This document shows positions 1-51,755 of a DNA stretch of 51,755 bases, piece after piece (the stretch's first letter is position 1; each line of letters opens with the position of its first letter). Below the pieces are notes generated by a model. That model was given only the letters and a program-made list of their open reading frames with translations, was not told the origin of the DNA and searched no databases. The DNA is from Clostridiales bacterium (GTDB lineage Bacteria; Bacillota; Clostridia; Saccharofermentanales; Saccharofermentanaceae). The position numbers were made by a program, and so were the translations under genes. The stretch is taken from contig JAFZWA010000020.1 in NCBI GenBank assembly GCA_017617525.1, forward strand, positions 1 to 51,755, written 5' to 3'.

Positions 1-1
1 G

Positions 2-388
2 GGCACATCCCTTCGTATCTCCCAGGTCATCTCCCTGGTACTGATCGTTCTCGGATTCCTGGTCCTTTCCCTCGCTCGTATCTACGACTGGGAAAAGAAG
101 CCGATTCCGGAAAGATTCATCAAGGCTGACGAGCAGATGCAGCGTGACGCCAAGAGAAGAAGAGAAGAGAAGCTCCGTCGTTACGAGCAGGACGATGATG
201 ATGAGGATGATGAGGACAGAGTCGAGAGACTTGCCAAGTCTTCCTTTAAGATCAAGGACGAAGACGAAGAGTCTGATGAGGACGAAGAGTCCGATGACGA
301 AGACGCCGACGAAGATGCTGATGAAGCAGATGAGTCCGAAGATGAGGATTCCGAAGAAGAGTCTGACGAACAGGACGAAGAAAAGTAA
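2..388 (+). CDS. lgt: Prolipoprotein diacylglyceryl transferase, C-terminal part
   Basis: This gene is cut by the window edge; 128 codons are visible. The visible part begins with the hydrophobic last membrane helix, where the LRISQVISL segment matches the conserved LR-SQ-x-SL end of Lgt, the membrane enzyme that moves diacylglycerol from phosphatidylglycerol to the lipobox cysteine of prelipoproteins. After a short basic stretch the protein runs into about 70 residues made almost only of Asp, Glu and Ser, ending at a TAA. Such a tail is not part of the core Lgt fold and would lie in the cytoplasm. rodA starts 9 bases downstream, so the two are probably co-transcribed. The identification rests on a short segment only. 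Confidence 0.72.
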   Translation, partial: GTSLRISQVISLVLIVLGFLVLSLARIYDWEKKPIPERFIKADEQMQRDAKRRREEKLRRYEQDDDDEDDEDRVERLAKSSFKIKDEDEESDEDEESDDEDADEDADEADESEDEDSEEESDEQDEEK

Positions 389-397
389 GAGGCTTCA

Positions 398-1525
398 ATG
401 GGTCAGGGAAAATCCGGCATTGAATTTCTGAAGAATAATTCACTTCGTACGGTGGATTTCTGGCTGATCATACCGATCCTGTCCATTACCACCATAGGCC
501 TTTACGTCTTAAATCTGGTGCTTTCCCAGGGATATGAAGGCTATCCCATGATCTTTTATAAACAGGTGATCGCTGCCGTTATCGGTATATTCATCGCTTT
601 TCTGATCTGCCTTCTCGATACGCAGTTCATGAAACTCATCGGATGGATCCTTTACGGAACTTCCCTTTTGCTCCTTGTATGGGTCATCATCGACGGCTTT
701 ACCCTCGCGGATAAGTGGGGCGCCGACGCCTGGATGCAGCTTCCGTTCTTAGGTACTTTCCAACCATCCGAGCTGACCAAGATCGGACTTGTTATCGTTA
801 CTTCCTATATCCTTGAGGATATGGGTACAAAGACGATATCCATGGTCCGCGGCTGGGTGTATCTCGCGATCATCTACGGTATCCCGCTGCTCCTTATCAT
901 GAAACAGCCGGACTTCGGTACCGCGATGGTTATCATTTTCTCATTCGTATGCATGCTCTTTATCTGGAACCTCAAGTACAGATACTTCCTGCTCGCGATC
1001 TCCGGCCTCATCGTCGTAGTCATCCCGCTGGTATGGAACTTCTACCTCGAGCCTTTCCAGAAGAAGAGGATCCTGTCATTGATCTTCGAAGGCTCCGACC
1101 CGGTTTCCGAGTGGAACCTCGTCCAGTCGAAAGAAGCGATCGCTTCGGGCGGCCTTACCGGTAACCACACGGGCGTTCTTGTAAAGGTTCCCGTTAAAGA
1201 ATCCGACTTTATCTATTCGGCGGTATCCGAACGTATGGGATTTATCGGCACAACGGCGATCTTGGTCCTCGCGTTCTTCTTCCTGGTCCGCTGCCTTTAT
1301 GTCGCGTCTAAGTCCTCGCGAAAAGCATACTCATACATTATCGTAGGTCTTACGGGCTCCTACGCGTTCCACTTTATCGAAAACATGGGCATGTGCGTCG
1401 GCCTTCTGCCGATCACGGGTATCCCGCTTCCTTTCGTCAGCATGGGAGGTACCGCGATGATGGTTAACTTCATATCGCTAGGGTTCATATTGAACATATC
1501 CATGGATCGAAAACCGTCTTCATAG
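398..1525 (+). CDS. rodA: RodA/FtsW-family (SEDS) peptidoglycan glycosyltransferase, RodA type
   Basis: A 375-residue polytopic membrane protein of about ten helices. The sequence shows the SEDS signatures QPDFGTAMV (around residue 169) and, near the C-terminus, LLPITGIPLPFVSMGGT, where RodA proteins carry P-TGIPLPF-S-GG. SEDS proteins polymerise lipid II glycan strands together with a class B PBP; the RodA branch serves side-wall elongation. The GIPLPF form (FtsW has GITLPF, as in the paralogue at 9866) supports RodA. It starts at ATG after a TAAGAGG ribosome site and directly follows lgt. A strong terminator closes the unit downstream. SpoVE is a less likely alternative because the gene lies outside the mur cluster. 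Confidence 0.88.
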   Translation: MGQGKSGIEFLKNNSLRTVDFWLIIPILSITTIGLYVLNLVLSQGYEGYPMIFYKQVIAAVIGIFIAFLICLLDTQFMKLIGWILYGTSLLLLVWVIIDGFTLADKWGADAWMQLPFLGTFQPSELTKIGLVIVTSYILEDMGTKTISMVRGWVYLAIIYGIPLLLIMKQPDFGTAMVIIFSFVCMLFIWNLKYRYFLLAISGLIVVVIPLVWNFYLEPFQKKRILSLIFEGSDPVSEWNLVQSKEAIASGGLTGNHTGVLVKVPVKESDFIYSAVSERMGFIGTTAILVLAFFFLVRCLYVASKSSRKAYSYIIVGLTGSYAFHFIENMGMCVGLLPITGIPLPFVSMGGTAMMVNFISLGFILNISMDRKPSS

Positions 1526-1609
1526 CGGCGGGCGCCAGGCAGGAACGCCGCCTGGTATATAACTGCTGCCATCCGGCGGGCAAGACCGCGCAAAAATCAA
1601 GATTGACGA

Positions 1610-1640
1610 GCCGTCTCATTTCAAATGAGGCGGCTTTTTT
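1610..1640 (+). terminator. Rho-independent terminator after rodA
   Basis: A stem GCCGTCTCAT / ATGAGGCGGC (one mismatch) with a short TTCAA-type loop is followed by six T. It ends the lgt-rodA transcript and isolates the repeat region downstream. Confidence 0.88.
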
Positions 1641-1700
1641 GTTTCCTTTTTCTATATGTTTGCGTGCGAGATCCCGCCGCGGCGGCGCACCAGGAGAGAA

Positions 1701-1822
1701 GTCCCTGAAAGTGTCCCTCTAGAAACGTTTTACAGGGACGTTTACAGGGACGAGTATGGTCAAAAAAGCAAAATCCCTGTAAAAGTCCCTGTAGGCACCA
1801 TTTACAGGGACACTTACAGGGA
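1701..1822. repeat. Two imperfect palindromic hairpin units with TCCCTG cores
   Basis: Two hairpin units lie at 1701-1752 and 1774-1822. Each arm holds two copies of a TCCCTG-type hexamer set 12 bp apart, and the other arm holds the reverse complements (CAGGGA). In the second unit the arms TCCCTGTAAAAGTCCCTGTA and TACAGGGACACTTACAGGGA match at 18 of 20 positions; the loop is about 9 bases. The second unit is followed by a short T run. The units are the same design as the four-copy array just downstream but with CCC/GGG in place of CTC/GAG. No coding potential is apparent. Confidence 0.85.
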
Positions 1823-1856
1823 CTTTTTGCCAAGAAAGACACCGGAAATGAGAAAT

Positions 1857-2087
1857 CCTCTGAAATAGTCTCTGCAGAGGTGTTTTTAGAGACGAAAACA
1901 GAGGAAAACGGCGAAATCCTCTGAAACAGTCTCTGCAGAGGTGCTTTTAGAGACGAAAACAGAGGAAAATGGCGAAATCCTCTGAAACAGTCTCTGCAGA
2001 GGTGTTTTTAGAGACGAAAACAGAGGAAAATGGCGAAATCCTCTGAAATAGTCTCTGTGAAGGCTGTTTTAGAGACACTTTCAGAGG
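1857..2087. repeat. Four tandem 61-bp hairpin repeats (CCTCTG...CAGAGG)
   Basis: Four units start at 1857, 1918, 1979 and 2040, exactly 61 bp apart; each palindromic block is 48 bp and the spacers are 13 bp (for example AAAACGGCGAAAT). Each unit reads CCTCTG, 6 bp, TCTCTG, loop, TAGAGAC, then CAGAGG, so hexamers repeat at 12-bp steps within an arm and are mirrored in the other arm. In the first three units a further palindrome (CTCTGCAGAG) sits in the centre. The last unit has the best-matched arms, CCTCTGAAATAGTCTCT against AGAGACACTTTCAGAGG. No gene is seen in 1641-2357. Confidence 0.9.
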
Positions 2088-2119
2088 ATTATCCGCGCAG
2101 GAAGATCCAAAGTTGAGCG

Positions 2120-2206
2120 AAGGGGGAGCGGCGGCGTTGGACGGTCGAGCGGCTCCCTTGATAAAGAAGTGGGTAAAACGAACAAAACGAGCGTTTGTTC
2201 GTTTTT
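2120..2206. other. Two further hairpins between the repeat array and the mraZ promoter
   Basis: A stem-loop AAGGGGGAGC ... GCTCCCTT spans 2120-2159. A second, perfect 12-bp inverted repeat AAAACGAACAAA / TTTGTTCGTTTT with a 7-base loop spans 2175-2205 and has A and T runs on its two sides, so it could terminate transcription in both directions. They would insulate the dcw promoter from upstream transcription. Function is inferred. Confidence 0.6.
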
Positions 2207-2252
2207 GACCTATAAAATCCCGATTATCCCCATTTTTCTAGTTGAAACAGTA

Positions 2253-2281
2253 TTGAAATGTAAACGTTATTTTATTACAAT
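2253..2281 (+). promoter_or_regulatory. Sigma-A-type promoter of the dcw cluster
   Basis: TTGAAA (2253-2258), a 17-bp spacer and TACAAT (2276-2281). Transcription would start near 2288, at the first of the GTGG operator repeats, leaving a leader of about 70 bases before mraZ. Confidence 0.75.
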
Positions 2282-2288
2282 GACTACA

Positions 2289-2338
2289 AAAGTGGTGGAA
2301 AGTGGTGGAAATGATACTGTTTGTGGAGAACAGTGGTG
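2289..2338 (+). promoter_or_regulatory. Probable MraZ operator: GTGG repeats in 10-bp phase
   Basis: Two perfect direct repeats AAAGTGGTGG (2289-2298, 2299-2308) are followed in the same 10-bp phase by a degenerate unit and then GTGGAG and GTGGTG units at about 2323 and 2333. MraZ of other bacteria is known to bind short direct repeats (TGGGN in E. coli, AAAGTG-type in mollicutes) upstream of its own gene. Here the boxes lie at and just after the predicted start site, which fits autorepression. Confidence 0.75.
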
Positions 2339-2357
2339 ATTTTCACAAAGGAGAACA

Positions 2358-2792
2358 ATGGCTCGATTCATCAACAAAATGGACGCCAAAGGCAGGATCT
2401 TCATCCCGGCAAAAGTCAGGGATCAGATCGGCTCGCCCATGTTTGTCACTTTGAACCAGGACCAGGGTTACCTTAGCGTTTACTCTAAGCCGCGCTTTGA
2501 GGAGATCGTCGATCAGTTCAGTAAGATCCCGATGACCAACGCGAAGATCCGCCACGCAAGAAGACAACTTATCGGTGAGGCACTTGAATGCGAACTGGAT
2601 GGCCAGGGTCGTATTTCTGTCAGTTCCGAGCTTTGGAAGAGGATCGGAGCGGAGCCTTCGGATGAGATCTGCATCTATCAGATGGGAAGAGATGCGCTTG
2701 AGCTCTGTACGAAGAAGTACTACGACGAACTGAATGAGTCGCAGGAGCAGGAGAGCATCGATCTGGACGGCTATGAGATCACAGGACTGTAA
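2358..2792 (+). CDS. mraZ: MraZ transcriptional regulator of the dcw cluster
   Basis: A 144-residue protein, the usual MraZ size, with the two AbrB-like SpoVT half-domains. The first runs from the N-terminus (KMDAKGRIFIPAKVRDQIG) and the second from about residue 78 (ECELDGQGRISVSSELWKR); both keep the D-x-x-GR-[IF] signature. MraZ forms a ring and represses the division and wall cluster that it heads. It starts at ATG after AAAGGAGAAC. rsmH begins inside its 3' end, so translation is coupled. The GTGG boxes at 2289-2338 are its likely operator. Confidence 0.95.
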   Translation: MARFINKMDAKGRIFIPAKVRDQIGSPMFVTLNQDQGYLSVYSKPRFEEIVDQFSKIPMTNAKIRHARRQLIGEALECELDGQGRISVSSELWKRIGAEPSDEICIYQMGRDALELCTKKYYDELNESQEQESIDLDGYEITGL

Positions 2793-3750
2793 TTTCCATC
2801 ACGTACCGGTCCTTTTCGAGGAGTGCATGGAAGGCCTGTCGATCAAAAAAGACGGGATCTACGTTGACTGTACGGCCGGTGGCGGCGGACACAGCTCGGG
2901 GATCGTCGAGAGATTGGGCGATAACGGAAAGCTCATCTCGCTGGATAAAGATGATGAAGCACTGGCTGCTTGTGAGAAAAGAAGAGAGCAGCTGGACGCT
3001 GAGAATAAATGGGTACTCGTAAAGACCGATTTTTCAAGGATCGGAGAAGTGCTCGAAGAGTTGAACATTGAAAAGGTAGACGGGGTACTGGCAGATCTTG
3101 GCGTATCCTCGCATCAGATCGACACCGACGAACGTGGCTTTTCCTACATGAAGGACGGTCCGCTGGACATGCGTATGAACCGGCAACAGGAGCTTTCCGC
3201 GGAGGTCGTGGTCAATACTTATTCCGAAGCGGATCTCACTAGGATCTTTCGTGAATACGGCGAGGAAAGATACGCAGGCAGGATCGCATCGGTCATCGTT
3301 GAAAAGAGATCTGATTCTCCGATCAAGACAACGACCGAGCTTGCCGAGATCATCAGAAGCGCGATGCCCCGCGCCGCAAGAAAAGAAGATCAGCATCCGG
3401 CAAGACGGTGCTTCCAGGCGATCCGAATCGAGGTCAACAATGAACTCGGATCGGTCGAAAAGCTTCTGGATACGGTTCCCGCTCTGCTGAATGCACACGG
3501 AAGGTTCGCGGTGATCTCCTTTCACTCTCTGGAGGACAGACTGGTGAAGGAAGCTTTCCGCAAACTCGAAAACCCGTGCACATGCCCGAGAGAGTTTCCG
3601 GTATGCGTTTGCGGGAAGAAGCCGATGGGGAAACAGATCCATAGCAAACCCATCGTCGCTTCGAAAAAAGAAGCTATGGAGAATAAACGCTCGGGCTGCG
3701 CAAAGCTTCGAGTGTTCGAAAGGAATGAAGAGGTATGGCACAGGCAGTAA
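2773..3750 (+). CDS. rsmH: 16S rRNA (cytosine-1402-N4)-methyltransferase RsmH
   Basis: The SAM-dependent enzyme (MraW) that N4-methylates C1402 in the 16S rRNA decoding centre. The sequence shows HHVPVLFEE near the start, the SAM-binding VDCTAGGGGHS, the LADLGVSSHQ-D motif, FSYMKDGPLDMRM and the ISFHSLEDR motif near the C-terminus, all RsmH hallmarks. I chose ATG 2773 because it places HHVPV about ten residues in, as in relatives; an upstream in-frame ATG at 2734 would add 13 uncharacteristic residues. The start overlaps mraZ by 20 bases and the stop overlaps ftsL by 16, so this is a tightly coupled operon. At 325 residues the length is normal. Confidence 0.95.
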   Translation: MRSQDCNFHHVPVLFEECMEGLSIKKDGIYVDCTAGGGGHSSGIVERLGDNGKLISLDKDDEALAACEKRREQLDAENKWVLVKTDFSRIGEVLEELNIEKVDGVLADLGVSSHQIDTDERGFSYMKDGPLDMRMNRQQELSAEVVVNTYSEADLTRIFREYGEERYAGRIASVIVEKRSDSPIKTTTELAEIIRSAMPRAARKEDQHPARRCFQAIRIEVNNELGSVEKLLDTVPALLNAHGRFAVISFHSLEDRLVKEAFRKLENPCTCPREFPVCVCGKKPMGKQIHSKPIVASKKEAMENKRSGCAKLRVFERNEEVWHRQ

Positions 3751-4382
3751 AAGTATCGAAAAAAGAGACATATGATGCTTTGTTGAAAAGTACAGGCACC
3801 GACTATTCGGTCGGCCTGAATTTCCTTGCCTTCGACGACGGTGAAGCCGAGCGCTACATGAGCGCGCTGGAAGCAACCGGTGCCATTGCCCCCGTAAATA
3901 CGGAAGCCAGAAAGAAAAAGATCCGCGCGCAGAACAAGCGTGCCGTGGAAACAGCTTACGGCAATTACCGCAAGAAGACAGTTTCCATGACTTTAAAGCG
4001 CTTTCGCGACTTTATTTTGTTCTCTCTGGCCGTAGCGTTTGTCACTGCCTTGTTCGGTCTGCTGGTGTATAATGAAGCACAGATCGCATCGATGAACTTT
4101 GCGAATAATAAAAAAGAGCGCCAGATCAATAAGATGCGCCAGGAAACAAGCCAGCTCCGTGAGACACTTTTCGTCTCTGCCGACCTCGAATCGGTAAAGA
4201 AAATCGCGAGCATGCACCTGGGCATGGTGGAACCGAATGACAAGCAGATCGTTAATGTTGTTGTTCCTCAGAAGGATCACATGACGACAAGCCGTTCCTA
4301 CAATTCTGTCGGTCTGACGGAAGACATCGTTGCGGAGGCAAAGCGCAACCTGGCGAATTATTATTCCGATGAGGATGCGTAA
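3735..4382 (+). CDS. ftsL: FtsL-like cell division protein
   Basis: A 215-residue bitopic protein in the standard ftsL position between rsmH and the division PBP. It has about 90 cytoplasmic residues (basic, with a KKKIRAQNKR stretch), one membrane helix at about residues 91-112, then a short extracytoplasmic coiled coil (NKKERQINKMRQETSQLRETL). It ends with the ASMHLGMVEPNDKQIV block, which resembles the conserved FtsL/DivIC A-x-x-LGM-x-P segment. FtsL bridges FtsQ/DivIC and the FtsW-PBP synthase. The N-terminal extension is longer than in classical FtsL (100-120 residues). Identification is by position, architecture and the LGM motif rather than strong identity. Confidence 0.82.
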   Translation: MAQAVKVSKKETYDALLKSTGTDYSVGLNFLAFDDGEAERYMSALEATGAIAPVNTEARKKKIRAQNKRAVETAYGNYRKKTVSMTLKRFRDFILFSLAVAFVTALFGLLVYNEAQIASMNFANNKKERQINKMRQETSQLRETLFVSADLESVKKIASMHLGMVEPNDKQIVNVVVPQKDHMTTSRSYNSVGLTEDIVAEAKRNLANYYSDEDA

Positions 4383-4412
4383 TGCTCGGATGGGAAAGGA
4401 ACAGGGACGATC

Positions 4413-6872
4413 ATGTCTCAAAACGAACGTAAAGATAATACGCATGTAAACGACGAGACCAATACGGCCCGTTTCCGCATCGGCGGAAGGATCGTACTGG
4501 TCACTGTCTTTCTTGCGTTGTCTCTTTTCATGGGATATCTGATCAAAGTCCAGTTCAAACTCCAGCACGACCAGTACGAAGAATATTCCTACAAAGCTTC
4601 CCAGATGCACTGGCAGCGCATAAAAGACGTACCGAACCGAGGCGATATCCTCGATCGAAACGGCAATATCCTCGCAAGTACAACGTACGAATACACGATC
4701 GGTATCACGCCTTCTGACGTTATGAAGTCTCAGGAGAATCGAAAAGAACCGCTCAGCAAGCAGGATATCGCCGATTCTTTTGCCGAGCTGATCGGCGCGG
4801 ACGCAAATAAGATGGTCGAATGGCTCGGAGAAGAAGATACTCCGTACGTTCAGGTCAAGAAGAAGGTCAACTACGAGCAGATGAAGGATCTGCAGGCTTA
4901 CCTTTCCGAGCACAATATCGGCGGCGTTAAGATCGACGCCGTGCCGAAGCGTTACTATAACTACGGTTCTTTGGCCGCTCAGGTCATCGGCTTTGCCGAC
5001 CAGAGCGACAACTCCCTCATCGGTCAGTACGGTATCGAGGCGTACTACAACTCCTACCTGACCGGTACCGAGGGCTATACCTACGCGGAAGTAGATAACT
5101 ACAACCAGAGTGCGCTTCCTTATTCCGCGCCGACGAGTATCCAGGCGCAGGATGGCTATAACGTTCAGCTGACACTCGACATGAATATCCAGAGGATCTG
5201 TGAAAACGCCTGCCGCGACGCGTATAACGAATACCAGCCGCGTGAGGGCGTTACCTGCATCGTTATGGATCCTTATACCGCCGAGATCCTGGGAATGGTC
5301 TCCATGCCGGACTTTGACCTGAATACCCCTCGCGATATTCCTTACGGCGTAAGCGAAAAGTCATGGTCGGACATGAGTTCCGAAGATCAGGCGGAGTACC
5401 TGATGAGAAACGCCTGGAGAAACCGCTGTATCTCCGATACCTACGAGCCGGGTTCCACCATGAAGGCCGTAACCACGGCGATCGCGCTTGAGGAAGGACT
5501 CACCTACGAGGACGAGATCTTCAGCGACGCTCCGATCGAGATCACCACGGTCGACACGATCCGCTGCTGGAGAGAAAAGACAGACGGTAACCACGGTGAT
5601 GAAACGCTGAGAGAAGCCTTCGAAAGATCCTGTAACCCGATCTTCGTTCGTCTGGCACAGCGTATCGGTATCGAAAAGTACTACGATTATATCCACAACT
5701 GCGGATTCTACGATGTCACGGGCGTTGACCTTCCTGCGGAAGGAAAGGGCATCTTCCACGCAGAACCTACCGAGGTCGACCTTGCGACTCTGTCGTTCGG
5801 TGAGTCCTCGACGGTTACACCGCTGCAGCTGATCTCCGTTTATTCCGCGCTCGTTAACGGCGGCGACCTGATGCGTCCGCATATCGCATCGAGAGTCGTT
5901 GACGCGAGCGGCAACATCATCAGAGAATACGAGCCTGAAAAGGTAAGAACCATCTTCTCCTCGAAGACTTCGGCGAGAGTTAGAAACCTCCTCGAGGACG
6001 TAGTTAAAGAGGGTACAGGTTCCGCGGGTTACGTTCCGGGCTACTATGTCGCAGGTAAGACCAGTACATCCACCATCGATGTCGGTGAAGAAGCAGGTAT
6101 GCACGTTATCTCGTTCGGTTGCTACGCGCCGTCCTACGATCCGAAGATCGCGGTCCTGGTCGTTATCAACAAGCCGGAGGATAAGGACGTCGGTTCTTCC
6201 GCCGCGGCAAAAGTATCTGCCCGTATCGTTGAAGAAACACTTGAGTACATGAACGTCGACAGAAAGCTGTCGAAAGAAGAATACGAAAGAATGGGCCTCC
6301 TGTTCCACGTTCCGGATGTCACCGGCAAGACTTTCCTTTCCGCGAAAAAAGCACTGGAGGACGAAGGCTTTACTGTTCTTGACGGTACCGGCGGTTCAAT
6401 GAGCCTCGATACGATCGTCGGAACGATGTATTACGGACAGGAAGAGACGGTATACAAGAACTCAGTCATTGTGCTTTACCCGGATACGGTATCGGAAGAG
6501 GACATGAATAAGACTCCGATCCCGAACTTTACGGGAATGAATATCATCGAATGCAGGAAGATCGCCAAGCAGTACGGCCTGAACTTCGTTGTGGAGGGTA
6601 ACCTCCAGGGAACGGTAGTATCTCAGTCACCGCCGGGATCTGCGGGTGTGGCACCGGATCCTACTCCAACGCCGACACCGCCTCCTGATAATGACCCGGA
6701 TCCGAATCTGGATCCGTCGGAAGAGGGGTCTCCGACGGAAGAACCGGACGATACGACCGAAACGAACGAAGACACCGGTGAGACCGGAGAAGATGGTGAA
6801 ACATCTGAAACGGAAGCACCGCCGCCGACGGAAGTACCATACGGAACGGTCATTTATCTGAAGATGGAGTAA
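4413..6872 (+). CDS. Class B penicillin-binding protein (FtsI/SpoVD type) with PASTA domains
   Basis: An 819-residue transpeptidase anchored by one N-terminal helix (about residues 30-50). The N-terminal PBP-dimer domain starts with RIKDVPNRGDILDRNGNILA. The catalytic triad motifs are all present: S348-T-M-K351 in PGSTMK, S406-C-N408, and K549-T-S551. Two PASTA modules follow, at about 633-698 (VPDVTGKTFLSAKKALEDEG) and from about 703 (IPNFTGMNIIECRKIAKQYG). The second PASTA is split by about 60 Pro/Thr/Asp/Glu-rich residues (748-807) before its last strand VPYGTVIYL. It cross-links septal peptidoglycan with FtsW. The gene order fits FtsI (division) or SpoVD (sporulation); the sequence does not separate these, so no symbol is given. 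Confidence 0.92.
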   Translation: MSQNERKDNTHVNDETNTARFRIGGRIVLVTVFLALSLFMGYLIKVQFKLQHDQYEEYSYKASQMHWQRIKDVPNRGDILDRNGNILASTTYEYTIGITPSDVMKSQENRKEPLSKQDIADSFAELIGADANKMVEWLGEEDTPYVQVKKKVNYEQMKDLQAYLSEHNIGGVKIDAVPKRYYNYGSLAAQVIGFADQSDNSLIGQYGIEAYYNSYLTGTEGYTYAEVDNYNQSALPYSAPTSIQAQDGYNVQLTLDMNIQRICENACRDAYNEYQPREGVTCIVMDPYTAEILGMVSMPDFDLNTPRDIPYGVSEKSWSDMSSEDQAEYLMRNAWRNRCISDTYEPGSTMKAVTTAIALEEGLTYEDEIFSDAPIEITTVDTIRCWREKTDGNHGDETLREAFERSCNPIFVRLAQRIGIEKYYDYIHNCGFYDVTGVDLPAEGKGIFHAEPTEVDLATLSFGESSTVTPLQLISVYSALVNGGDLMRPHIASRVVDASGNIIREYEPEKVRTIFSSKTSARVRNLLEDVVKEGTGSAGYVPGYYVAGKTSTSTIDVGEEAGMHVISFGCYAPSYDPKIAVLVVINKPEDKDVGSSAAAKVSARIVEETLEYMNVDRKLSKEEYERMGLLFHVPDVTGKTFLSAKKALEDEGFTVLDGTGGSMSLDTIVGTMYYGQEETVYKNSVIVLYPDTVSEEDMNKTPIPNFTGMNIIECRKIAKQYGLNFVVEGNLQGTVVSQSPPGSAGVAPDPTPTPTPPPDNDPDPNLDPSEEGSPTEEPDDTTETNEDTGETGEDGETSETEAPPPTEVPYGTVIYLKME

Positions 6873-6883
6873 AGGATAGGGAC

Positions 6884-8404
6884 ATGAAAGCAAAAGATCT
6901 TCTTAGGGAAAGTAAATACACATGGATCTGCGGGGAAGACCGTGATTTCGACGAGATCGTTCTGGACTCTCGAAAAGTCACGCCGAGCACAGCGTTTGTC
7001 GCCATGATCGGTCAGAGAGACGACGGTCACAAGCACATCGGTGACGCCGCGGCAAAGGGCGCGGCCATGATCCTCGTCGAAGAAAAAAGACTTCCCGAGA
7101 TCGAGCAGGTCCTGAAAGTCATCGAACAGTCCGGAAATACTGCCGTGATCGCAGTTGAAGATACGCGAAAAGTATACGCCGAGATGTCGGCCTGCCACTT
7201 CGGGCATCCTTCTTCCGACATGCACATCATCGGCCTTACGGGCACGAAGGGTAAGACCACTTCGACCTATATCATTCACGAGATCCTGGAAAGATCCGGA
7301 AGAAAGTGCGGATTGATCGGCACCGTTGAGAATAAGTTCGGATCGAAAGCCGTCAAATCCAAACACACCACACCGGAAGCCTGGGAATTCCAGTCGCTTC
7401 TTTCTGAGATGAAAAAGGAAGAGGTCGACTACTGCGTCATGGAGGTTTCCTCTCTGGGCCTGAAGTTTAAGAGAACCTACGGCGTAGGCTTTGATATCGG
7501 TGTGTTTACGAACTTCATGAACGATCACGTTTCCGACGGCGAGCACGAGTCGGACGAGGATTATTTCCAGAGCAAGCTCAAGCTTTTCGAGCACTGTAAG
7601 ATCGCGCTTGTCAATATCAACACCCGTCGTTTCCCGGATGTTTTGAAGTACGCGCAGGAACATACTGAAAAGTGCTACACTTATTGTGTCGACGGAAAAG
7701 CGGACTTCTATGTCCGTGACATGGCTCCGACCGTTCAGGACGGAGTTCCCGGCATGAGATTTACCTTTGTCGGACCGGATGTGGAAGAAGAACTTTTCGT
7801 GCCGCTTCTTTGCGACTTTAACGTCAATAACGCGCTCTGCGCCGCGGCGGCCGCTTATCTCGCGGGCGTTCCGATCGAGGAGATCAAATCCGGCATGGTA
7901 TTTACCCATGTTCCGGGAAGAATGGAGAAGGTCCCGAACAAGCTCGGCCTTCGCGTTTATGTCGACTATGCCCATAACGGAGACAGCTTGAGAGTACTTC
8001 TCAAGGCGATCCGTCCGGCATGCCAGGGAAGGATCATCACGCTCTTTGGCTGTGGTGGTGACCGCCCGACGGAAAGAAGATATACCATGGGTGAGATGTC
8101 CGGAAGATACAGTGACTTCACCGTGGTCACGACAGATAACTCGAGATCCGAGGATTTTTCTAGGATCTCCGGTATGATCGTCGAAGGTATCAATCGTGTC
8201 GAGGGCGCGCCTTATGTCGTTATCGAAGACAGACGAGAAGCGATCGCGCACGCTGTCGCGATGGCCAAGCCGGAAGACATCGTTGTCATCGCCGGAAAAG
8301 GACACGAGACCACCATGACGATCAAGGATTCCGTCGTGGACTTTATCGATTCGAAAGTGACCGCGGAAGTGCTGCGTGAACTTGAGAAGGAAAGAGGAGT
8401 TTAA
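6884..8404 (+). CDS. murE: UDP-MurNAc-tripeptide ligase MurE
   Basis: A 506-residue Mur ligase that adds the third amino acid to UDP-MurNAc-L-Ala-D-Glu. It shows the N-terminal UDP-binding domain (ILDSRK-type segment near residue 28), the ATP loop GTKGKTT (residues 120-126), the HTTPEAWE motif, the VDYAHNGDSL motif of the C-terminal domain and the specificity motif D418-N-S-R421. Enzymes that add meso-diaminopimelate usually have DNPR; the arginine that holds the DAP carboxylate is kept here while Pro is Ser, so meso-DAP is likely but not certain. It starts 11 bases after the PBP gene and ends 6 bases before murF. Confidence 0.93.
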   Translation: MKAKDLLRESKYTWICGEDRDFDEIVLDSRKVTPSTAFVAMIGQRDDGHKHIGDAAAKGAAMILVEEKRLPEIEQVLKVIEQSGNTAVIAVEDTRKVYAEMSACHFGHPSSDMHIIGLTGTKGKTTSTYIIHEILERSGRKCGLIGTVENKFGSKAVKSKHTTPEAWEFQSLLSEMKKEEVDYCVMEVSSLGLKFKRTYGVGFDIGVFTNFMNDHVSDGEHESDEDYFQSKLKLFEHCKIALVNINTRRFPDVLKYAQEHTEKCYTYCVDGKADFYVRDMAPTVQDGVPGMRFTFVGPDVEEELFVPLLCDFNVNNALCAAAAAYLAGVPIEEIKSGMVFTHVPGRMEKVPNKLGLRVYVDYAHNGDSLRVLLKAIRPACQGRIITLFGCGGDRPTERRYTMGEMSGRYSDFTVVTTDNSRSEDFSRISGMIVEGINRVEGAPYVVIEDRREAIAHAVAMAKPEDIVVIAGKGHETTMTIKDSVVDFIDSKVTAEVLRELEKERGV

Positions 8405-8410
8405 GGAAAA

Positions 8411-9862
8411 ATGGCTAAGTTTAGCATTTCGGAGATACTTCAGGCGACCGGAGGAACGCTCAAGCAGTTCCCGGTAGAAGGAAAGCCTCAGAACGAAGAC
8501 GAATACATCGTCGACGGTATCTCTACGGATACGAGAACGATCCAGGAAGGAAACGCTTTCCTTGCCCTGATCGGTGAAAACTTCGACGGAAACAAGTACG
8601 CGGTAGCGGCAGCAAATGACGGCGCCGCGCTTTTAGTTCTTTCCACGATGGAATACGCGCCGGAAGGTGTTCCGGTCATTCTCGTTGAAGACACGACGAT
8701 CGCGCTTACGAAGATCGCCGAATATCAGCGCATCCGCCTCGGCTGCAAGGTCGTCGCGGTCACGGGTTCCGTCGGAAAGACAAGTACCCGTGAGATGATC
8801 TATTCCGCGCTTTCCCGCGGCTGCAAGGCTTATGTTACTAAGGCCAACCACAATAACGAGATCGGTCTTTCGAAGACGATCTTAGATACTCCCGAAGATA
8901 CGGATGTGCTCGTTCTTGAGATGGGCATGCGCCTTCGCGGTGAGATCTCCCAGCTGACACATATCGCGCACCCGGATGTCGCGGTCATCACGAATATCGG
9001 TGTCGCGCATATCGAGCGTCTGGGATCTAGAGAAGAGATCATGCACGCGAAGCTCGAAGTCCTCGAGTGCCTTAAAGAAGGCGGACTTCTGGTCATTCCT
9101 TATGCTGACGAATATCTGCAGAAGGCAGTCGATGAAGGACTTGTCCGCGAAGATATTAAGATCGCTTATACCTCGATGGAGAAAGTAGAACTCCAAAGAC
9201 CACACTACGGCGCTGCTTTTGCCGGAGAACCGAGGATCAACGGCGACCGCATCAGCTTTACGGCAGAGGCAGGATTTGATGAGCTTCAGAACATCGATCT
9301 TTCGATCAAAGTCGTCGGTATGCATCACGTAGGAAACGCGCTGGCCGGACTTCTTTGCGGTCTTTATTTCGGTATCGAGCCGGCAATGATCGCCGAGGGT
9401 ATCGCTTCGTTTGAACAGATCGGTCACCGTGAAAGACTGGTCGGCGTCGAAGGCGTTTACTTCCTCGATGACTCCTATAACGCAGGACCTGAGTCCATGA
9501 TGGCTGCTTTTGAATCGGTAAGAAGACTGGCCGAGCATTCAAAGGCATATGCCTGCATCTCCGATATGCTGGAGCTCGGTGACGTTGCTCCCGAAAAGCA
9601 CTTCGAGATCGGCGCCAAGGCTGCTTCTGTCGGACTTGACGGCGTTCTGGTCATGGGCGATTTCCAAAAGAATGTACTCGAAGGCGTGTACTCGGTGTCC
9701 AAGGATGTTCCGGTATATGTCTTTAACGATAAAGAGAAGATGGCGGAAATGCTGGTAAGTATCGCAAAGAAGGGCGATTACGTTCTTCTTAAGGCATCCC
9801 ACTCCTATGAGATGTACACGATCTTAGACAGCTATAACGACCTGGTCTCGAAAGGAACGTAA
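8411..9862 (+). CDS. murF: UDP-MurNAc-tripeptide:D-Ala-D-Ala ligase MurF
   Basis: A 483-residue Mur ligase that joins D-Ala-D-Ala to the UDP-MurNAc-tripeptide, completing the cytoplasmic precursor. It has the MurF N-terminal VDGISTDTRTIQEGNAFLAL segment, the ATP loop VTGSVGKTSTREM (near residues 117-129), ATKANHNNEIG-type motif (TKANHNNEIGLS) and the DDSYNAGPESM motif diagnostic for MurF. It follows murE by 6 bases and precedes ftsW by 3, so it is coupled to both. In most bacteria mraY and murD would follow; they are absent here. Confidence 0.95.
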   Translation: MAKFSISEILQATGGTLKQFPVEGKPQNEDEYIVDGISTDTRTIQEGNAFLALIGENFDGNKYAVAAANDGAALLVLSTMEYAPEGVPVILVEDTTIALTKIAEYQRIRLGCKVVAVTGSVGKTSTREMIYSALSRGCKAYVTKANHNNEIGLSKTILDTPEDTDVLVLEMGMRLRGEISQLTHIAHPDVAVITNIGVAHIERLGSREEIMHAKLEVLECLKEGGLLVIPYADEYLQKAVDEGLVREDIKIAYTSMEKVELQRPHYGAAFAGEPRINGDRISFTAEAGFDELQNIDLSIKVVGMHHVGNALAGLLCGLYFGIEPAMIAEGIASFEQIGHRERLVGVEGVYFLDDSYNAGPESMMAAFESVRRLAEHSKAYACISDMLELGDVAPEKHFEIGAKAASVGLDGVLVMGDFQKNVLEGVYSVSKDVPVYVFNDKEKMAEMLVSIAKKGDYVLLKASHSYEMYTILDSYNDLVSKGT

Positions 9863-9865
9863 AGC

Positions 9866-11173
9866 ATGAGACGAAAGATGAAAGACCTGGTCTCGGAGAA
9901 CATCGCTTTCCGAGAAGACGGTAAGATCCAGTCGCTCGACGTATACGCGCCGCGACGGGTCAATATGGGTATCGTCGTCATCGTGCTGATCATGATGGCC
10001 TTCGGTATGGTCATGCTCTTTTCCGCGAGTATGCCGAAAGCCTATACGTCTCAGGGCAACTCCATGTACTATGTTATCCACCAGGGTGGCTTTTTGATCC
10101 TCGGATTTATCGCCGCGCTGGTCATCACGTTCATGCCCCTTAAGGCCTTTGATAAATGGCCGGTCACGCTGCTTGTCTACCTTTCGGCGGTCGGCATGGC
10201 GCTACTTACTCTCGTCATGGGTTCCGTTATCAACGGCGCGAGAAGATGGATCTTCATCGGTGGATTTTCGATCCAGCCGTCTGAGTACGTTAAGGTCGCG
10301 ATCGTTTACTCGATCGCGGGTTACCGCTCGTTCATCCAGAGAATGAGAAAAAAGGGAAAGCTCAAGACCGAAAGGTTCAACCAGAAGACATTTGACGCGC
10401 TCATCGATATCACGATCCCCGGCGCGCTCGTTATGTTCTGTCTTCTGATCGTTGTTCTTCAGCCGCACATGTCGTGCTTCTTGATCCTTAGCGCGATCTC
10501 CGCGATCTGTTTTCTGGTCTGCGGTATCCCGCTTTCTTCGTGGATCCGAGGCGGCGCAATCCTGCTTTCCGTATGTATCTTTATCGGCGGTATCTTTTAT
10601 CTGGCGATGCCGGGCGCGCAGAAGAAGAAGCTCGAAAAGAACTTCGCGCACGTTGTAACGCGTTTGAACATCTTCTCGACGATGAACGCCGAAGAGGAAG
10701 AAGAGAAGACCGCGGACGAAGACGATACGTATCAGATCGAACAAAGTATCATCGCGATCGGCTCCGGCGGAATGACCGGCGTCGGTTTCGGTAACAGCCG
10801 CCAGAAGTACATGTATCTTCCGGAGGCACATAACGACTACGTGTATTCCATTATCTGCGAGGAATTGGGATTTGTCGGAGGCCTTGTGATCATGCTTCTG
10901 TTCTGGGCATTTGCCCTCGCTGGCTTCATGGTCTCCTGGCAGGCGGACAGCCTCTTTACGAGGATCCTTACGACAGGCTATACTACGCTTTTAACGCTAC
11001 AGGCGTTCCTGAATATCGGTGTCGCGACGGGAGCGATCCCGCCGACAGGTATCACGCTGCCGTTCTTCAGCTACGGCGGTACGGCGAACTTCTTCTTCAT
11101 GATCTCGGTAGGCATGATCCTTTCCGTATCCAGATCGGGAAGAAAGAGAAAAACAGTAAAATTGGTGGTGTAA
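9866..11173 (+). CDS. ftsW: FtsW-type SEDS septal peptidoglycan glycosyltransferase
   Basis: A 435-residue polytopic protein. The C-terminal block AIPPTGITLPFFSYGGTANFF is the FtsW form of the SEDS signature, and the central SIIAIGSGGMTGVGFGNSRQKY loop matches FtsW/SpoVE. It polymerises lipid II at the septum in partnership with the class B PBP encoded at 4413. The N-terminus carries about 40 cytoplasmic residues before the first helix. The large loop before YQIEQS contains an acidic insert (EEEEEKTADEDD) that is unusual. It lies 3 bases after murF and 3 before murG. Confidence 0.93.
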   Translation: MRRKMKDLVSENIAFREDGKIQSLDVYAPRRVNMGIVVIVLIMMAFGMVMLFSASMPKAYTSQGNSMYYVIHQGGFLILGFIAALVITFMPLKAFDKWPVTLLVYLSAVGMALLTLVMGSVINGARRWIFIGGFSIQPSEYVKVAIVYSIAGYRSFIQRMRKKGKLKTERFNQKTFDALIDITIPGALVMFCLLIVVLQPHMSCFLILSAISAICFLVCGIPLSSWIRGGAILLSVCIFIGGIFYLAMPGAQKKKLEKNFAHVVTRLNIFSTMNAEEEEEKTADEDDTYQIEQSIIAIGSGGMTGVGFGNSRQKYMYLPEAHNDYVYSIICEELGFVGGLVIMLLFWAFALAGFMVSWQADSLFTRILTTGYTTLLTLQAFLNIGVATGAIPPTGITLPFFSYGGTANFFFMISVGMILSVSRSGRKRKTVKLVV

Positions 11174-11176
11174 GTT

Positions 11177-12262
11177 ATGAAAGTTATTCTGGCAGGCGGA
11201 GGTACGAGCGGACATATCCATCCGGCAGTAGCGATCGCGGACGAACTCAAGAAGCAGGATCCGAAGACCGAGGTGCTTTTCTGTGGTACGGAAAAAGGAC
11301 TCGAGGCACAGATCATTCCTTCGATGGGCTATCCGTTTAAGGTCATCCGCGCGGCCCAGCTTCCGATGAAGCCCAGTAAGAAAACGATCAAAGCCGTGAA
11401 GGAATTCCTCGCGGGAAGAAAGATGTGCAGAAAGATCATCCGTGAGCAAAAGCCGGACGTAGTCGTCGGAACCGGCGGATTCGTCTGCAGCCCTCTGATC
11501 GCGGCGGCACATAAGGAAAAAGTACCGATCCTTCTTCACGAGCAGAATGCTTTCCCGGGTCGATCCAACCGCATGATGTCCCGTTACGCGGGCACCGTTT
11601 GCGCGAGTTTTCCGGGCACCGAGCATTTCTTCCACAAAAAAGCAAAGGTCGTTGTCACAGGTAATCCGATCCGCGGCGTATTCTCGACAGTGGAAAGAGA
11701 CGCCTGCCGTGAAAAACTTGGACTTACCCTGAACGATACCATGATCCTCGCCATGGGCGGATCCCTTGGCGCAAGGACCGTTAACGCGGCGATCGTCGAG
11801 CTTGCCAAGACGATCGAAGATCCGAACACCAAGATCATTCTTTCTGTCGGAAAACAGCGCTATAAGGAAGTCATGGAAGAAGCGAAGAACTGGCCGAAGA
11901 ACATCGAGGTATTCGAGTACATCAAGGACCCGGAAGTCTATCTTGCGGCCTGTGATCTTTTCGTCGGAAGAGCCGGCGCGATCACCTGCGCGGAAGTCCA
12001 GGCAGTCGGCGCTCCTTCTGTCCTGATCCCGTATCCGTACGCGGCGCAGGACCATCAGACATATAATGCCAAGACCTTCGTGGAAGGTAAGGCAGGCATC
12101 CTCATTCCGGACGACCAGGCCGTGGAGAAGCTCCCGGGCATCGTCAAGGAGCTTTTCGCGGATAAGAAGAGGATGCAGGAAATGAGAAAGAACGCGCGTG
12201 AGCTCGCGATCTATGACGCTGCGGCACGTATTTGTGATGAGGTAAAAGCACTTGCCCGATAA
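11177..12262 (+). CDS. murG: Lipid II-forming N-acetylglucosaminyltransferase MurG
   Basis: A 361-residue peripheral membrane GT28 enzyme that transfers GlcNAc from UDP-GlcNAc to lipid I. The N-terminal glycine-rich loop GGGTSGHIHPA (residues 7-17), the HEQNAFPGRSNR motif, GGSLGARTVN and the acceptor/donor motif GRAGAITCAEV are all present, followed by PYPYAAQDHQTYNA. Length is normal. The 3' end overlaps ftsQ by 11 bases. Confidence 0.97.
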   Translation: MKVILAGGGTSGHIHPAVAIADELKKQDPKTEVLFCGTEKGLEAQIIPSMGYPFKVIRAAQLPMKPSKKTIKAVKEFLAGRKMCRKIIREQKPDVVVGTGGFVCSPLIAAAHKEKVPILLHEQNAFPGRSNRMMSRYAGTVCASFPGTEHFFHKKAKVVVTGNPIRGVFSTVERDACREKLGLTLNDTMILAMGGSLGARTVNAAIVELAKTIEDPNTKIILSVGKQRYKEVMEEAKNWPKNIEVFEYIKDPEVYLAACDLFVGRAGAITCAEVQAVGAPSVLIPYPYAAQDHQTYNAKTFVEGKAGILIPDDQAVEKLPGIVKELFADKKRMQEMRKNARELAIYDAAARICDEVKALAR

Positions 12263-13217
12263 CGATCCGGAAAAGAAGATAAGGAAACCGGAACTTGACG
12301 ATATCGACGAAGTCGAGGATGTCGAGGAGATCGATGACGCTTCCGAAGAAAAAGCGGCGTCTGAAAAGCATGCCCGCCGGCCGGAAGGCGCCATGGGCGA
12401 AGTCATGGCCGTATTAAGGCGCTTTTCGATCAAAACATGGATCACGATCGTGCTGTCATTGATCGCTTTGATCCTGGTGCTTCTTTTCCTCGTGCATCCG
12501 AACTTCCGAGTTCAGGAGATCCATATCAGCGGTAACAAGCGCTTTTCGACCGAACAGATCATGGAACTGGCGGACATCAAAACGGGCGATCATCTGTATT
12601 CGCATGTAGGCGGATCATGGAAGCAGATCGCCAAGCTTCAGTACGGAAAGGTCGAAAACAGGATCAAAAACTCCGATCCGTATATCGCGGACGCCAAAGT
12701 TTACCCGAAATACCCCGGAGAAGTTTACATTGAGATTACAGAAAGAAGAAAAGTAGCTTACGTGGCGATCCCCGACGGATATGCCATTATTTCGGAGGAT
12801 TCCGTGGTCCTTGAGATCGAAACCGGAGAGGTCCCGCAGGGCATCCCGGAGATCCGCGGATTGCCCATAAGATCCGCGCAAATCGGGAGAAAACTGGACC
12901 TGACATCGACGGAAGGATACGACATCTGCATCACCGTTTTAGGAGCGATCCTCGGTTCTGATTCCGCGAGCGGAGACCAGGGCGACGGCTTCGATTTTCT
13001 CTCGCATGTAATATGCGTCCGTTATTGCGAAAACATGACGACATTCATCGATCTGGAAATTCCGAACGTCCAGCAGACGGTTTCCGTGAAGATCGGATCT
13101 CTAACGACGATCTCCGACGACATGAACTGGCTCCGCTATGCCGTGGTATCAGGCTATTTCGAGGGAAAGAGCGGAACTGTTTTAGACATGTCGGGAAGAG
13201 ACTATATCTTGCGATAG
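12252..13217 (+). CDS. ftsQ: FtsQ/DivIB-family division protein
   Basis: A 321-residue bitopic protein starting at TTG 12252 (GATGAGGTAAAAG ribosome site just upstream), inside the end of murG. About 65 charged, very acidic cytoplasmic residues precede one membrane helix (TWITIVLSLIALILVLLFLV). The POTRA domain follows directly (FRVQEIHISGNKRFSTEQIM), then the beta domain with YPGEVYIEITERRKVAYV, the usual FtsQ/DivIB signature. The protein acts in the FtsQLB/DivIB-DivIC-FtsL complex that activates septal synthesis. It is the last gene of the cluster before the ftsZ promoter. An inverted repeat CTACAT-TTAG-ATGTAG at 13225-13240 lies just after the stop but has no good T run. Confidence 0.9.
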   Translation: MPDNDPEKKIRKPELDDIDEVEDVEEIDDASEEKAASEKHARRPEGAMGEVMAVLRRFSIKTWITIVLSLIALILVLLFLVHPNFRVQEIHISGNKRFSTEQIMELADIKTGDHLYSHVGGSWKQIAKLQYGKVENRIKNSDPYIADAKVYPKYPGEVYIEITERRKVAYVAIPDGYAIISEDSVVLEIETGEVPQGIPEIRGLPIRSAQIGRKLDLTSTEGYDICITVLGAILGSDSASGDQGDGFDFLSHVICVRYCENMTTFIDLEIPNVQQTVSVKIGSLTTISDDMNWLRYAVVSGYFEGKSGTVLDMSGRDYILR

Positions 13218-13316
13218 GCAACTACTACATTTAGATGTAGAAGTGCTTTTCATTACATGCCTGAAAAACGCTGGTAATCGTTCTGTAACGCGTTTTTTGA
13301 CGGCTTTTTTGGTCTA

Positions 13317-13345
13317 TTGCCTGCCCCCCACATTTAGTGTAGAAT
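13317..13345 (+). promoter_or_regulatory. Promoter of ftsZ
   Basis: TTGCCT (13317-13322), 17-bp spacer, TAGAAT (13340-13345). It gives ftsZ an independent transcript with a leader of about 65 bases, and explains why ftsZ can be expressed above the rest of the cluster. Confidence 0.65.
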
Positions 13346-13414
13346 TGTAAAAGATAGCTTAGAAGGCTCATAATGAATTAGTATATATAAGCACGAGACG
13401 GAGGATAGAAGGCT

Positions 13415-14905
13415 ATGTCAGATTTTAAGCTCGGATATTCCATGGATGACGAACCATTTGCAGCAATAAAAGTAATCGGTGTCGGAGGTGGCGGATGTAA
13501 CGCTGTCGATCGTATGATCGAAAGTTCCGTACAGGGCATCGATTTTATTTCCATTAATACAGACCATCAGGCGCTGTCCCGTTCCAAGGCACAGCTCACG
13601 ATCCAGATCGGTGAGAAGATCACCAGAGGCCTGGGTTGCGGCGCTGATCCGACGGTTGGCGAAAAGGCAGCTGAAGAAAGCAAAGATGAGATCGCTCAGG
13701 CGATCCGCGGCACAGACATGCTGTTCATCACAGCAGGTATGGGCGGTGGTACCGGTACAGGTGCTGCTCCGGTAGTTGCTCAGATCGCTCGTGAACTCGG
13801 CATCCTGACAGTAGCAGTTGTTACCCGTCCGTTCCGTTTCGAAGGTCCGAGACGTGCGATGAACGCTGAGCGCGGTATCCGCGAGATCGAAAAGTACGTT
13901 GACTCCCTTATCGTTGTTGCTAACGATAAGCTCCTCGATATCACAGACGAAGATACATCCATCGACGACGCATTCAACATGGCCGACCAGGTCCTCAAGT
14001 TCGGTGTTGCCGGTATCTCCGATCTCGTTGCTATCCCGGGTCTCATCAACCTCGACCTTGCTGACGTACGCCGTATCATGACAAACGCAGGTATCTGCCA
14101 CATGGGTATCGGCCGTGCTTCCGGTGAAGGCAGAGCGGCAGCCGCTGTTAAGCAGGCCATCAACAGCCCGCTCCTCGACACAACGATCGAAGGCGCTCGC
14201 GGCGTAATCATCAACTTCACCGGTTCTCGCAACATGAAACTCCACGAGATCGATGTTGCTGCATCCGTTGTACGTGACGCAGTAGCAGGCGACGCTGACA
14301 TCATCGTCGGTGCGGTCACAGACCCGACACTCGAAGACGAGATCATGATCACAGTTATCGCTTCCGGTTTCGATAATACAGAAAACGCTTCCGCGGCTTT
14401 CCGCCCGGCAACATCTATCATCTCTAAGCAGAACCCGACGATCATCGGCCAGGGCACACCGAGTGCTTCCACAAGCCGTCCGATCTCTCCGGTATCTTCT
14501 TACGAGAAGCCGGCAGCTCCGGCACCGGCAGTAAAGCCGGCATCTAAGCCGGAAGTTCCGGAATTCCTCTTTGGTGATCCGGAACCGGAAGTAAAGGATG
14601 ACGCGAAGATCTATTCTCCGTCTAAGCCGTCCGCACCGCAGGCTCCTGTAGCTCCGATGCCGCCGGTAGCTCGTCCGACATCTTCTTACACTGCACCGTC
14701 TGCTCCGGCATCCGCTCCTTCGGCTCCGGTATCCCGTCCGATGCAGCAGGGTGGAAGACCGACACCGAACGTAGTTCCGACACCGGCTCCGAGAGAGCAG
14801 GCTCCGGTCTCCATGCCGAAGACAGTCGAAGCTCCGGCACCGGCCAAGGATAAGAAGAGACTTCTGCCTTGGTTTATGAGTGATAACGATAATCTGGATG
14901 AGTGA
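13415..14905 (+). CDS. ftsZ: Cell division GTPase FtsZ
   Basis: A 496-residue tubulin homologue that forms the Z ring. The N-terminal [15 protein letters not shown], the tubulin signature GGGTGTG (residues 110-116), the NVDTDHQAL-type segment ([11 protein letters not shown]) and the T7-loop region [11 protein letters not shown] are present. The C-terminal linker is long (about 150 residues) and rich in Pro, Ala and Ser; the protein ends in [13 protein letters not shown], a short tail likely to bind partners such as FtsA or SepF. Codon choice leans to GCT, ACA and CCG repeats, as expected for a highly expressed gene. The start follows GACGGAGGATAG. nrdR begins 6 bases after the stop. Confidence 0.98.
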
Positions 14906-14911
14906 TAACTT

Positions 14912-15364
14912 ATGAAATGCCCTTTTTGTGGACATATGGAAGATAAGGTAATTGATTCGCGGCCTGCGGAGGATGGTTCTGCCATCCGCCGCAGGCGTGA
15001 ATGTTTATCCTGCTCCTCGCGTTTTACAACTTACGAGAAGGTGGAACTGCTTCCGCTCCTCGTGATCAAAAAGGACGGAACACGTGAGGTATATAGTCAG
15101 GAAAAGCTTCTCGGAGGTTTGATGAAAGCCTGTGAGAAGAGACCGGTCAGCAGTGAGCAACTGGCACAGATCGTCTCGTACGTCGAGAACCAGATCCAGA
15201 ACACGGCGAAACGTGAAATCTCCACAAATGAGATCGGTGAGATGGTCATGCTGCAGCTCAAGGAAATCGACGAGGTCGCATACGTGCGATTTGCCTCGGT
15301 ATATCGTCAGTTCAAGGACGTTAATTCGTTCATGGAAGAACTGCAGGATATGCTGAAGAAATAA
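14912..15364 (+). CDS. nrdR: Ribonucleotide reductase repressor NrdR
   Basis: A 150-residue protein of standard length. The N-terminal zinc ribbon is complete ([11 protein letters not shown] ... [17 protein letters not shown]) and an ATP-cone follows from about residue 46 ([21 protein letters not shown]). NrdR senses ATP/dATP and represses ribonucleotide reductase operons. It sits 6 bases after ftsZ, a pairing that ties dNTP supply to division in this strain. No NrdR box was identified inside the window. Confidence 0.96.
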
Positions 15365-15384
15365 CAAGGGAGCGAGGGAAGAGT

Positions 15385-16104
15385 ATGAAGAAGGTATTAG
15401 TTGTTGACGACGATCCGAATATCGTAGAAGTGTTAAGACTCTACTTTGATAAAGACGGATTTGCCGTAACCAGTTGTCTTTCCGGAGACAGAGCACTTGA
15501 AGCGTTCCAGACGTCTCAGCCGGACATGGTCGTACTTGACCTGATGCTTCCGGGAAAAGACGGATATGACATCTGCCGTGAGATCAGAAAGACATCGGAT
15601 GTTCCGATCATCATGCTGACGGCAAGATCCGATACCTTGGACAAGGTCGTAGGTCTTGAGCTCGGCGCGGATGACTACGTACAGAAGCCTTTCGAGCCGA
15701 AGGAACTCCTCGCTCGTGTCAAGGCGATCCTGCGTCGTACCGAAAAGCGCGATTCCACACCTGCTGAGTCCGCTGATTCCAAAGAGAATACAGAAGTGAT
15801 CTCCTACGAGGGATTCACCGTAGATATGGCCCGTTATGTAGTAACGGTAGACGGCAAGGAGATCGATATCCCGCCGAAGGAACTGGAACTGCTGTTCTTC
15901 CTGGCATCGCATCCGAACCGCGTTTTCACAAGAGAACAGCTCCTCGAGAATGTATGGGGCTACGATTTTTACGGAGAGTCCCGTACCGTTGACGTACACG
16001 TTAAGCGTATCCGTGAAAAGCTCGAGCGTCCGGAAGTATCGACCAACTGGCAGATCAAGACGGTCTGGGGCGTCGGTTATAAATTCGAGACGACAGAGAA
16101 ATAA
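15385..16104 (+). CDS. OmpR/PhoB-family response regulator
   Basis: A 239-residue regulator. The receiver domain has DDDPNIVE at the start, the phosphorylated Asp52 in VVLDLMLPG, Thr in MLTARSD and Lys in YVQKPFEPKE. The winged-helix DNA-binding domain follows from about residue 137 (VDGKEIDIPPKELELLFFLA ... SRTVDVHVKRIREKLE). It is encoded 20 bases after nrdR and 25 before its histidine kinase, which it presumably pairs with. The target genes cannot be read from the window; resemblance is to the PhoP/WalR/YycF group. Confidence 0.93.
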   Translation: MKKVLVVDDDPNIVEVLRLYFDKDGFAVTSCLSGDRALEAFQTSQPDMVVLDLMLPGKDGYDICREIRKTSDVPIIMLTARSDTLDKVVGLELGADDYVQKPFEPKELLARVKAILRRTEKRDSTPAESADSKENTEVISYEGFTVDMARYVVTVDGKEIDIPPKELELLFFLASHPNRVFTREQLLENVWGYDFYGESRTVDVHVKRIREKLERPEVSTNWQIKTVWGVGYKFETTEK

Positions 16105-16129
16105 GATTTCCGTTTCTTAGGGGAAGGAC

Positions 16130-17650
16130 ATGAGTAATAACGCGAAAAAGCCACAATCCGTACTGTTCCGCACGACCCTGTCGCTTGCGGTCGGTACGAT
16201 ACTTGTGTTTCTCGTTCTGATCCTTGTCTTTTACCGTCAGACGACTGTATCCCTTATCTCCGAAAACGAAAGAGAGATAGAAACCCAGGCGGAGAATCTG
16301 GCGCTTGCCTATGATTCCCTGATGGCGGACGCTTCCGTTTCCGAATCCGCGGTGCAGGCGTTTATTAATTCGTTCGCCAGGACCGAGAAGGTATCCGTAT
16401 GGTTCGTAAGATCCGACGGACGTATCGAATATTCCACATCCGTTCCGGATTTCATGCGTGACGATATCTTAAAGGTCGATAACTACGTGTTCCTTACAAA
16501 CGAGAGAGTTCTCGATCTGTTCCTGCATAAGGGAGAAGCACAGACATCTGACGTTACGAACGGTATCTTCGCGAATTCCCGAAGCGTGGCCGTTTCCGTA
16601 GCTGTTCCGACCGCGCAGAAAGAACTTAACATAGTGCTTTTCAATACGCTGAATGTCGAGCACGAAGTATTCTGGCGTCTTTCGAACGCGCTTCTGCTTC
16701 CGATCCTGATCTCGTTTGCCATGGCACTGCTTTTCTTCTCGCTGATGGCAAGATCTCTGATCCGTCCTTTAAGAGCGCTTTCCGACGCGGCGACATCCGT
16801 AACGAAGGGCGACCTTTCGGTACGTATCGATGTACCTGAACTTCGAAAAGAATCCACACTGAAATACATGCTCACGGACGAGATCACGAACATGGTCTCT
16901 ACCGTTAACAGCATGATCGACCGACTCGAGCATCAGGAGGCTGACAGAAAGGTCTTCATCTCGAGTATCGCCCATGACCTTCGTACGCCGCTGACGTCCA
17001 TCAAGGGCTTCTTAAGCGCGATCTCCGACGGCACGATCCCGCCGGAAAGCTATCCGAAGTACATGGACATCATCCAGACACAGGTCGAGCGTATCCAGAA
17101 GCTCATCAACTCGATGACGGAGGCATCCTCGCTGAGTCAGGTCGACGAGTCGAAGATGGAAGAATTCGATATCAACGAAATGATCCGCGACGCCGTTCAG
17201 GATGTCGAGAATCTCATTTCCGAAAAGACGATCAGCGTCAATGTCGATCTCGGATCGAATCACGACAAGCAGATGATGGTATTCGGCGAATTGCAGCTTC
17301 AGTACCGTGTATTCTATAACCTCCTGACGAACGCGATCAAGTTCACACCTCAGGACGGTATCATCGGCATTTCCACAAGCTACAACGAAGAAGAAGACAA
17401 GGTCTATGTCTCCGTTGAGGACTCCGGCTGCGGTATCCCCGAGGACAAGCTCGACCGTGTATTCGAGAGTTTCTATAAAGTCGATCCTTCAAGAACAGAG
17501 AGCGGATTCGGCCTCGGCCTTTATATCTGCCGCGAGATCATCACCGCGCACGGCGAAAAGATCTGGGCGGAAAAGGGCGACGAGCTCGGCGGCGCGAAAT
17601 TTACCTACTCCGTAAAGACCAAGCCCCAAAAGACTGAGGAGAAAAAATGA
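16130..17650 (+). CDS. Membrane sensor histidine kinase
   Basis: A 506-residue kinase with a helix at about 15-35, an extracytoplasmic sensor region to about 185, a second helix (LLLPILISFAMALLFFSLM), a HAMP domain (SLIRPLRALSDAATSVTKGD), a HisKA domain with His282 in SIAHDLRTPLTS, and an ATPase domain with NLLTNAIKF, DSGCGIP and GFGLGLYI boxes. Every catalytic box is intact. The stop overlaps the nth start (ATGA), so the two are translationally coupled. The signal sensed is unknown. Confidence 0.94.
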   Translation: MSNNAKKPQSVLFRTTLSLAVGTILVFLVLILVFYRQTTVSLISENEREIETQAENLALAYDSLMADASVSESAVQAFINSFARTEKVSVWFVRSDGRIEYSTSVPDFMRDDILKVDNYVFLTNERVLDLFLHKGEAQTSDVTNGIFANSRSVAVSVAVPTAQKELNIVLFNTLNVEHEVFWRLSNALLLPILISFAMALLFFSLMARSLIRPLRALSDAATSVTKGDLSVRIDVPELRKESTLKYMLTDEITNMVSTVNSMIDRLEHQEADRKVFISSIAHDLRTPLTSIKGFLSAISDGTIPPESYPKYMDIIQTQVERIQKLINSMTEASSLSQVDESKMEEFDINEMIRDAVQDVENLISEKTISVNVDLGSNHDKQMMVFGELQLQYRVFYNLLTNAIKFTPQDGIIGISTSYNEEEDKVYVSVEDSGCGIPEDKLDRVFESFYKVDPSRTESGFGLGLYICREIITAHGEKIWAEKGDELGGAKFTYSVKTKPQKTEEKK

Positions 17651-18291
17651 GTAAAAAGAACGCGGAGGCGATACTTCTTCGTCTGCACGAGCTTTACCCG
17701 CAGACCGAGTGTACCCTCGACATCGACGATAACGTGTTCCACCTGGTAGTCAGAGCCGTTTTATCTGCCCAGTGCACCGATGTGCGCGTCAATGAAGTAA
17801 CGAAGGTGCTTTTCGAAAAGCACCCGGATTACATGGATTTTCTGGACGCGGGCGAAGAGGCGATTGGGGAGATCATCAAGCCCTGCGGATTCTGGAAGGC
17901 GAAGTCCCATTACCTTTACGAGATCGCAAGAATGATGAGAGATGATTTTGACGGAAAAGTGCCGACCACGCAGGACGAGCTCATGCGTTTTCCGGGAGTC
18001 GGAAGAAAGGTCGCAAACCTTATCGTTTCCGAGATGTTTGATACCCCGGCGGTCGTTGTCGATACGCACTGTATGCGTGTCTCGGGAAGACTTGGATTAA
18101 GCTCCGGAAAAGATCCGTTAACGATCGAAAAAGAACTCATGAAGATCCTTCCGAAAGAGGAATGGGCGCCGTTTGGTCACCGCATGGTCGATCACGGAAG
18201 AGCCGTTTGTAACGCGAGATCCCCGAAATGTGGAGAGTGCGGTCTACTGGACCTTTGCCCGACCGGAAAGAAGAAGGTGAAGCATGGCTGA
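17647..18291 (+). CDS. nth: Endonuclease III
   Basis: A 214-residue bifunctional DNA glycosylase/AP lyase that removes oxidised pyrimidines. The helix-hairpin-helix FPGVGRKVANLIV carries catalytic Lys121 and VVDTHCMRVSGRLG carries Asp139, equal to Lys120/Asp138 of E. coli. The C-terminal [4Fe-4S] ligands have the exact spacing C-x6-C-x2-C-x5-C (CNARSPKCGECGLLDLC). It overlaps the kinase gene by 4 bases and recG by 8, so nth and recG share a repair operon driven from the two-component genes. Confidence 0.97.
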   Translation: MSKKNAEAILLRLHELYPQTECTLDIDDNVFHLVVRAVLSAQCTDVRVNEVTKVLFEKHPDYMDFLDAGEEAIGEIIKPCGFWKAKSHYLYEIARMMRDDFDGKVPTTQDELMRFPGVGRKVANLIVSEMFDTPAVVVDTHCMRVSGRLGLSSGKDPLTIEKELMKILPKEEWAPFGHRMVDHGRAVCNARSPKCGECGLLDLCPTGKKKVKHG

Positions 18292-20407
18292 GATCCGTCT
18301 CGATACCCCTGTACAGTTTCTGCCGAAGGTCGGAGAAAGACGCGCCAAGCAGCTCGAAAAGCTCGGTGTTTTCTGCGTGTATGATCTTCTGACGTTTTTC
18401 CCCAGAAGATACGAAGACTGGTCCGAATGCGTGCCGCTTTTTAAGCTCGAGCACGACAAGGAACAGTCCTTTATCGCGACGATCGTAAATACCCCGAAGG
18501 TAAGTAGAAACCGAGGAAAGACCACGATCTTCGCGACGCTTTCCGACGGCACCTGCAGCATCCGCGCGGTGTGGTTCAATCAGCCGTATCTGGCGGAGAA
18601 GATGGTTGCCGGCGAAGAGTATTTTTTCCACGGAAGGATCACCCGTGACGGTTTTACTTTTCAGGTCGTAAATCCGGTATTTGATCAAAGACAAAAAGAC
18701 GAAGAAAAGCATTCCCTGATCCAGCCGATCTATCCGCTGACCGCGGGACTGAAACAGGGACATATAAGAGCGATCGTCAATGTCGCTCTCGATCGCGCGC
18801 TGCCGCTTCTTTCGGAAGTGCTGCCTCTCTTTTTCAGAAAAGAGCAGAAGCTCTGCGCGATCCGTTATGCGTATGAAAAGATCCATCGTCCAGATACGAT
18901 GGAAGAAGTCGATATCGCGAGAAAATATCTCGTATTCGAGGAACTGTTCCTCCTGCGTGGCGCGCTTTCTGTCTATAAACTCGAGCAGAAGGACATGCGC
19001 GCGTCCTGCCCGATCCGCGGCAAGAAAGAGGATATGGAGAAGTTTACGAGTATCGTGAAGGGACTTCCGTTTACGCTTACGGAAGACCAGTCGAAGGTCA
19101 CGCACGATATCCTCGCCGATATCTCGTCCGAACGCCCCATGAACCGACTTGTTCAGGGTGATGTAGGTTCCGGTAAGACGGTCGTTGCTTTCCTTAGTAT
19201 GGCCGCTTGCGCGATCGCGGGTTATCAGGCGGTATTCATGGCTCCGACCGCGGTGCTTGCGTCCCAGCACTACGAGACATTTAAGAAGTTTTTAAACGGT
19301 ACGGACATCGGCTGTGAGCTGATGCTCGGAAGTACGACCGCGAAGAAAAAAGCAGAGATCCGAGAAGGTCTGGAGTCCGGAAAAGTACGGATCTTAGTCG
19401 GTACCCACGCGGTGCTTTCGGAAAAGAATATCTTCCCGAATCTTGCGCTGATGGTCACGGACGAGCAGCACCGTTTCGGTGTGAAACAGAGATCTTCCAC
19501 GGAAGAGCGAGCTGATCACGGTGTCCATACGCTCGTCATGTCGGCGACTCCGATCCCGAGAACACTGGGACTTGTGCTTTTCGGAGATATGGATGTATCG
19601 GTCATCAAGAGCATGCCGAAAGGACGTCAGCCCATTAAGACCATCCGCGCTTCTTTTGACGAAGAGGGAAGAGTCATCGCCACGATCCGCCAGGAAGTCC
19701 AGAAAGGGCATCAGGTATACGTTGTATGTCCGATGATCGAAGAACTTCAGGAAGACGCTTATGAGGACGAGGAAGGCACGCTCGCAGAGAGGATGAAGTC
19801 CGACCTCGAGTCCGCGGTGCAGTACTATGAGACACTAAGTAACGGTGATCTTTCCGATATGCATGTCGGACTTTTGCATGGTCGCATGAAGACCGCGGAA
19901 AAAGAAAAGGTCATGAAGGAATTCGGTGAAGGTAGAATCGATGTGCTCGTATCTACCACGGTTATCGAAGTCGGCGTCGACAATCCGAACGCGACATTGA
20001 TGGTCGTTCGAAATGCCGAGAGATTCGGTCTTTCGACACTGCATCAGCTTCGAGGCCGTATTGGTCGTGGAAGCCTTCAGTCCGCGTGCATCCTGCAGAC
20101 AGATAAGTACGAGGGCGTTTCCAAAGAGAGGATCGACATGATGTGTAGAACCACCGATGGTTTCCAGCTTGCCGAAAAGGACATGCTCCTTCGCGGTACC
20201 GGTGATTTCTTCGGAACGAAGCAGCACGGTATCCCGCAGCTGAAGATGGCGAACCTCTATCGTGACGCTTCCTTTCTCGAGCCGATCGAAAAGGCGATCG
20301 AGAAGATGATCGCGGATGATCCGAAGCTTGAAAAGCCTGAGGCGAAGATCATGCTTCAGGCGTTCCACAGTCATTTCGGAGACGCCTGGCAGAAGCCGAG
20401 CCTCTGA
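18284..20407 (+). CDS. recG: ATP-dependent DNA helicase RecG
   Basis: A 707-residue branch-migration helicase for stalled forks and Holliday junctions. The N-terminal wedge/OB domain is present (about 1-200, with VQFLPKVGERRAKQLEKLGV). The helicase core has Walker A GDVGSGKT (292-299), DEQHRFG (393-399), SATPIPRT and STTVIEVGVDNPNA, followed by QLRGRIGRG. The start at ATG 18284 lies inside the end of nth. After the stop a small GGCGA-TT-TCGCC hairpin lacks a T run. Confidence 0.97.
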   Translation: MAEIRLDTPVQFLPKVGERRAKQLEKLGVFCVYDLLTFFPRRYEDWSECVPLFKLEHDKEQSFIATIVNTPKVSRNRGKTTIFATLSDGTCSIRAVWFNQPYLAEKMVAGEEYFFHGRITRDGFTFQVVNPVFDQRQKDEEKHSLIQPIYPLTAGLKQGHIRAIVNVALDRALPLLSEVLPLFFRKEQKLCAIRYAYEKIHRPDTMEEVDIARKYLVFEELFLLRGALSVYKLEQKDMRASCPIRGKKEDMEKFTSIVKGLPFTLTEDQSKVTHDILADISSERPMNRLVQGDVGSGKTVVAFLSMAACAIAGYQAVFMAPTAVLASQHYETFKKFLNGTDIGCELMLGSTTAKKKAEIREGLESGKVRILVGTHAVLSEKNIFPNLALMVTDEQHRFGVKQRSSTEERADHGVHTLVMSATPIPRTLGLVLFGDMDVSVIKSMPKGRQPIKTIRASFDEEGRVIATIRQEVQKGHQVYVVCPMIEELQEDAYEDEEGTLAERMKSDLESAVQYYETLSNGDLSDMHVGLLHGRMKTAEKEKVMKEFGEGRIDVLVSTTVIEVGVDNPNATLMVVRNAERFGLSTLHQLRGRIGRGSLQSACILQTDKYEGVSKERIDMMCRTTDGFQLAEKDMLLRGTGDFFGTKQHGIPQLKMANLYRDASFLEPIEKAIEKMIADDPKLEKPEAKIMLQAFHSHFGDAWQKPSL

Positions 20408-20464
20408 TGTTAAGGGGCGATTTCGCCTGAAAGTATAGAAATCTTTTCCCAAACGGCGAAGTAG

Positions 20465-20473
20465 TGGTATAGT
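20465..20473 (+). promoter_or_regulatory. Extended -10 promoter before rsmD
   Basis: TGG-TATAGT forms an extended -10 element; the -35 region at the right distance (TTTCCC) is weak. It lies about 40 bases before the rsmD start and would allow rsmD-coaD expression apart from recG. Confidence 0.45.
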
Positions 20474-20514
20474 AGGAAAACAAACCCGCGAAATATAAAG
20501 GAGAATCCGAAGTA

Positions 20515-21072
20515 ATGCCGAGAGTGGTATCCGGAAAATGCAGAGGAACGGTGCTTGAGGCGCCGAAAGGAGACGCGACGCGTCCGACGACCGATAAGGT
20601 CAAGGAGGCGATCTTTTCGAGCATTCAGATGAGAGTGCCGGGAAGTGCTTTTCTAGACGTATTTTCAGGAACCGGACAAATGGCGATCGAAGCTCTTTCT
20701 CGTGGTGCGGAGTCCGCTGTATTGATCGATCAGGCGGGAAAGGCCCAGCAGATCATCAGCAAAAACCTTGAGAAAACACACCTGAAGGACCAGGCCAGAC
20801 CCATGAAGATGGCGTTTGCCGAGGCACTTAAACTTCTCGGGAAAAAGGGTGAGTCCTTCGACATCATATTCATGGATCCGCCGTATGCCATGGCAAGTGC
20901 TTTTGCAAAAACGGCATCGGAACTCATCAAGGAGTATAAGCTTTTAAATGAGGACGGGATCTTCATCGTCGAATCCGACGCAGACACTGATATTTCAACA
21001 ATTGTAACCAATATGACATGTATTAAGAGTTGTAAGTACGGGTCAACTTTGGTAACATTCTTTCTAGAATAA
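20515..21072 (+). CDS. rsmD: 16S rRNA (guanine-966-N2)-methyltransferase RsmD
   Basis: A 185-residue SAM-dependent methyltransferase of the standard length. MPRVVSGKCRGTVLEAP and RPTTDKVKEAIFSSIQ at the N-terminus, the SAM-binding FLDVFSGTGQMAIEALSRGA and the catalytic MDPPYA are all RsmD signatures. It methylates G966 of 16S rRNA. It starts at ATG after AAAGGAGAATCC and is followed 30 bases later by coaD, a neighbour pair common in Firmicutes. Confidence 0.95.
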   Translation: MPRVVSGKCRGTVLEAPKGDATRPTTDKVKEAIFSSIQMRVPGSAFLDVFSGTGQMAIEALSRGAESAVLIDQAGKAQQIISKNLEKTHLKDQARPMKMAFAEALKLLGKKGESFDIIFMDPPYAMASAFAKTASELIKEYKLLNEDGIFIVESDADTDISTIVTNMTCIKSCKYGSTLVTFFLE

Positions 21073-21102
21073 GAAAGGTATGCGCAGCAAGGAGAAATCG
21101 AT

Positions 21103-21597
21103 TTGAAGACGTTCATTTTTCCAGGTAGTTTCGACCCGTTTTCACTGGGTCACATCGACATCGCAAAAAGAGCTTCCCGCCTTTGCGACAAGCTCGTCGT
21201 CGCTGTCATGATCAACCGCGCGAAGAATTCCTTATTCACTGTCGAAGAACGTGTGGAGATGGCAAAGATCTGCCTTAAGGACGTTCCGAATATCGAGGTC
21301 ATCTCGAGAGAATCCCTTCTCGTTGACGTATATCGTGAGCTCGGCGCTTCCGCGGTCGTAAGAGGACTTCGAAGCGAATCGGATTTCCGTTATGAGGCGG
21401 AGATGAACGCGGCGAACACATTGATGTTCCCGGACTATCAGGTCATCTTCCTGCCGTGCCGTGCCGACCTGGCATTTACCAGTTCGTCCATTATCAAAGA
21501 AGTTGCTTACTACGGCGGCGACATCAGCAGGATGTGCGTGCCGGAGATCGAAGAGATGGTTCATAAAAAACTGCTTGAAAAGCAGGCAGGAAAGTAA
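21103..21597 (+). CDS. coaD: Phosphopantetheine adenylyltransferase
   Basis: A 164-residue nucleotidyltransferase that makes dephospho-CoA from 4'-phosphopantetheine and ATP. FIFPGSFDPFSLGHIDIA holds the T/S-x-x-GH nucleotide motif; VVRGLRSESDFRYE and SSSIIKEVAYYGG are CoaD blocks. The start is a TTG at 21103 (AAGGAGAAATCGA upstream); no in-frame ATG gives the conserved N-terminus. Length is normal. Confidence 0.96.
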   Translation: MKTFIFPGSFDPFSLGHIDIAKRASRLCDKLVVAVMINRAKNSLFTVEERVEMAKICLKDVPNIEVISRESLLVDVYRELGASAVVRGLRSESDFRYEAEMNAANTLMFPDYQVIFLPCRADLAFTSSSIIKEVAYYGGDISRMCVPEIEEMVHKKLLEKQAGK

Positions 21598-21629
21598 TAT
21601 GCGCGAAAGCGCCCCAGGAGGTTTTTCAT

Positions 21630-22097
21630 ATGCCGGAAGGAAATGTAAGAACATCAGATAAGGATCTATACGAACTTCTCGATCAGCTGCAGGCAACGAT
21701 CGAGCAGGCAAAAGGCGTGCCGTTTTCCGACAACTGTGTCGTAGACCGTGCCGACGTTCTTTACTGGATCAAGCAGATCAGAGCGAGCTTCCCGTCGGAA
21801 GTTCAGCAGGCGAAGTGGATCGTTGACCACCAGCATCAGGTCGTCGCTTCCGCACGTCAGAAAGCGGAGAGTATCCTCCGTCAGTCCGAGCAGCGTCAGG
21901 CGATCATGGTCGATGAGCATCAGGTCACACTCCTTGCCAAAGAGCAGAGCGAGCGTATCTTAACGGAAGCAAACCAGCAGTCCGAAGAGATCTACGCGAG
22001 ATCGATCGATTACGCGAGAAAGAGACTGACTGAACTCGAAAACGAACTGACAGATATTCTCGTACGTGTTCAAAAGGACAAGAAAGAGTTAAAATAA
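21630..22097 (+). CDS. Coiled-coil protein downstream of coaD
   Basis: A 155-residue hydrophilic protein with no signal or membrane helix. From about residue 60 to the end it is a near-continuous alpha-helical/coiled-coil segment rich in Gln, Glu, Arg and Ala (for example SARQKAESILRQSEQRQ), of the sort seen in ATP-synthase b subunits or DivIVA-like scaffold proteins. Proteins of this type often follow coaD in Clostridia and are annotated only as ATPase-like or hypothetical. The ribosome site is CAGGAGG, 33 bases after coaD. I do not know its function; a structural role near the envelope is a guess. Confidence 0.8.
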   Translation: MPEGNVRTSDKDLYELLDQLQATIEQAKGVPFSDNCVVDRADVLYWIKQIRASFPSEVQQAKWIVDHQHQVVASARQKAESILRQSEQRQAIMVDEHQVTLLAKEQSERILTEANQQSEEIYARSIDYARKRLTELENELTDILVRVQKDKKELK

Positions 22098-22110
22098 TAA
22101 GTAACATAGT

Positions 22111-22144
22111 CCCGGCTTTCGAAAAGTGCTTTTCGAGAAGACGG
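22111..22144 (+). other. Hairpin in front of the ATPase-TOPRIM pair
   Basis: CCCG closes with CGGG around a strong inner stem TCGAAAAG-TG-CTTTTCGA. There is no T run behind it, so it is a weak terminator at most; it may separate the housekeeping genes from the ATPase gene or protect the mRNA end. Confidence 0.45.
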
Positions 22145-22168
22145 GGAGGCCTCTCTAAAGAACAGGCG

Positions 22169-23371
22169 GTGAAGAACGTGTTACTTGGTATTCATATTCA
22201 AAACTTCGGTTTATTCAAAGATGACTGTATTGGCGCGCTTCTGGACGACATCCGGAAGGACCCCGGGCAGTCATCTCTTGCTTTATCGGCGGGCGTTTCC
22301 GTCGCGCATCCACTTAACGGAATTGAGGCCCTGATCGGCAGAAATCATTCGGGAAAGACGATGTTTTTCTCGTTCCTTTCGTTCGTGCAGGGCGCGATCG
22401 TAAAAGGACCCGCGGCGGCTTCAACGGAATCGGGAAGATCGGGTTTCGCGAACCTTCTCGGCGACCGTGACGAGCCCATGATCGCAACTCTCTGCTTTAA
22501 GTTTTATGACCCGCAGGAAAAGGACACGACGTATCTCGAATATCGTCTCGTGATCGATTCGAACGTCCATGGAAAGCCGCATTTCGAAGAGGAAAAGCTC
22601 ACTCTTTGGCGTGAGGGAATGGACGAGCCGAAGGATATCCTTTCGTTTACGCAGGGCAAGGGATTCGTGCTCTTTAAGGGCGAGAAGATGGAAGGTGAAA
22701 TGAACGATTCCATGACTTCCGCGCTTCACGCTTACGGTTCCATGAAGCAGTTTTATTTCACGAACAGAACTTATAGAGAGATCCTGCGCTGGTACTTCGT
22801 AGGATTCAGAAAAGACCAGACCTATCAGATCCCGGAAGACATGACGCCGGGCGGACATAAGCACCTCAATAATCAGGGTTCGAACGCAAAGAACGTGCTC
22901 GCTTATCTTCGTCAGGAAAAGCCGGGTGAGTACAAGGAAATATTAAGCAAATTAATGGAAGCGATCCCGGGTCTTCGCGACAAGGACGAAAAAGCGGTCC
23001 TGAAGCATTTCCAGAAGCCGGATATGCTCGCGCTTTTCCTTCTTTTGCTTTCCGATCCGGACCCGAAGCCTCTGATCCTTATGGAGTCACCGGACGAGGG
23101 ACTTTATCACGACATGCTCGACGTTCTGGCGTCGGAGATGCGCAACTATTCGATGCGTTATCCCGGTTGTCAGATCTTCTTCACGACACACAATCCGTAT
23201 ATTCTCGAGAACCTATCACCGTCCGAGATCTGGGTATTCTCCCGTGGCGAAAAGACATGGGACGACCAGATCGATATCCGCTGCGCAGGCTCGATCCCGA
23301 TCGTGCAGGAACTGTACGAGCAGGGTGTCGGCATGGGCGCGATCTGGTACGCGGGACATTTTGACAACTAA
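22169..23371 (+). CDS. SMC/OLD-like AAA ATPase
   Basis: A 400-residue P-loop ATPase of the RecF/OLD (AAA_15/AAA_21) type. It begins IHIQNFGLFKD, has Walker A GRNHSGKT (57-64), a Walker B-like LILMESPDEGLY with Asp309-Glu310, and the switch FTTHNPYILENLSP with His341. The middle region is unlike typical OLD nucleases and no nuclease domain is fused. I chose GTG 22169; a GTG at 22178 is possible. The next gene (18 bases later) encodes a TOPRIM-like protein, so the pair looks like a split OLD nuclease, similar in plan to PARIS (AriA/AriB) and other ATPase-plus-TOPRIM phage-defence modules. Defence function is inference. Confidence 0.82.
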   Translation: MKNVLLGIHIQNFGLFKDDCIGALLDDIRKDPGQSSLALSAGVSVAHPLNGIEALIGRNHSGKTMFFSFLSFVQGAIVKGPAAASTESGRSGFANLLGDRDEPMIATLCFKFYDPQEKDTTYLEYRLVIDSNVHGKPHFEEEKLTLWREGMDEPKDILSFTQGKGFVLFKGEKMEGEMNDSMTSALHAYGSMKQFYFTNRTYREILRWYFVGFRKDQTYQIPEDMTPGGHKHLNNQGSNAKNVLAYLRQEKPGEYKEILSKLMEAIPGLRDKDEKAVLKHFQKPDMLALFLLLLSDPDPKPLILMESPDEGLYHDMLDVLASEMRNYSMRYPGCQIFFTTHNPYILENLSPSEIWVFSRGEKTWDDQIDIRCAGSIPIVQELYEQGVGMGAIWYAGHFDN

Positions 23372-23388
23372 AGGGGAAGACATCTTCG

Positions 23389-24054
23389 ATGCGAGTAGAG
23401 ATCCTAAGTGAAGACAGATCCGGCGGCGTTGTTCTTCAGCGTCTGACGAACTGTATCTTAAAACAATATACGCAGGATTTTGAGTCCTATCTGCGTCCTC
23501 ACAGAGGCTGCGGATACTGGCCGAGCCATCCTGACGAAAAGCCGGAGCCTTTAGCTGCCGGTCTTCTGGAGCTTCTGCCCGCAAAGCTTCGTGCGTACGA
23601 CAAAGTCTACGCCGGAACGGACATCATCGTCATCGTATGTATCGATTCCGATGACCACGATCCGGAAGAACTCATGAGCAAGCTTAAGGATACCTGTCGT
23701 CGTTACGCAAGAGACCTTTCTACCGTCATCGCGATCTCTGTCGAAGAGATGGAGAGCTGGATCCTCGCGGATAAAAACGCGATCCTTCTTGCGTATCCGG
23801 ATGCGGATCTTCAGAGGCTTTCCGAATACGAACAGGACAGCATCTGCGGCACCTGGGAAGTCCTCTGTGACGTGCTTCTTCGCGAGCAGTCGCATCGCAT
23901 CAAGAAGATCGGCTATCCCGCGATCGGCCAGTATAAGGCGACATGGGCAGAGAAGATCTCCAAATACATGCTTCCCGGAAACAACGTTTCCCCGAGCTTT
24001 AAGAAGTTCGAGCTCGCGCTGACCGGCGCGGTAAAGAAGGTGCTGAATGCCTGA
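23389..24054 (+). CDS. TOPRIM-like (DUF4276-type) partner of the ATPase
   Basis: A 221-residue soluble protein. The pattern of acidic residues fits a TOPRIM fold: E4 and E8 in VEILSED at the N-terminus, the D86-S-D88-D89 motif after a hydrophobic strand (IIVIVCIDSDD), and E119-E120-x-E122 in SVEEMESWILAD. The last two features are typical of DUF4276-type proteins, which occur beside AAA ATPases in mobile and defence contexts. It could be the nuclease effector of the module. Its stop overlaps the hemW start by 8 bases, so the pair is embedded in a housekeeping operon rather than on an obvious island. Family name is from recognition of pattern, not a search. Confidence 0.7.
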   Translation: MRVEILSEDRSGGVVLQRLTNCILKQYTQDFESYLRPHRGCGYWPSHPDEKPEPLAAGLLELLPAKLRAYDKVYAGTDIIVIVCIDSDDHDPEELMSKLKDTCRRYARDLSTVIAISVEEMESWILADKNAILLAYPDADLQRLSEYEQDSICGTWEVLCDVLLREQSHRIKKIGYPAIGQYKATWAEKISKYMLPGNNVSPSFKKFELALTGAVKKVLNA

Positions 24055-25210
24055 ACTTCCGGTTACATCCGTGTACATCCATATCCCGTTTTGCGTAAGA
24101 AAATGCGCGTACTGCGATTTCCTTTCTTTTCCGTCGTGCCTGGATCGCGTTGTCGAGTATGTTGACGCGGTCTGCAAGGAAGCGAGTCTGCCGAAGACTT
24201 GGTTTCAAAAGGAAGCCGCAGAACCGCTTCAGACGATCTATTTCGGAGGCGGTACGCCGTCGCTGCTTAGTCCTTCGCAAGTAGGGAAGATCCTCGATAC
24301 ACTTCGTGAAGAATATGGCATTTCCGAAGGCTGTGAGATCACGCTGGAAGCGAATCCCGGAACGATCGATGAAGAGAAACTTGCCGGGTTTAAAAGGGCG
24401 GGCATCAACCGCTTATCTCTCGGCATTCAGAGTCTCGATGATTCGGTGCTTCAGACGCTTGGAAGGATACATGATTCCGAGACCGCGAAAAAGGCGATCC
24501 CGGACGCAAAGAACGCGGGATTTACCAATATCTCCTGTGACATGATGCTTGGCATCCCGGGACAGACCATGGACAGCGTCAAAGAAACGCTCGATTTCTT
24601 TCTTAGAAACAGCATCCCGCACATCTCGCTTTACTCGCTGATCCTTGAAGAAGGAACACCGATGTACGCAAGATATAACGGTGATATCGAAAAGTACGTC
24701 AGCCAGGAAGAAGACCGCGCGATGTACCATCTCGTGACGAGTACTCTCAAGGAGAACGGATTTACTCATTACGAGATCAGCAACATGGCGCGCCCCGGTT
24801 TTGAGAGTCGCCATAACTCGATGTACTGGCGCGCCGAACCATACTTCGCGTTTGGTGTCGGAGCGCACTATTACATCGGAGCTGAGCGCGGCCGTCATGC
24901 CGAGACACTCGACGAATACCTCTCCGAGATGAACACTTCAGAACCAAAGAAAGAAGAAGTACTCATCACGGAAGAGATACTGTCAGAAGACGACCGCAAA
25001 AAAGAGTTCATGCTGCTCGGCTTTCGGACCAGAAGCGGCGTGGGCGAGAAGGCTTTCCAAGAGCGCTTCGGAATGCCCGTGGCAAGTGCATTTGGCGCGG
25101 AATTAGAAAAAGAAATGCATGCAGGACTCGTCGAATATTCTGACGGCATTTACCGGCTTACCGAAAAGGGCGTTGACCTTGCCAACCAAGTCTTTATGGA
25201 CTACGTCTAA
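24047..25210 (+). CDS. hemW: Radical SAM heme chaperone HemW
   Basis: A 387-residue HemN-like protein. The radical-SAM motif is C16-x3-C20-x2-C23 followed by DF (FCVRKCAYCDF), with GGGTPSLLSP and the LGIQSLDD segment typical of this group. It lacks the long N-terminal part of true coproporphyrinogen oxidase HemN and so belongs to HemW, which inserts haem into targets. The start ATG lies inside the end of the TOPRIM gene. The convergent orphan gene ends 2 bases after its stop. Confidence 0.92.
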   Translation: MPELPVTSVYIHIPFCVRKCAYCDFLSFPSCLDRVVEYVDAVCKEASLPKTWFQKEAAEPLQTIYFGGGTPSLLSPSQVGKILDTLREEYGISEGCEITLEANPGTIDEEKLAGFKRAGINRLSLGIQSLDDSVLQTLGRIHDSETAKKAIPDAKNAGFTNISCDMMLGIPGQTMDSVKETLDFFLRNSIPHISLYSLILEEGTPMYARYNGDIEKYVSQEEDRAMYHLVTSTLKENGFTHYEISNMARPGFESRHNSMYWRAEPYFAFGVGAHYYIGAERGRHAETLDEYLSEMNTSEPKKEEVLITEEILSEDDRKKEFMLLGFRTRSGVGEKAFQERFGMPVASAFGAELEKEMHAGLVEYSDGIYRLTEKGVDLANQVFMDYV

Positions 25211-25212
25211 AC

Positions 25213-25518
25213 TCAGCCGATCCTTCTCATGTGCGGCTCTTTGCACTCGTAGTCTTCCTTGCCCTCGATAAACGCCTGATAGTCGATCCTCGGGAAATCC
25301 AGTTCGCAGCCGAAAGAGAGCGACCAGAGAAATGGCGAGAGGCATCCGACGTGACCATCCGTTCCGATCCCGTAGATGTGAGAAAGAGCGGTCTTTTGAA
25401 GAGATGTATCAAACCCCTCGCTTTCCGCCTGAAGAAGAAACTGCCTTTGCAGATCTTTGTTCGCGCAGTAGATCCACGCTTTACTACTTGTTCCAAAAAC
25501 TTCTTTGAGTAAACGCAT
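25213..25518 (-). CDS. Small orphan protein under a SAM riboswitch
   Basis: A 101-residue protein read on the reverse strand, with a strong ribosome site AAGGAGGAG (25525-25533) and ATG at 25518. It has no signal peptide or membrane helix. Visible features are an N-terminal KAWIYCANKDLQRQFLLQAE stretch, three Cys (C18, C59, C71), a GTDGHVGCLSPFLWSL segment with aromatic residues, and a charged end (EGKEDYECKEPHMRR). I do not recognise a family with confidence; the lay-out of a hydrophobic strand, an acidic helix and a DG-x-VG turn recalls small hypothetical clostridial proteins. Its transcript carries its own promoter, SAM-I-type riboswitch and terminator, so expression should rise when S-adenosylmethionine is low. 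A forward reading frame over the same bases has no ribosome site and is ignored. Confidence 0.75.
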   Translation of the reverse strand: MRLLKEVFGTSSKAWIYCANKDLQRQFLLQAESEGFDTSLQKTALSHIYGIGTDGHVGCLSPFLWSLSFGCELDFPRIDYQAFIEGKEDYECKEPHMRRIG

Positions 25519-25559
25519 ATGTTACTCCTCCTTATGGTGTATTTGATCCCATAAAGAGG

Positions 25560-25590
25560 GCAAAAGAAAATCCCATCGGTACCGATGAGA
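25560..25590 (-). terminator. Riboswitch expression-platform terminator
   Basis: On the reverse strand the perfect stem CTCATCGG-TA-CCGATGGG is followed by ATTTTCTTTT. The terminator 5' arm (ATCGG) can also pair with CCGAT just inside the 3' side of P1, giving the mutually exclusive antiterminator expected of an S-box OFF switch. Confidence 0.8.
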
Positions 25591-25611
25591 CTGCTGAAGA
25601 ATAGCTATAGT

Positions 25612-25693
25612 CCTATCGGTCAAGCTTTAGCACCTTACGTATCGCAGGTTGCTGTGCGGTCATCGAGCTTGTCTCTCGCGCACTCTTTATAGG
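25612..25693 (-). ncRNA. SAM-I-clan riboswitch (S-box), P4 apparently missing
   Basis: Reading the reverse strand, P1 is CCTAT / ATAGG; P2 is GTGCG / CGCAC with a GAG / CTC upper part and the kink-turn GATGACC; the invariant ACAGCAACC follows; P3 is ACCT-GCG-ATA-CGT-AAGGT; then the signature AAGGTGCTAAAGC. The P2 loop CAAGC pairs with GCTTG after the GCTAAA segment, the expected S-box pseudoknot. There is almost no sequence between GCTTG and the 3' arm of P1, so the P4 hairpin of classical SAM-I is absent, as in the SAM-I/IV and SAM-IV variants. It should bind S-adenosylmethionine and shut off the downstream gene. Confidence 0.85.
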
Positions 25694-25701
25694 TCATCTG
25701 T

Positions 25702-25730
25702 ATTATACCACAGACTAGGGTAAAAGACAA
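25702..25730 (-). promoter_or_regulatory. Promoter of the riboswitch transcript
   Basis: On the reverse strand TTGTCT, a 17-bp spacer and TATAAT with an upstream TGG (extended -10). Transcription would begin a few bases before the aptamer P1, as usual for riboswitches. Confidence 0.8.
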
Positions 25731-25801
25731 GGAAAACCACTGAAAAACGGGCGTTTTCGCGTGCTCCGTGAGATGGTTTGAAAGAGAATGTACAAAAGGT
25801 G

Positions 25802-25832
25802 TTGACTCTGACATAATGGTAGGGATTATTGT
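25802..25832 (+). promoter_or_regulatory. MerR-type promoter with 19-bp spacer
   Basis: TTGACT (25802-25807), a 19-bp spacer and TATTGT (25827-25832). The spacer contains the imperfect dyad CTGAC-ATAATG-GTAG. A spacer longer than 17 bp with an internal dyad is the hallmark of promoters activated by MerR-family proteins, and the MerR gene lies just downstream, so autoregulation is likely. A second dyad, CCGCGGA / TTCCGCGG (25854-25876), lies in the leader. Confidence 0.6.
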
Positions 25833-25897
25833 AGTGACGAGCTCAAGAAAACACCGCGGATCTTACGATTCCGCGGGGATCCATGGAGGTAGTTTAA

Positions 25898-26701
25898 ATG
25901 CTGAAAATAGGCGAATTTTCAAAACTGTCCAGAGTGAGTATAAGAATGCTTCGTCACTACGATGACTTGGGACTTCTGAAACCTGCGATGATTGATGAGT
26001 TTACGGGGTACCGCTTCTACAAAGAAGAACAGCTTTTCGTCATGGGGCGCATCACGGCGCTCAAGGATATGGGATTTGCGCTGGCTGACATCGCGAAGAT
26101 CATGGACGACTATGACAACAAAGAAAAGCTCGAGCAGTACCTTACGAAACAACAGCAGGAATTAAAGAAGATATCAGATGAGACGGAGTACAAGCTGATG
26201 CTCCTGGACACAGCCAGAAAGAGGCTGAGAAAGGAACAGAGTATGAGTTTTGATGTAACAACAAAAGTGATTCCGGAAAGATACGCGGCAACTGTACACA
26301 TGGTCGTTCCGCACTACGAGGACGAGGGCATCCTCTGGGGAAAGCTGCAGGAATGTAAGACACCTTTCGTTCCCGCGGATCCGTGTCTTGCGGCGGCGGA
26401 ATTTCTCGACAAGGAATTCAAAGAAGAGAACGTGGAGATCGTTGTATGGATGACGGTCAAGGGTGAGTACGAAGATACAGAGAACGTTAAGTTCAAGACA
26501 CTTCCTGCCGTAAAGGTCGCAAGCTGCGTGATCAAGGGTTCCTACGAGCAGATGGGAGAAGCGACTGCGACAGTCGCCTCCTGGATCGCTGAAAACGGAT
26601 TTGAGGTCACGGGACCGATGTTTAACATCTATCATGTATCTCCCGCGCAGACAAAGAATCCGGATGAGTATGTAACGGAAGTCTGCTTCCCGATCGGGTG
26701 A
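25898..26701 (+). CDS. MerR-family regulator with GyrI-like effector domain
   Basis: A 267-residue two-domain regulator. The N-terminal winged helix (MLKIGEFSKLSRVSIRMLRHYDDLGLLKP, then GYRFYKEEQL) is a clear MerR DNA-binding domain, followed by a dimerisation coiled coil to about residue 118. The C-terminal 150 residues resemble the GyrI/BmrR small-molecule-binding fold, with repeated GEY and YEQMGEATATVASWI-type segments and a conserved Glu near the end (VTEVCFPI). Such proteins respond to bulky cationic drugs and often control an efflux pump, but no pump is next to it. It starts at ATG after GGAGGTAG. A terminator follows. Confidence 0.9.
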   Translation: MLKIGEFSKLSRVSIRMLRHYDDLGLLKPAMIDEFTGYRFYKEEQLFVMGRITALKDMGFALADIAKIMDDYDNKEKLEQYLTKQQQELKKISDETEYKLMLLDTARKRLRKEQSMSFDVTTKVIPERYAATVHMVVPHYEDEGILWGKLQECKTPFVPADPCLAAAEFLDKEFKEENVEIVVWMTVKGEYEDTENVKFKTLPAVKVASCVIKGSYEQMGEATATVASWIAENGFEVTGPMFNIYHVSPAQTKNPDEYVTEVCFPIG

Positions 26702-26730
26702 GAAAAGAAGAGAATAGAATAGAGATCTCA

Positions 26731-26766
26731 AAGGGACTGCTTAGCCATAAGCAGTCCTTCTTTTTT
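26731..26766 (+). terminator. Terminator of the MerR gene
   Basis: AAGGGACTGCTTA / TAAGCAGTCCTT with a GCCA loop is followed by CTTTTTT. Confidence 0.9.
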
Positions 26767-26789
26767 CGACAGTTCTGACATATCCCCTA

Positions 26790-26798
26790 TGCTATAAT
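26790..26798 (+). promoter_or_regulatory. Extended -10 promoter of the secreted-protein gene
   Basis: TGC-TATAAT at 26790-26798, with no good -35 at the right distance. It places the 5' end of the mRNA at about 26805, exactly where the leader's closing stem starts. A second TATAAT at 26951-26956 has a poor -35. Confidence 0.55.
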
Positions 26799-26805
26799 GA
26801 ACGAA

Positions 26806-26904
26806 GGATTTGACATCAAGTCTGGAATTACCCTTGATGTTTACTTCCATTAGAAATGGTGTCGTCTGATCGAGGCATCGCTTGCTTCCGGTTGAACAAT
26901 ATCC
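26806..26904 (+). ncRNA. Candidate structured leader RNA (three-hairpin junction)
   Basis: About 200 bases separate the promoter from the secreted-protein gene. A closing stem GGAT-TTG (26806-26812) pairs with CAA-T-ATCC (26897-26904). It encloses three hairpins: ACATCAAG / CTTGATGT (26813-26840), CCATT / AATGG (26847-26859) and GAGGC / GCTTC (26872-26888). I do not recognise a known riboswitch or leader family. Pairing was done by eye; it may be a cis-acting RNA or chance folding. Confidence 0.4.
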
Positions 26905-27002
26905 GTATTTGTGCGAAAGATAGTGATAATACTTACATTCCTCTGCTTGATATAATAAATCGATAACATATATCTGGATTTTGGGTTGTTGGAGGTATTG
27001 TT

Positions 27003-30000
27003 ATGAAGAGCAAGAGGGTTTTGGCGACTGTTATAAGTGTCGTAATGTTAGTTGCGTCGCTGCCTTGCATCGTAATGGCAGATCATGAGGTCCCGGAAGT
27101 GGAGATCACGGATCCTGAAACGCAGGTCGTTCAGGAACTGACGGAAGGCGTTACAATTGAGATCACAAGGTTCGATCCCGGAGAGACAAAAGTTTTTTCT
27201 TTTACACCAAGTTCAAACGGCAGATATGGTTTCATGTGTGCCGATGGCTTTGCTCTTTCTGTCAGCGTGACGGATCAGTATGGTACAGCCATAGCTCCGG
27301 TAGAGACTGAAAGGATTAATGAAAACATCATCACTTATCTGACACTCGACGCAGGCATGAAGTACCTGTTTGCGGTTTCTGAGTATGACAGTGAAGATTC
27401 CTATTCTGACAATGTACAGCTTCTTATCGCTAAATCACCGAAGACATTACGTCTAGGAACACAATATGATTTTGGTGAGATAGGTACTACGAAAGAGATT
27501 ACATTTACTCCTTCCGAGAGTGGTGTCTATACATTTACCTTAACAGCTCCGAGAACTATATCCAGCAGACTTTTTCTGGGCGGATATGACTATGCGTGGG
27601 ACAGAAACTACTCTGACCCATCGATATTCATATTTGCCGAGCTTAAGGCCGGAGTGACATATCCGCTTACGGTGGACCGAAATGACTATAGTGACGAACA
27701 TGGAATCTGCGTTCCGGTGAAAATCACGGTATCAAAGAATCTGCCATTGCTCGAAACAGGACCGAATTCGGTTACGGTGAAAGCAAATAACCAGAGTACT
27801 TATTTCCAGTATATTCCGGAGGAAGACGGGGTCTATCAGATCTATACAAAAGGTGATCACTCCACGGAGTTCTCCATGGATGGCTTCTCGTTGGAAGATC
27901 ATCACTATGGTGAGGGCAACAATTTCAAGAAAGGTGTGAATCTGAAAGCAGGAGAGGTTTACTTCCCGACGATCAGGCAAAGCGGTTCTTCTGAAGAGGT
28001 AATCGATGTCTATATTGAAAAAGTACCGGAGATTACCGGTCCGGAAACAGGCTATTCAGTAGATTCCGGAAAAGCGGTCTATTACTCATTTACTCCGAGC
28101 AAGACAGGTTTTTATATCGTTTCCTCAAACGTTACAACTGTGGAAGTCCGTTCGACGAAATACGGCGTTGGTGGCGAGGGTGATCCCGGAGTTCAATACT
28201 TCCAAAAGGGTGAGAATTATTTAATCACGATCAAAAATACCGGTGCCGGGAACATCGGTTTTGCCTGGTTATATGTGAAAGAAATCACCAATACTATTTC
28301 AGTGGGCTCAACAAGCATTGATAACTCGCATTTTGAAACACATGTGTATGCATTGTTTACCCCGGAGGCAAGTGGAAAGTACACGTTTAACATTCCGGTA
28401 GGATATGCACGATTCATGCTTACGGGTGTTACAGAAGGACAGGTCGGTTATTTCTATAACTATACTGACGAAGGTATCACGAACGGGTGTGCACTTACCG
28501 CCGGTGAAACCTATCTTCTGGATGTGAATCTTAATTACTGCGATAGCAGCGTTACGACTGTTCCGGTGACTATATCCCGTGATTCCCTTCCGATGTTAGG
28601 CATGGATGAGAATCCGATAAACACACAGTACAATGAACAAACATATTACTCATTCATTCCGAAGGAAAGCGGCATGTATGAGTTCTGCTATTATCTGTAT
28701 CCGTCCTCTCCGGTAGGTGTAAGATACGGAGCAGATGAGGGTGAAGGAACGATAAGCATTGGTTGGAATGACTTTAATACAACGATCGTTCCACTTGAAG
28801 CGTTAAAGGAATACACAGTTACCGTGCCGCCGACTTGGAGCGATCCGGCCGAAACGACACTCTACATTAAAAAGGTCGCGCAGCTTTCTACCGGGGACAA
28901 TCTTGTAGACCGTCCGATGGCTGAGGCATATCGTCCGTTCTATGCTGTATTTACTCCGGAAAAAACCGGAATCTATACATTTACTAACGGATCTTCGTCT
29001 TTCTATACCTTCAGCATAAAAGAACTCGGTGAAGGCGAAAACTTCCTGATGTTGCAGGACGGCGCGTACTACTTCGACTATAGATATCATTACCGTTTGG
29101 AGGCAGGAAAAACATATTTCCTGGAGATGCAGGTTGACAATGCGACGACTCCGACTACTGTCACTGTAAAGGATGATCCTGCTCTCGAAGTGGGCACCAA
29201 TACGGTACATATTCCGGCATCCGATGGCGCTTATAGTGACTATACGTGGTTCTCATTTACTGCTCCCGCTGACGGATCATATTGTTTCACGTTTAAGAAC
29301 CCGGAGCTTAATTACATGAGCGTTGAAGCGACCTTGTATACAAAGACGGACAGAGTGTTCGAAACTGCCGGCACCCTTTCCACACTCGGTATATCTGTTT
29401 CCGAAATCGATCTTGCTAAAGGTGAGACCTATCGCCTTAAAGTAAAGGGTATCCCCAATGCTTCCGGTTGTGACCTCGATATCGATATCGATGCGGAATA
29501 CTTCCATGAGTCAAAGCTGGAAGGTTATTCGCTGTCCCTTGACGGATCGATCGCGGTCAACCTTTATATGACGCTTTCCGATGAGATCGCGTCCAGCAAA
29601 AATGCCCGACTGAACGTGACTTCTCCGAATGGTACGACGAAGGCATATAAGATGAGCGACGCGACGACGGCGACAGTCGACGGAAAGAAGTACTATGTAT
29701 TCCGGATCCCGGTTGCCGCCAAGGAGATGACCGCAGAGATCAAGGCGCAGATCGTGGATGGCGAATTTATCGGAACAGAGTATTCATTCACCGTTCAGAA
29801 TTACGCGAAGTATATCCTGGATCACGCATATACTGCCTGGGGCGGTGTTGCGAATCAGGCATATTACGCCGCGGCTCCTCTGGTAAAAGCACTTCTCAAT
29901 TACGGTGCTTATTCCCAGGCTTACTTCGGATATAAAACCGATGCTCCGGCAAACTCGATCCTGAAGGATGCGGACAAGGTCCTTCCGACGATCAATCCGA

Positions 30001-30419
30001 ATTCTCTCCCGGGCTATAACAGCAGCCTGACGAGTATGCCTTCCGGAGTTACCTTCAGTATCGTATCTCTTTCTCTGAAGTCCGAGACAGAACTCAATCT
30101 GACCTTTACGAATACCACGGGAAAAGCACTTTCGTTTACAACAGATAACAGGAATGTGAAACTGAGTGTGACGAATTCCGATGGCCAGACGAAGGTGAAG
30201 ATCACCGGAATCCCTGCCCATAAGGTAAACGAAGTGATCAATCTCAAGGTCTTCCTCGAAGGCGATCCGAACACGTATTATGTCTCTTACAGCCCGATCT
30301 ACTACTGCCGTAACCAGATCGAAAGACCTCTGACGGAGACAAGACCGCAGAGCCTGAAAGATCTTATGGCCGCGTTCTACCTTTACAATCAGGCAGCGCG
30401 AGATTATATTGATAACTGA
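27003..30419 (+). CDS. Large secreted protein with repeated PPC-like beta modules
   Basis: A 1138-residue protein with a Sec signal peptide (MKSKRVLATVISVVMLVAS, cleavage probably near VMA-DH). From residue 60 to about 830 there are about eight modules of 93-102 residues, each with a Y-x-F-TP-x-x-x-G-x-Y-x-F core; the cores start near residues 63, 165, 266, 359, 448, 547, 646 and 748. This pattern matches pre-peptidase C-terminal (PPC) type beta-sandwich domains. The last 300 residues form a different domain, with VKALLNYGAYSQAYFGYKT, seen in several large clostridial surface proteins. No LPxTG, SLH or catalytic motif is visible, so it may be released or bind the wall non-covalently. It starts after GGAGG. 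The base composition is more AT-rich than neighbours. Confidence 0.85.
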   Translation: MKSKRVLATVISVVMLVASLPCIVMADHEVPEVEITDPETQVVQELTEGVTIEITRFDPGETKVFSFTPSSNGRYGFMCADGFALSVSVTDQYGTAIAPVETERINENIITYLTLDAGMKYLFAVSEYDSEDSYSDNVQLLIAKSPKTLRLGTQYDFGEIGTTKEITFTPSESGVYTFTLTAPRTISSRLFLGGYDYAWDRNYSDPSIFIFAELKAGVTYPLTVDRNDYSDEHGICVPVKITVSKNLPLLETGPNSVTVKANNQSTYFQYIPEEDGVYQIYTKGDHSTEFSMDGFSLEDHHYGEGNNFKKGVNLKAGEVYFPTIRQSGSSEEVIDVYIEKVPEITGPETGYSVDSGKAVYYSFTPSKTGFYIVSSNVTTVEVRSTKYGVGGEGDPGVQYFQKGENYLITIKNTGAGNIGFAWLYVKEITNTISVGSTSIDNSHFETHVYALFTPEASGKYTFNIPVGYARFMLTGVTEGQVGYFYNYTDEGITNGCALTAGETYLLDVNLNYCDSSVTTVPVTISRDSLPMLGMDENPINTQYNEQTYYSFIPKESGMYEFCYYLYPSSPVGVRYGADEGEGTISIGWNDFNTTIVPLEALKEYTVTVPPTWSDPAETTLYIKKVAQLSTGDNLVDRPMAEAYRPFYAVFTPEKTGIYTFTNGSSSFYTFSIKELGEGENFLMLQDGAYYFDYRYHYRLEAGKTYFLEMQVDNATTPTTVTVKDDPALEVGTNTVHIPASDGAYSDYTWFSFTAPADGSYCFTFKNPELNYMSVEATLYTKTDRVFETAGTLSTLGISVSEIDLAKGETYRLKVKGIPNASGCDLDIDIDAEYFHESKLEGYSLSLDGSIAVNLYMTLSDEIASSKNARLNVTSPNGTTKAYKMSDATTATVDGKKYYVFRIPVAAKEMTAEIKAQIVDGEFIGTEYSFTVQNYAKYILDHAYTAWGGVANQAYYAAAPLVKALLNYGAYSQAYFGYKTDAPANSILKDADKVLPTINPNSLPGYNSSLTSMPSGVTFSIVSLSLKSETELNLTFTNTTGKALSFTTDNRNVKLSVTNSDGQTKVKITGIPAHKVNEVINLKVFLEGDPNTYYVSYSPIYYCRNQIERPLTETRPQSLKDLMAAFYLYNQAARDYIDN

Positions 30420-30437
30420 TAGGAAGAGGTGCGAGAT

Positions 30438-30551
30438 ATGAAAAAGATGAAATACGATACTCTCGATCTGGAGATCATAAAGTTTGAAACTGAGGATATC
30501 ATCGTTACCAGCGGCGATACTGATGACGATACTTCCGGCGACGGTCCGTAA
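30438..30551 (+). CDS. 37-residue acidic micro-peptide
   Basis: ATG at 30438 after a GGAAGAGG ribosome site, 18 bases after the secreted-protein stop, with a terminator right behind it. The peptide starts MKKMKYDTLDLEIIKFE and continues TEDIIVTSG before a tail of Gly, Asp and Thr ending DGP. Short clostridial peptides with an E-D-[IV]-I-x-T-SG core followed by a Gly/Asp tail are familiar as unannotated genes, often next to surface-protein genes; their role is not known to me. The shape (conserved leader, small-residue tail) is compatible with a secreted or modified peptide, but no modification enzyme is in the window. Confidence 0.65.
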   Translation: MKKMKYDTLDLEIIKFETEDIIVTSGDTDDDTSGDGP

Positions 30552-30559
30552 GTAATTAC

Positions 30560-30595
30560 AGGCGGATGGCGAAACTCTCGTCATCCGCCTTTTCT
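30560..30595 (+). terminator. Terminator after the micro-peptide gene
   Basis: GGCGGATG / CATCCGCC hairpin followed by TTTTCTT. Confidence 0.88.
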
Positions 30596-30611
30596 TATAA
30601 AAGAAAACGTA

Positions 30612-30641
30612 TTGACAAGCACTTTTTTCTTGTGCTATTAT
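30612..30641 (+). promoter_or_regulatory. Promoter of the trp operon
   Basis: TTGACA (30612-30617), 18-bp spacer and TATTAT (30636-30641) with a TGC extension. It drives the T-box transcript. Confidence 0.8.
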
Positions 30642-30654
30642 CGCTTCAATTGAA

Positions 30655-30940
30655 TATGGAACAAACCGTTGACGCGGAGATAACGGCAGTGATGCCTCTA
30701 CAGAGAGCCTGCGATGCTGAGAATCAGGTGAGAAACAAGTTGTCAAATGGACCGCTGAGGGCGCAGTCAAATGGGAAACCCAGAGTATTCTGCGACGTTT
30801 AGTCAGACGTAAATTGACGGGGATATGTTGGTATCTCGCTAAGCGCACGGGTCATACCGTGAAACAAGGTGGCACCGCGGATAGTGCAAAAGTTGTACAT
30901 TCGCCCTTGACAGGAAATATAACTGTCGAGGGCTTTTTTG
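30655..30940 (+). ncRNA. T-box leader, tryptophan specific
   Basis: The T-box core AAGGTGGCACCGCGG lies at 30866-30880 and is followed by the terminator GCCCTTGACAG / CTGTCGAGGGC with TTTTTT (30903-30939). In Stem I, 5' GCGG pairs with CCGC just after the candidate specifier UGG (30748-30750), putting a Trp codon in the specifier loop. This fits the downstream trpE. Uncharged tRNA-Trp would stabilise the antiterminator and switch the operon on. Confidence 0.92.
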
Positions 30941-30970
30941 TTCCCCCTCGATGAGAAAAAGGAGGACAAA

Positions 30971-32464
30971 ATGAATTATTTGCCGAAACTTGATGAGGTC
31001 AGATCTTTCGCCAAGACAGGGAAGTACAGTGTAGTGCCTGTAAGCTGCGAGATCCTTTCCGACTTCACCACGCCGATCGAGACGATGCGCATCTTAAAGA
31101 ACGTCTCGACACACTGCTACATGCTCGAATCCGCACAGGCGGACGAGACATGGGGCCGCTACACATTCCTCGGATTTGAGCCAAAGCTTTCGATCACCTG
31201 CAGTAACGGTGACATGACGATCGGCGAGGAGACCATCCACACCGATGATCCGGAAGCCGTTCTGCGTGACATCCTTTCCGAATACAAAAGCCCGAGACTT
31301 CCTTACCTTCCGTCCTTTACCGGCGGTCTCGTAGGTTATTTCTCCTACGATTATCTCGGATACAGCGAGCCGACCGTTCGCGCCGAAGTCGAGGACTCCG
31401 AAGAGTTTAAAGACGTAGACCTCATGCTCTTTGACAAGGTCATCGCTTTCGATAACTTAAAGCAGAAGATCATTCTCATCGAGAACATGAAGATCACGGA
31501 CGGCGAGAAGGTGCTTTCCGACGAAAGAATCGAAAAGAACTATAACGCCGCGATCGAGACACTTAAGAAGCTCACAAACCTGATCCGCCACGGTGAAAAG
31601 TCCGAAGAAAAGCCGGGTAAGCTCCTTGGTGAAGTCAAGGCGCTCTTTGAAAAAGAAGAGTTCTGCGAGATGGTCGAAAAGGCCAAACACCACATCTTCG
31701 AAGGCGACATCTTCCAGATCGTACTCAGCAACCGCCTGGAGGCTCCGTTTGAAGGATCCCTCCTCAATACATATCGCGTCCTCAGAACCATCAACCCGTC
31801 CCCGTACATGTTCTATTTCTCGGGGACGGACGTTGAGGTCGCAGGCGCTTCCCCGGAGACACTCGTTAAGCTCGAAAACGGCGTCCTCCACACATTCCCG
31901 CTCGCAGGCACACGCCCGAGAGGAAAGGACAGAGCCGAGGATATGCAGCTGGAAGTCGAGCTTCTTTCCGATCCGAAAGAACTTGCCGAGCACAACATGC
32001 TCGTTGACCTCGGAAGAAACGACCTCGGTAAGATCAGTACTTTCGGCAGTGTAGAAGTAGAGAAGCTCCACTCCATCGAGAGATACTCTCACGTCATGCA
32101 CATCGGATCTACCGTAAGAGGCCTGATCCGTCCCGAGCACGACGCGCTTGACGCCGTCGCGGCCGTCCTTCCGGCAGGCACCCTTTCCGGCGCGCCGAAG
32201 ATCCGTGCCTGCCAGCTGATCGCGGAACTTGAGAACAACAAGCGCGGTATCTACGGCGGCGCGATCGGATATGTCGACTTTACAGGCAACATGGACACAT
32301 GTATCGCGATACGGATCGCATATAAAAAGAACGGAAAAGTATTTGTCAGATCCGGTGCCGGCATCGTTGCCGATTCCGATCCGGAGAAAGAATACCAGGA
32401 GTGCTTAAACAAAGCCAGAGCTTCCCTTACGGCACTTCAGCTGGCACAGGAGGTGGACGCATGA
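30971..32464 (+). CDS. trpE: Anthranilate synthase component I
   Basis: A 497-residue enzyme that makes anthranilate from chorismate with the TrpG glutaminase. The start ATG 30971 follows AAAGGAGGACAAA; an in-frame TTG at 30938 lies inside the terminator and is rejected. The MLESA region near residue 44 matches the Trp feedback site, and the catalytic core contains NPSPYMFYFSG, GASPETLV, PLAGTRPRGKD, LVDLGRNDLG and RIRAYKKNGKV-type (IRIAYKKNGKVF) chorismate-binding motifs. The stop overlaps trpG (ATGA). Confidence 0.97.
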   Translation: MNYLPKLDEVRSFAKTGKYSVVPVSCEILSDFTTPIETMRILKNVSTHCYMLESAQADETWGRYTFLGFEPKLSITCSNGDMTIGEETIHTDDPEAVLRDILSEYKSPRLPYLPSFTGGLVGYFSYDYLGYSEPTVRAEVEDSEEFKDVDLMLFDKVIAFDNLKQKIILIENMKITDGEKVLSDERIEKNYNAAIETLKKLTNLIRHGEKSEEKPGKLLGEVKALFEKEEFCEMVEKAKHHIFEGDIFQIVLSNRLEAPFEGSLLNTYRVLRTINPSPYMFYFSGTDVEVAGASPETLVKLENGVLHTFPLAGTRPRGKDRAEDMQLEVELLSDPKELAEHNMLVDLGRNDLGKISTFGSVEVEKLHSIERYSHVMHIGSTVRGLIRPEHDALDAVAAVLPAGTLSGAPKIRACQLIAELENNKRGIYGGAIGYVDFTGNMDTCIAIRIAYKKNGKVFVRSGAGIVADSDPEKEYQECLNKARASLTALQLAQEVDA

Positions 32465-33027
32465 TTCTTCTTATCGATAACTACGACAGTTTTTCTTATA
32501 ACCTCTACCAGCTCGTCGGCACCATCGACCCGGACATCAAAGTGATCCGAAACGACGAACTGACAGTAGATGAGATCAAGGCCTTAAACCCGAGAAGGAT
32601 CATCCTTTCACCGGGTCCGGGAAGACCGGAGGACGCGGGCGTCATCATGGAGGTTGCAAAGACCATAAGTAAAGAGATCCCGACCCTGGGTGTATGCCTC
32701 GGCCATCAGGCGATCTGCGCGGCATATGGCGCGACCGTTACCTACGCAAAAGAACTGATGCACGGAAAACGTTCAGAAACCGAACTGGATATTAACGCAC
32801 TCCTCTTTAAGCATTGCCCGAAGACCGCGCAGGTGGCAAGATATCACTCGTTAGCAGTCGATGAAAAGACGCTTCCGAAGGAGCTTAAGGTCACCGCGAG
32901 AACACTGGGTGACGGAGAGGTCATGGCGGTAGAGCATACAGAGTATCCGATCTACGGCGTACAGTTCCATCCGGAATCGATCCTGACCCCGATCGGAAAG
33001 AAGATCCTCGAGAACTTCCTCCGATAA
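32461..33027 (+). CDS. trpG: Anthranilate synthase glutamine amidotransferase
   Basis: A 188-residue class I glutaminase that supplies ammonia to TrpE. NYDSFSYNL at the N-terminus, the nucleophile in GVCLGHQ, LSPGPGRPEDAG and the His-Glu end of FHPESILT are all present. It starts at ATG 32461 within the trpE stop, after AGGAGGTGGACGC. About 100 bases separate it from trpD. It is a stand-alone subunit, not a fusion. Confidence 0.97.
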   Translation: MILLIDNYDSFSYNLYQLVGTIDPDIKVIRNDELTVDEIKALNPRRIILSPGPGRPEDAGVIMEVAKTISKEIPTLGVCLGHQAICAAYGATVTYAKELMHGKRSETELDINALLFKHCPKTAQVARYHSLAVDEKTLPKELKVTARTLGDGEVMAVEHTEYPIYGVQFHPESILTPIGKKILENFLR

Positions 33028-33048
33028 GAATCGCGGGCGAGGCCGAAT

Positions 33049-33086
33049 CGAACATAACAGAAGAAATATTTAACAGATTAATATCC
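33049..33086 (+). repeat. Single copy of the 38-bp AT-rich repeat
   Basis: CGAACATAACAG followed by AAATATTTAACAGATTAATATCC, the same arrangement as the five-unit array at 48755-48990. It sits in the trpG-trpD gap. Confidence 0.75.
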
Positions 33087-33128
33087 TGCAATAAAGCCAG
33101 GAACTAAGAAGTAAAGGAGATACCGAAA

Positions 33129-34157
33129 ATGATTAAAGAAGCAATTGTTAAGATCGTAAGCAAAGAAGACCTCACATACGATGAGGCGTATGCCGTAATG
33201 AACGAGATCATGAGCGGCGAGACATCCGCCACACAGAACGCGGCTTTCCTCGCGGCCCTCTCCACAAAGAGCGCAAGAGCAGAGACCACAGCCGAGATCG
33301 CAGGATGCGCGTCGGCCATGCGTGAGCACGCGACACAGGTCGAGACAGGAATGGACGTTTTCGAGATCGTAGGAACAGGCGGAGACAACGCGGGATCCTT
33401 CAATATCTCCACAACTTCAGCGATCGTTGCCGCAGCCGGCGGCATGAAGGTCGCCAAGCACGGTAACCGTGCCGCTTCTTCCAAGTGCGGAACCGCGGAC
33501 TGCCTCGAGGCACTCGGCGTAAATATCGACCAGAGCCCGGCAAAGTGCGTGGAACTTCTTAAGGAAGTCGGCATGTGCTTCTTCTTTGCGCAGAAATATC
33601 ACTCTTCCATGAAGTATGTCGGCGCGATCAGAAGAGAGCTCGGTTTCAGAACCGTATTTAATATCCTCGGACCTCTCACCAATCCGGGTAAGCCGTCCAT
33701 GCAGCTCCTCGGCGTTTACGATGAGTATCTCGTCGAGCCGCTGGCACAGGTTCTTGTTGAGCTCGGCATCAAGCGCGGTATGGTCGTTTACGGCATGGAT
33801 AAGCTCGATGAGATCTCCATGAGCTGCCCGACAAAGATCTGCGAGATCAACGACGGCTGGTTCAGAACCACAACGATCACACCGGAAGATTTCGGTTTCA
33901 CCACATGCAAGAAGGAAGATCTCGTCGGAGGTACTCCTGAGGAGAACGCACAGATCACAAAGGACATCCTGAGCGGCGCGACAAAGGGTCCGAAGAGAGA
34001 AGCGGTACTTCTTAACGCCGGCGCATCCCTTTACATCGGCGGCAAGGCTTCTTCCATGAAGGAAGGCGTCAAGCTCGCGGCCGAACTCATCGATTCCGGT
34101 AAGGCAATGGAAACACTCAACAAGCTGATCGAAGTCAGCAACCGTCCGGAGGCTTAA
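33129..34157 (+). CDS. trpD: Anthranilate phosphoribosyltransferase
   Basis: A 342-residue enzyme that joins anthranilate to [21 protein letters not shown] is the PRPP-binding signature and [21 protein letters not shown] the anthranilate motif; [10 protein letters not shown] follows. The start ATG lies after a GGAGATACCG site. It is 3 bases from trpC, as part of the complete pathway from chorismate to tryptophan. Confidence 0.97.
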
Positions 34158-34160
34158 GTC

Positions 34161-34943
34161 ATGACGATCCTTGACCAGCTCGCAGATCACGCAAGAGAAA
34201 GAGTGGTCCTTTCCAAAGAGAAGGTTTCCTTTGATGAGGTGAAAGCCCGCGCGTTGGAGATCGCGGATCAGTCTTTTTCCTTTGAAAAAGCACTTGCCGA
34301 AAATCCCGACATCGCGTTTATCTGTGAGTGCAAAAAGGCATCTCCGTCGAAGGGCCTGATCGCTCCTGATTTCCCGTATCTGGAGATCGCGAGATCCTAT
34401 GAAGAAGCAGGCTCGGATTGTATCTCCGTCCTTACCGAACCGAAGTGGTTCCTGGGATCCGATCAGTACCTCAAGGAGATCACCTCCGAGGTAAAGATCC
34501 CGTGTATCCGAAAGGATTTTACCGTAGATCCGTACATGATCTACGAAGCCAAGCTTCTTGGCGCGTCCGCCGTTCTTCTGATCATGTCGATCCTCGACGA
34601 AAAGACGGCAGGCGAGTACCTGAAGGTCGCGGATTCCCTGGGCCTTTCGGCACTGGTCGAGACACATAACGACGAAGAAGTAAAGCAAGCCTTAAACATC
34701 GGCGCAAGGATCATCGGCGTCAATAACAGAAACCTTAAAGACTTCACGGTCGATACCGAGAACAGTAGAAAGCTTCGTCAGCTCATCCCGAGCGACGTCC
34801 TCTTCGTTTCTGAAAGCGGCGTATCTTCTCCGGAAGATGTAAAAAACCTCCGTGAGATCGGAGCCGACGCCGTACTCGTCGGTGAGACATTGATGAGAGC
34901 AGAAGATAAGAAGAAGAGACTTGCCGAGCTTAAAGGCATCTAA
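34161..34943 (+). CDS. trpC: Indole-3-glycerol-phosphate synthase
   Basis: A 260-residue TIM barrel that closes the indole ring. ICECKKASPSKGLIA holds the catalytic Lys, followed by RKDFTVDPYMIYEAKLLGA, VNNRNLKDF and SESGV; these are all TrpC landmarks. It is monofunctional and followed by a separate trpF. Confidence 0.97.
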   Translation: MTILDQLADHARERVVLSKEKVSFDEVKARALEIADQSFSFEKALAENPDIAFICECKKASPSKGLIAPDFPYLEIARSYEEAGSDCISVLTEPKWFLGSDQYLKEITSEVKIPCIRKDFTVDPYMIYEAKLLGASAVLLIMSILDEKTAGEYLKVADSLGLSALVETHNDEEVKQALNIGARIIGVNNRNLKDFTVDTENSRKLRQLIPSDVLFVSESGVSSPEDVKNLREIGADAVLVGETLMRAEDKKKRLAELKGI

Positions 34944-34967
34944 TAAGAAGATTTGAAGGAAGGATTT

Positions 34968-35591
34968 ATGAACGCGACAAAGATCAAGATCTGCGGGCTC
35001 AGCCGCCCCGAAGATATTGAAACAGCAAATAAGCTGAGCCCCGAGTTCGTCGGATTCGTTTTCTGGCCGAAAAGTAAACGCTACGTCGATCCCGAAACGG
35101 CTTCTTCGCTGCGTTTGATCCTGGACCCGAAGATCAAGGCCGTAGGCGTCTTCGTAGACGCAAAGGTCGAGGAAGTGTCGGATCTTCTGAACCGTGGTAT
35201 AATCGACATTGCTCAGCTTCACGGGCACGAAGACGAAGATTACATCAATTCTCTTCGCCAGCTCACGGATAAACCCTTGATCCAGGCATTCCAGCTCGGA
35301 AAGGATCCGAAGGAAGATCCGAAGATGACACTTCTTCGAGCGCTCACCAGCTCTGCGGATTATGTTCTTATCGATTCCGGGATGGGATCGGGAGAGACTT
35401 TCGACTGGCGGGTCTTAGAGGGCTTTAAGAGAGAATACTTCCTCGCGGGAGGACTTGATTCCGGAAATGTCGCGGAAGCAGTAGAAAAGACACATTGCTT
35501 TGCCGTAGATGTCAGCTCAAATGTCGAGACCGACGGCAAGAAGGATAGTAAAAAGATGAAAGCGTTCGTGGACGCGGTCAGAAAGACCTGA
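34968..35591 (+). CDS. trpF: Phosphoribosylanthranilate isomerase
   Basis: A 207-residue TIM barrel that performs the Amadori rearrangement. [15 protein letters not shown] has the catalytic Cys and [36 protein letters not shown] and VDVSSNVET follow the TrpF order. The start ATG 34968 has GAAGGAAGG upstream; a TTG at 34953 would remove that site and is not preferred. Confidence 0.95.
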
Positions 35592-35628
35592 AGCGAACAC
35601 GAACGAAAAAAATAGGAGGAGAAAGCTT

Positions 35629-36819
35629 ATGACAAATCCGGCAGGACGCTTCGGTATCCATGGTGGTCAGTACATTCCGGAGACCCTCATGAACGCCGTG
35701 ATCGAGCTTGAAGAAGCTTATAACCACTATAAGAACGATCCCGAGTTCAATAAGGAACTCAGTGAACTCTTTAACGAATACGCCAACCGTCCGTCACGCC
35801 TCTACTACGCAGAGAAGATGACGAAGGATCTCGGCGGCGCGAAGATCTATCTGAAAAGAGAAGATCTCAACCACACTGGCGCGCATAAAGTAAACAACGT
35901 ACTCGGCCAGGCACTTCTTGCCAAGAAGATGGGTAAGACCCGCCTGATCGCGGAGACCGGTGCCGGACAGCACGGTGTTGCTACGGCAACCGCGGCCGCG
36001 CTCTTTGGTATGGAATGTGTCGTATTCATGGGTGAAGAAGACACGATCCGTCAGGCACTGAATGTTTATCGTATGAGACTTCTCGGCGCGACCGTCATTC
36101 CGGTAAAGACAGGAACGAGAACCCTGAAGGATGCCGTTTCTGAGGCCATGCGCGAATGGACGACACGTATCTCCGATACACACTACTGCTTAGGTTCCGT
36201 CATGGGCCCGCATCCGTTCCCGACGATCGTCCGTGATTTTCAGGCGGTCATCTCTAAAGAGATCAAAGAGCAGATGATGGAAAAGGAAGGACGCCTTCCG
36301 GACGCTGTCCTCGCTTGTGTAGGCGGCGGATCTAACGCGATCGGTTCATTCTATCACTTCATCGAAGATAAAGACGTTAAGCTCATCGGCTGCGAAGCCG
36401 CAGGACGCGGTATCGATACATTTGAAACGGCCGCGACGGTCAACACCGGAAAGCTCGGTATCTTCCACGGCATGAAGTCTTACTTCTGCCAGGACGAAGA
36501 CGGCCAGATCGCTCCGGTATATTCCATCTCCGCGGGACTTGATTATCCGGGCGTCGGACCTGAGCACGCGAACCTCCACGACATCGGTCGTGCGCAGTAC
36601 GTTCCGGTCACAGACGAAGAGGCCGTTCAGGCATTTGAATACCTTTCCAAGATGGAAGGCATCATCCCGGCGATCGAGTCGGCGCACGCGGTCGCTTACG
36701 CGAGAAAACTCGCGCCGACCATGGACAAGGATAAGATCATCGTAGTGACCATTTCCGGCCGCGGCGACAAAGACTGTGCCGCGATCGCCCGCTACAGAGG
36801 GGAGGATATCCATGAGTAA
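35629..36819 (+). CDS. trpB: Tryptophan synthase beta chain
   Basis: A 396-residue PLP enzyme that condenses indole with serine. [10 protein letters not shown] at the N-terminus, the lysine motif [11 protein letters not shown] (internal aldimine Lys), [14 protein letters not shown] and [10 protein letters not shown] (PLP phosphate site) are present, and [13 protein letters not shown] completes the set. The stop overlaps trpA. Confidence 0.98.
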
Positions 36820-37588
36820 GATCAAAAACGCGTTTTCAAACGGAAAAGCATTTATCGCATTTATCACCTGCGGAGACCCGGATCTTGCGACCACTGCGGC
36901 TTGTGTTAGAGAAGCCGTTAAAAACGGCGCAGACCTCATCGAGCTGGGTATCCCGTTTTCCGATCCGACCGCGGAAGGCCCGGTCATCCAGGGCGCGAAC
37001 ATTAGAGCTCTCGCCGGAGGCGTAAAGACAAAGGACGTATTCGAACTCGTAAGAAACTTAAGAAAAGACGTCACCGTTCCGATGGTATTCATGACCTACG
37101 CAAACGTCGTATTCTCCTACGGCGCCGAAAAGTTCATCGGTACCTGTGAAGAGATCGGCATCGACGGCATCATCCTTCCGGATCTTCCTTTTGAAGAAAA
37201 AGAAGAATTCCTTCCGACTTGTAAAGCACACGGCGTAGATCTCATCTCCCTGATCGCTCCGACATCCGAGAATAGAATCGGCATGATCGCCAAGGAAGCA
37301 GACGGCTTCATCTATCTCGTCAGCAGCCTCGGCGTTACGGGCGCGAGATCCGAGATCACGACGGACTTAAAAGACATCGTCGAACACATCCGTAGCGTCA
37401 CGGATACACCGGTCGCGATCGGATTCGGTATCAGTAAGCCCGAGCAGGCTGCCGAGATGTGCAAAATAAGCGACGGCGCCATCGTCGGTTCCGCGATCGT
37501 CAAGATCGTCGAACAGTACGGAAAAGACGCCCCGCCACACGTCGGCGAATATGTAAAGAGCATGAAAGACGCGATCAGAGATCTCTGA
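36812..37588 (+). CDS. trpA: Tryptophan synthase alpha chain
   Basis: A 258-residue TIM barrel that cleaves indole-3-glycerol phosphate. FITCGDPDL, the catalytic Glu in [19 protein letters not shown], the Asp in [11 protein letters not shown] and GVTGAR loops are intact. The ATG at 36812 overlaps the trpB stop and has GGGGAGG upstream. Its last codons are inside the terminator stem. Confidence 0.97.
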
Positions 37589-37600
37589 TCGCTCTTTTTT
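37571..37600 (+). terminator. Terminator of the trp operon
   Basis: Near-perfect palindrome GCGATCAGAG-ATCTCTGATCGC followed by TCTTTTTT. It overlaps the trpA stop codon. Confidence 0.9.
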
Positions 37601-37617
37601 CTTCGATCACACGCATT

Positions 37618-37647
37618 TTGACACCAAATAAACCGATAATATATAAT
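37618..37647 (+). promoter_or_regulatory. Promoter of the membrane glycosyltransferase-like gene
   Basis: TTGACA (37618-37623), 18-bp spacer, TATAAT (37642-37647): a consensus promoter. Confidence 0.85.
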
Positions 37648-37734
37648 AACCATGCATTTTTGCAGGTGTTATCAAGTACACTTCGACATACAGAATTGTT
37701 AAATCATCAGTGTGGATAGCAAGGATCAGGAAAG

Positions 37735-39342
37735 ATGTTAGATTCAATCTCAGACCGACGGAAAAGAACCACAAAAGCGTTGATCATTGCGCTGCTTTGC
37801 GTGCTTTTCTTATTCGTCCATTTATGGAAACTAGGCAGCCTTATGGATGTCTGGAATTGTGATGAATTGGGTCTGGTGAATAACGCGGTTGCGATCAGAG
37901 ATCATGGAACGGATCGATACGGGAATGCTTTTCCGGTGTATTTGAGAAACTATTGCGGTGGACAGAGTGCCCTGTATACATACTCATTTTTGCCATTTCT
38001 GCATTTATTTGGAACGGGAAGGCTCTCGGTCAGATTAGTTATATTCTGTTATTCAGTGATCTCGGCGATCTACTGGATAAAAACTTTCTGTTACTTAAAG
38101 AAGGACGCGTATAGAAATACACTGATGATACTGGCCATCATGAGCTTGTGTCCGGTCTATGTTTTCCTCTCGCGAATAGCACTGGACTGTAATCTTATGC
38201 TGACGGTAGCGCCGGTGTTTCTTTATTACTTGATCAAAGCGATCGACACCGGGAAAACTCGGTATTTTGTTCTTTCGTCTTTATCATGTGTTCTCATTCT
38301 TTATTCTTACGTATTGTCTCATCTGATCGTTCCGATATTTGTGGTGGCGGTATTTGCTTTGCTTCTGAAAAACAAAAAAGTATCAGTGAAAAATACGGTT
38401 TTGTTCTTTGCGATCATCGTTGCATTGGCGTGGCCGCTGATCCTGTTTCAGATTGTCGATGCTTTCGGTCTTGATACCGTTAAGATCGGACCGATGACGA
38501 TCTCAAAACTGGTCAATAGAAGAAGAGATGAGATCAACCCATTAATGATGTTAACCAATCTGATCTGTTGCGTTATACCTGTTTTCGGCTGTGACGGTCT
38601 GCATTTTAATTCGATCGTGTACTTCGGAAACTTTTACTGGGTGCTGACGCCGTTTGTGATCTCCGGCTTAGTGATCAGTACGCGAAAAGCCGTGAAGAAT
38701 ATCAAGAACTCAAAATTGACTTTTAATGAACTGCAAGTAATCTGGTTCTTTTCGATTTGGTTGGCCTATTCGATCGTTTCCGTGAATGTCTACCGGGCAA
38801 ATCCGGTGTTCGTATCCACCGCGTATTTCTTGATCGTAGGACTGGTCGAAGCGTTCCATTTCTTTAAGTCGAAAAAGCACTTCAAGCCGCTCTTAGGCAT
38901 GTTTACCTTCCTGGTAGCAGTGAGCGCAGGTTCTTTTATGTGGTTTTATTTCGGAGGTGAATACAGCCGAAATTATCAGTTGTGCGATGGCACCGGCTAC
39001 GATATGACGGAAGCATTAGCGCGCGTAGATGAGATCCGGGAAGAATACGGCAACAGAGATCTGTATATATGCTATGTCAGATGTACGGAAGAGTATTATC
39101 TATATGCGAAAAACATAGATTCTCAAGATTTTTACTTTGAAGGAGACAGGTTAAGGTCTTACGACGAAATAGAAACAAACTATCAGAATAACTATTTTGT
39201 ACTGTCGAATGATTACACTGACGGATCTATCTTCATGCTCGATGAATTGCGCGATGAGACGAAAAACTGGAGAGAGGCTCTCATCGCGGATGGCTATGAT
39301 TGTGAATATGTCGGACACTACTATGTTTTGTACAAGGCGTAG
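37735..39342 (+). CDS. PMT/ArnT-like membrane glycosyltransferase
   Basis: A 535-residue membrane protein with about ten helices and a soluble C-terminal part of about 120 residues. A loop after the first helix contains WNCDELGLVNNA, resembling the acidic D-E motif of GT39/GT83 (PMT/ArnT) lipid-linked sugar transferases. Such enzymes move a sugar from a lipid carrier onto protein, lipid or wall polymer outside the cell. There is no glycan cluster around it. The ribosome site is CAGGAAAG. Substrate is unknown and the family call rests on topology and one motif. Its end faces the convergent operon at 39360. Confidence 0.7.
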   Translation: MLDSISDRRKRTTKALIIALLCVLFLFVHLWKLGSLMDVWNCDELGLVNNAVAIRDHGTDRYGNAFPVYLRNYCGGQSALYTYSFLPFLHLFGTGRLSVRLVIFCYSVISAIYWIKTFCYLKKDAYRNTLMILAIMSLCPVYVFLSRIALDCNLMLTVAPVFLYYLIKAIDTGKTRYFVLSSLSCVLILYSYVLSHLIVPIFVVAVFALLLKNKKVSVKNTVLFFAIIVALAWPLILFQIVDAFGLDTVKIGPMTISKLVNRRRDEINPLMMLTNLICCVIPVFGCDGLHFNSIVYFGNFYWVLTPFVISGLVISTRKAVKNIKNSKLTFNELQVIWFFSIWLAYSIVSVNVYRANPVFVSTAYFLIVGLVEAFHFFKSKKHFKPLLGMFTFLVAVSAGSFMWFYFGGEYSRNYQLCDGTGYDMTEALARVDEIREEYGNRDLYICYVRCTEEYYLYAKNIDSQDFYFEGDRLRSYDEIETNYQNNYFVLSNDYTDGSIFMLDELRDETKNWREALIADGYDCEYVGHYYVLYKA

Positions 39343-39359
39343 GAACTAATAGTATTTCA

Positions 39360-40139
39360 TCACTTTGTCGGATCCATCTCAGTTAAGGTGGAGTATTCTT
39401 CCTCGTACTGTTTCGAAAGCGCGGCCTGCATCTGATTTTGAATGTTCAGCTCAGTCTGGATCTCCTTAAGCTTTGCTTTGTAAGGCGCCTTCTTGGCTTC
39501 GATCCTCGAAAGGATCAGCCAGCGAAGAAGATAGACCAGGACCGCGATGCCGAAGCAAATGACAAGCCCCCACATCCCGAACTTATATGTCGCAAAAGCT
39601 GTCGCCAGAGCGATGGCGCAGACGGTAAAGATCAGAGACCACGCCTCTGGATCGCCTTCCTCGTGGGTTTCGTCCAAGGCTGCGAGCACCTGACCGACAG
39701 CATTGACGGAATCCGTAAGGGCATGTCCCGCCTTATCCTTTGTGTCCTGGATGCCGACGATATTGCTGAACTCACTTTTGGAAAGATCCGCCAGGTCCGC
39801 TTTGGTCTTTTCGATCTCGCAGTAGTCATCGTAAATACCCAGCATGGAAGAAAGCTTGGAAAAATAAGCCTTGTTTTCCGCAAGTGCCTTTTCTTCGGCA
39901 AAAGCAACTGTCTCGCGCATCTTTGTGATGTCGCACTTTTTCAGTTTCTCGATCTTCTGGATATAGGAAACCGAGTTGATCTTTCCGGCGCAGCAGACAA
40001 GTCCGCGAAGTGCCGAGAAGTTACTCGGATCAGATTCTAAGATCTTTTCGTATTTTTCTTTTGCGGAGGAAAACTCCATCATCTTAAGTGCCTGATCGGC
40101 AGAACTAAGGATTTCTACATAATTTTCTGACTGTGACAT
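39360..40139 (-). CDS. Membrane protein with tetratricopeptide-like N-terminus, Zn-ribbon lost (paralogue 3)
   Basis: A 259-residue protein, last of a three-gene reverse operon. It begins at ATG 40139 after AAGAGG. It has the MEFSSAKEKYEKILESDPSNFSALRGL block of the first gene's protein, a membrane pair at about 170-215 (WSLIFTVCAIALATAF and LVICFGIAVLVYLLRWLIL), and a charged coiled-coil C-terminus, but it lacks the N-terminal CxxC ribbon. The ribosome spacing is better for ATG than for TTG 40145. Function unknown. Confidence 0.8.
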   Translation of the reverse strand: MSQSENYVEILSSADQALKMMEFSSAKEKYEKILESDPSNFSALRGLVCCAGKINSVSYIQKIEKLKKCDITKMRETVAFAEEKALAENKAYFSKLSSMLGIYDDYCEIEKTKADLADLSKSEFSNIVGIQDTKDKAGHALTDSVNAVGQVLAALDETHEEGDPEAWSLIFTVCAIALATAFATYKFGMWGLVICFGIAVLVYLLRWLILSRIEAKKAPYKAKLKEIQTELNIQNQMQAALSKQYEEEYSTLTEMDPTK

Positions 40140-40164
40140 AACCAATACCTCTTAACCAATGACC

Positions 40165-40941
40165 CTATTCATCTGTTTCCTGTCTGTTGTATTTCCTTAT
40201 CTTCCAGATGAGGTTGTTAATGCGTTCTTCACAGCTCTTTTTCTTCTGATAATAGGGCTGCAGCTTGTGTTCGGATTCTTTCAGTCTCGTCTTGATCGAA
40301 TGCTCCTGATCCTGAAGCTCCCGAAGCTGTTTTTCCAAGGTGCCTTTTTCGGAGATCGCATTGTATCCTTTCTCAAGCACTATATCAAAAAGGTCCTTGC
40401 GACGGTTTCCTGAGGAGCCCGGCATACTCTGCACGCGCGAAAGATCCTTCTGAACGGATTCCAGAAGCACCTTAAATCTCTGCTGGCTCTCCAGTTCGCT
40501 TTGTCCCAGCTTTTCGTTGTCATAGTACTCGATGGCCGAATTGACAAGATCGGCATATAAGCGGAAATACTCCTTGTCTGCGTCAGCTGCGTTTTTGGCG
40601 CCTTCCTCGCTTCGCTTCAGGATGAGCTCTGCGCGCTTACCCGTAAGATTCGGAGAGAGTTTGATCGCTTCTGTATCTTTCCATTTACCGGCGCAAAGCA
40701 GCCGTCCGCGAAGGGCATAAAAATCTTGTGGTTCTGAAGAAAGGGCAAAAGTGAAGTAGAGGTCGGCATCGTTAAATTCTCCGAGACGCAAAGCCTCTTT
40801 TGCTTTTTGCATGGCGCTTCCGTCGAAGAGGGCATAGCCGTATGCCACACCGCAGAAGGTGCACTTATAAAGATGTCTTTCTTTATCCAGGATCAGTTCG
40901 CCGCCACAGGTGGCACAGGTGAGTTTTCTTTCGTCTTTCAT
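40165..40941 (-). CDS. Zn-ribbon protein with helical C-terminus (paralogue 2)
   Basis: A 258-residue soluble protein. The N-terminal zinc ribbon is CATCGGELILDKERHLYKCTFCG (two CxxC pairs), then a tetratricopeptide-like LGEFNDADLYFTFALSSEP stretch, then about 100 residues of coiled coil (ESEHKLQPYYQKKKSCEERI). It is the most divergent of the three paralogues and has no membrane segment. It is coupled to paralogue 1 by an ATGA overlap. Confidence 0.82.
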   Translation of the reverse strand: MKDERKLTCATCGGELILDKERHLYKCTFCGVAYGYALFDGSAMQKAKEALRLGEFNDADLYFTFALSSEPQDFYALRGRLLCAGKWKDTEAIKLSPNLTGKRAELILKRSEEGAKNAADADKEYFRLYADLVNSAIEYYDNEKLGQSELESQQRFKVLLESVQKDLSRVQSMPGSSGNRRKDLFDIVLEKGYNAISEKGTLEKQLRELQDQEHSIKTRLKESEHKLQPYYQKKKSCEERINNLIWKIRKYNRQETDE

Positions 40942-41840
40942 TTTGTGCCTCCTTCTTTCTTCTTTTCCGGATCCAGTTCTTTCAGACGGGCATATGCTTC
41001 CTCGTACTTCTTTTCGAGCTCGCGTTCTTTTTGTGCGTTTGACGAGATCTTGGTGCTGATCTTGCTTACGGCTTCTCTATGCGGCTTTTTCATGGACTCC
41101 AACTGAGAAACAAAGAATTTGCGCAGTAACAGGGCGAAGATCGCGATCACCAGCGGAATATAAAGACCAAAGACGCCGAAAATGTAAATAGATACGACTG
41201 TGCTCACAAGGATCACAGCGCTGAGAAAAAAGGAGGCATAGATATCATGATGCTCCTCATTCGTGTCTTCGGCTACGGTGGCGATCACAGATCCGACTGT
41301 CTCGCCTGCATTGGAAAAAGCCGAAGTCAGTTCGTCCTGCTTTTCGTAAATTTCCATGAGCTTTCCCAGCTGGTTTTGCTGCTTGCCTTTTAAGGAACGG
41401 TCTTCTGCAGCAAGTACTCTGTATTCATCGTAAAGAGAGACCGTGTCTAAAAGCTGAGAGAAGTATGCCGTATCTTCTTCACGGCAATTCGTAATTGCAT
41501 ACTCGATCTTTTCATACATTTTCATCAGGTCGCACTTACGAAGCTTTTCGATGCGGGAGATATAAGCAAGTGAACTGACGTGACCTTCGGCGAAGATCAG
41601 GCCGCGCAGCGCGTCAAAGTTCGAAGGATCACCTTTCAGAATGTATTCGTATTTATCTCTGGCGGCAGAAAACTCCATGCGACGGAGAGACGCTTCCGCA
41701 TCACCTAAGATATCTTCCTCGTGAAATTGCGCCAATCCGATTTTTTCCCCGCAGAACGGGCAGTCCAGGACCTCCTGATCCTTATCGACGATCAGGGCAC
41801 CGGCGCATTTGGAACATGTGTAATTTCTTAATCTAGACAT
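40938..41840 (-). CDS. Zn-ribbon, tetratricopeptide-like membrane protein (paralogue 1)
   Basis: A 300-residue protein that starts the operon at ATG 41840 (CATTAAAGAGGGAATGGGGA upstream). It has the ribbon CSKCAGALIVDKDQEVLDCPFCG, an MEFSAARDKYEYILKGDPSN block similar to paralogue 3, a membrane pair at about 205-250 (FFLSAVILVSTVVSIYIF and LVIAIFALLL) and a charged coiled-coil tail. The order ribbon, helical repeats, two helices, coiled coil is common in clostridial membrane-associated proteins of unknown role. Confidence 0.84.
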   Translation of the reverse strand: MSRLRNYTCSKCAGALIVDKDQEVLDCPFCGEKIGLAQFHEEDILGDAEASLRRMEFSAARDKYEYILKGDPSNFDALRGLIFAEGHVSSLAYISRIEKLRKCDLMKMYEKIEYAITNCREEDTAYFSQLLDTVSLYDEYRVLAAEDRSLKGKQQNQLGKLMEIYEKQDELTSAFSNAGETVGSVIATVAEDTNEEHHDIYASFFLSAVILVSTVVSIYIFGVFGLYIPLVIAIFALLLRKFFVSQLESMKKPHREAVSKISTKISSNAQKERELEKKYEEAYARLKELDPEKKKEGGTK

Positions 41841-41879
41841 TCCCCATTCCCTCTTTAATGAATCAAACCCTACAAAGAA

Positions 41880-41908
41880 ATGGTATCGGTTTTATAAGGA
41901 TTTATCAA
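41880..41908 (-). promoter_or_regulatory. Promoter of the three-paralogue operon
   Basis: On the reverse strand TTGATA, 17-bp spacer and TACCAT. It fires away from the zinc-uptake promoter about 70 bp to its right. Confidence 0.5.
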
Positions 41909-41958
41909 GGTCATTTTAGAATCGATAGCATAAACTAATTCGCGGAAGGATTTTCCAG

Positions 41959-42008
41959 TTGCGAATCGTTCGCAATTACTTGCCTCATGAAAAAGGGAGT
42001 GCTATAAT
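41959..42008 (+). promoter_or_regulatory. Zinc operon promoter with palindromic operator
   Basis: The perfect palindrome TTGCGAA-TCG-TTCGCAA (41959-41975) lies 4 bp before TTGCCT (41980-41985); a 17-bp spacer leads to TATAAT (42003-42008), with a TGC extension. The genes downstream take up zinc, so the palindrome is a candidate binding site for Zur or another zinc regulator. It does not match the B. subtilis Zur box or the AdcR box that I know. Confidence 0.72.
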
Positions 42009-42054
42009 CGGCATGGCTTAAATAGCCGAAGAAAAAAGAGAAGAGGAAGAAGAC

Positions 42055-42366
42055 TTGGAAAGCGTGAAAGGAATGAAAACAAGAAAGATCCTGTCATTGC
42101 TGCTTGCGCTCCTTGTGCTCTTTGTCATTTCCTTTTCGTCATTTTATATCGCGGTGGAAGCAAATCACGAATGCGACGGGCATGACTGTCCGATCTGCTC
42201 GATCCTTAGACAGTGCGAAGCGGTCATCCGTGTATTTAAAGAAGGAAAAACGCAGCATACCGCGCCTGTCCTTCCGGTGCTCATTCATTTCGCTGCGATG
42301 CATCTTATACCGGCTCTTATTACATCCGAGACGCCGGTTTCCCGTAAAGTCCAACTGAATAATTGA
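42055..42366 (+). CDS. Small Cys/His membrane protein at the head of the zinc operon
   Basis: A 103-residue protein with an N-terminal membrane helix (LLLALLVLFVISFSSFYIAV) followed at once by ANHECDGHDCPICSILRQC, a cluster of two His and four Cys with a CPIC pair, and a second, less hydrophobic segment (LIHFAAMHLIPALI). The His/Cys cluster would sit just outside the membrane. The position directly after the zinc promoter and before znuA makes a zinc-binding or zinc-handling role likely. The start is a TTG at 42055 with GAGGAAGAAGAC upstream; ATG 42073 is possible. I do not know a characterised homologue. Confidence 0.72.
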   Translation: MESVKGMKTRKILSLLLALLVLFVISFSSFYIAVEANHECDGHDCPICSILRQCEAVIRVFKEGKTQHTAPVLPVLIHFAAMHLIPALITSETPVSRKVQLNN

Positions 42367-42397
42367 TCCATCTTCACAGGGCAGAACTGTATCTCTC

Positions 42398-42420
42398 GGG
42401 CATAGGTATGCCCTTGTTTT
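42398..42420 (+). terminator. Terminator-like hairpin inside the zinc operon
   Basis: GGGCATA-GG-TATGCCC followed by TTGTTTTG, between the small membrane protein and znuA. The short T run makes it a partial terminator or attenuator. Confidence 0.6.
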
Positions 42421-42460
42421 GCGTTCCCGAAAAAACAAAAAAACACGGAGGTGGATGTGA

Positions 42461-43540
42461 ATGAAAAAGCATCTTTCTATTTTTGCAGTTGTGATGGCAT
42501 CGGCAATGTGCCTTTCCGGCTGCGGCAGTTCCAAAAAGAATAATGATAAGAAACTCTCGATCGTAACGACGATCTTCCCGGAATATGACTGGGTCATGAA
42601 TATCCTCGGCGACAAAAAGGATAATGCCGACGTGACCATGCTCCTCGATAACGGTGTGGATCTTCACAGCTACCAGCCGACCGCGGACGACATCGTAAAG
42701 ATCAAGACCTGCGACATGTTCATCTATGTCGGCGGTGAGTCCGACGAGTGGGTCGAGGACGTCCTCGAGACCGCGGATAACAAGGACATGGTCGTCATCA
42801 ACCTTCTGGAAGGACTCGGCGATCAGGTAAAAGAGGAAGAACTCATTGAGGGCATGCAGGGCGAAGAACATGACCACGAGCATGATGACCATGAAGACCA
42901 CGATGACCACGACGAAGAAGACCATGATCACGACGAGCATGAGGAAGATCATGACGAGGATCATGACCACGAACATGAGCACCATCACGAAGAGGGCGAA
43001 GTCGAATACGACGAGCACGTATGGCTGTCCCTGAAAAACGCCAGTATCCTCGTAGATAAGATCTCCGGAAAGCTCCAGACCCTCGACGCGACAAACGCCG
43101 ATACATATGAGAAGAACGCGAAGGCCTATATAGAGAAGCTCAACGCGCTCGACAAGGAGTACGAAGAGGCCGTAGCAGCGGGCTCCGTCAAGACACTTCT
43201 TTTCGGTGACCGTTTCCCGTTCAGATATCTGGTCGATGACTACGGTCTTGACTACTACGCCGCGTTTATCGGCTGCTCCGCCGAGACGGAAGCAAGCTTT
43301 GAGACGATCGCTTTTCTTTCACAGAAGACCGATGAACTTAACCTTCACACGATCCTGACGATCGAAGGCTCCGACCAGAAGATCGCCAAGACCATCGTGG
43401 AGAATACCACTTCCAAGGACCAGCAGATACTGATCCTGGATTCCATGCAGTCCGTCACATCAAAGGACGTCAAGGACGGCGCGAACTACTACTCCGTCAT
43501 GGAGAAGAACCTCGAAGTTTTAAAAGAAGCCTTAAAGTAA
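42461..43540 (+). CDS. znuA: Zinc ABC transporter substrate-binding lipoprotein
   Basis: A 359-residue lipoprotein (ZnuA/AdcA type) with a lipobox MCLSGCG at residues 21-27. It has the first His in GVDLHSYQPTADD, a His/Asp/Glu-rich loop at about residues 137-176, and the second His in DEHVWLS. Where the third His usually lies, this protein has FGDRFPFRYL, with Asp in place of His; TIEGSDQK near the end may supply another ligand. It delivers zinc to the ZnuBC permease. It starts after GGAGGTGGATGTGA. Confidence 0.93.
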   Translation: MKKHLSIFAVVMASAMCLSGCGSSKKNNDKKLSIVTTIFPEYDWVMNILGDKKDNADVTMLLDNGVDLHSYQPTADDIVKIKTCDMFIYVGGESDEWVEDVLETADNKDMVVINLLEGLGDQVKEEELIEGMQGEEHDHEHDDHEDHDDHDEEDHDHDEHEEDHDEDHDHEHEHHHEEGEVEYDEHVWLSLKNASILVDKISGKLQTLDATNADTYEKNAKAYIEKLNALDKEYEEAVAAGSVKTLLFGDRFPFRYLVDDYGLDYYAAFIGCSAETEASFETIAFLSQKTDELNLHTILTIEGSDQKIAKTIVENTTSKDQQILILDSMQSVTSKDVKDGANYYSVMEKNLEVLKEALK

Positions 43541-43558
43541 GCAAAAAGGAGATGTGCT

Positions 43559-44269
43559 ATGCCATTACTTCAAGCAGAAGATCTGATCCTCGGGTATAAC
43601 TCCCACGTGATCGTCGACCGCCTTAATTTCAAAGTCGAAAAAGGCGACTATCTATGTATCGTAGGAAATAACGGCTCGGGCAAAACGACGCTGATGCGAA
43701 CGATCCTGGGTCTTCAGGATCCGCTCGGCGGAAAGATTCTTTTCGGTGATGGCTTAAAGAAAAACGAGATCGGCTATCTCCCGCAGCAAAATGAGATCCA
43801 GAAGGATTTCCCGGCATCCGTGGAAGAGATCGTTCTTTCCGGGTGCCAGGGCCGCTGCGGCCTTCGTCCTTTCTATTCTTCCGCGGAAAAAGCACTTGCC
43901 CGGGAGAACATGACGAAGATGGGGATCGAGCACCTCAGTAAGAAGAGTTTCTTTCGGATCTCCGGAGGACAGAAACAGCGAGTGCTTTTGGCACGAGCGC
44001 TTTGCGCGACGAGAAAAGTCCTGCTTCTCGATGAACCCGTAAGTGGCCTTGATCCGCAGGGTACATCCGAGATGTATGAACTGATCGACTCTCTTCGAAA
44101 AGAAGGCGTCACGATCCTTATGATCTCCCATGACATCGATGCCGCGCTCACATACTCCAGCCACATACTACATATCGGCGCCGAAGTCTTCTTCGGAACG
44201 AAAGACGAATACCTAAAAAGCAGAGCAGGGAAGAAGTTCCTTCTAAGTAAAGATGAGGAAGACCAATGA
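43559..44269 (+). CDS. znuC: Zinc ABC transporter ATP-binding protein
   Basis: A 236-residue ABC ATPase. Walker A GNNGSGKTT, the Q-loop in YLPQQNEI, the signature ISGGQKQRVLLARAL, Walker B LLLDEPVSGLDP and the His switch ISHD are complete. The segment after the Q-loop is typical of metal transporters. It overlaps znuB (ATGA). Confidence 0.95.
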   Translation: MPLLQAEDLILGYNSHVIVDRLNFKVEKGDYLCIVGNNGSGKTTLMRTILGLQDPLGGKILFGDGLKKNEIGYLPQQNEIQKDFPASVEEIVLSGCQGRCGLRPFYSSAEKALARENMTKMGIEHLSKKSFFRISGGQKQRVLLARALCATRKVLLLDEPVSGLDPQGTSEMYELIDSLRKEGVTILMISHDIDAALTYSSHILHIGAEVFFGTKDEYLKSRAGKKFLLSKDEEDQ

Positions 44270-45105
44270 TCGATAAACTATATACCTACCTCCAATATCC
44301 GTTTGTACAGCGTGCTCTGATCGTCGGAGTTCTGATCGCGCTATGTTCCTCGCTCCTTGGGGTCACGCTTGTTTTAAAGCGGTTCTCGTTTATCGGAGAC
44401 GGTCTTTCCCATGTTGCCTTCGGCGCCATGTGTGTGGCGACAGTCGTTGGTGTTTCCAATAACATGCTGATCATCCTCCCGGTCACGATCCTAAGTGCCA
44501 TTTTCCTTCTTCGCGGCGGAAAGCACGTGAAGATAAAAGGCGATGCCGCCATCGCCATGATCTCTGTCGCCTCCATGGCATTCGGTTATTTGATCATGAC
44601 CGTCTGTTCTACCTCGTCGAATCTCACCGGAGACGTGTGCACCACGCTCTTCGGCTCGATGACGATCCTGACCTTGAGAGTTCGAAGCGTATGGATCTGT
44701 TTCATTCTTTCGATCCTCGTGATCACGGTATTCATCCTCTTTTACAACAAGATATTCGCCGTGACCTTTGACGAAGACTTCGCCGTATCCGCGGGCACGA
44801 ATGCCGATAGATACAATCTTCTTTTGGCGGTCGTGATTGCCGTCATTATCGTTCTTGCCATGAACCTCTGCGGATCACTTCTGGTATCGGCACTGATCAT
44901 ATTCCCGGCACTATCTGCCATGAGGATCTTTCACAGCTTTAAGTCGGTCACGATCTTTTCTGCGGTACTTTCCGTGATCTGCGCGTTCTCCGGCATGATC
45001 ATCTCGATCCTCACCGGAACCCCGGTAGGTTCCACGATCGTCGCCGTCGATACCGGCGCATTCCTTATTTGCTATCTCATCGGACTTATCGTAAGGAGGG
45101 ACTGA
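44266..45105 (+). CDS. znuB: Zinc ABC transporter permease
   Basis: A 279-residue permease of the ABC-3 family with about eight helices. LGVTLVLKRFSFIGDGLSHVAFG and the GTPVGSTIV-type C-terminal loop match ZnuB. It begins inside the znuC stop and ends three bases before the lipoprotein start. Confidence 0.94.
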   Translation: MIDKLYTYLQYPFVQRALIVGVLIALCSSLLGVTLVLKRFSFIGDGLSHVAFGAMCVATVVGVSNNMLIILPVTILSAIFLLRGGKHVKIKGDAAIAMISVASMAFGYLIMTVCSTSSNLTGDVCTTLFGSMTILTLRVRSVWICFILSILVITVFILFYNKIFAVTFDEDFAVSAGTNADRYNLLLAVVIAVIIVLAMNLCGSLLVSALIIFPALSAMRIFHSFKSVTIFSAVLSVICAFSGMIISILTGTPVGSTIVAVDTGAFLICYLIGLIVRRD

Positions 45106-45107
45106 CC

Positions 45108-45737
45108 ATGAAAAAAGAAACGAAGAAACTGATAAAGAGAAGAACAACTCCACTGATCGCAGCCACAACCTTGGCGCTCCTTCTTGCCACATCCGCCTGT
45201 GCCAAAAACAATACCGCGGGAAATCACGCCGCGGGAGGAAACAACAACGTCAACGCTGTCCTTCAGTCCGGAATCGAAGAAGAGGAAGGAAAGAAATCCG
45301 AGATCACGACCGTGTACTCCGAGCCTCCCTTCTCGATGCAGGATCCGACCACCACGCAGGACCCCAACCATTCCGAATCCTCAAGATCTGCGGACGGCAT
45401 CGATCTCGACCTGACGGAAATGTCCGCGACCATGGTCTACTCCGAAGTCCTCGGCATGGTCTATGAACCGGATTCCTACAGAGGTAAGGTCGTAAAGATG
45501 TCCGGCGACTTCTCGTACTACCAGGATGAACAGACCGGCAAATACTACTTCGCCTGTATCGTGAAGGACGCGACCGAATGCTGCGCCCAGGGCATTGAAT
45601 ACAGCCTCGAGGGAGACTATTCCTTCCCGGAGGATTACCCGGAACTCGGCGATCCCGTAACCGTTATCGGGACCTTCGATACGTACGAAGAAGGCGGCTA
45701 TATCTACATGTACCTGAAAAACGCATACTATGCCTGA
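45108..45737 (+). CDS. Lipoprotein at the end of the zinc operon
   Basis: A 209-residue lipoprotein with a basic N-terminus, hydrophobic helix and lipobox LLLATSAC. A Ser/Thr/Asn-rich linker is followed by a C-terminal domain of about 110 residues starting near residue 100 (YRGKVVKMSGDFSYYQD, CIVKDATECCAQGIEY), resembling the OB-like tail of YcgQ/TIGR03943 proteins found with metal permeases. Start ATG 45108 has AAGGAGGGACTGACC upstream, and an upstream in-frame codon inside znuB is rejected. The CC pair (TECCAQG) could bind metal. Confidence 0.75.
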   Translation: MKKETKKLIKRRTTPLIAATTLALLLATSACAKNNTAGNHAAGGNNNVNAVLQSGIEEEEGKKSEITTVYSEPPFSMQDPTTTQDPNHSESSRSADGIDLDLTEMSATMVYSEVLGMVYEPDSYRGKVVKMSGDFSYYQDEQTGKYYFACIVKDATECCAQGIEYSLEGDYSFPEDYPELGDPVTVIGTFDTYEEGGYIYMYLKNAYYA

Positions 45738-45759
45738 ACCCCGCCTAAAACATTTCTCC

Positions 45760-45788
45760 TTGAATTGCTTTCGTTAATAGGCGATAAT
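45760..45788 (+). promoter_or_regulatory. Promoter of the zinc-ribbon membrane-protein operon
   Basis: TTGAAT, 17-bp spacer and GATAAT. It precedes the ATG at 45827. Confidence 0.65.
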
Positions 45789-45826
45789 GGTATCAGATAT
45801 GTTTGATATATCTTGGAGGGGATTAT

Positions 45827-47170
45827 ATGTGGACTTGTCCTAAGTGCCATTTTGAGATGGACGATTCTTTCGCGGTATGCGAAAACTGCGGCGCGAATAT
45901 CGATGAATTACTGAAGGAAGAAGCAGAGCCTGAGAAAATGCCTGCGATTCCGACCACCCCGAGAAGGTCCACACCCAGACCGGCATCTGCTTCCACGCCG
46001 AAGCCGAGATCCACACCGAAGCCCCAGCCGAGATCTTCTGAAGGCGCTACTCCGGCCCCGAGAAAGGGAAGTACCCCGAGAGCCATTTCCAAAACAACAG
46101 ATGCTTCGGCCGGCGGTCCGAGGACCCCAAGACCGATCCGAAGAGGCAGCGCGCCGGGATCGAACGGTTCCGCGTCTGATGCTGATACTTCCGAATCCAC
46201 AGGCACAGGTCTTGGTTCCGGTAACTATTCCTCTTCGGACAATACCGAGAAGCTTGGCGGTTTCGGTTATTCTTCTTCCTCGGAAGGATCTTCCCTGAAC
46301 AGCCTGGGTTCCGGTGATTCCAATTTCAAGGATAACTCCACCTACGAAATGTATAATGAAGGCGAATCCGATACGGTACCGGCGATCTTAGGCGGAGCCG
46401 GAAGCTTTGAGCAGCCGAATACCGGCAGTTTCAAACCGCTTCCGCCGTTTGTTTCCGCTTTTGAAGCCGATCGTCCGTCTCCGTTCGCTCCGGCGAAAAA
46501 TACCCCGACATCAGGTGCTGCAGGAAAGTCATCCACTCCGACACCGGCTCCGAAGCCGCAGCCTCAGTCTTCTAGAGATTCGCATACGCTCCGCATGGAT
46601 CAGGGCGAGATCGCGACATCCTCGAAGGGCTGCCCGGTATGCGGAACGAGAGCACTTCTGAACGAAAAGAACTGCCGTAACTGCGGTTATCAGTTCAGTA
46701 ACAACAGTGTTTTCACAAGATTCGAAGAAAAGCACATCAACATCCTGGCGATCCTCGCCGCTATCGCCATGGCGGCATCGGTATTCGTCAGCTTCATTAC
46801 CTATACGCTTGATAACGCCTCGACGCTCGCGGAAGAGGTCCAGCATGTTGCCCTGATCAACAAGGTCGACGGCTATGCCTTCCTCCTTCTTGCCGCGCTG
46901 GCTCTGGTCTTCGGCTACTTCGGAAGAAATAAGCTGGTCGTAACTGTCGGAATCCTTTCCGTAATCGCCACAGTTGTCGAGGATTACTTCTTGTTCTACG
47001 ACATCACACAGGTCAAAAAGGGCGGACATATCGATAACGAACTCGGCTTCTATCTTTTGGCCGCGGGCGCGGCCCTGATCCTCATCGCGGGCATCTACGG
47101 CCTCGTTCAGGAAAAGAAGAAGAATGACCGTCTTACCGAACAGTTCAACGCCTCAGCCATGTACCGATGA
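45827..47170 (+). CDS. Zinc-ribbon membrane protein with low-complexity linker
   Basis: A 447-residue protein. It begins with the ribbon CPKCHFEMDDSFAVCENCG, has a Pro/Ser/Thr/Gly-rich linker of about 220 residues, then a second ribbon GCPVCGTRALLNEKNCRNCG and four membrane helices at the C-terminus (about 300-440). ATG 45827 follows GGAGGGG; the upstream TTG lies before the ribosome site. Function unknown. The architecture suggests a cytoplasmic face with zinc ribbons on a membrane anchor. It is coupled to the next gene. Confidence 0.85.
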   Translation: MWTCPKCHFEMDDSFAVCENCGANIDELLKEEAEPEKMPAIPTTPRRSTPRPASASTPKPRSTPKPQPRSSEGATPAPRKGSTPRAISKTTDASAGGPRTPRPIRRGSAPGSNGSASDADTSESTGTGLGSGNYSSSDNTEKLGGFGYSSSSEGSSLNSLGSGDSNFKDNSTYEMYNEGESDTVPAILGGAGSFEQPNTGSFKPLPPFVSAFEADRPSPFAPAKNTPTSGAAGKSSTPTPAPKPQPQSSRDSHTLRMDQGEIATSSKGCPVCGTRALLNEKNCRNCGYQFSNNSVFTRFEEKHINILAILAAIAMAASVFVSFITYTLDNASTLAEEVQHVALINKVDGYAFLLLAALALVFGYFGRNKLVVTVGILSVIATVVEDYFLFYDITQVKKGGHIDNELGFYLLAAGAALILIAGIYGLVQEKKKNDRLTEQFNASAMYR

Positions 47171-47391
47171 CGATCTTTCCTCGCAAAAAGCACCTGTCGA
47201 TCGCATTCGATCCTTCTAAAGAAGAGCCGGTGGTAAAGAAGAGTATCTGCACCGGTGAAGCCACCGTTGGCTTTGTCGATAAGAACACCGGTCGTTACCG
47301 TGATATTCGAAAAGTAACTTCCCCGGTCGAGATCGAAGCCTTCTGCGAAGAAGTCGGAATTGATCCCAAAACGATCCGAACTATCTACTGA
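47167..47391 (+). CDS. Small conserved hypothetical protein
   Basis: A 74-residue protein whose ATG overlaps the previous stop. It contains KKHLSIAFDPSKEEPVVKKS and ICTGEATVGFVDKNTGRYRD, a pattern I associate with a family of short clostridial proteins that databases often mislabel as aspartate dehydrogenase. No catalytic domain is visible. Together with the next gene it forms a small operon. Confidence 0.72.
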   Translation: MTIFPRKKHLSIAFDPSKEEPVVKKSICTGEATVGFVDKNTGRYRDIRKVTSPVEIEAFCEEVGIDPKTIRTIY

Positions 47392-47408
47392 AAAAAAGGA
47401 AAAATGCT

Positions 47409-48200
47409 ATGAATACCTTTATCGATGAAAGAGACGATAAACTTCTGGATCAGGACAGATACACGTTCTATGTTCTTCGAAGAGTCATGAAAAGAGAGTG
47501 CGAGCTCCTTCTTTCCGATCACGAAAGATTTATCCTGTGCTTTACTTCGCATCCTTATCCTGTTTGGATCTGGCTTCCTGACGATGCTTCGGAAGAAGAG
47601 ATGCAGAACGCGTATCAGATCGCTAAAGAGCACGGATTTCTGGATGGAAAGCATCACTTCAACATGAAATACGATCTCGCCGAGTATTTCATTAAGAGGG
47701 CAGAAGAAGAAGGATTAAAGCTTTCGATCACCATAAACATGTTTGCCTATGACTGCCCGAACCCGATCGAACCGAAAGAAAAGTGCGAAGGCTCGATCCA
47801 TCTCTGCACGATGGACGATCTGGACCAGCTTGTCACGTTCATGGATCTCTTCCACAGAGAAGTCGGTATCGACGGCAAGACTCTTAAAGAGTATAGGGAA
47901 GACGCGAAAGGCTGTATCGAAATGGGAACGATGTACTTCTGGAAGGACCCGGAAGGAAGATCTGTTGCGAGCTGCAGATACCATCCCGATGGAGGAACAG
48001 CCTCACTAAACATGGTATACACGCATTATGATCACCGCAGGAAGCACTATGCCGAAAACCTCGTATATCAGGTAACGATGCTTGCCATGAAAGCGGGATG
48101 TCTCCCGATGCTCTACACCGATGCCGACTACGTCGCCTCCAATGCCTGCTACGAAAAGATCGGCTATATCCTTAGAGGCAAGCTCTGCACGCTCGGTTGA
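47409..48200 (+). CDS. GNAT-family acetyltransferase
   Basis: A 263-residue protein. The second half (about 130-263) is a GNAT domain: IHLCTMDDLDQLVTF at its start, YFWKDPEGRSVASCRY, the HYDHRRKHYAENLVYQVTMLA acetyl-CoA helix and ACYEKIGY near the end. The N-terminal 125 residues form a second domain found in several clostridial GNAT proteins (SHPYPVWIWLPDD). The substrate is unknown. Its stop touches the convergent gene at 48201 without a gap. Confidence 0.85.
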   Translation: MNTFIDERDDKLLDQDRYTFYVLRRVMKRECELLLSDHERFILCFTSHPYPVWIWLPDDASEEEMQNAYQIAKEHGFLDGKHHFNMKYDLAEYFIKRAEEEGLKLSITINMFAYDCPNPIEPKEKCEGSIHLCTMDDLDQLVTFMDLFHREVGIDGKTLKEYREDAKGCIEMGTMYFWKDPEGRSVASCRYHPDGGTASLNMVYTHYDHRRKHYAENLVYQVTMLAMKAGCLPMLYTDADYVASNACYEKIGYILRGKLCTLG

Positions 48201-48692
48201 TCAGAAGAACTTTTCCGGGTGCCGTATCCTGCGTACGATGAAAATGACCAGGAATAGGATATATACGATCCAAACGATGGCTACGGTCTCCAGTCGCTGT
48301 TTCGCGACTTCCAAATGGTAGCAGTACTTATCGGGATAGTTTTCATAAAGTGCGTCCGGATTGTAATGGACCGTGATCGAATCGCCTTCGGAATACTTCG
48401 CGTCGCCCATGTATTTTCCGTAGTGACGGTCTCCGGAAAGTTCTAAAGAGTTCACTTTGAAATTGTAGGCGATCTCAGTGTCACCAGGATCATATACATA
48501 ACGTCCTAAGTGATATTCTTCTCTTTCCTCTCTGTTGTAAAAGTAGGTGACAGTACCTTTTGTGGTGGCCGTGCAGCGGGCTTTATACGCCTTGCCTTCC
48601 TTAAGATCCTGAAGCCCCGAAACCAGAAGCAAAATGCAGAAAAGTCCCAGCACGATGAACGTGATCCGAACGATAAGAAGATAATGTTTCAT
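48201..48692 (-). CDS. DUF3592-like membrane protein
   Basis: A 163-residue reverse-strand protein. It has a helix at the start (YLLIVRITFIVLGLFCILLLV) and near the end (VAIVWIVYILFLVIFIV), and between them a beta-rich outside domain with the EGDSITVHYNP motif common to DUF3592 proteins. ATG 48692 follows AGAAAGGGG; a TTG upstream gives no better site. Function unknown. Confidence 0.78.
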   Translation of the reverse strand: MKHYLLIVRITFIVLGLFCILLLVSGLQDLKEGKAYKARCTATTKGTVTYFYNREEREEYHLGRYVYDPGDTEIAYNFKVNSLELSGDRHYGKYMGDAKYSEGDSITVHYNPDALYENYPDKYCYHLEVAKQRLETVAIVWIVYILFLVIFIVRRIRHPEKFF

Positions 48693-48754
48693 GGCCAACC
48701 CCTTTCTGCTTCCGAAAAACCATCTCCATAGTATCACAAACACTACTCACATTC

Positions 48755-48990
48755 CGAACATACCATTCAGAATATTAAGCAGATTAATATCTCGAACGAA
48801 TGGTGAGAAATATGAATTCAATTAATAATCGAACATAACAGGGAAAATATTAAACAGCTTAATATTCCCGAACATAGCACGCGAAATATGAAATGGTTTA
48901 ATATCTCGAACATATCCATCAGAATATTAAGCAAATTCATATTTCAAAGCCTATGCTAAAATGGAAATGAAGCAAATTCATATTTTGAGG
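48755..48990. repeat. Array of about five 38-bp AT-rich palindromic repeats before the NUDIX gene
   Basis: CGAACA-type blocks (CGAACG in the second unit) start at 48755, 48793, 48830, 48869 and 48907 (steps of 38, 37, 39 and 38). Each is followed by an AT-rich palindrome of the type ATATTAA-GCAGA-TTAATAT. A final half-like copy, AAGCAAATTCATATTTTG, sits in the leader of the NUDIX gene. A possible promoter, TGC-TAAAAT, lies between the last two copies. One further unit occurs in the trp operon at 33049. Confidence 0.82.
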
Positions 48991-48997
48991 TTAGTGT

Positions 48998-49393
48998 ATG
49001 TGCCCGATTAAGACAGTTCATGTTGTTGCTGCGATCATCCGAAAAGGGGATAAGATCTTTGCGACTCAGCGCGGGTACGGCGACTTCAAAGACGGCTGGG
49101 AATTCCCGGGCGGAAAAGTCGAACCCGGCGAGACCCCGCAGGAAGCCCTCGTAAGAGAGATAAAAGAAGAACTCTCCGCAGATATCACTATCGGAGACCT
49201 TCTAACAACAGTCGAAACCGACTATCCCGACTTTCATCTCTCCATGGCCTGTTACTTCTGTGAACTCAAAGAGGACTCCGAAATGACCCTCCTCGAACAC
49301 AAAGCCGCCAAATGGTTAAGCCTCGACGAACTCGACACAGTAGACTGGCTTCCCGCTGATGTGGAAGTGGTAAACCTTCTATTATATGGGTAA
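48998..49393 (+). CDS. NUDIX hydrolase (MutT-like)
   Basis: A 131-residue NUDIX protein. The Nudix box GGKVEPGETPQEALVREIKEEL fits G-x5-E-x7-REVxEE-type spacing exactly. The start VHVVAAIIRKGDKIFATQRG and the WEFPGGK segment are typical of 8-oxo-dGTPase MutT. It would clean oxidised nucleotides. It begins after GAGGTTAGTGT and stands behind the repeat array. Confidence 0.9.
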   Translation: MCPIKTVHVVAAIIRKGDKIFATQRGYGDFKDGWEFPGGKVEPGETPQEALVREIKEELSADITIGDLLTTVETDYPDFHLSMACYFCELKEDSEMTLLEHKAAKWLSLDELDTVDWLPADVEVVNLLLYG

Positions 49394-49453
49394 AATGATA
49401 ATGAATTTGATTATAGACGACATTAAGCAAGATAAGCAGAAAGCGACATAAAG

Positions 49454-51592
49454 ATGGGTAAAAGTGAGAGATGCTTATATGAGAGCGATTTGAGGTCTTT
49501 TCTAACAAAGGATAAAATGGAAATCTTTGGCATACTTTGTGAAAAATACCATGGAGAGGCTCTTACAACAACCCGAGAAGCATGGTTAGCCGAAATCGAA
49601 ATCCTGCAAAATGCCTTGCTCCCTTGGATAGAAACTCAAGCTCGCATAGTATTTGAATACGATATTCCTAGATTGGGTAAGAGAATTGATGTTGTTCTTC
49701 TTTTAGAAGGAATAGTGTTTTGCCTTGAGTTTAAAGTGGGTGAATCGCGAAAGAACGAAAGTGATTTGGATCAGGTTCTTGATTATGCTCTGGATCTTAA
49801 AAACTTTCACAAGTTCAGCGAAGATAGAGTTATCGTTCCGATCTTAATTGCCACAAAGTATCCGAATTCATCTTCGTATATTCAGCCATCAGCATATGAT
49901 GATATGGTAGTTAATCCAATCATTTCAGGTGCCTATGGAATTACAATGCTTATTGTTTCGGTACTCAAGGAATATCCTAACGAGTCTCCTATTGACCAGA
50001 ACTGGATAATTAGCCCATACGCTCCGACTCCGACGATTATTGAGGCGGCAAGAACACTCTATGAAAGTCATTCTGTTGAAGACATTACCAGACATGAAGC
50101 AGATAAGGTATCAACGGATGCCACAATCGCATATATTCTGGAGGTGATTAAGCGAAGTAAATCAAACCGAGAGAAAAGCATCTGTTTTGTAACTGGAGTT
50201 CCTGGCGCAGGTAAGACACTAGTTGGTCTCGATGTTGCTGTAAAACAGACCTATCAAGGATCAGACAACCCCATTGATGATGAAGGTGCGGTATATCTCT
50301 CAGGTAATGGCCCTCTTGTGGCAGTCCTCAATGAAGCTCTAGCCAAGGATAACTACGCGAAATGCAGAGATAGAGGCGAGAGTAAGAAGCTCTCAGATTC
50401 TAGGCGTGAAGTTGGAAAGTTTATCCAGATTATCCACCGTTACAGAGATAACATGTTAGCAAAAATCAAGAATCCGGTTGAAAACGGTATTCTAGAGATT
50501 GATCCTGATAAGGCAGTAAAAATGATAGAATCGGGATATGGTGAAGTGGAACATGTCGCAATCTTCGATGAAGCTCAGCGATCGTGGACTCACAAGCGCC
50601 TTTCCGATTACCTGAAACGAGGCGGAACCTATGGAAATAAGTTGAAGGTTCCGAATTTTCCAATGTCCGAGGCTTCTTTCTTGATTTGGTCACTTGATCA
50701 GCGAGAGGACTGGGCAACGATTGTGTGCTTAGTTGGAGGTGGCCAGGAGATAAATACTGGTGAGGCTGGAATCTCGGAATGGATCTTGGCGCTAAACAAG
50801 ACGTTTACGCACTGGAAAGTGTACATTTCTCCGCAATTGACTGAACCAGAGTATGCAGAGGGAAAAGTAAATGAGCTTCTGAAAGAGAACGGGAATGTTA
50901 CCTATTCCAAAGATCTTCATCTCGGCGTCTCGCTGAGATCTTACAGAGCAGAAAAACTCTCGGCTTTTGTTCATGCACTGTTGGCTCTTGATGAGTCTGC
51001 TGAATCAATTTATGAAGAAATAAAGGATAACTACCCGATTGTGCTAACTCGAGATATGGAAAAAGCAAAGCGCTGGTTGCACGAAAAGGTGAGAGGGACA
51101 GAAAGAACAGGCGTGCTAATTACAAAGGAATCAGCACGATTTAAGCCTTTGGGTGTGCATGTCTTGCCATCAGATGATGATAATGCTGTCCATTGGTTCC
51201 TGGAAGATAAGAAAGATACACGATCTTCAAACTATCTTGAAGATGCTGCTACAGAAATCCAGGTTCAAGGTCTCGAATTAGACTATACTTGCGTGCTTTG
51301 GGATGCTGATATGCGCTATGAAGATGGTAAGTGGCATTTCTATAGATTCAACCGTCAGACACAGTGGATTGAGCAAAAGGCTGATAGCGAAAGCAAACAG
51401 GAATTGATGAAGTATATGCTCAATGCTTACCGTGTCCTTCTCACTCGCGCTAGAGCTGGAATGGTAATCTGCATTCCCGAAGGTAATTCCCATAAGACTG
51501 TGACTGGTTTTTGGGAGGATAGTACACGACTTCCGGAATATTATGACAGTACATATCAATACTTGGTGAGATTGGGACTCGAGACTATTTGA
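49454..51592 (+). CDS. Nuclease-helicase fusion with DUF2075 domain
   Basis: A 712-residue protein. The N-terminal domain has D79 in RIDVVLLLEG and E92-F-K94 in CLEFKVGES, a D-ExK layout of PD-(D/E)xK nucleases. The central and C-terminal part is a superfamily 1-like helicase (DUF2075, Schlafen-like) with Walker A GVPGAGKT (248-255), Walker B IFDEAQRSW (D372-E373) and a TRARAGMVICIPEG end. Codon usage is AT-rich and unlike the neighbours, so it was probably acquired. Similar proteins occur in phage-defence islands; a defence role here is inference. The start is ATG 49454. Confidence 0.82.
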   Translation: MGKSERCLYESDLRSFLTKDKMEIFGILCEKYHGEALTTTREAWLAEIEILQNALLPWIETQARIVFEYDIPRLGKRIDVVLLLEGIVFCLEFKVGESRKNESDLDQVLDYALDLKNFHKFSEDRVIVPILIATKYPNSSSYIQPSAYDDMVVNPIISGAYGITMLIVSVLKEYPNESPIDQNWIISPYAPTPTIIEAARTLYESHSVEDITRHEADKVSTDATIAYILEVIKRSKSNREKSICFVTGVPGAGKTLVGLDVAVKQTYQGSDNPIDDEGAVYLSGNGPLVAVLNEALAKDNYAKCRDRGESKKLSDSRREVGKFIQIIHRYRDNMLAKIKNPVENGILEIDPDKAVKMIESGYGEVEHVAIFDEAQRSWTHKRLSDYLKRGGTYGNKLKVPNFPMSEASFLIWSLDQREDWATIVCLVGGGQEINTGEAGISEWILALNKTFTHWKVYISPQLTEPEYAEGKVNELLKENGNVTYSKDLHLGVSLRSYRAEKLSAFVHALLALDESAESIYEEIKDNYPIVLTRDMEKAKRWLHEKVRGTERTGVLITKESARFKPLGVHVLPSDDDNAVHWFLEDKKDTRSSNYLEDAATEIQVQGLELDYTCVLWDADMRYEDGKWHFYRFNRQTQWIEQKADSESKQELMKYMLNAYRVLLTRARAGMVICIPEGNSHKTVTGFWEDSTRLPEYYDSTYQYLVRLGLETI

Positions 51593-51678
51593 GAAATTTC
51601 GTGGCGTTGAACAGACTTAAATGAAAAACTAAATTAGTGTTGGATTATTCTCGACTTGTAAACATTCGTAATTTGTGC

Positions 51679-51707
51679 TGTTACGGCGCTTAAAAAGGGG
51701 GTATAAT
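51679..51707 (+). promoter_or_regulatory. Possible promoter at the right edge
   Basis: TATAAT at 51702-51707; the -35 (TGTTAC) is poor. The 160 bases after the last gene hold no other feature that I can see. It would serve a gene beyond the window. Confidence 0.3.
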
Positions 51708-51755
51708 GGCATAAAACTGTTGAATATTCCGAGTTTTGTTGCATAGCAAACAGAC

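Follow-up and report, generated by a model that had tools for sequence, protein, structure and literature searches.

A P4-less SAM-I riboswitch paired with a small protein family in Clostridia and their phages, and its possible place in SAM and DNA-methylation economy

Metabolite riboswitches have been described chiefly from host metabolic genes. The closest described relative of the locus reported here is the SAM-I (S-box) riboswitch, Rfam family RF00162, with which it shares the P1-P3 core, the L2-J3/4 pseudoknot, the conserved core nucleotides and the terminator/antiterminator layout, whereas in the present RNA P4 is absent, P3 is short, an SD-locking hairpin is added in many members and the target is a small protein of phage type instead of a methionine or SAM gene. 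Another comparison is offered by the genus of the host itself, where a canonical S-box of the same riboswitch class precedes metK in 23 of 23 genomes (Pfam-checked in one, recognised by eye in the others), but scores 78.6-85.5 bits, has a P4 visible by eye and shows the shift in SD opening described below in none of 23 leaders. Control of both transcription and translation by a single aptamer has a precedent in the c-di-GMP-I riboswitch Bc1, a rare dual riboswitch characterized in the accessible part of that report as incoherent and unresponsive (PMC11218506), whereas in the variant leader both locks are predicted to close with ligand. Likewise, the SAM-I aptamer of the Xanthomonas campestris met operon exerts translational control, although according to the extract it does so primarily at that level and, by the title, in connection with the sensing of uncharged initiator tRNA (PMC7270179). 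Riboswitches residing within prophages are reported from C. difficile 630, where they are c-di-GMP-I switches with another ligand and control an antitoxin RNA (PMC11477304). Among the open-access papers listed, judged by title and opening of the abstract, none dealt with phage-borne SAM riboswitches or with the protein family considered here. Compared with these systems, the present switch works like SAM-I and by its core features is SAM-I, in a new variant and with a new type of target.

The window, that is, the whole 51.8-kb stretch of DNA from a clostridial gut bacterium that was analysed, had been given a first-pass annotation from its letters alone, in which a promoter, an S-box aptamer with P1-P3 and pseudoknot, a terminator and a strong ribosome site were proposed to control a 101-residue gene of no recognised function, and an Rfam covariance-model search was named as the check. 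That search returned RF00162 end to end at 25610-25695 (-), with 59.7 bits against a gathering score of 44.4 (E 2.2e-11), as the sole Rfam family above its gathering score in the whole window. The promoter and the terminator stem likewise hold up as consensus-type matches, AAGGAGG precedes the start codon of the ORF as the proposed ribosome site, and the encoded protein has no match in Pfam or NCBIfam at E <= 0.001, in keeping with its description as lacking a recognised family. The elements of the locus are these:

25702 to 25730, minus strand: sigma-70 type promoter-like element TTGTCT-17-TATAAT with TG before the -10 box (10 of 12 matches, by consensus only)
25610 to 25695, minus strand: SAM-I (S-box) aptamer with P1-P3 and L2-J3/4 pseudoknot, without P4 (RF00162 and covariation)
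25683 to 25693, minus strand: P1 5' strand and J1/2 (CCTATAAAGAG), with the anti-SD segment as a second complementary partner (duplex folding)
25609 to 25620, minus strand: region of the P1 3' strand and 5' half of the antiterminator, able to pair with the terminator 5' arm (sequence and folding)
25581 to 25592, minus strand: 5' arm of the terminator and 3' half of the antiterminator (stem search and folding)
25569 to 25592, minus strand: stem-loop resembling an intrinsic terminator, with a T-rich stretch after it (consensus-type match)
25548 to 25558, minus strand: anti-SD segment (CTCTTTATGGG), with the SD arm or the P1 5' strand as predicted partner (folding)
25527 to 25537, minus strand: SD arm (CCATAAGGAGG), sequestered in a predicted post-terminator hairpin (folding)
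25213 to 25518, minus strand: 101-aa ORF, member of the switch-linked family (ORF and homologues)
24047 to 25210, plus strand: convergent radical SAM / HemN_C ORF (HemW-like), its stop codon and the end of the switch-linked gene lying 2 nt apart
25898 to 26701, plus strand: divergent MerR regulator with GyrI-like domain, upstream of the switch-linked gene (ORF and domain match)

Two features lie beyond what the first-pass annotation had described. One is the anti-SD hairpin, together with the match between its anti-SD segment and the P1 strand; the other is the almost constant association of switch and gene at other loci.

By class, the RNA is almost certainly a SAM-I riboswitch. Across 35 aligned aptamers 97.5% of the cells in paired positions are paired and 13 of 26 pairs have changed on both sides; in the L2-J3/4 pseudoknot this holds for all four pairs, with every cell paired, and none of 500 shuffles matched these pairing and double-change values, which bears out the helices and the pseudoknot first proposed from the sequence. 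The absence of P4 noted at the outset also stands, since the stretch that should hold this helix is down to a single nucleotide in the Rfam alignment of the window aptamer, and for this reason the RNA is named a SAM-I variant. P4 is a usual SAM-I helix, and was treated as non-defining because RF00162 scores P4-less RNAs above its cut-off anyway. The accompanying suggestion of a likeness to SAM-I/IV or SAM-IV is not favoured, as RF00162 was the best-scoring match and the one retained for the switch in every Rfam scan of the window and of related loci; a lower-scoring match of the same clan, for which no name was given, was dropped in two scans of related loci. When the SAM-I conserved nucleotides listed in the available portion of PMC3764141 were placed on the variant aptamers by a mapping of our own, the equivalents of A6/U7, A87/U88, G11/A12, C44, A45, C47, G56-G58 and A61 were found invariant in 35 of 35, and the equivalent of the G43-C59 pair varied (27 GC, 5 CG, 3 AC). 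SAM would be the presumed ligand of the variant aptamer. In one phage aptamer (L072:5807-5958) the P3 loop is greatly enlarged by an insertion.

Downstream of the terminator, the leader contains a second set of competing pairings. In the window, the anti-SD segment (25558-25548) folds with the SD arm (25537-25527) into a hairpin of -17.3 kcal/mol (z -4.9) and with the 5' strand of P1 into a duplex of -18.7 kcal/mol (z -6.3). With P1 enforced, opening of the SD costs 14.3 kcal/mol, and with the antiterminator enforced the best fold pairs the P1 strand with the anti-SD segment and leaves the SD mostly free. Four or more of the six SD bases are engaged in pairs in 34 of 42 leaders, a set that includes near-duplicates and in which the SD of L093 pairs in another fold. 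A permutation of partners among 28 leaders gave a cognate anti-SD x SD pairing of -11.8 kcal/mol against -7.75 +- 0.44 kcal/mol (0/2000); here 14 leaders had been left out, comprising 10 near-duplicates and four that lack the hairpin (L044, L045, L082, L093), and the omission of these four favours the double-lock reading. Those four were retained, and only the 10 near-duplicates removed, in a set of 32 variant leaders. In this set, SD opening cost on average 7.4 kcal/mol when P1 was formed and 2.5 kcal/mol when the leader was antiterminated; the corresponding means for the 23 canonical metK leaders were 2.3 and 3.0 kcal/mol. By folding energy, this cost shifts by 3 kcal/mol or more in 22 of the 32 variant leaders and in none of the 23 canonical ones; in L082 the shift is present and the post-terminator hairpin is absent.

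From these folds, a coherent control of termination and translation is predicted with good confidence. With SAM bound, P1 would be held, the terminator would form, and any read-through transcript would have its SD locked in the hairpin; when SAM is absent, the antiterminator would take up the P1 3' strand, and the 5' strand so released would capture the anti-SD segment and expose the SD. If so, a natural leader with a single aptamer controls both termination and translation, and in the same direction. Alternatively, the hairpin could be a constant damper of translation and the match between P1 and the anti-SD segment a by-product of purine richness, which is common to the SD and J1/2, so that SAM would act through termination alone. 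This is unlikely though by no means far-fetched, given that the P1 x anti-SD pairing differs little between cognate and permuted partners (-11.86 vs -10.83 +- 0.24 kcal/mol, 0/2000, a small effect over the same 28 leaders), that the SD-open and SD-locked folds of the antiterminated window leader lie only 0.3 kcal/mol apart (-56.8 vs -56.5 kcal/mol), and that the shift is missing in 10 of 32 leaders (L044, L045, L058, L072, L076, L090, L091, L093, L097, L098). Against it stand the P1 x anti-SD duplex, whose mean z is -3.3 across the 42 leaders (related, near-duplicates included), and the 23 canonical controls, none of which shift. Predicted double locking is the preferred reading of the leader.

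The gene had initially been regarded as a stand-alone orphan, and a survey of leaders upstream of its homologues had been proposed. Carried out from the protein side, this survey shows that the 101-aa protein is no isolated orphan but belongs to a small protein family found in both Clostridia and phages, and that the pairing of the family gene with the switch is near certain, the switch being located ahead of the gene at 33 of 34 testable loci, with protein identities down to about 24%. Neither of the two outcomes that the first-pass annotation had named as refuting it, namely no hit to a SAM-clan model or homologues always lacking the leader, was therefore observed. Among 148 genomes (relatives and the window's own), the gene is present in 11, all within one genus, in which it occurs in 11 of 23 genomes, some of them incomplete; RF00162 lies upstream at all 11 loci, one aptamer being truncated by a contig end. 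In a class sample it was found in 7 of 391 genomes, its own among them, with the switch at all six others. Among viral contigs and phage records, the switch precedes both of two homologues at 24% identity, both new homologues from another protein query, a homologue in Ruminococcus phage NatCom_28274, and 11 of 12 viral homologues from a further query, the 12th being cut at a contig end. The exception, G184, carries the family gene without a switch at E 0.5 (Rfam) or E 1 (R1, a covariance model of the variant), and a phylum sample of 398 genomes returned only G325, which had been counted already. The tally of 34 thus comprises 11 genus loci (own included), two, one, two new out of three, six from the class, the 11 of 12 and G184; repeat records (L014, L015, L071, L113), G120 with the gene at a contig edge, L112 with a cut gene and the non-family G160 were left out of it. 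Five of the records from that further query (L101, L102, L103, L109, L110) were counted as protein-first though found earlier from the RNA side, and the 11 of 12 are to be read with the knowledge that their query came from the RNA-first set, that several of the contigs are near-identical and that R1, by which they were scored, had been built partly from the same aptamers. In NatCom_28274 an annotated 105-bp CDS (L074:7789-7893; PV036439.1 44010-44114) overlaps the riboswitch match at 7824-7947 and is probably spurious.

Concerning the protein itself, none of 26 family members matches Pfam, PHROGs or PADLOC at E <= 0.001, the best sub-threshold matches being one member each for Pfam (E 0.006) and PHROG (E 0.0073). 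Searches of PDB sequences gave nothing usable for the function of the family; profile matches to phosphoserine aminotransferase (E 0.25) involve the same single short stretch as the order-level hit G160, which lies in a 366-aa ORF that resembles phosphoserine aminotransferase by eye and was rejected as a member. AlphaFold2 modelled a phage member as a confident compact fold (pLDDT 89.9, pTM 0.82) and the window protein as a fair one (pLDDT 79.0, pTM 0.71), in the order strand, helix, two strands, helix, strand, helix. Foldseek and VIA-align searches with these models gave no clear PDB structure among the matches listed, and the best viral structural match listed (E 0.01) was to a functionally uncharacterized Leuconostoc phage protein. 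The idea that the family might be a DNA-mimic anti-restriction protein was rejected on a pI range of 5.0-9.5 and charges from -7.0 to +5.6 among the 26 members.

The viral setting of the family is rich in enzymes that make or spend SAM. Of 26 gene-bearing viral records, 22 were tested (excluding L092, L104, L107, L112), and a C5 DNA-methyltransferase domain is found in 16 and a SAM-synthetase N-domain in 8, as against 7 and 0 in a control of 50 viral contigs, each 20 kb or longer; the lack of host matching in this control is the main weakness of the association. Restricted to gene-bearing records of at least 20 kb, the counts are 14 of 17 and 7 of 17. When these are grouped by DNA similarity into six lineages, a grouping of our own, C5 occurs in 5 of 6 (p 0.0011) and SAM synthetase in 3 of 6 (p 0.0007), both against the same host-unmatched control, with one of the five C5 lineages depending on L084, whose C5 match contains stops. 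The phages in which the gene adjoins a methyltransferase form one related group, in which the family gene stands alone on the strand opposite to its neighbours and converges on a large gene for a C5 methyltransferase, after which comes a ParB-N/N6-N4 methylase gene (Pfam checks in L086, L101 and L078); a complete SAM synthetase belongs to this neighbourhood in L086. In the 152-kb record L057, a C5 match in pieces and a SAM-synthetase match are no more than about 4 kb apart and some 34 kb from the family gene. Where the switch precedes another gene, C5 domains were found in 0 of 5 records and SAM synthetase in 2 of 5 (L079, L093), which indicates that SAM synthetase does not track the family gene alone. 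R1, which favours the variant aptamer, detected no switch at the phage SAM-synthetase genes of L144-L147 and L284, and in L086 only that of the family gene. The original suggestion that the gene acts in SAM or methyl metabolism gains indirect support from these associations.

The recurrence of the switch-gene pair in phages, many of which carry DNA-methylating enzymes, makes it probable that the gene answers to SAM shortage. Our best overall explanation, favoured with reasonable but far from firm confidence, is that a P4-less, phage-borne SAM-I switch silences a small gene of SAM or DNA-methylation economy until SAM falls. While SAM is plentiful the gene would be kept silent, and as SAM declines it would be opened, so that the protein is made when a phage or host spending SAM on DNA methylation runs short; it would then spare SAM, raise SAM, or substitute for the missing methylation. 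Such a role of the protein in SAM or methylation economy has about an even chance. The unit of switch and gene would be phage-borne, and by eye it occupies several different chromosomal sites at ten loci of the window's genus; most likely it is made at SAM shortage and has repeatedly been captured by hosts. No phage genes, and no DNA-methylation gene adjoining the family gene, were recognised by eye in these ten neighbourhoods. A bolder version, which must be regarded as tentative, would have the phages of gut Clostridia carry a SAM gauge, in which a coherent two-level SAM-I switch, acting by termination and SD locking, turns on its dedicated protein as phage DNA methylation uses up SAM, in one economy with the phage C5 methyltransferase and SAM synthetase, and which hosts have captured as a responder to SAM depletion. 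The near-obligate pair of SAM riboswitch and protein, common to phages and hosts and more frequent in phages with DNA-methyltransferase genes, would be a viral metabolite sensor bound to the contest over DNA methylation, and it makes an unannotated family directly testable.

A more conventional view holds that the gene is a plain member of the S-box regulon with a host role in methionine, cysteine or SAM metabolism, for instance as an enzyme regulator or uptake accessory, and that phages acquired their copies from hosts. The extracts of the literature are in line with it, as S-boxes of C. difficile are said there to precede only methionine or SAM genes (PMC11477304) and novel genes behind SAM switches have been assigned to methionine and SAM metabolism (PMC3766115), and the canonical S-box before metK throughout the genus likewise fits such a regulon. 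However, the gene is found in just 11 of the 23 genus genomes, incomplete ones included, and at several chromosomal sites, and it is rare in the class and repeated in phage contigs, which renders this view unlikely.

Survey from the RNA side leads to a different alternative. The aptamer-core pattern alone retrieved 19 viral contigs (near-identical pairs L076/L084, L080/L087 and L086/L092 included), in 14 of which the next gene is a family member, as judged by translations and alignments, and in the remaining five of which it is unrelated. In the class, the R1 matches listed comprise 23 at 72.7-104.5 bits, the next scoring 63.9; besides the window's own, 6 of the 22 precede a clear family member and 15 precede unrelated genes, including two metK genes, and the gene behind L131 is by eye a remote-looking member. 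A second, short S-box occurs in 13 of the 23 genus genomes, before the family gene in 11 and before other genes in 2. Thus, with 33 of 34 pairs on the protein side but the aptamer also before other genes, the protein nearly requires the switch and the switch does not require the protein. It could therefore be argued that a mobile leader cassette, made up of promoter, switch and hairpin, silences whatever cargo it precedes in well-fed cells, the work of the protein being unrelated to SAM. Besides a leader type common to unrelated genes, it may be cited for this that otherwise unlike phage contigs share about 83-200 bp of similar DNA and that in the six pairs checked the similarity falls on the leader. 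Against mere hitch-hiking stand the persistence of the pair at nearly all testable loci down to about 24% protein identity and the enrichment of C5 methyltransferase and SAM synthetase in the gene-bearing viral records, and we consider it quite improbable.

Least of all do the data favour a SAM-depletion alarm, that is, a factor for defence or superinfection exclusion that would be turned on as an incoming phage drains SAM, a reading that is very unlikely because, although SAM is the sole recognised input and the gene stands alone on the opposite strand in several phages (L077, L086, L101, L105, L106, L108, L111), it is co-directional with its neighbours in L057, L058, L072 and L073, no member matches PADLOC (0/26) and no defence neighbours were recognised by eye.

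Several of the loci retrieved with the switch or the gene deserve mention in their own right. The two metK genes behind a P4-less variant aptamer (L133, Pfam-checked, and L136) mark a possible origin of the phage leader. N-formylglutamate amidohydrolase, an unusual S-box target, follows the variant switch (near 1501) in L121 and L135 (Pfam FGase) and, by eye, in L130, and an ADP-ribosylglycohydrolase gene lies under a variant switch in L127 (Pfam-checked). Genes of the latter type are also found close to the family gene in three genomes (L051:4227-5522, L053:3664-4269 and L068:1870-2640; Pfam-checked in L051, by eye in the others). Small proteins unrecognised by eye directly follow a SAM-I switch in the class loci L119 and L124, L125 and L126, and L138, L141 and L142. 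Within the genus, the second SAM-I switch of G007 (L044:3305-3409 (-)) precedes an 81-aa HTH_3 protein at 2997-3242 (-), and that of G010 (L045:3511-3597 (-)) a 303-aa ORF at 2518-3429 (-) with a weak Sel1 match. Finally, a small, glycine-rich, membrane-like ORF was seen by eye behind the family gene at two distant loci, L080:3853-4080 and the ORF downstream in L131.
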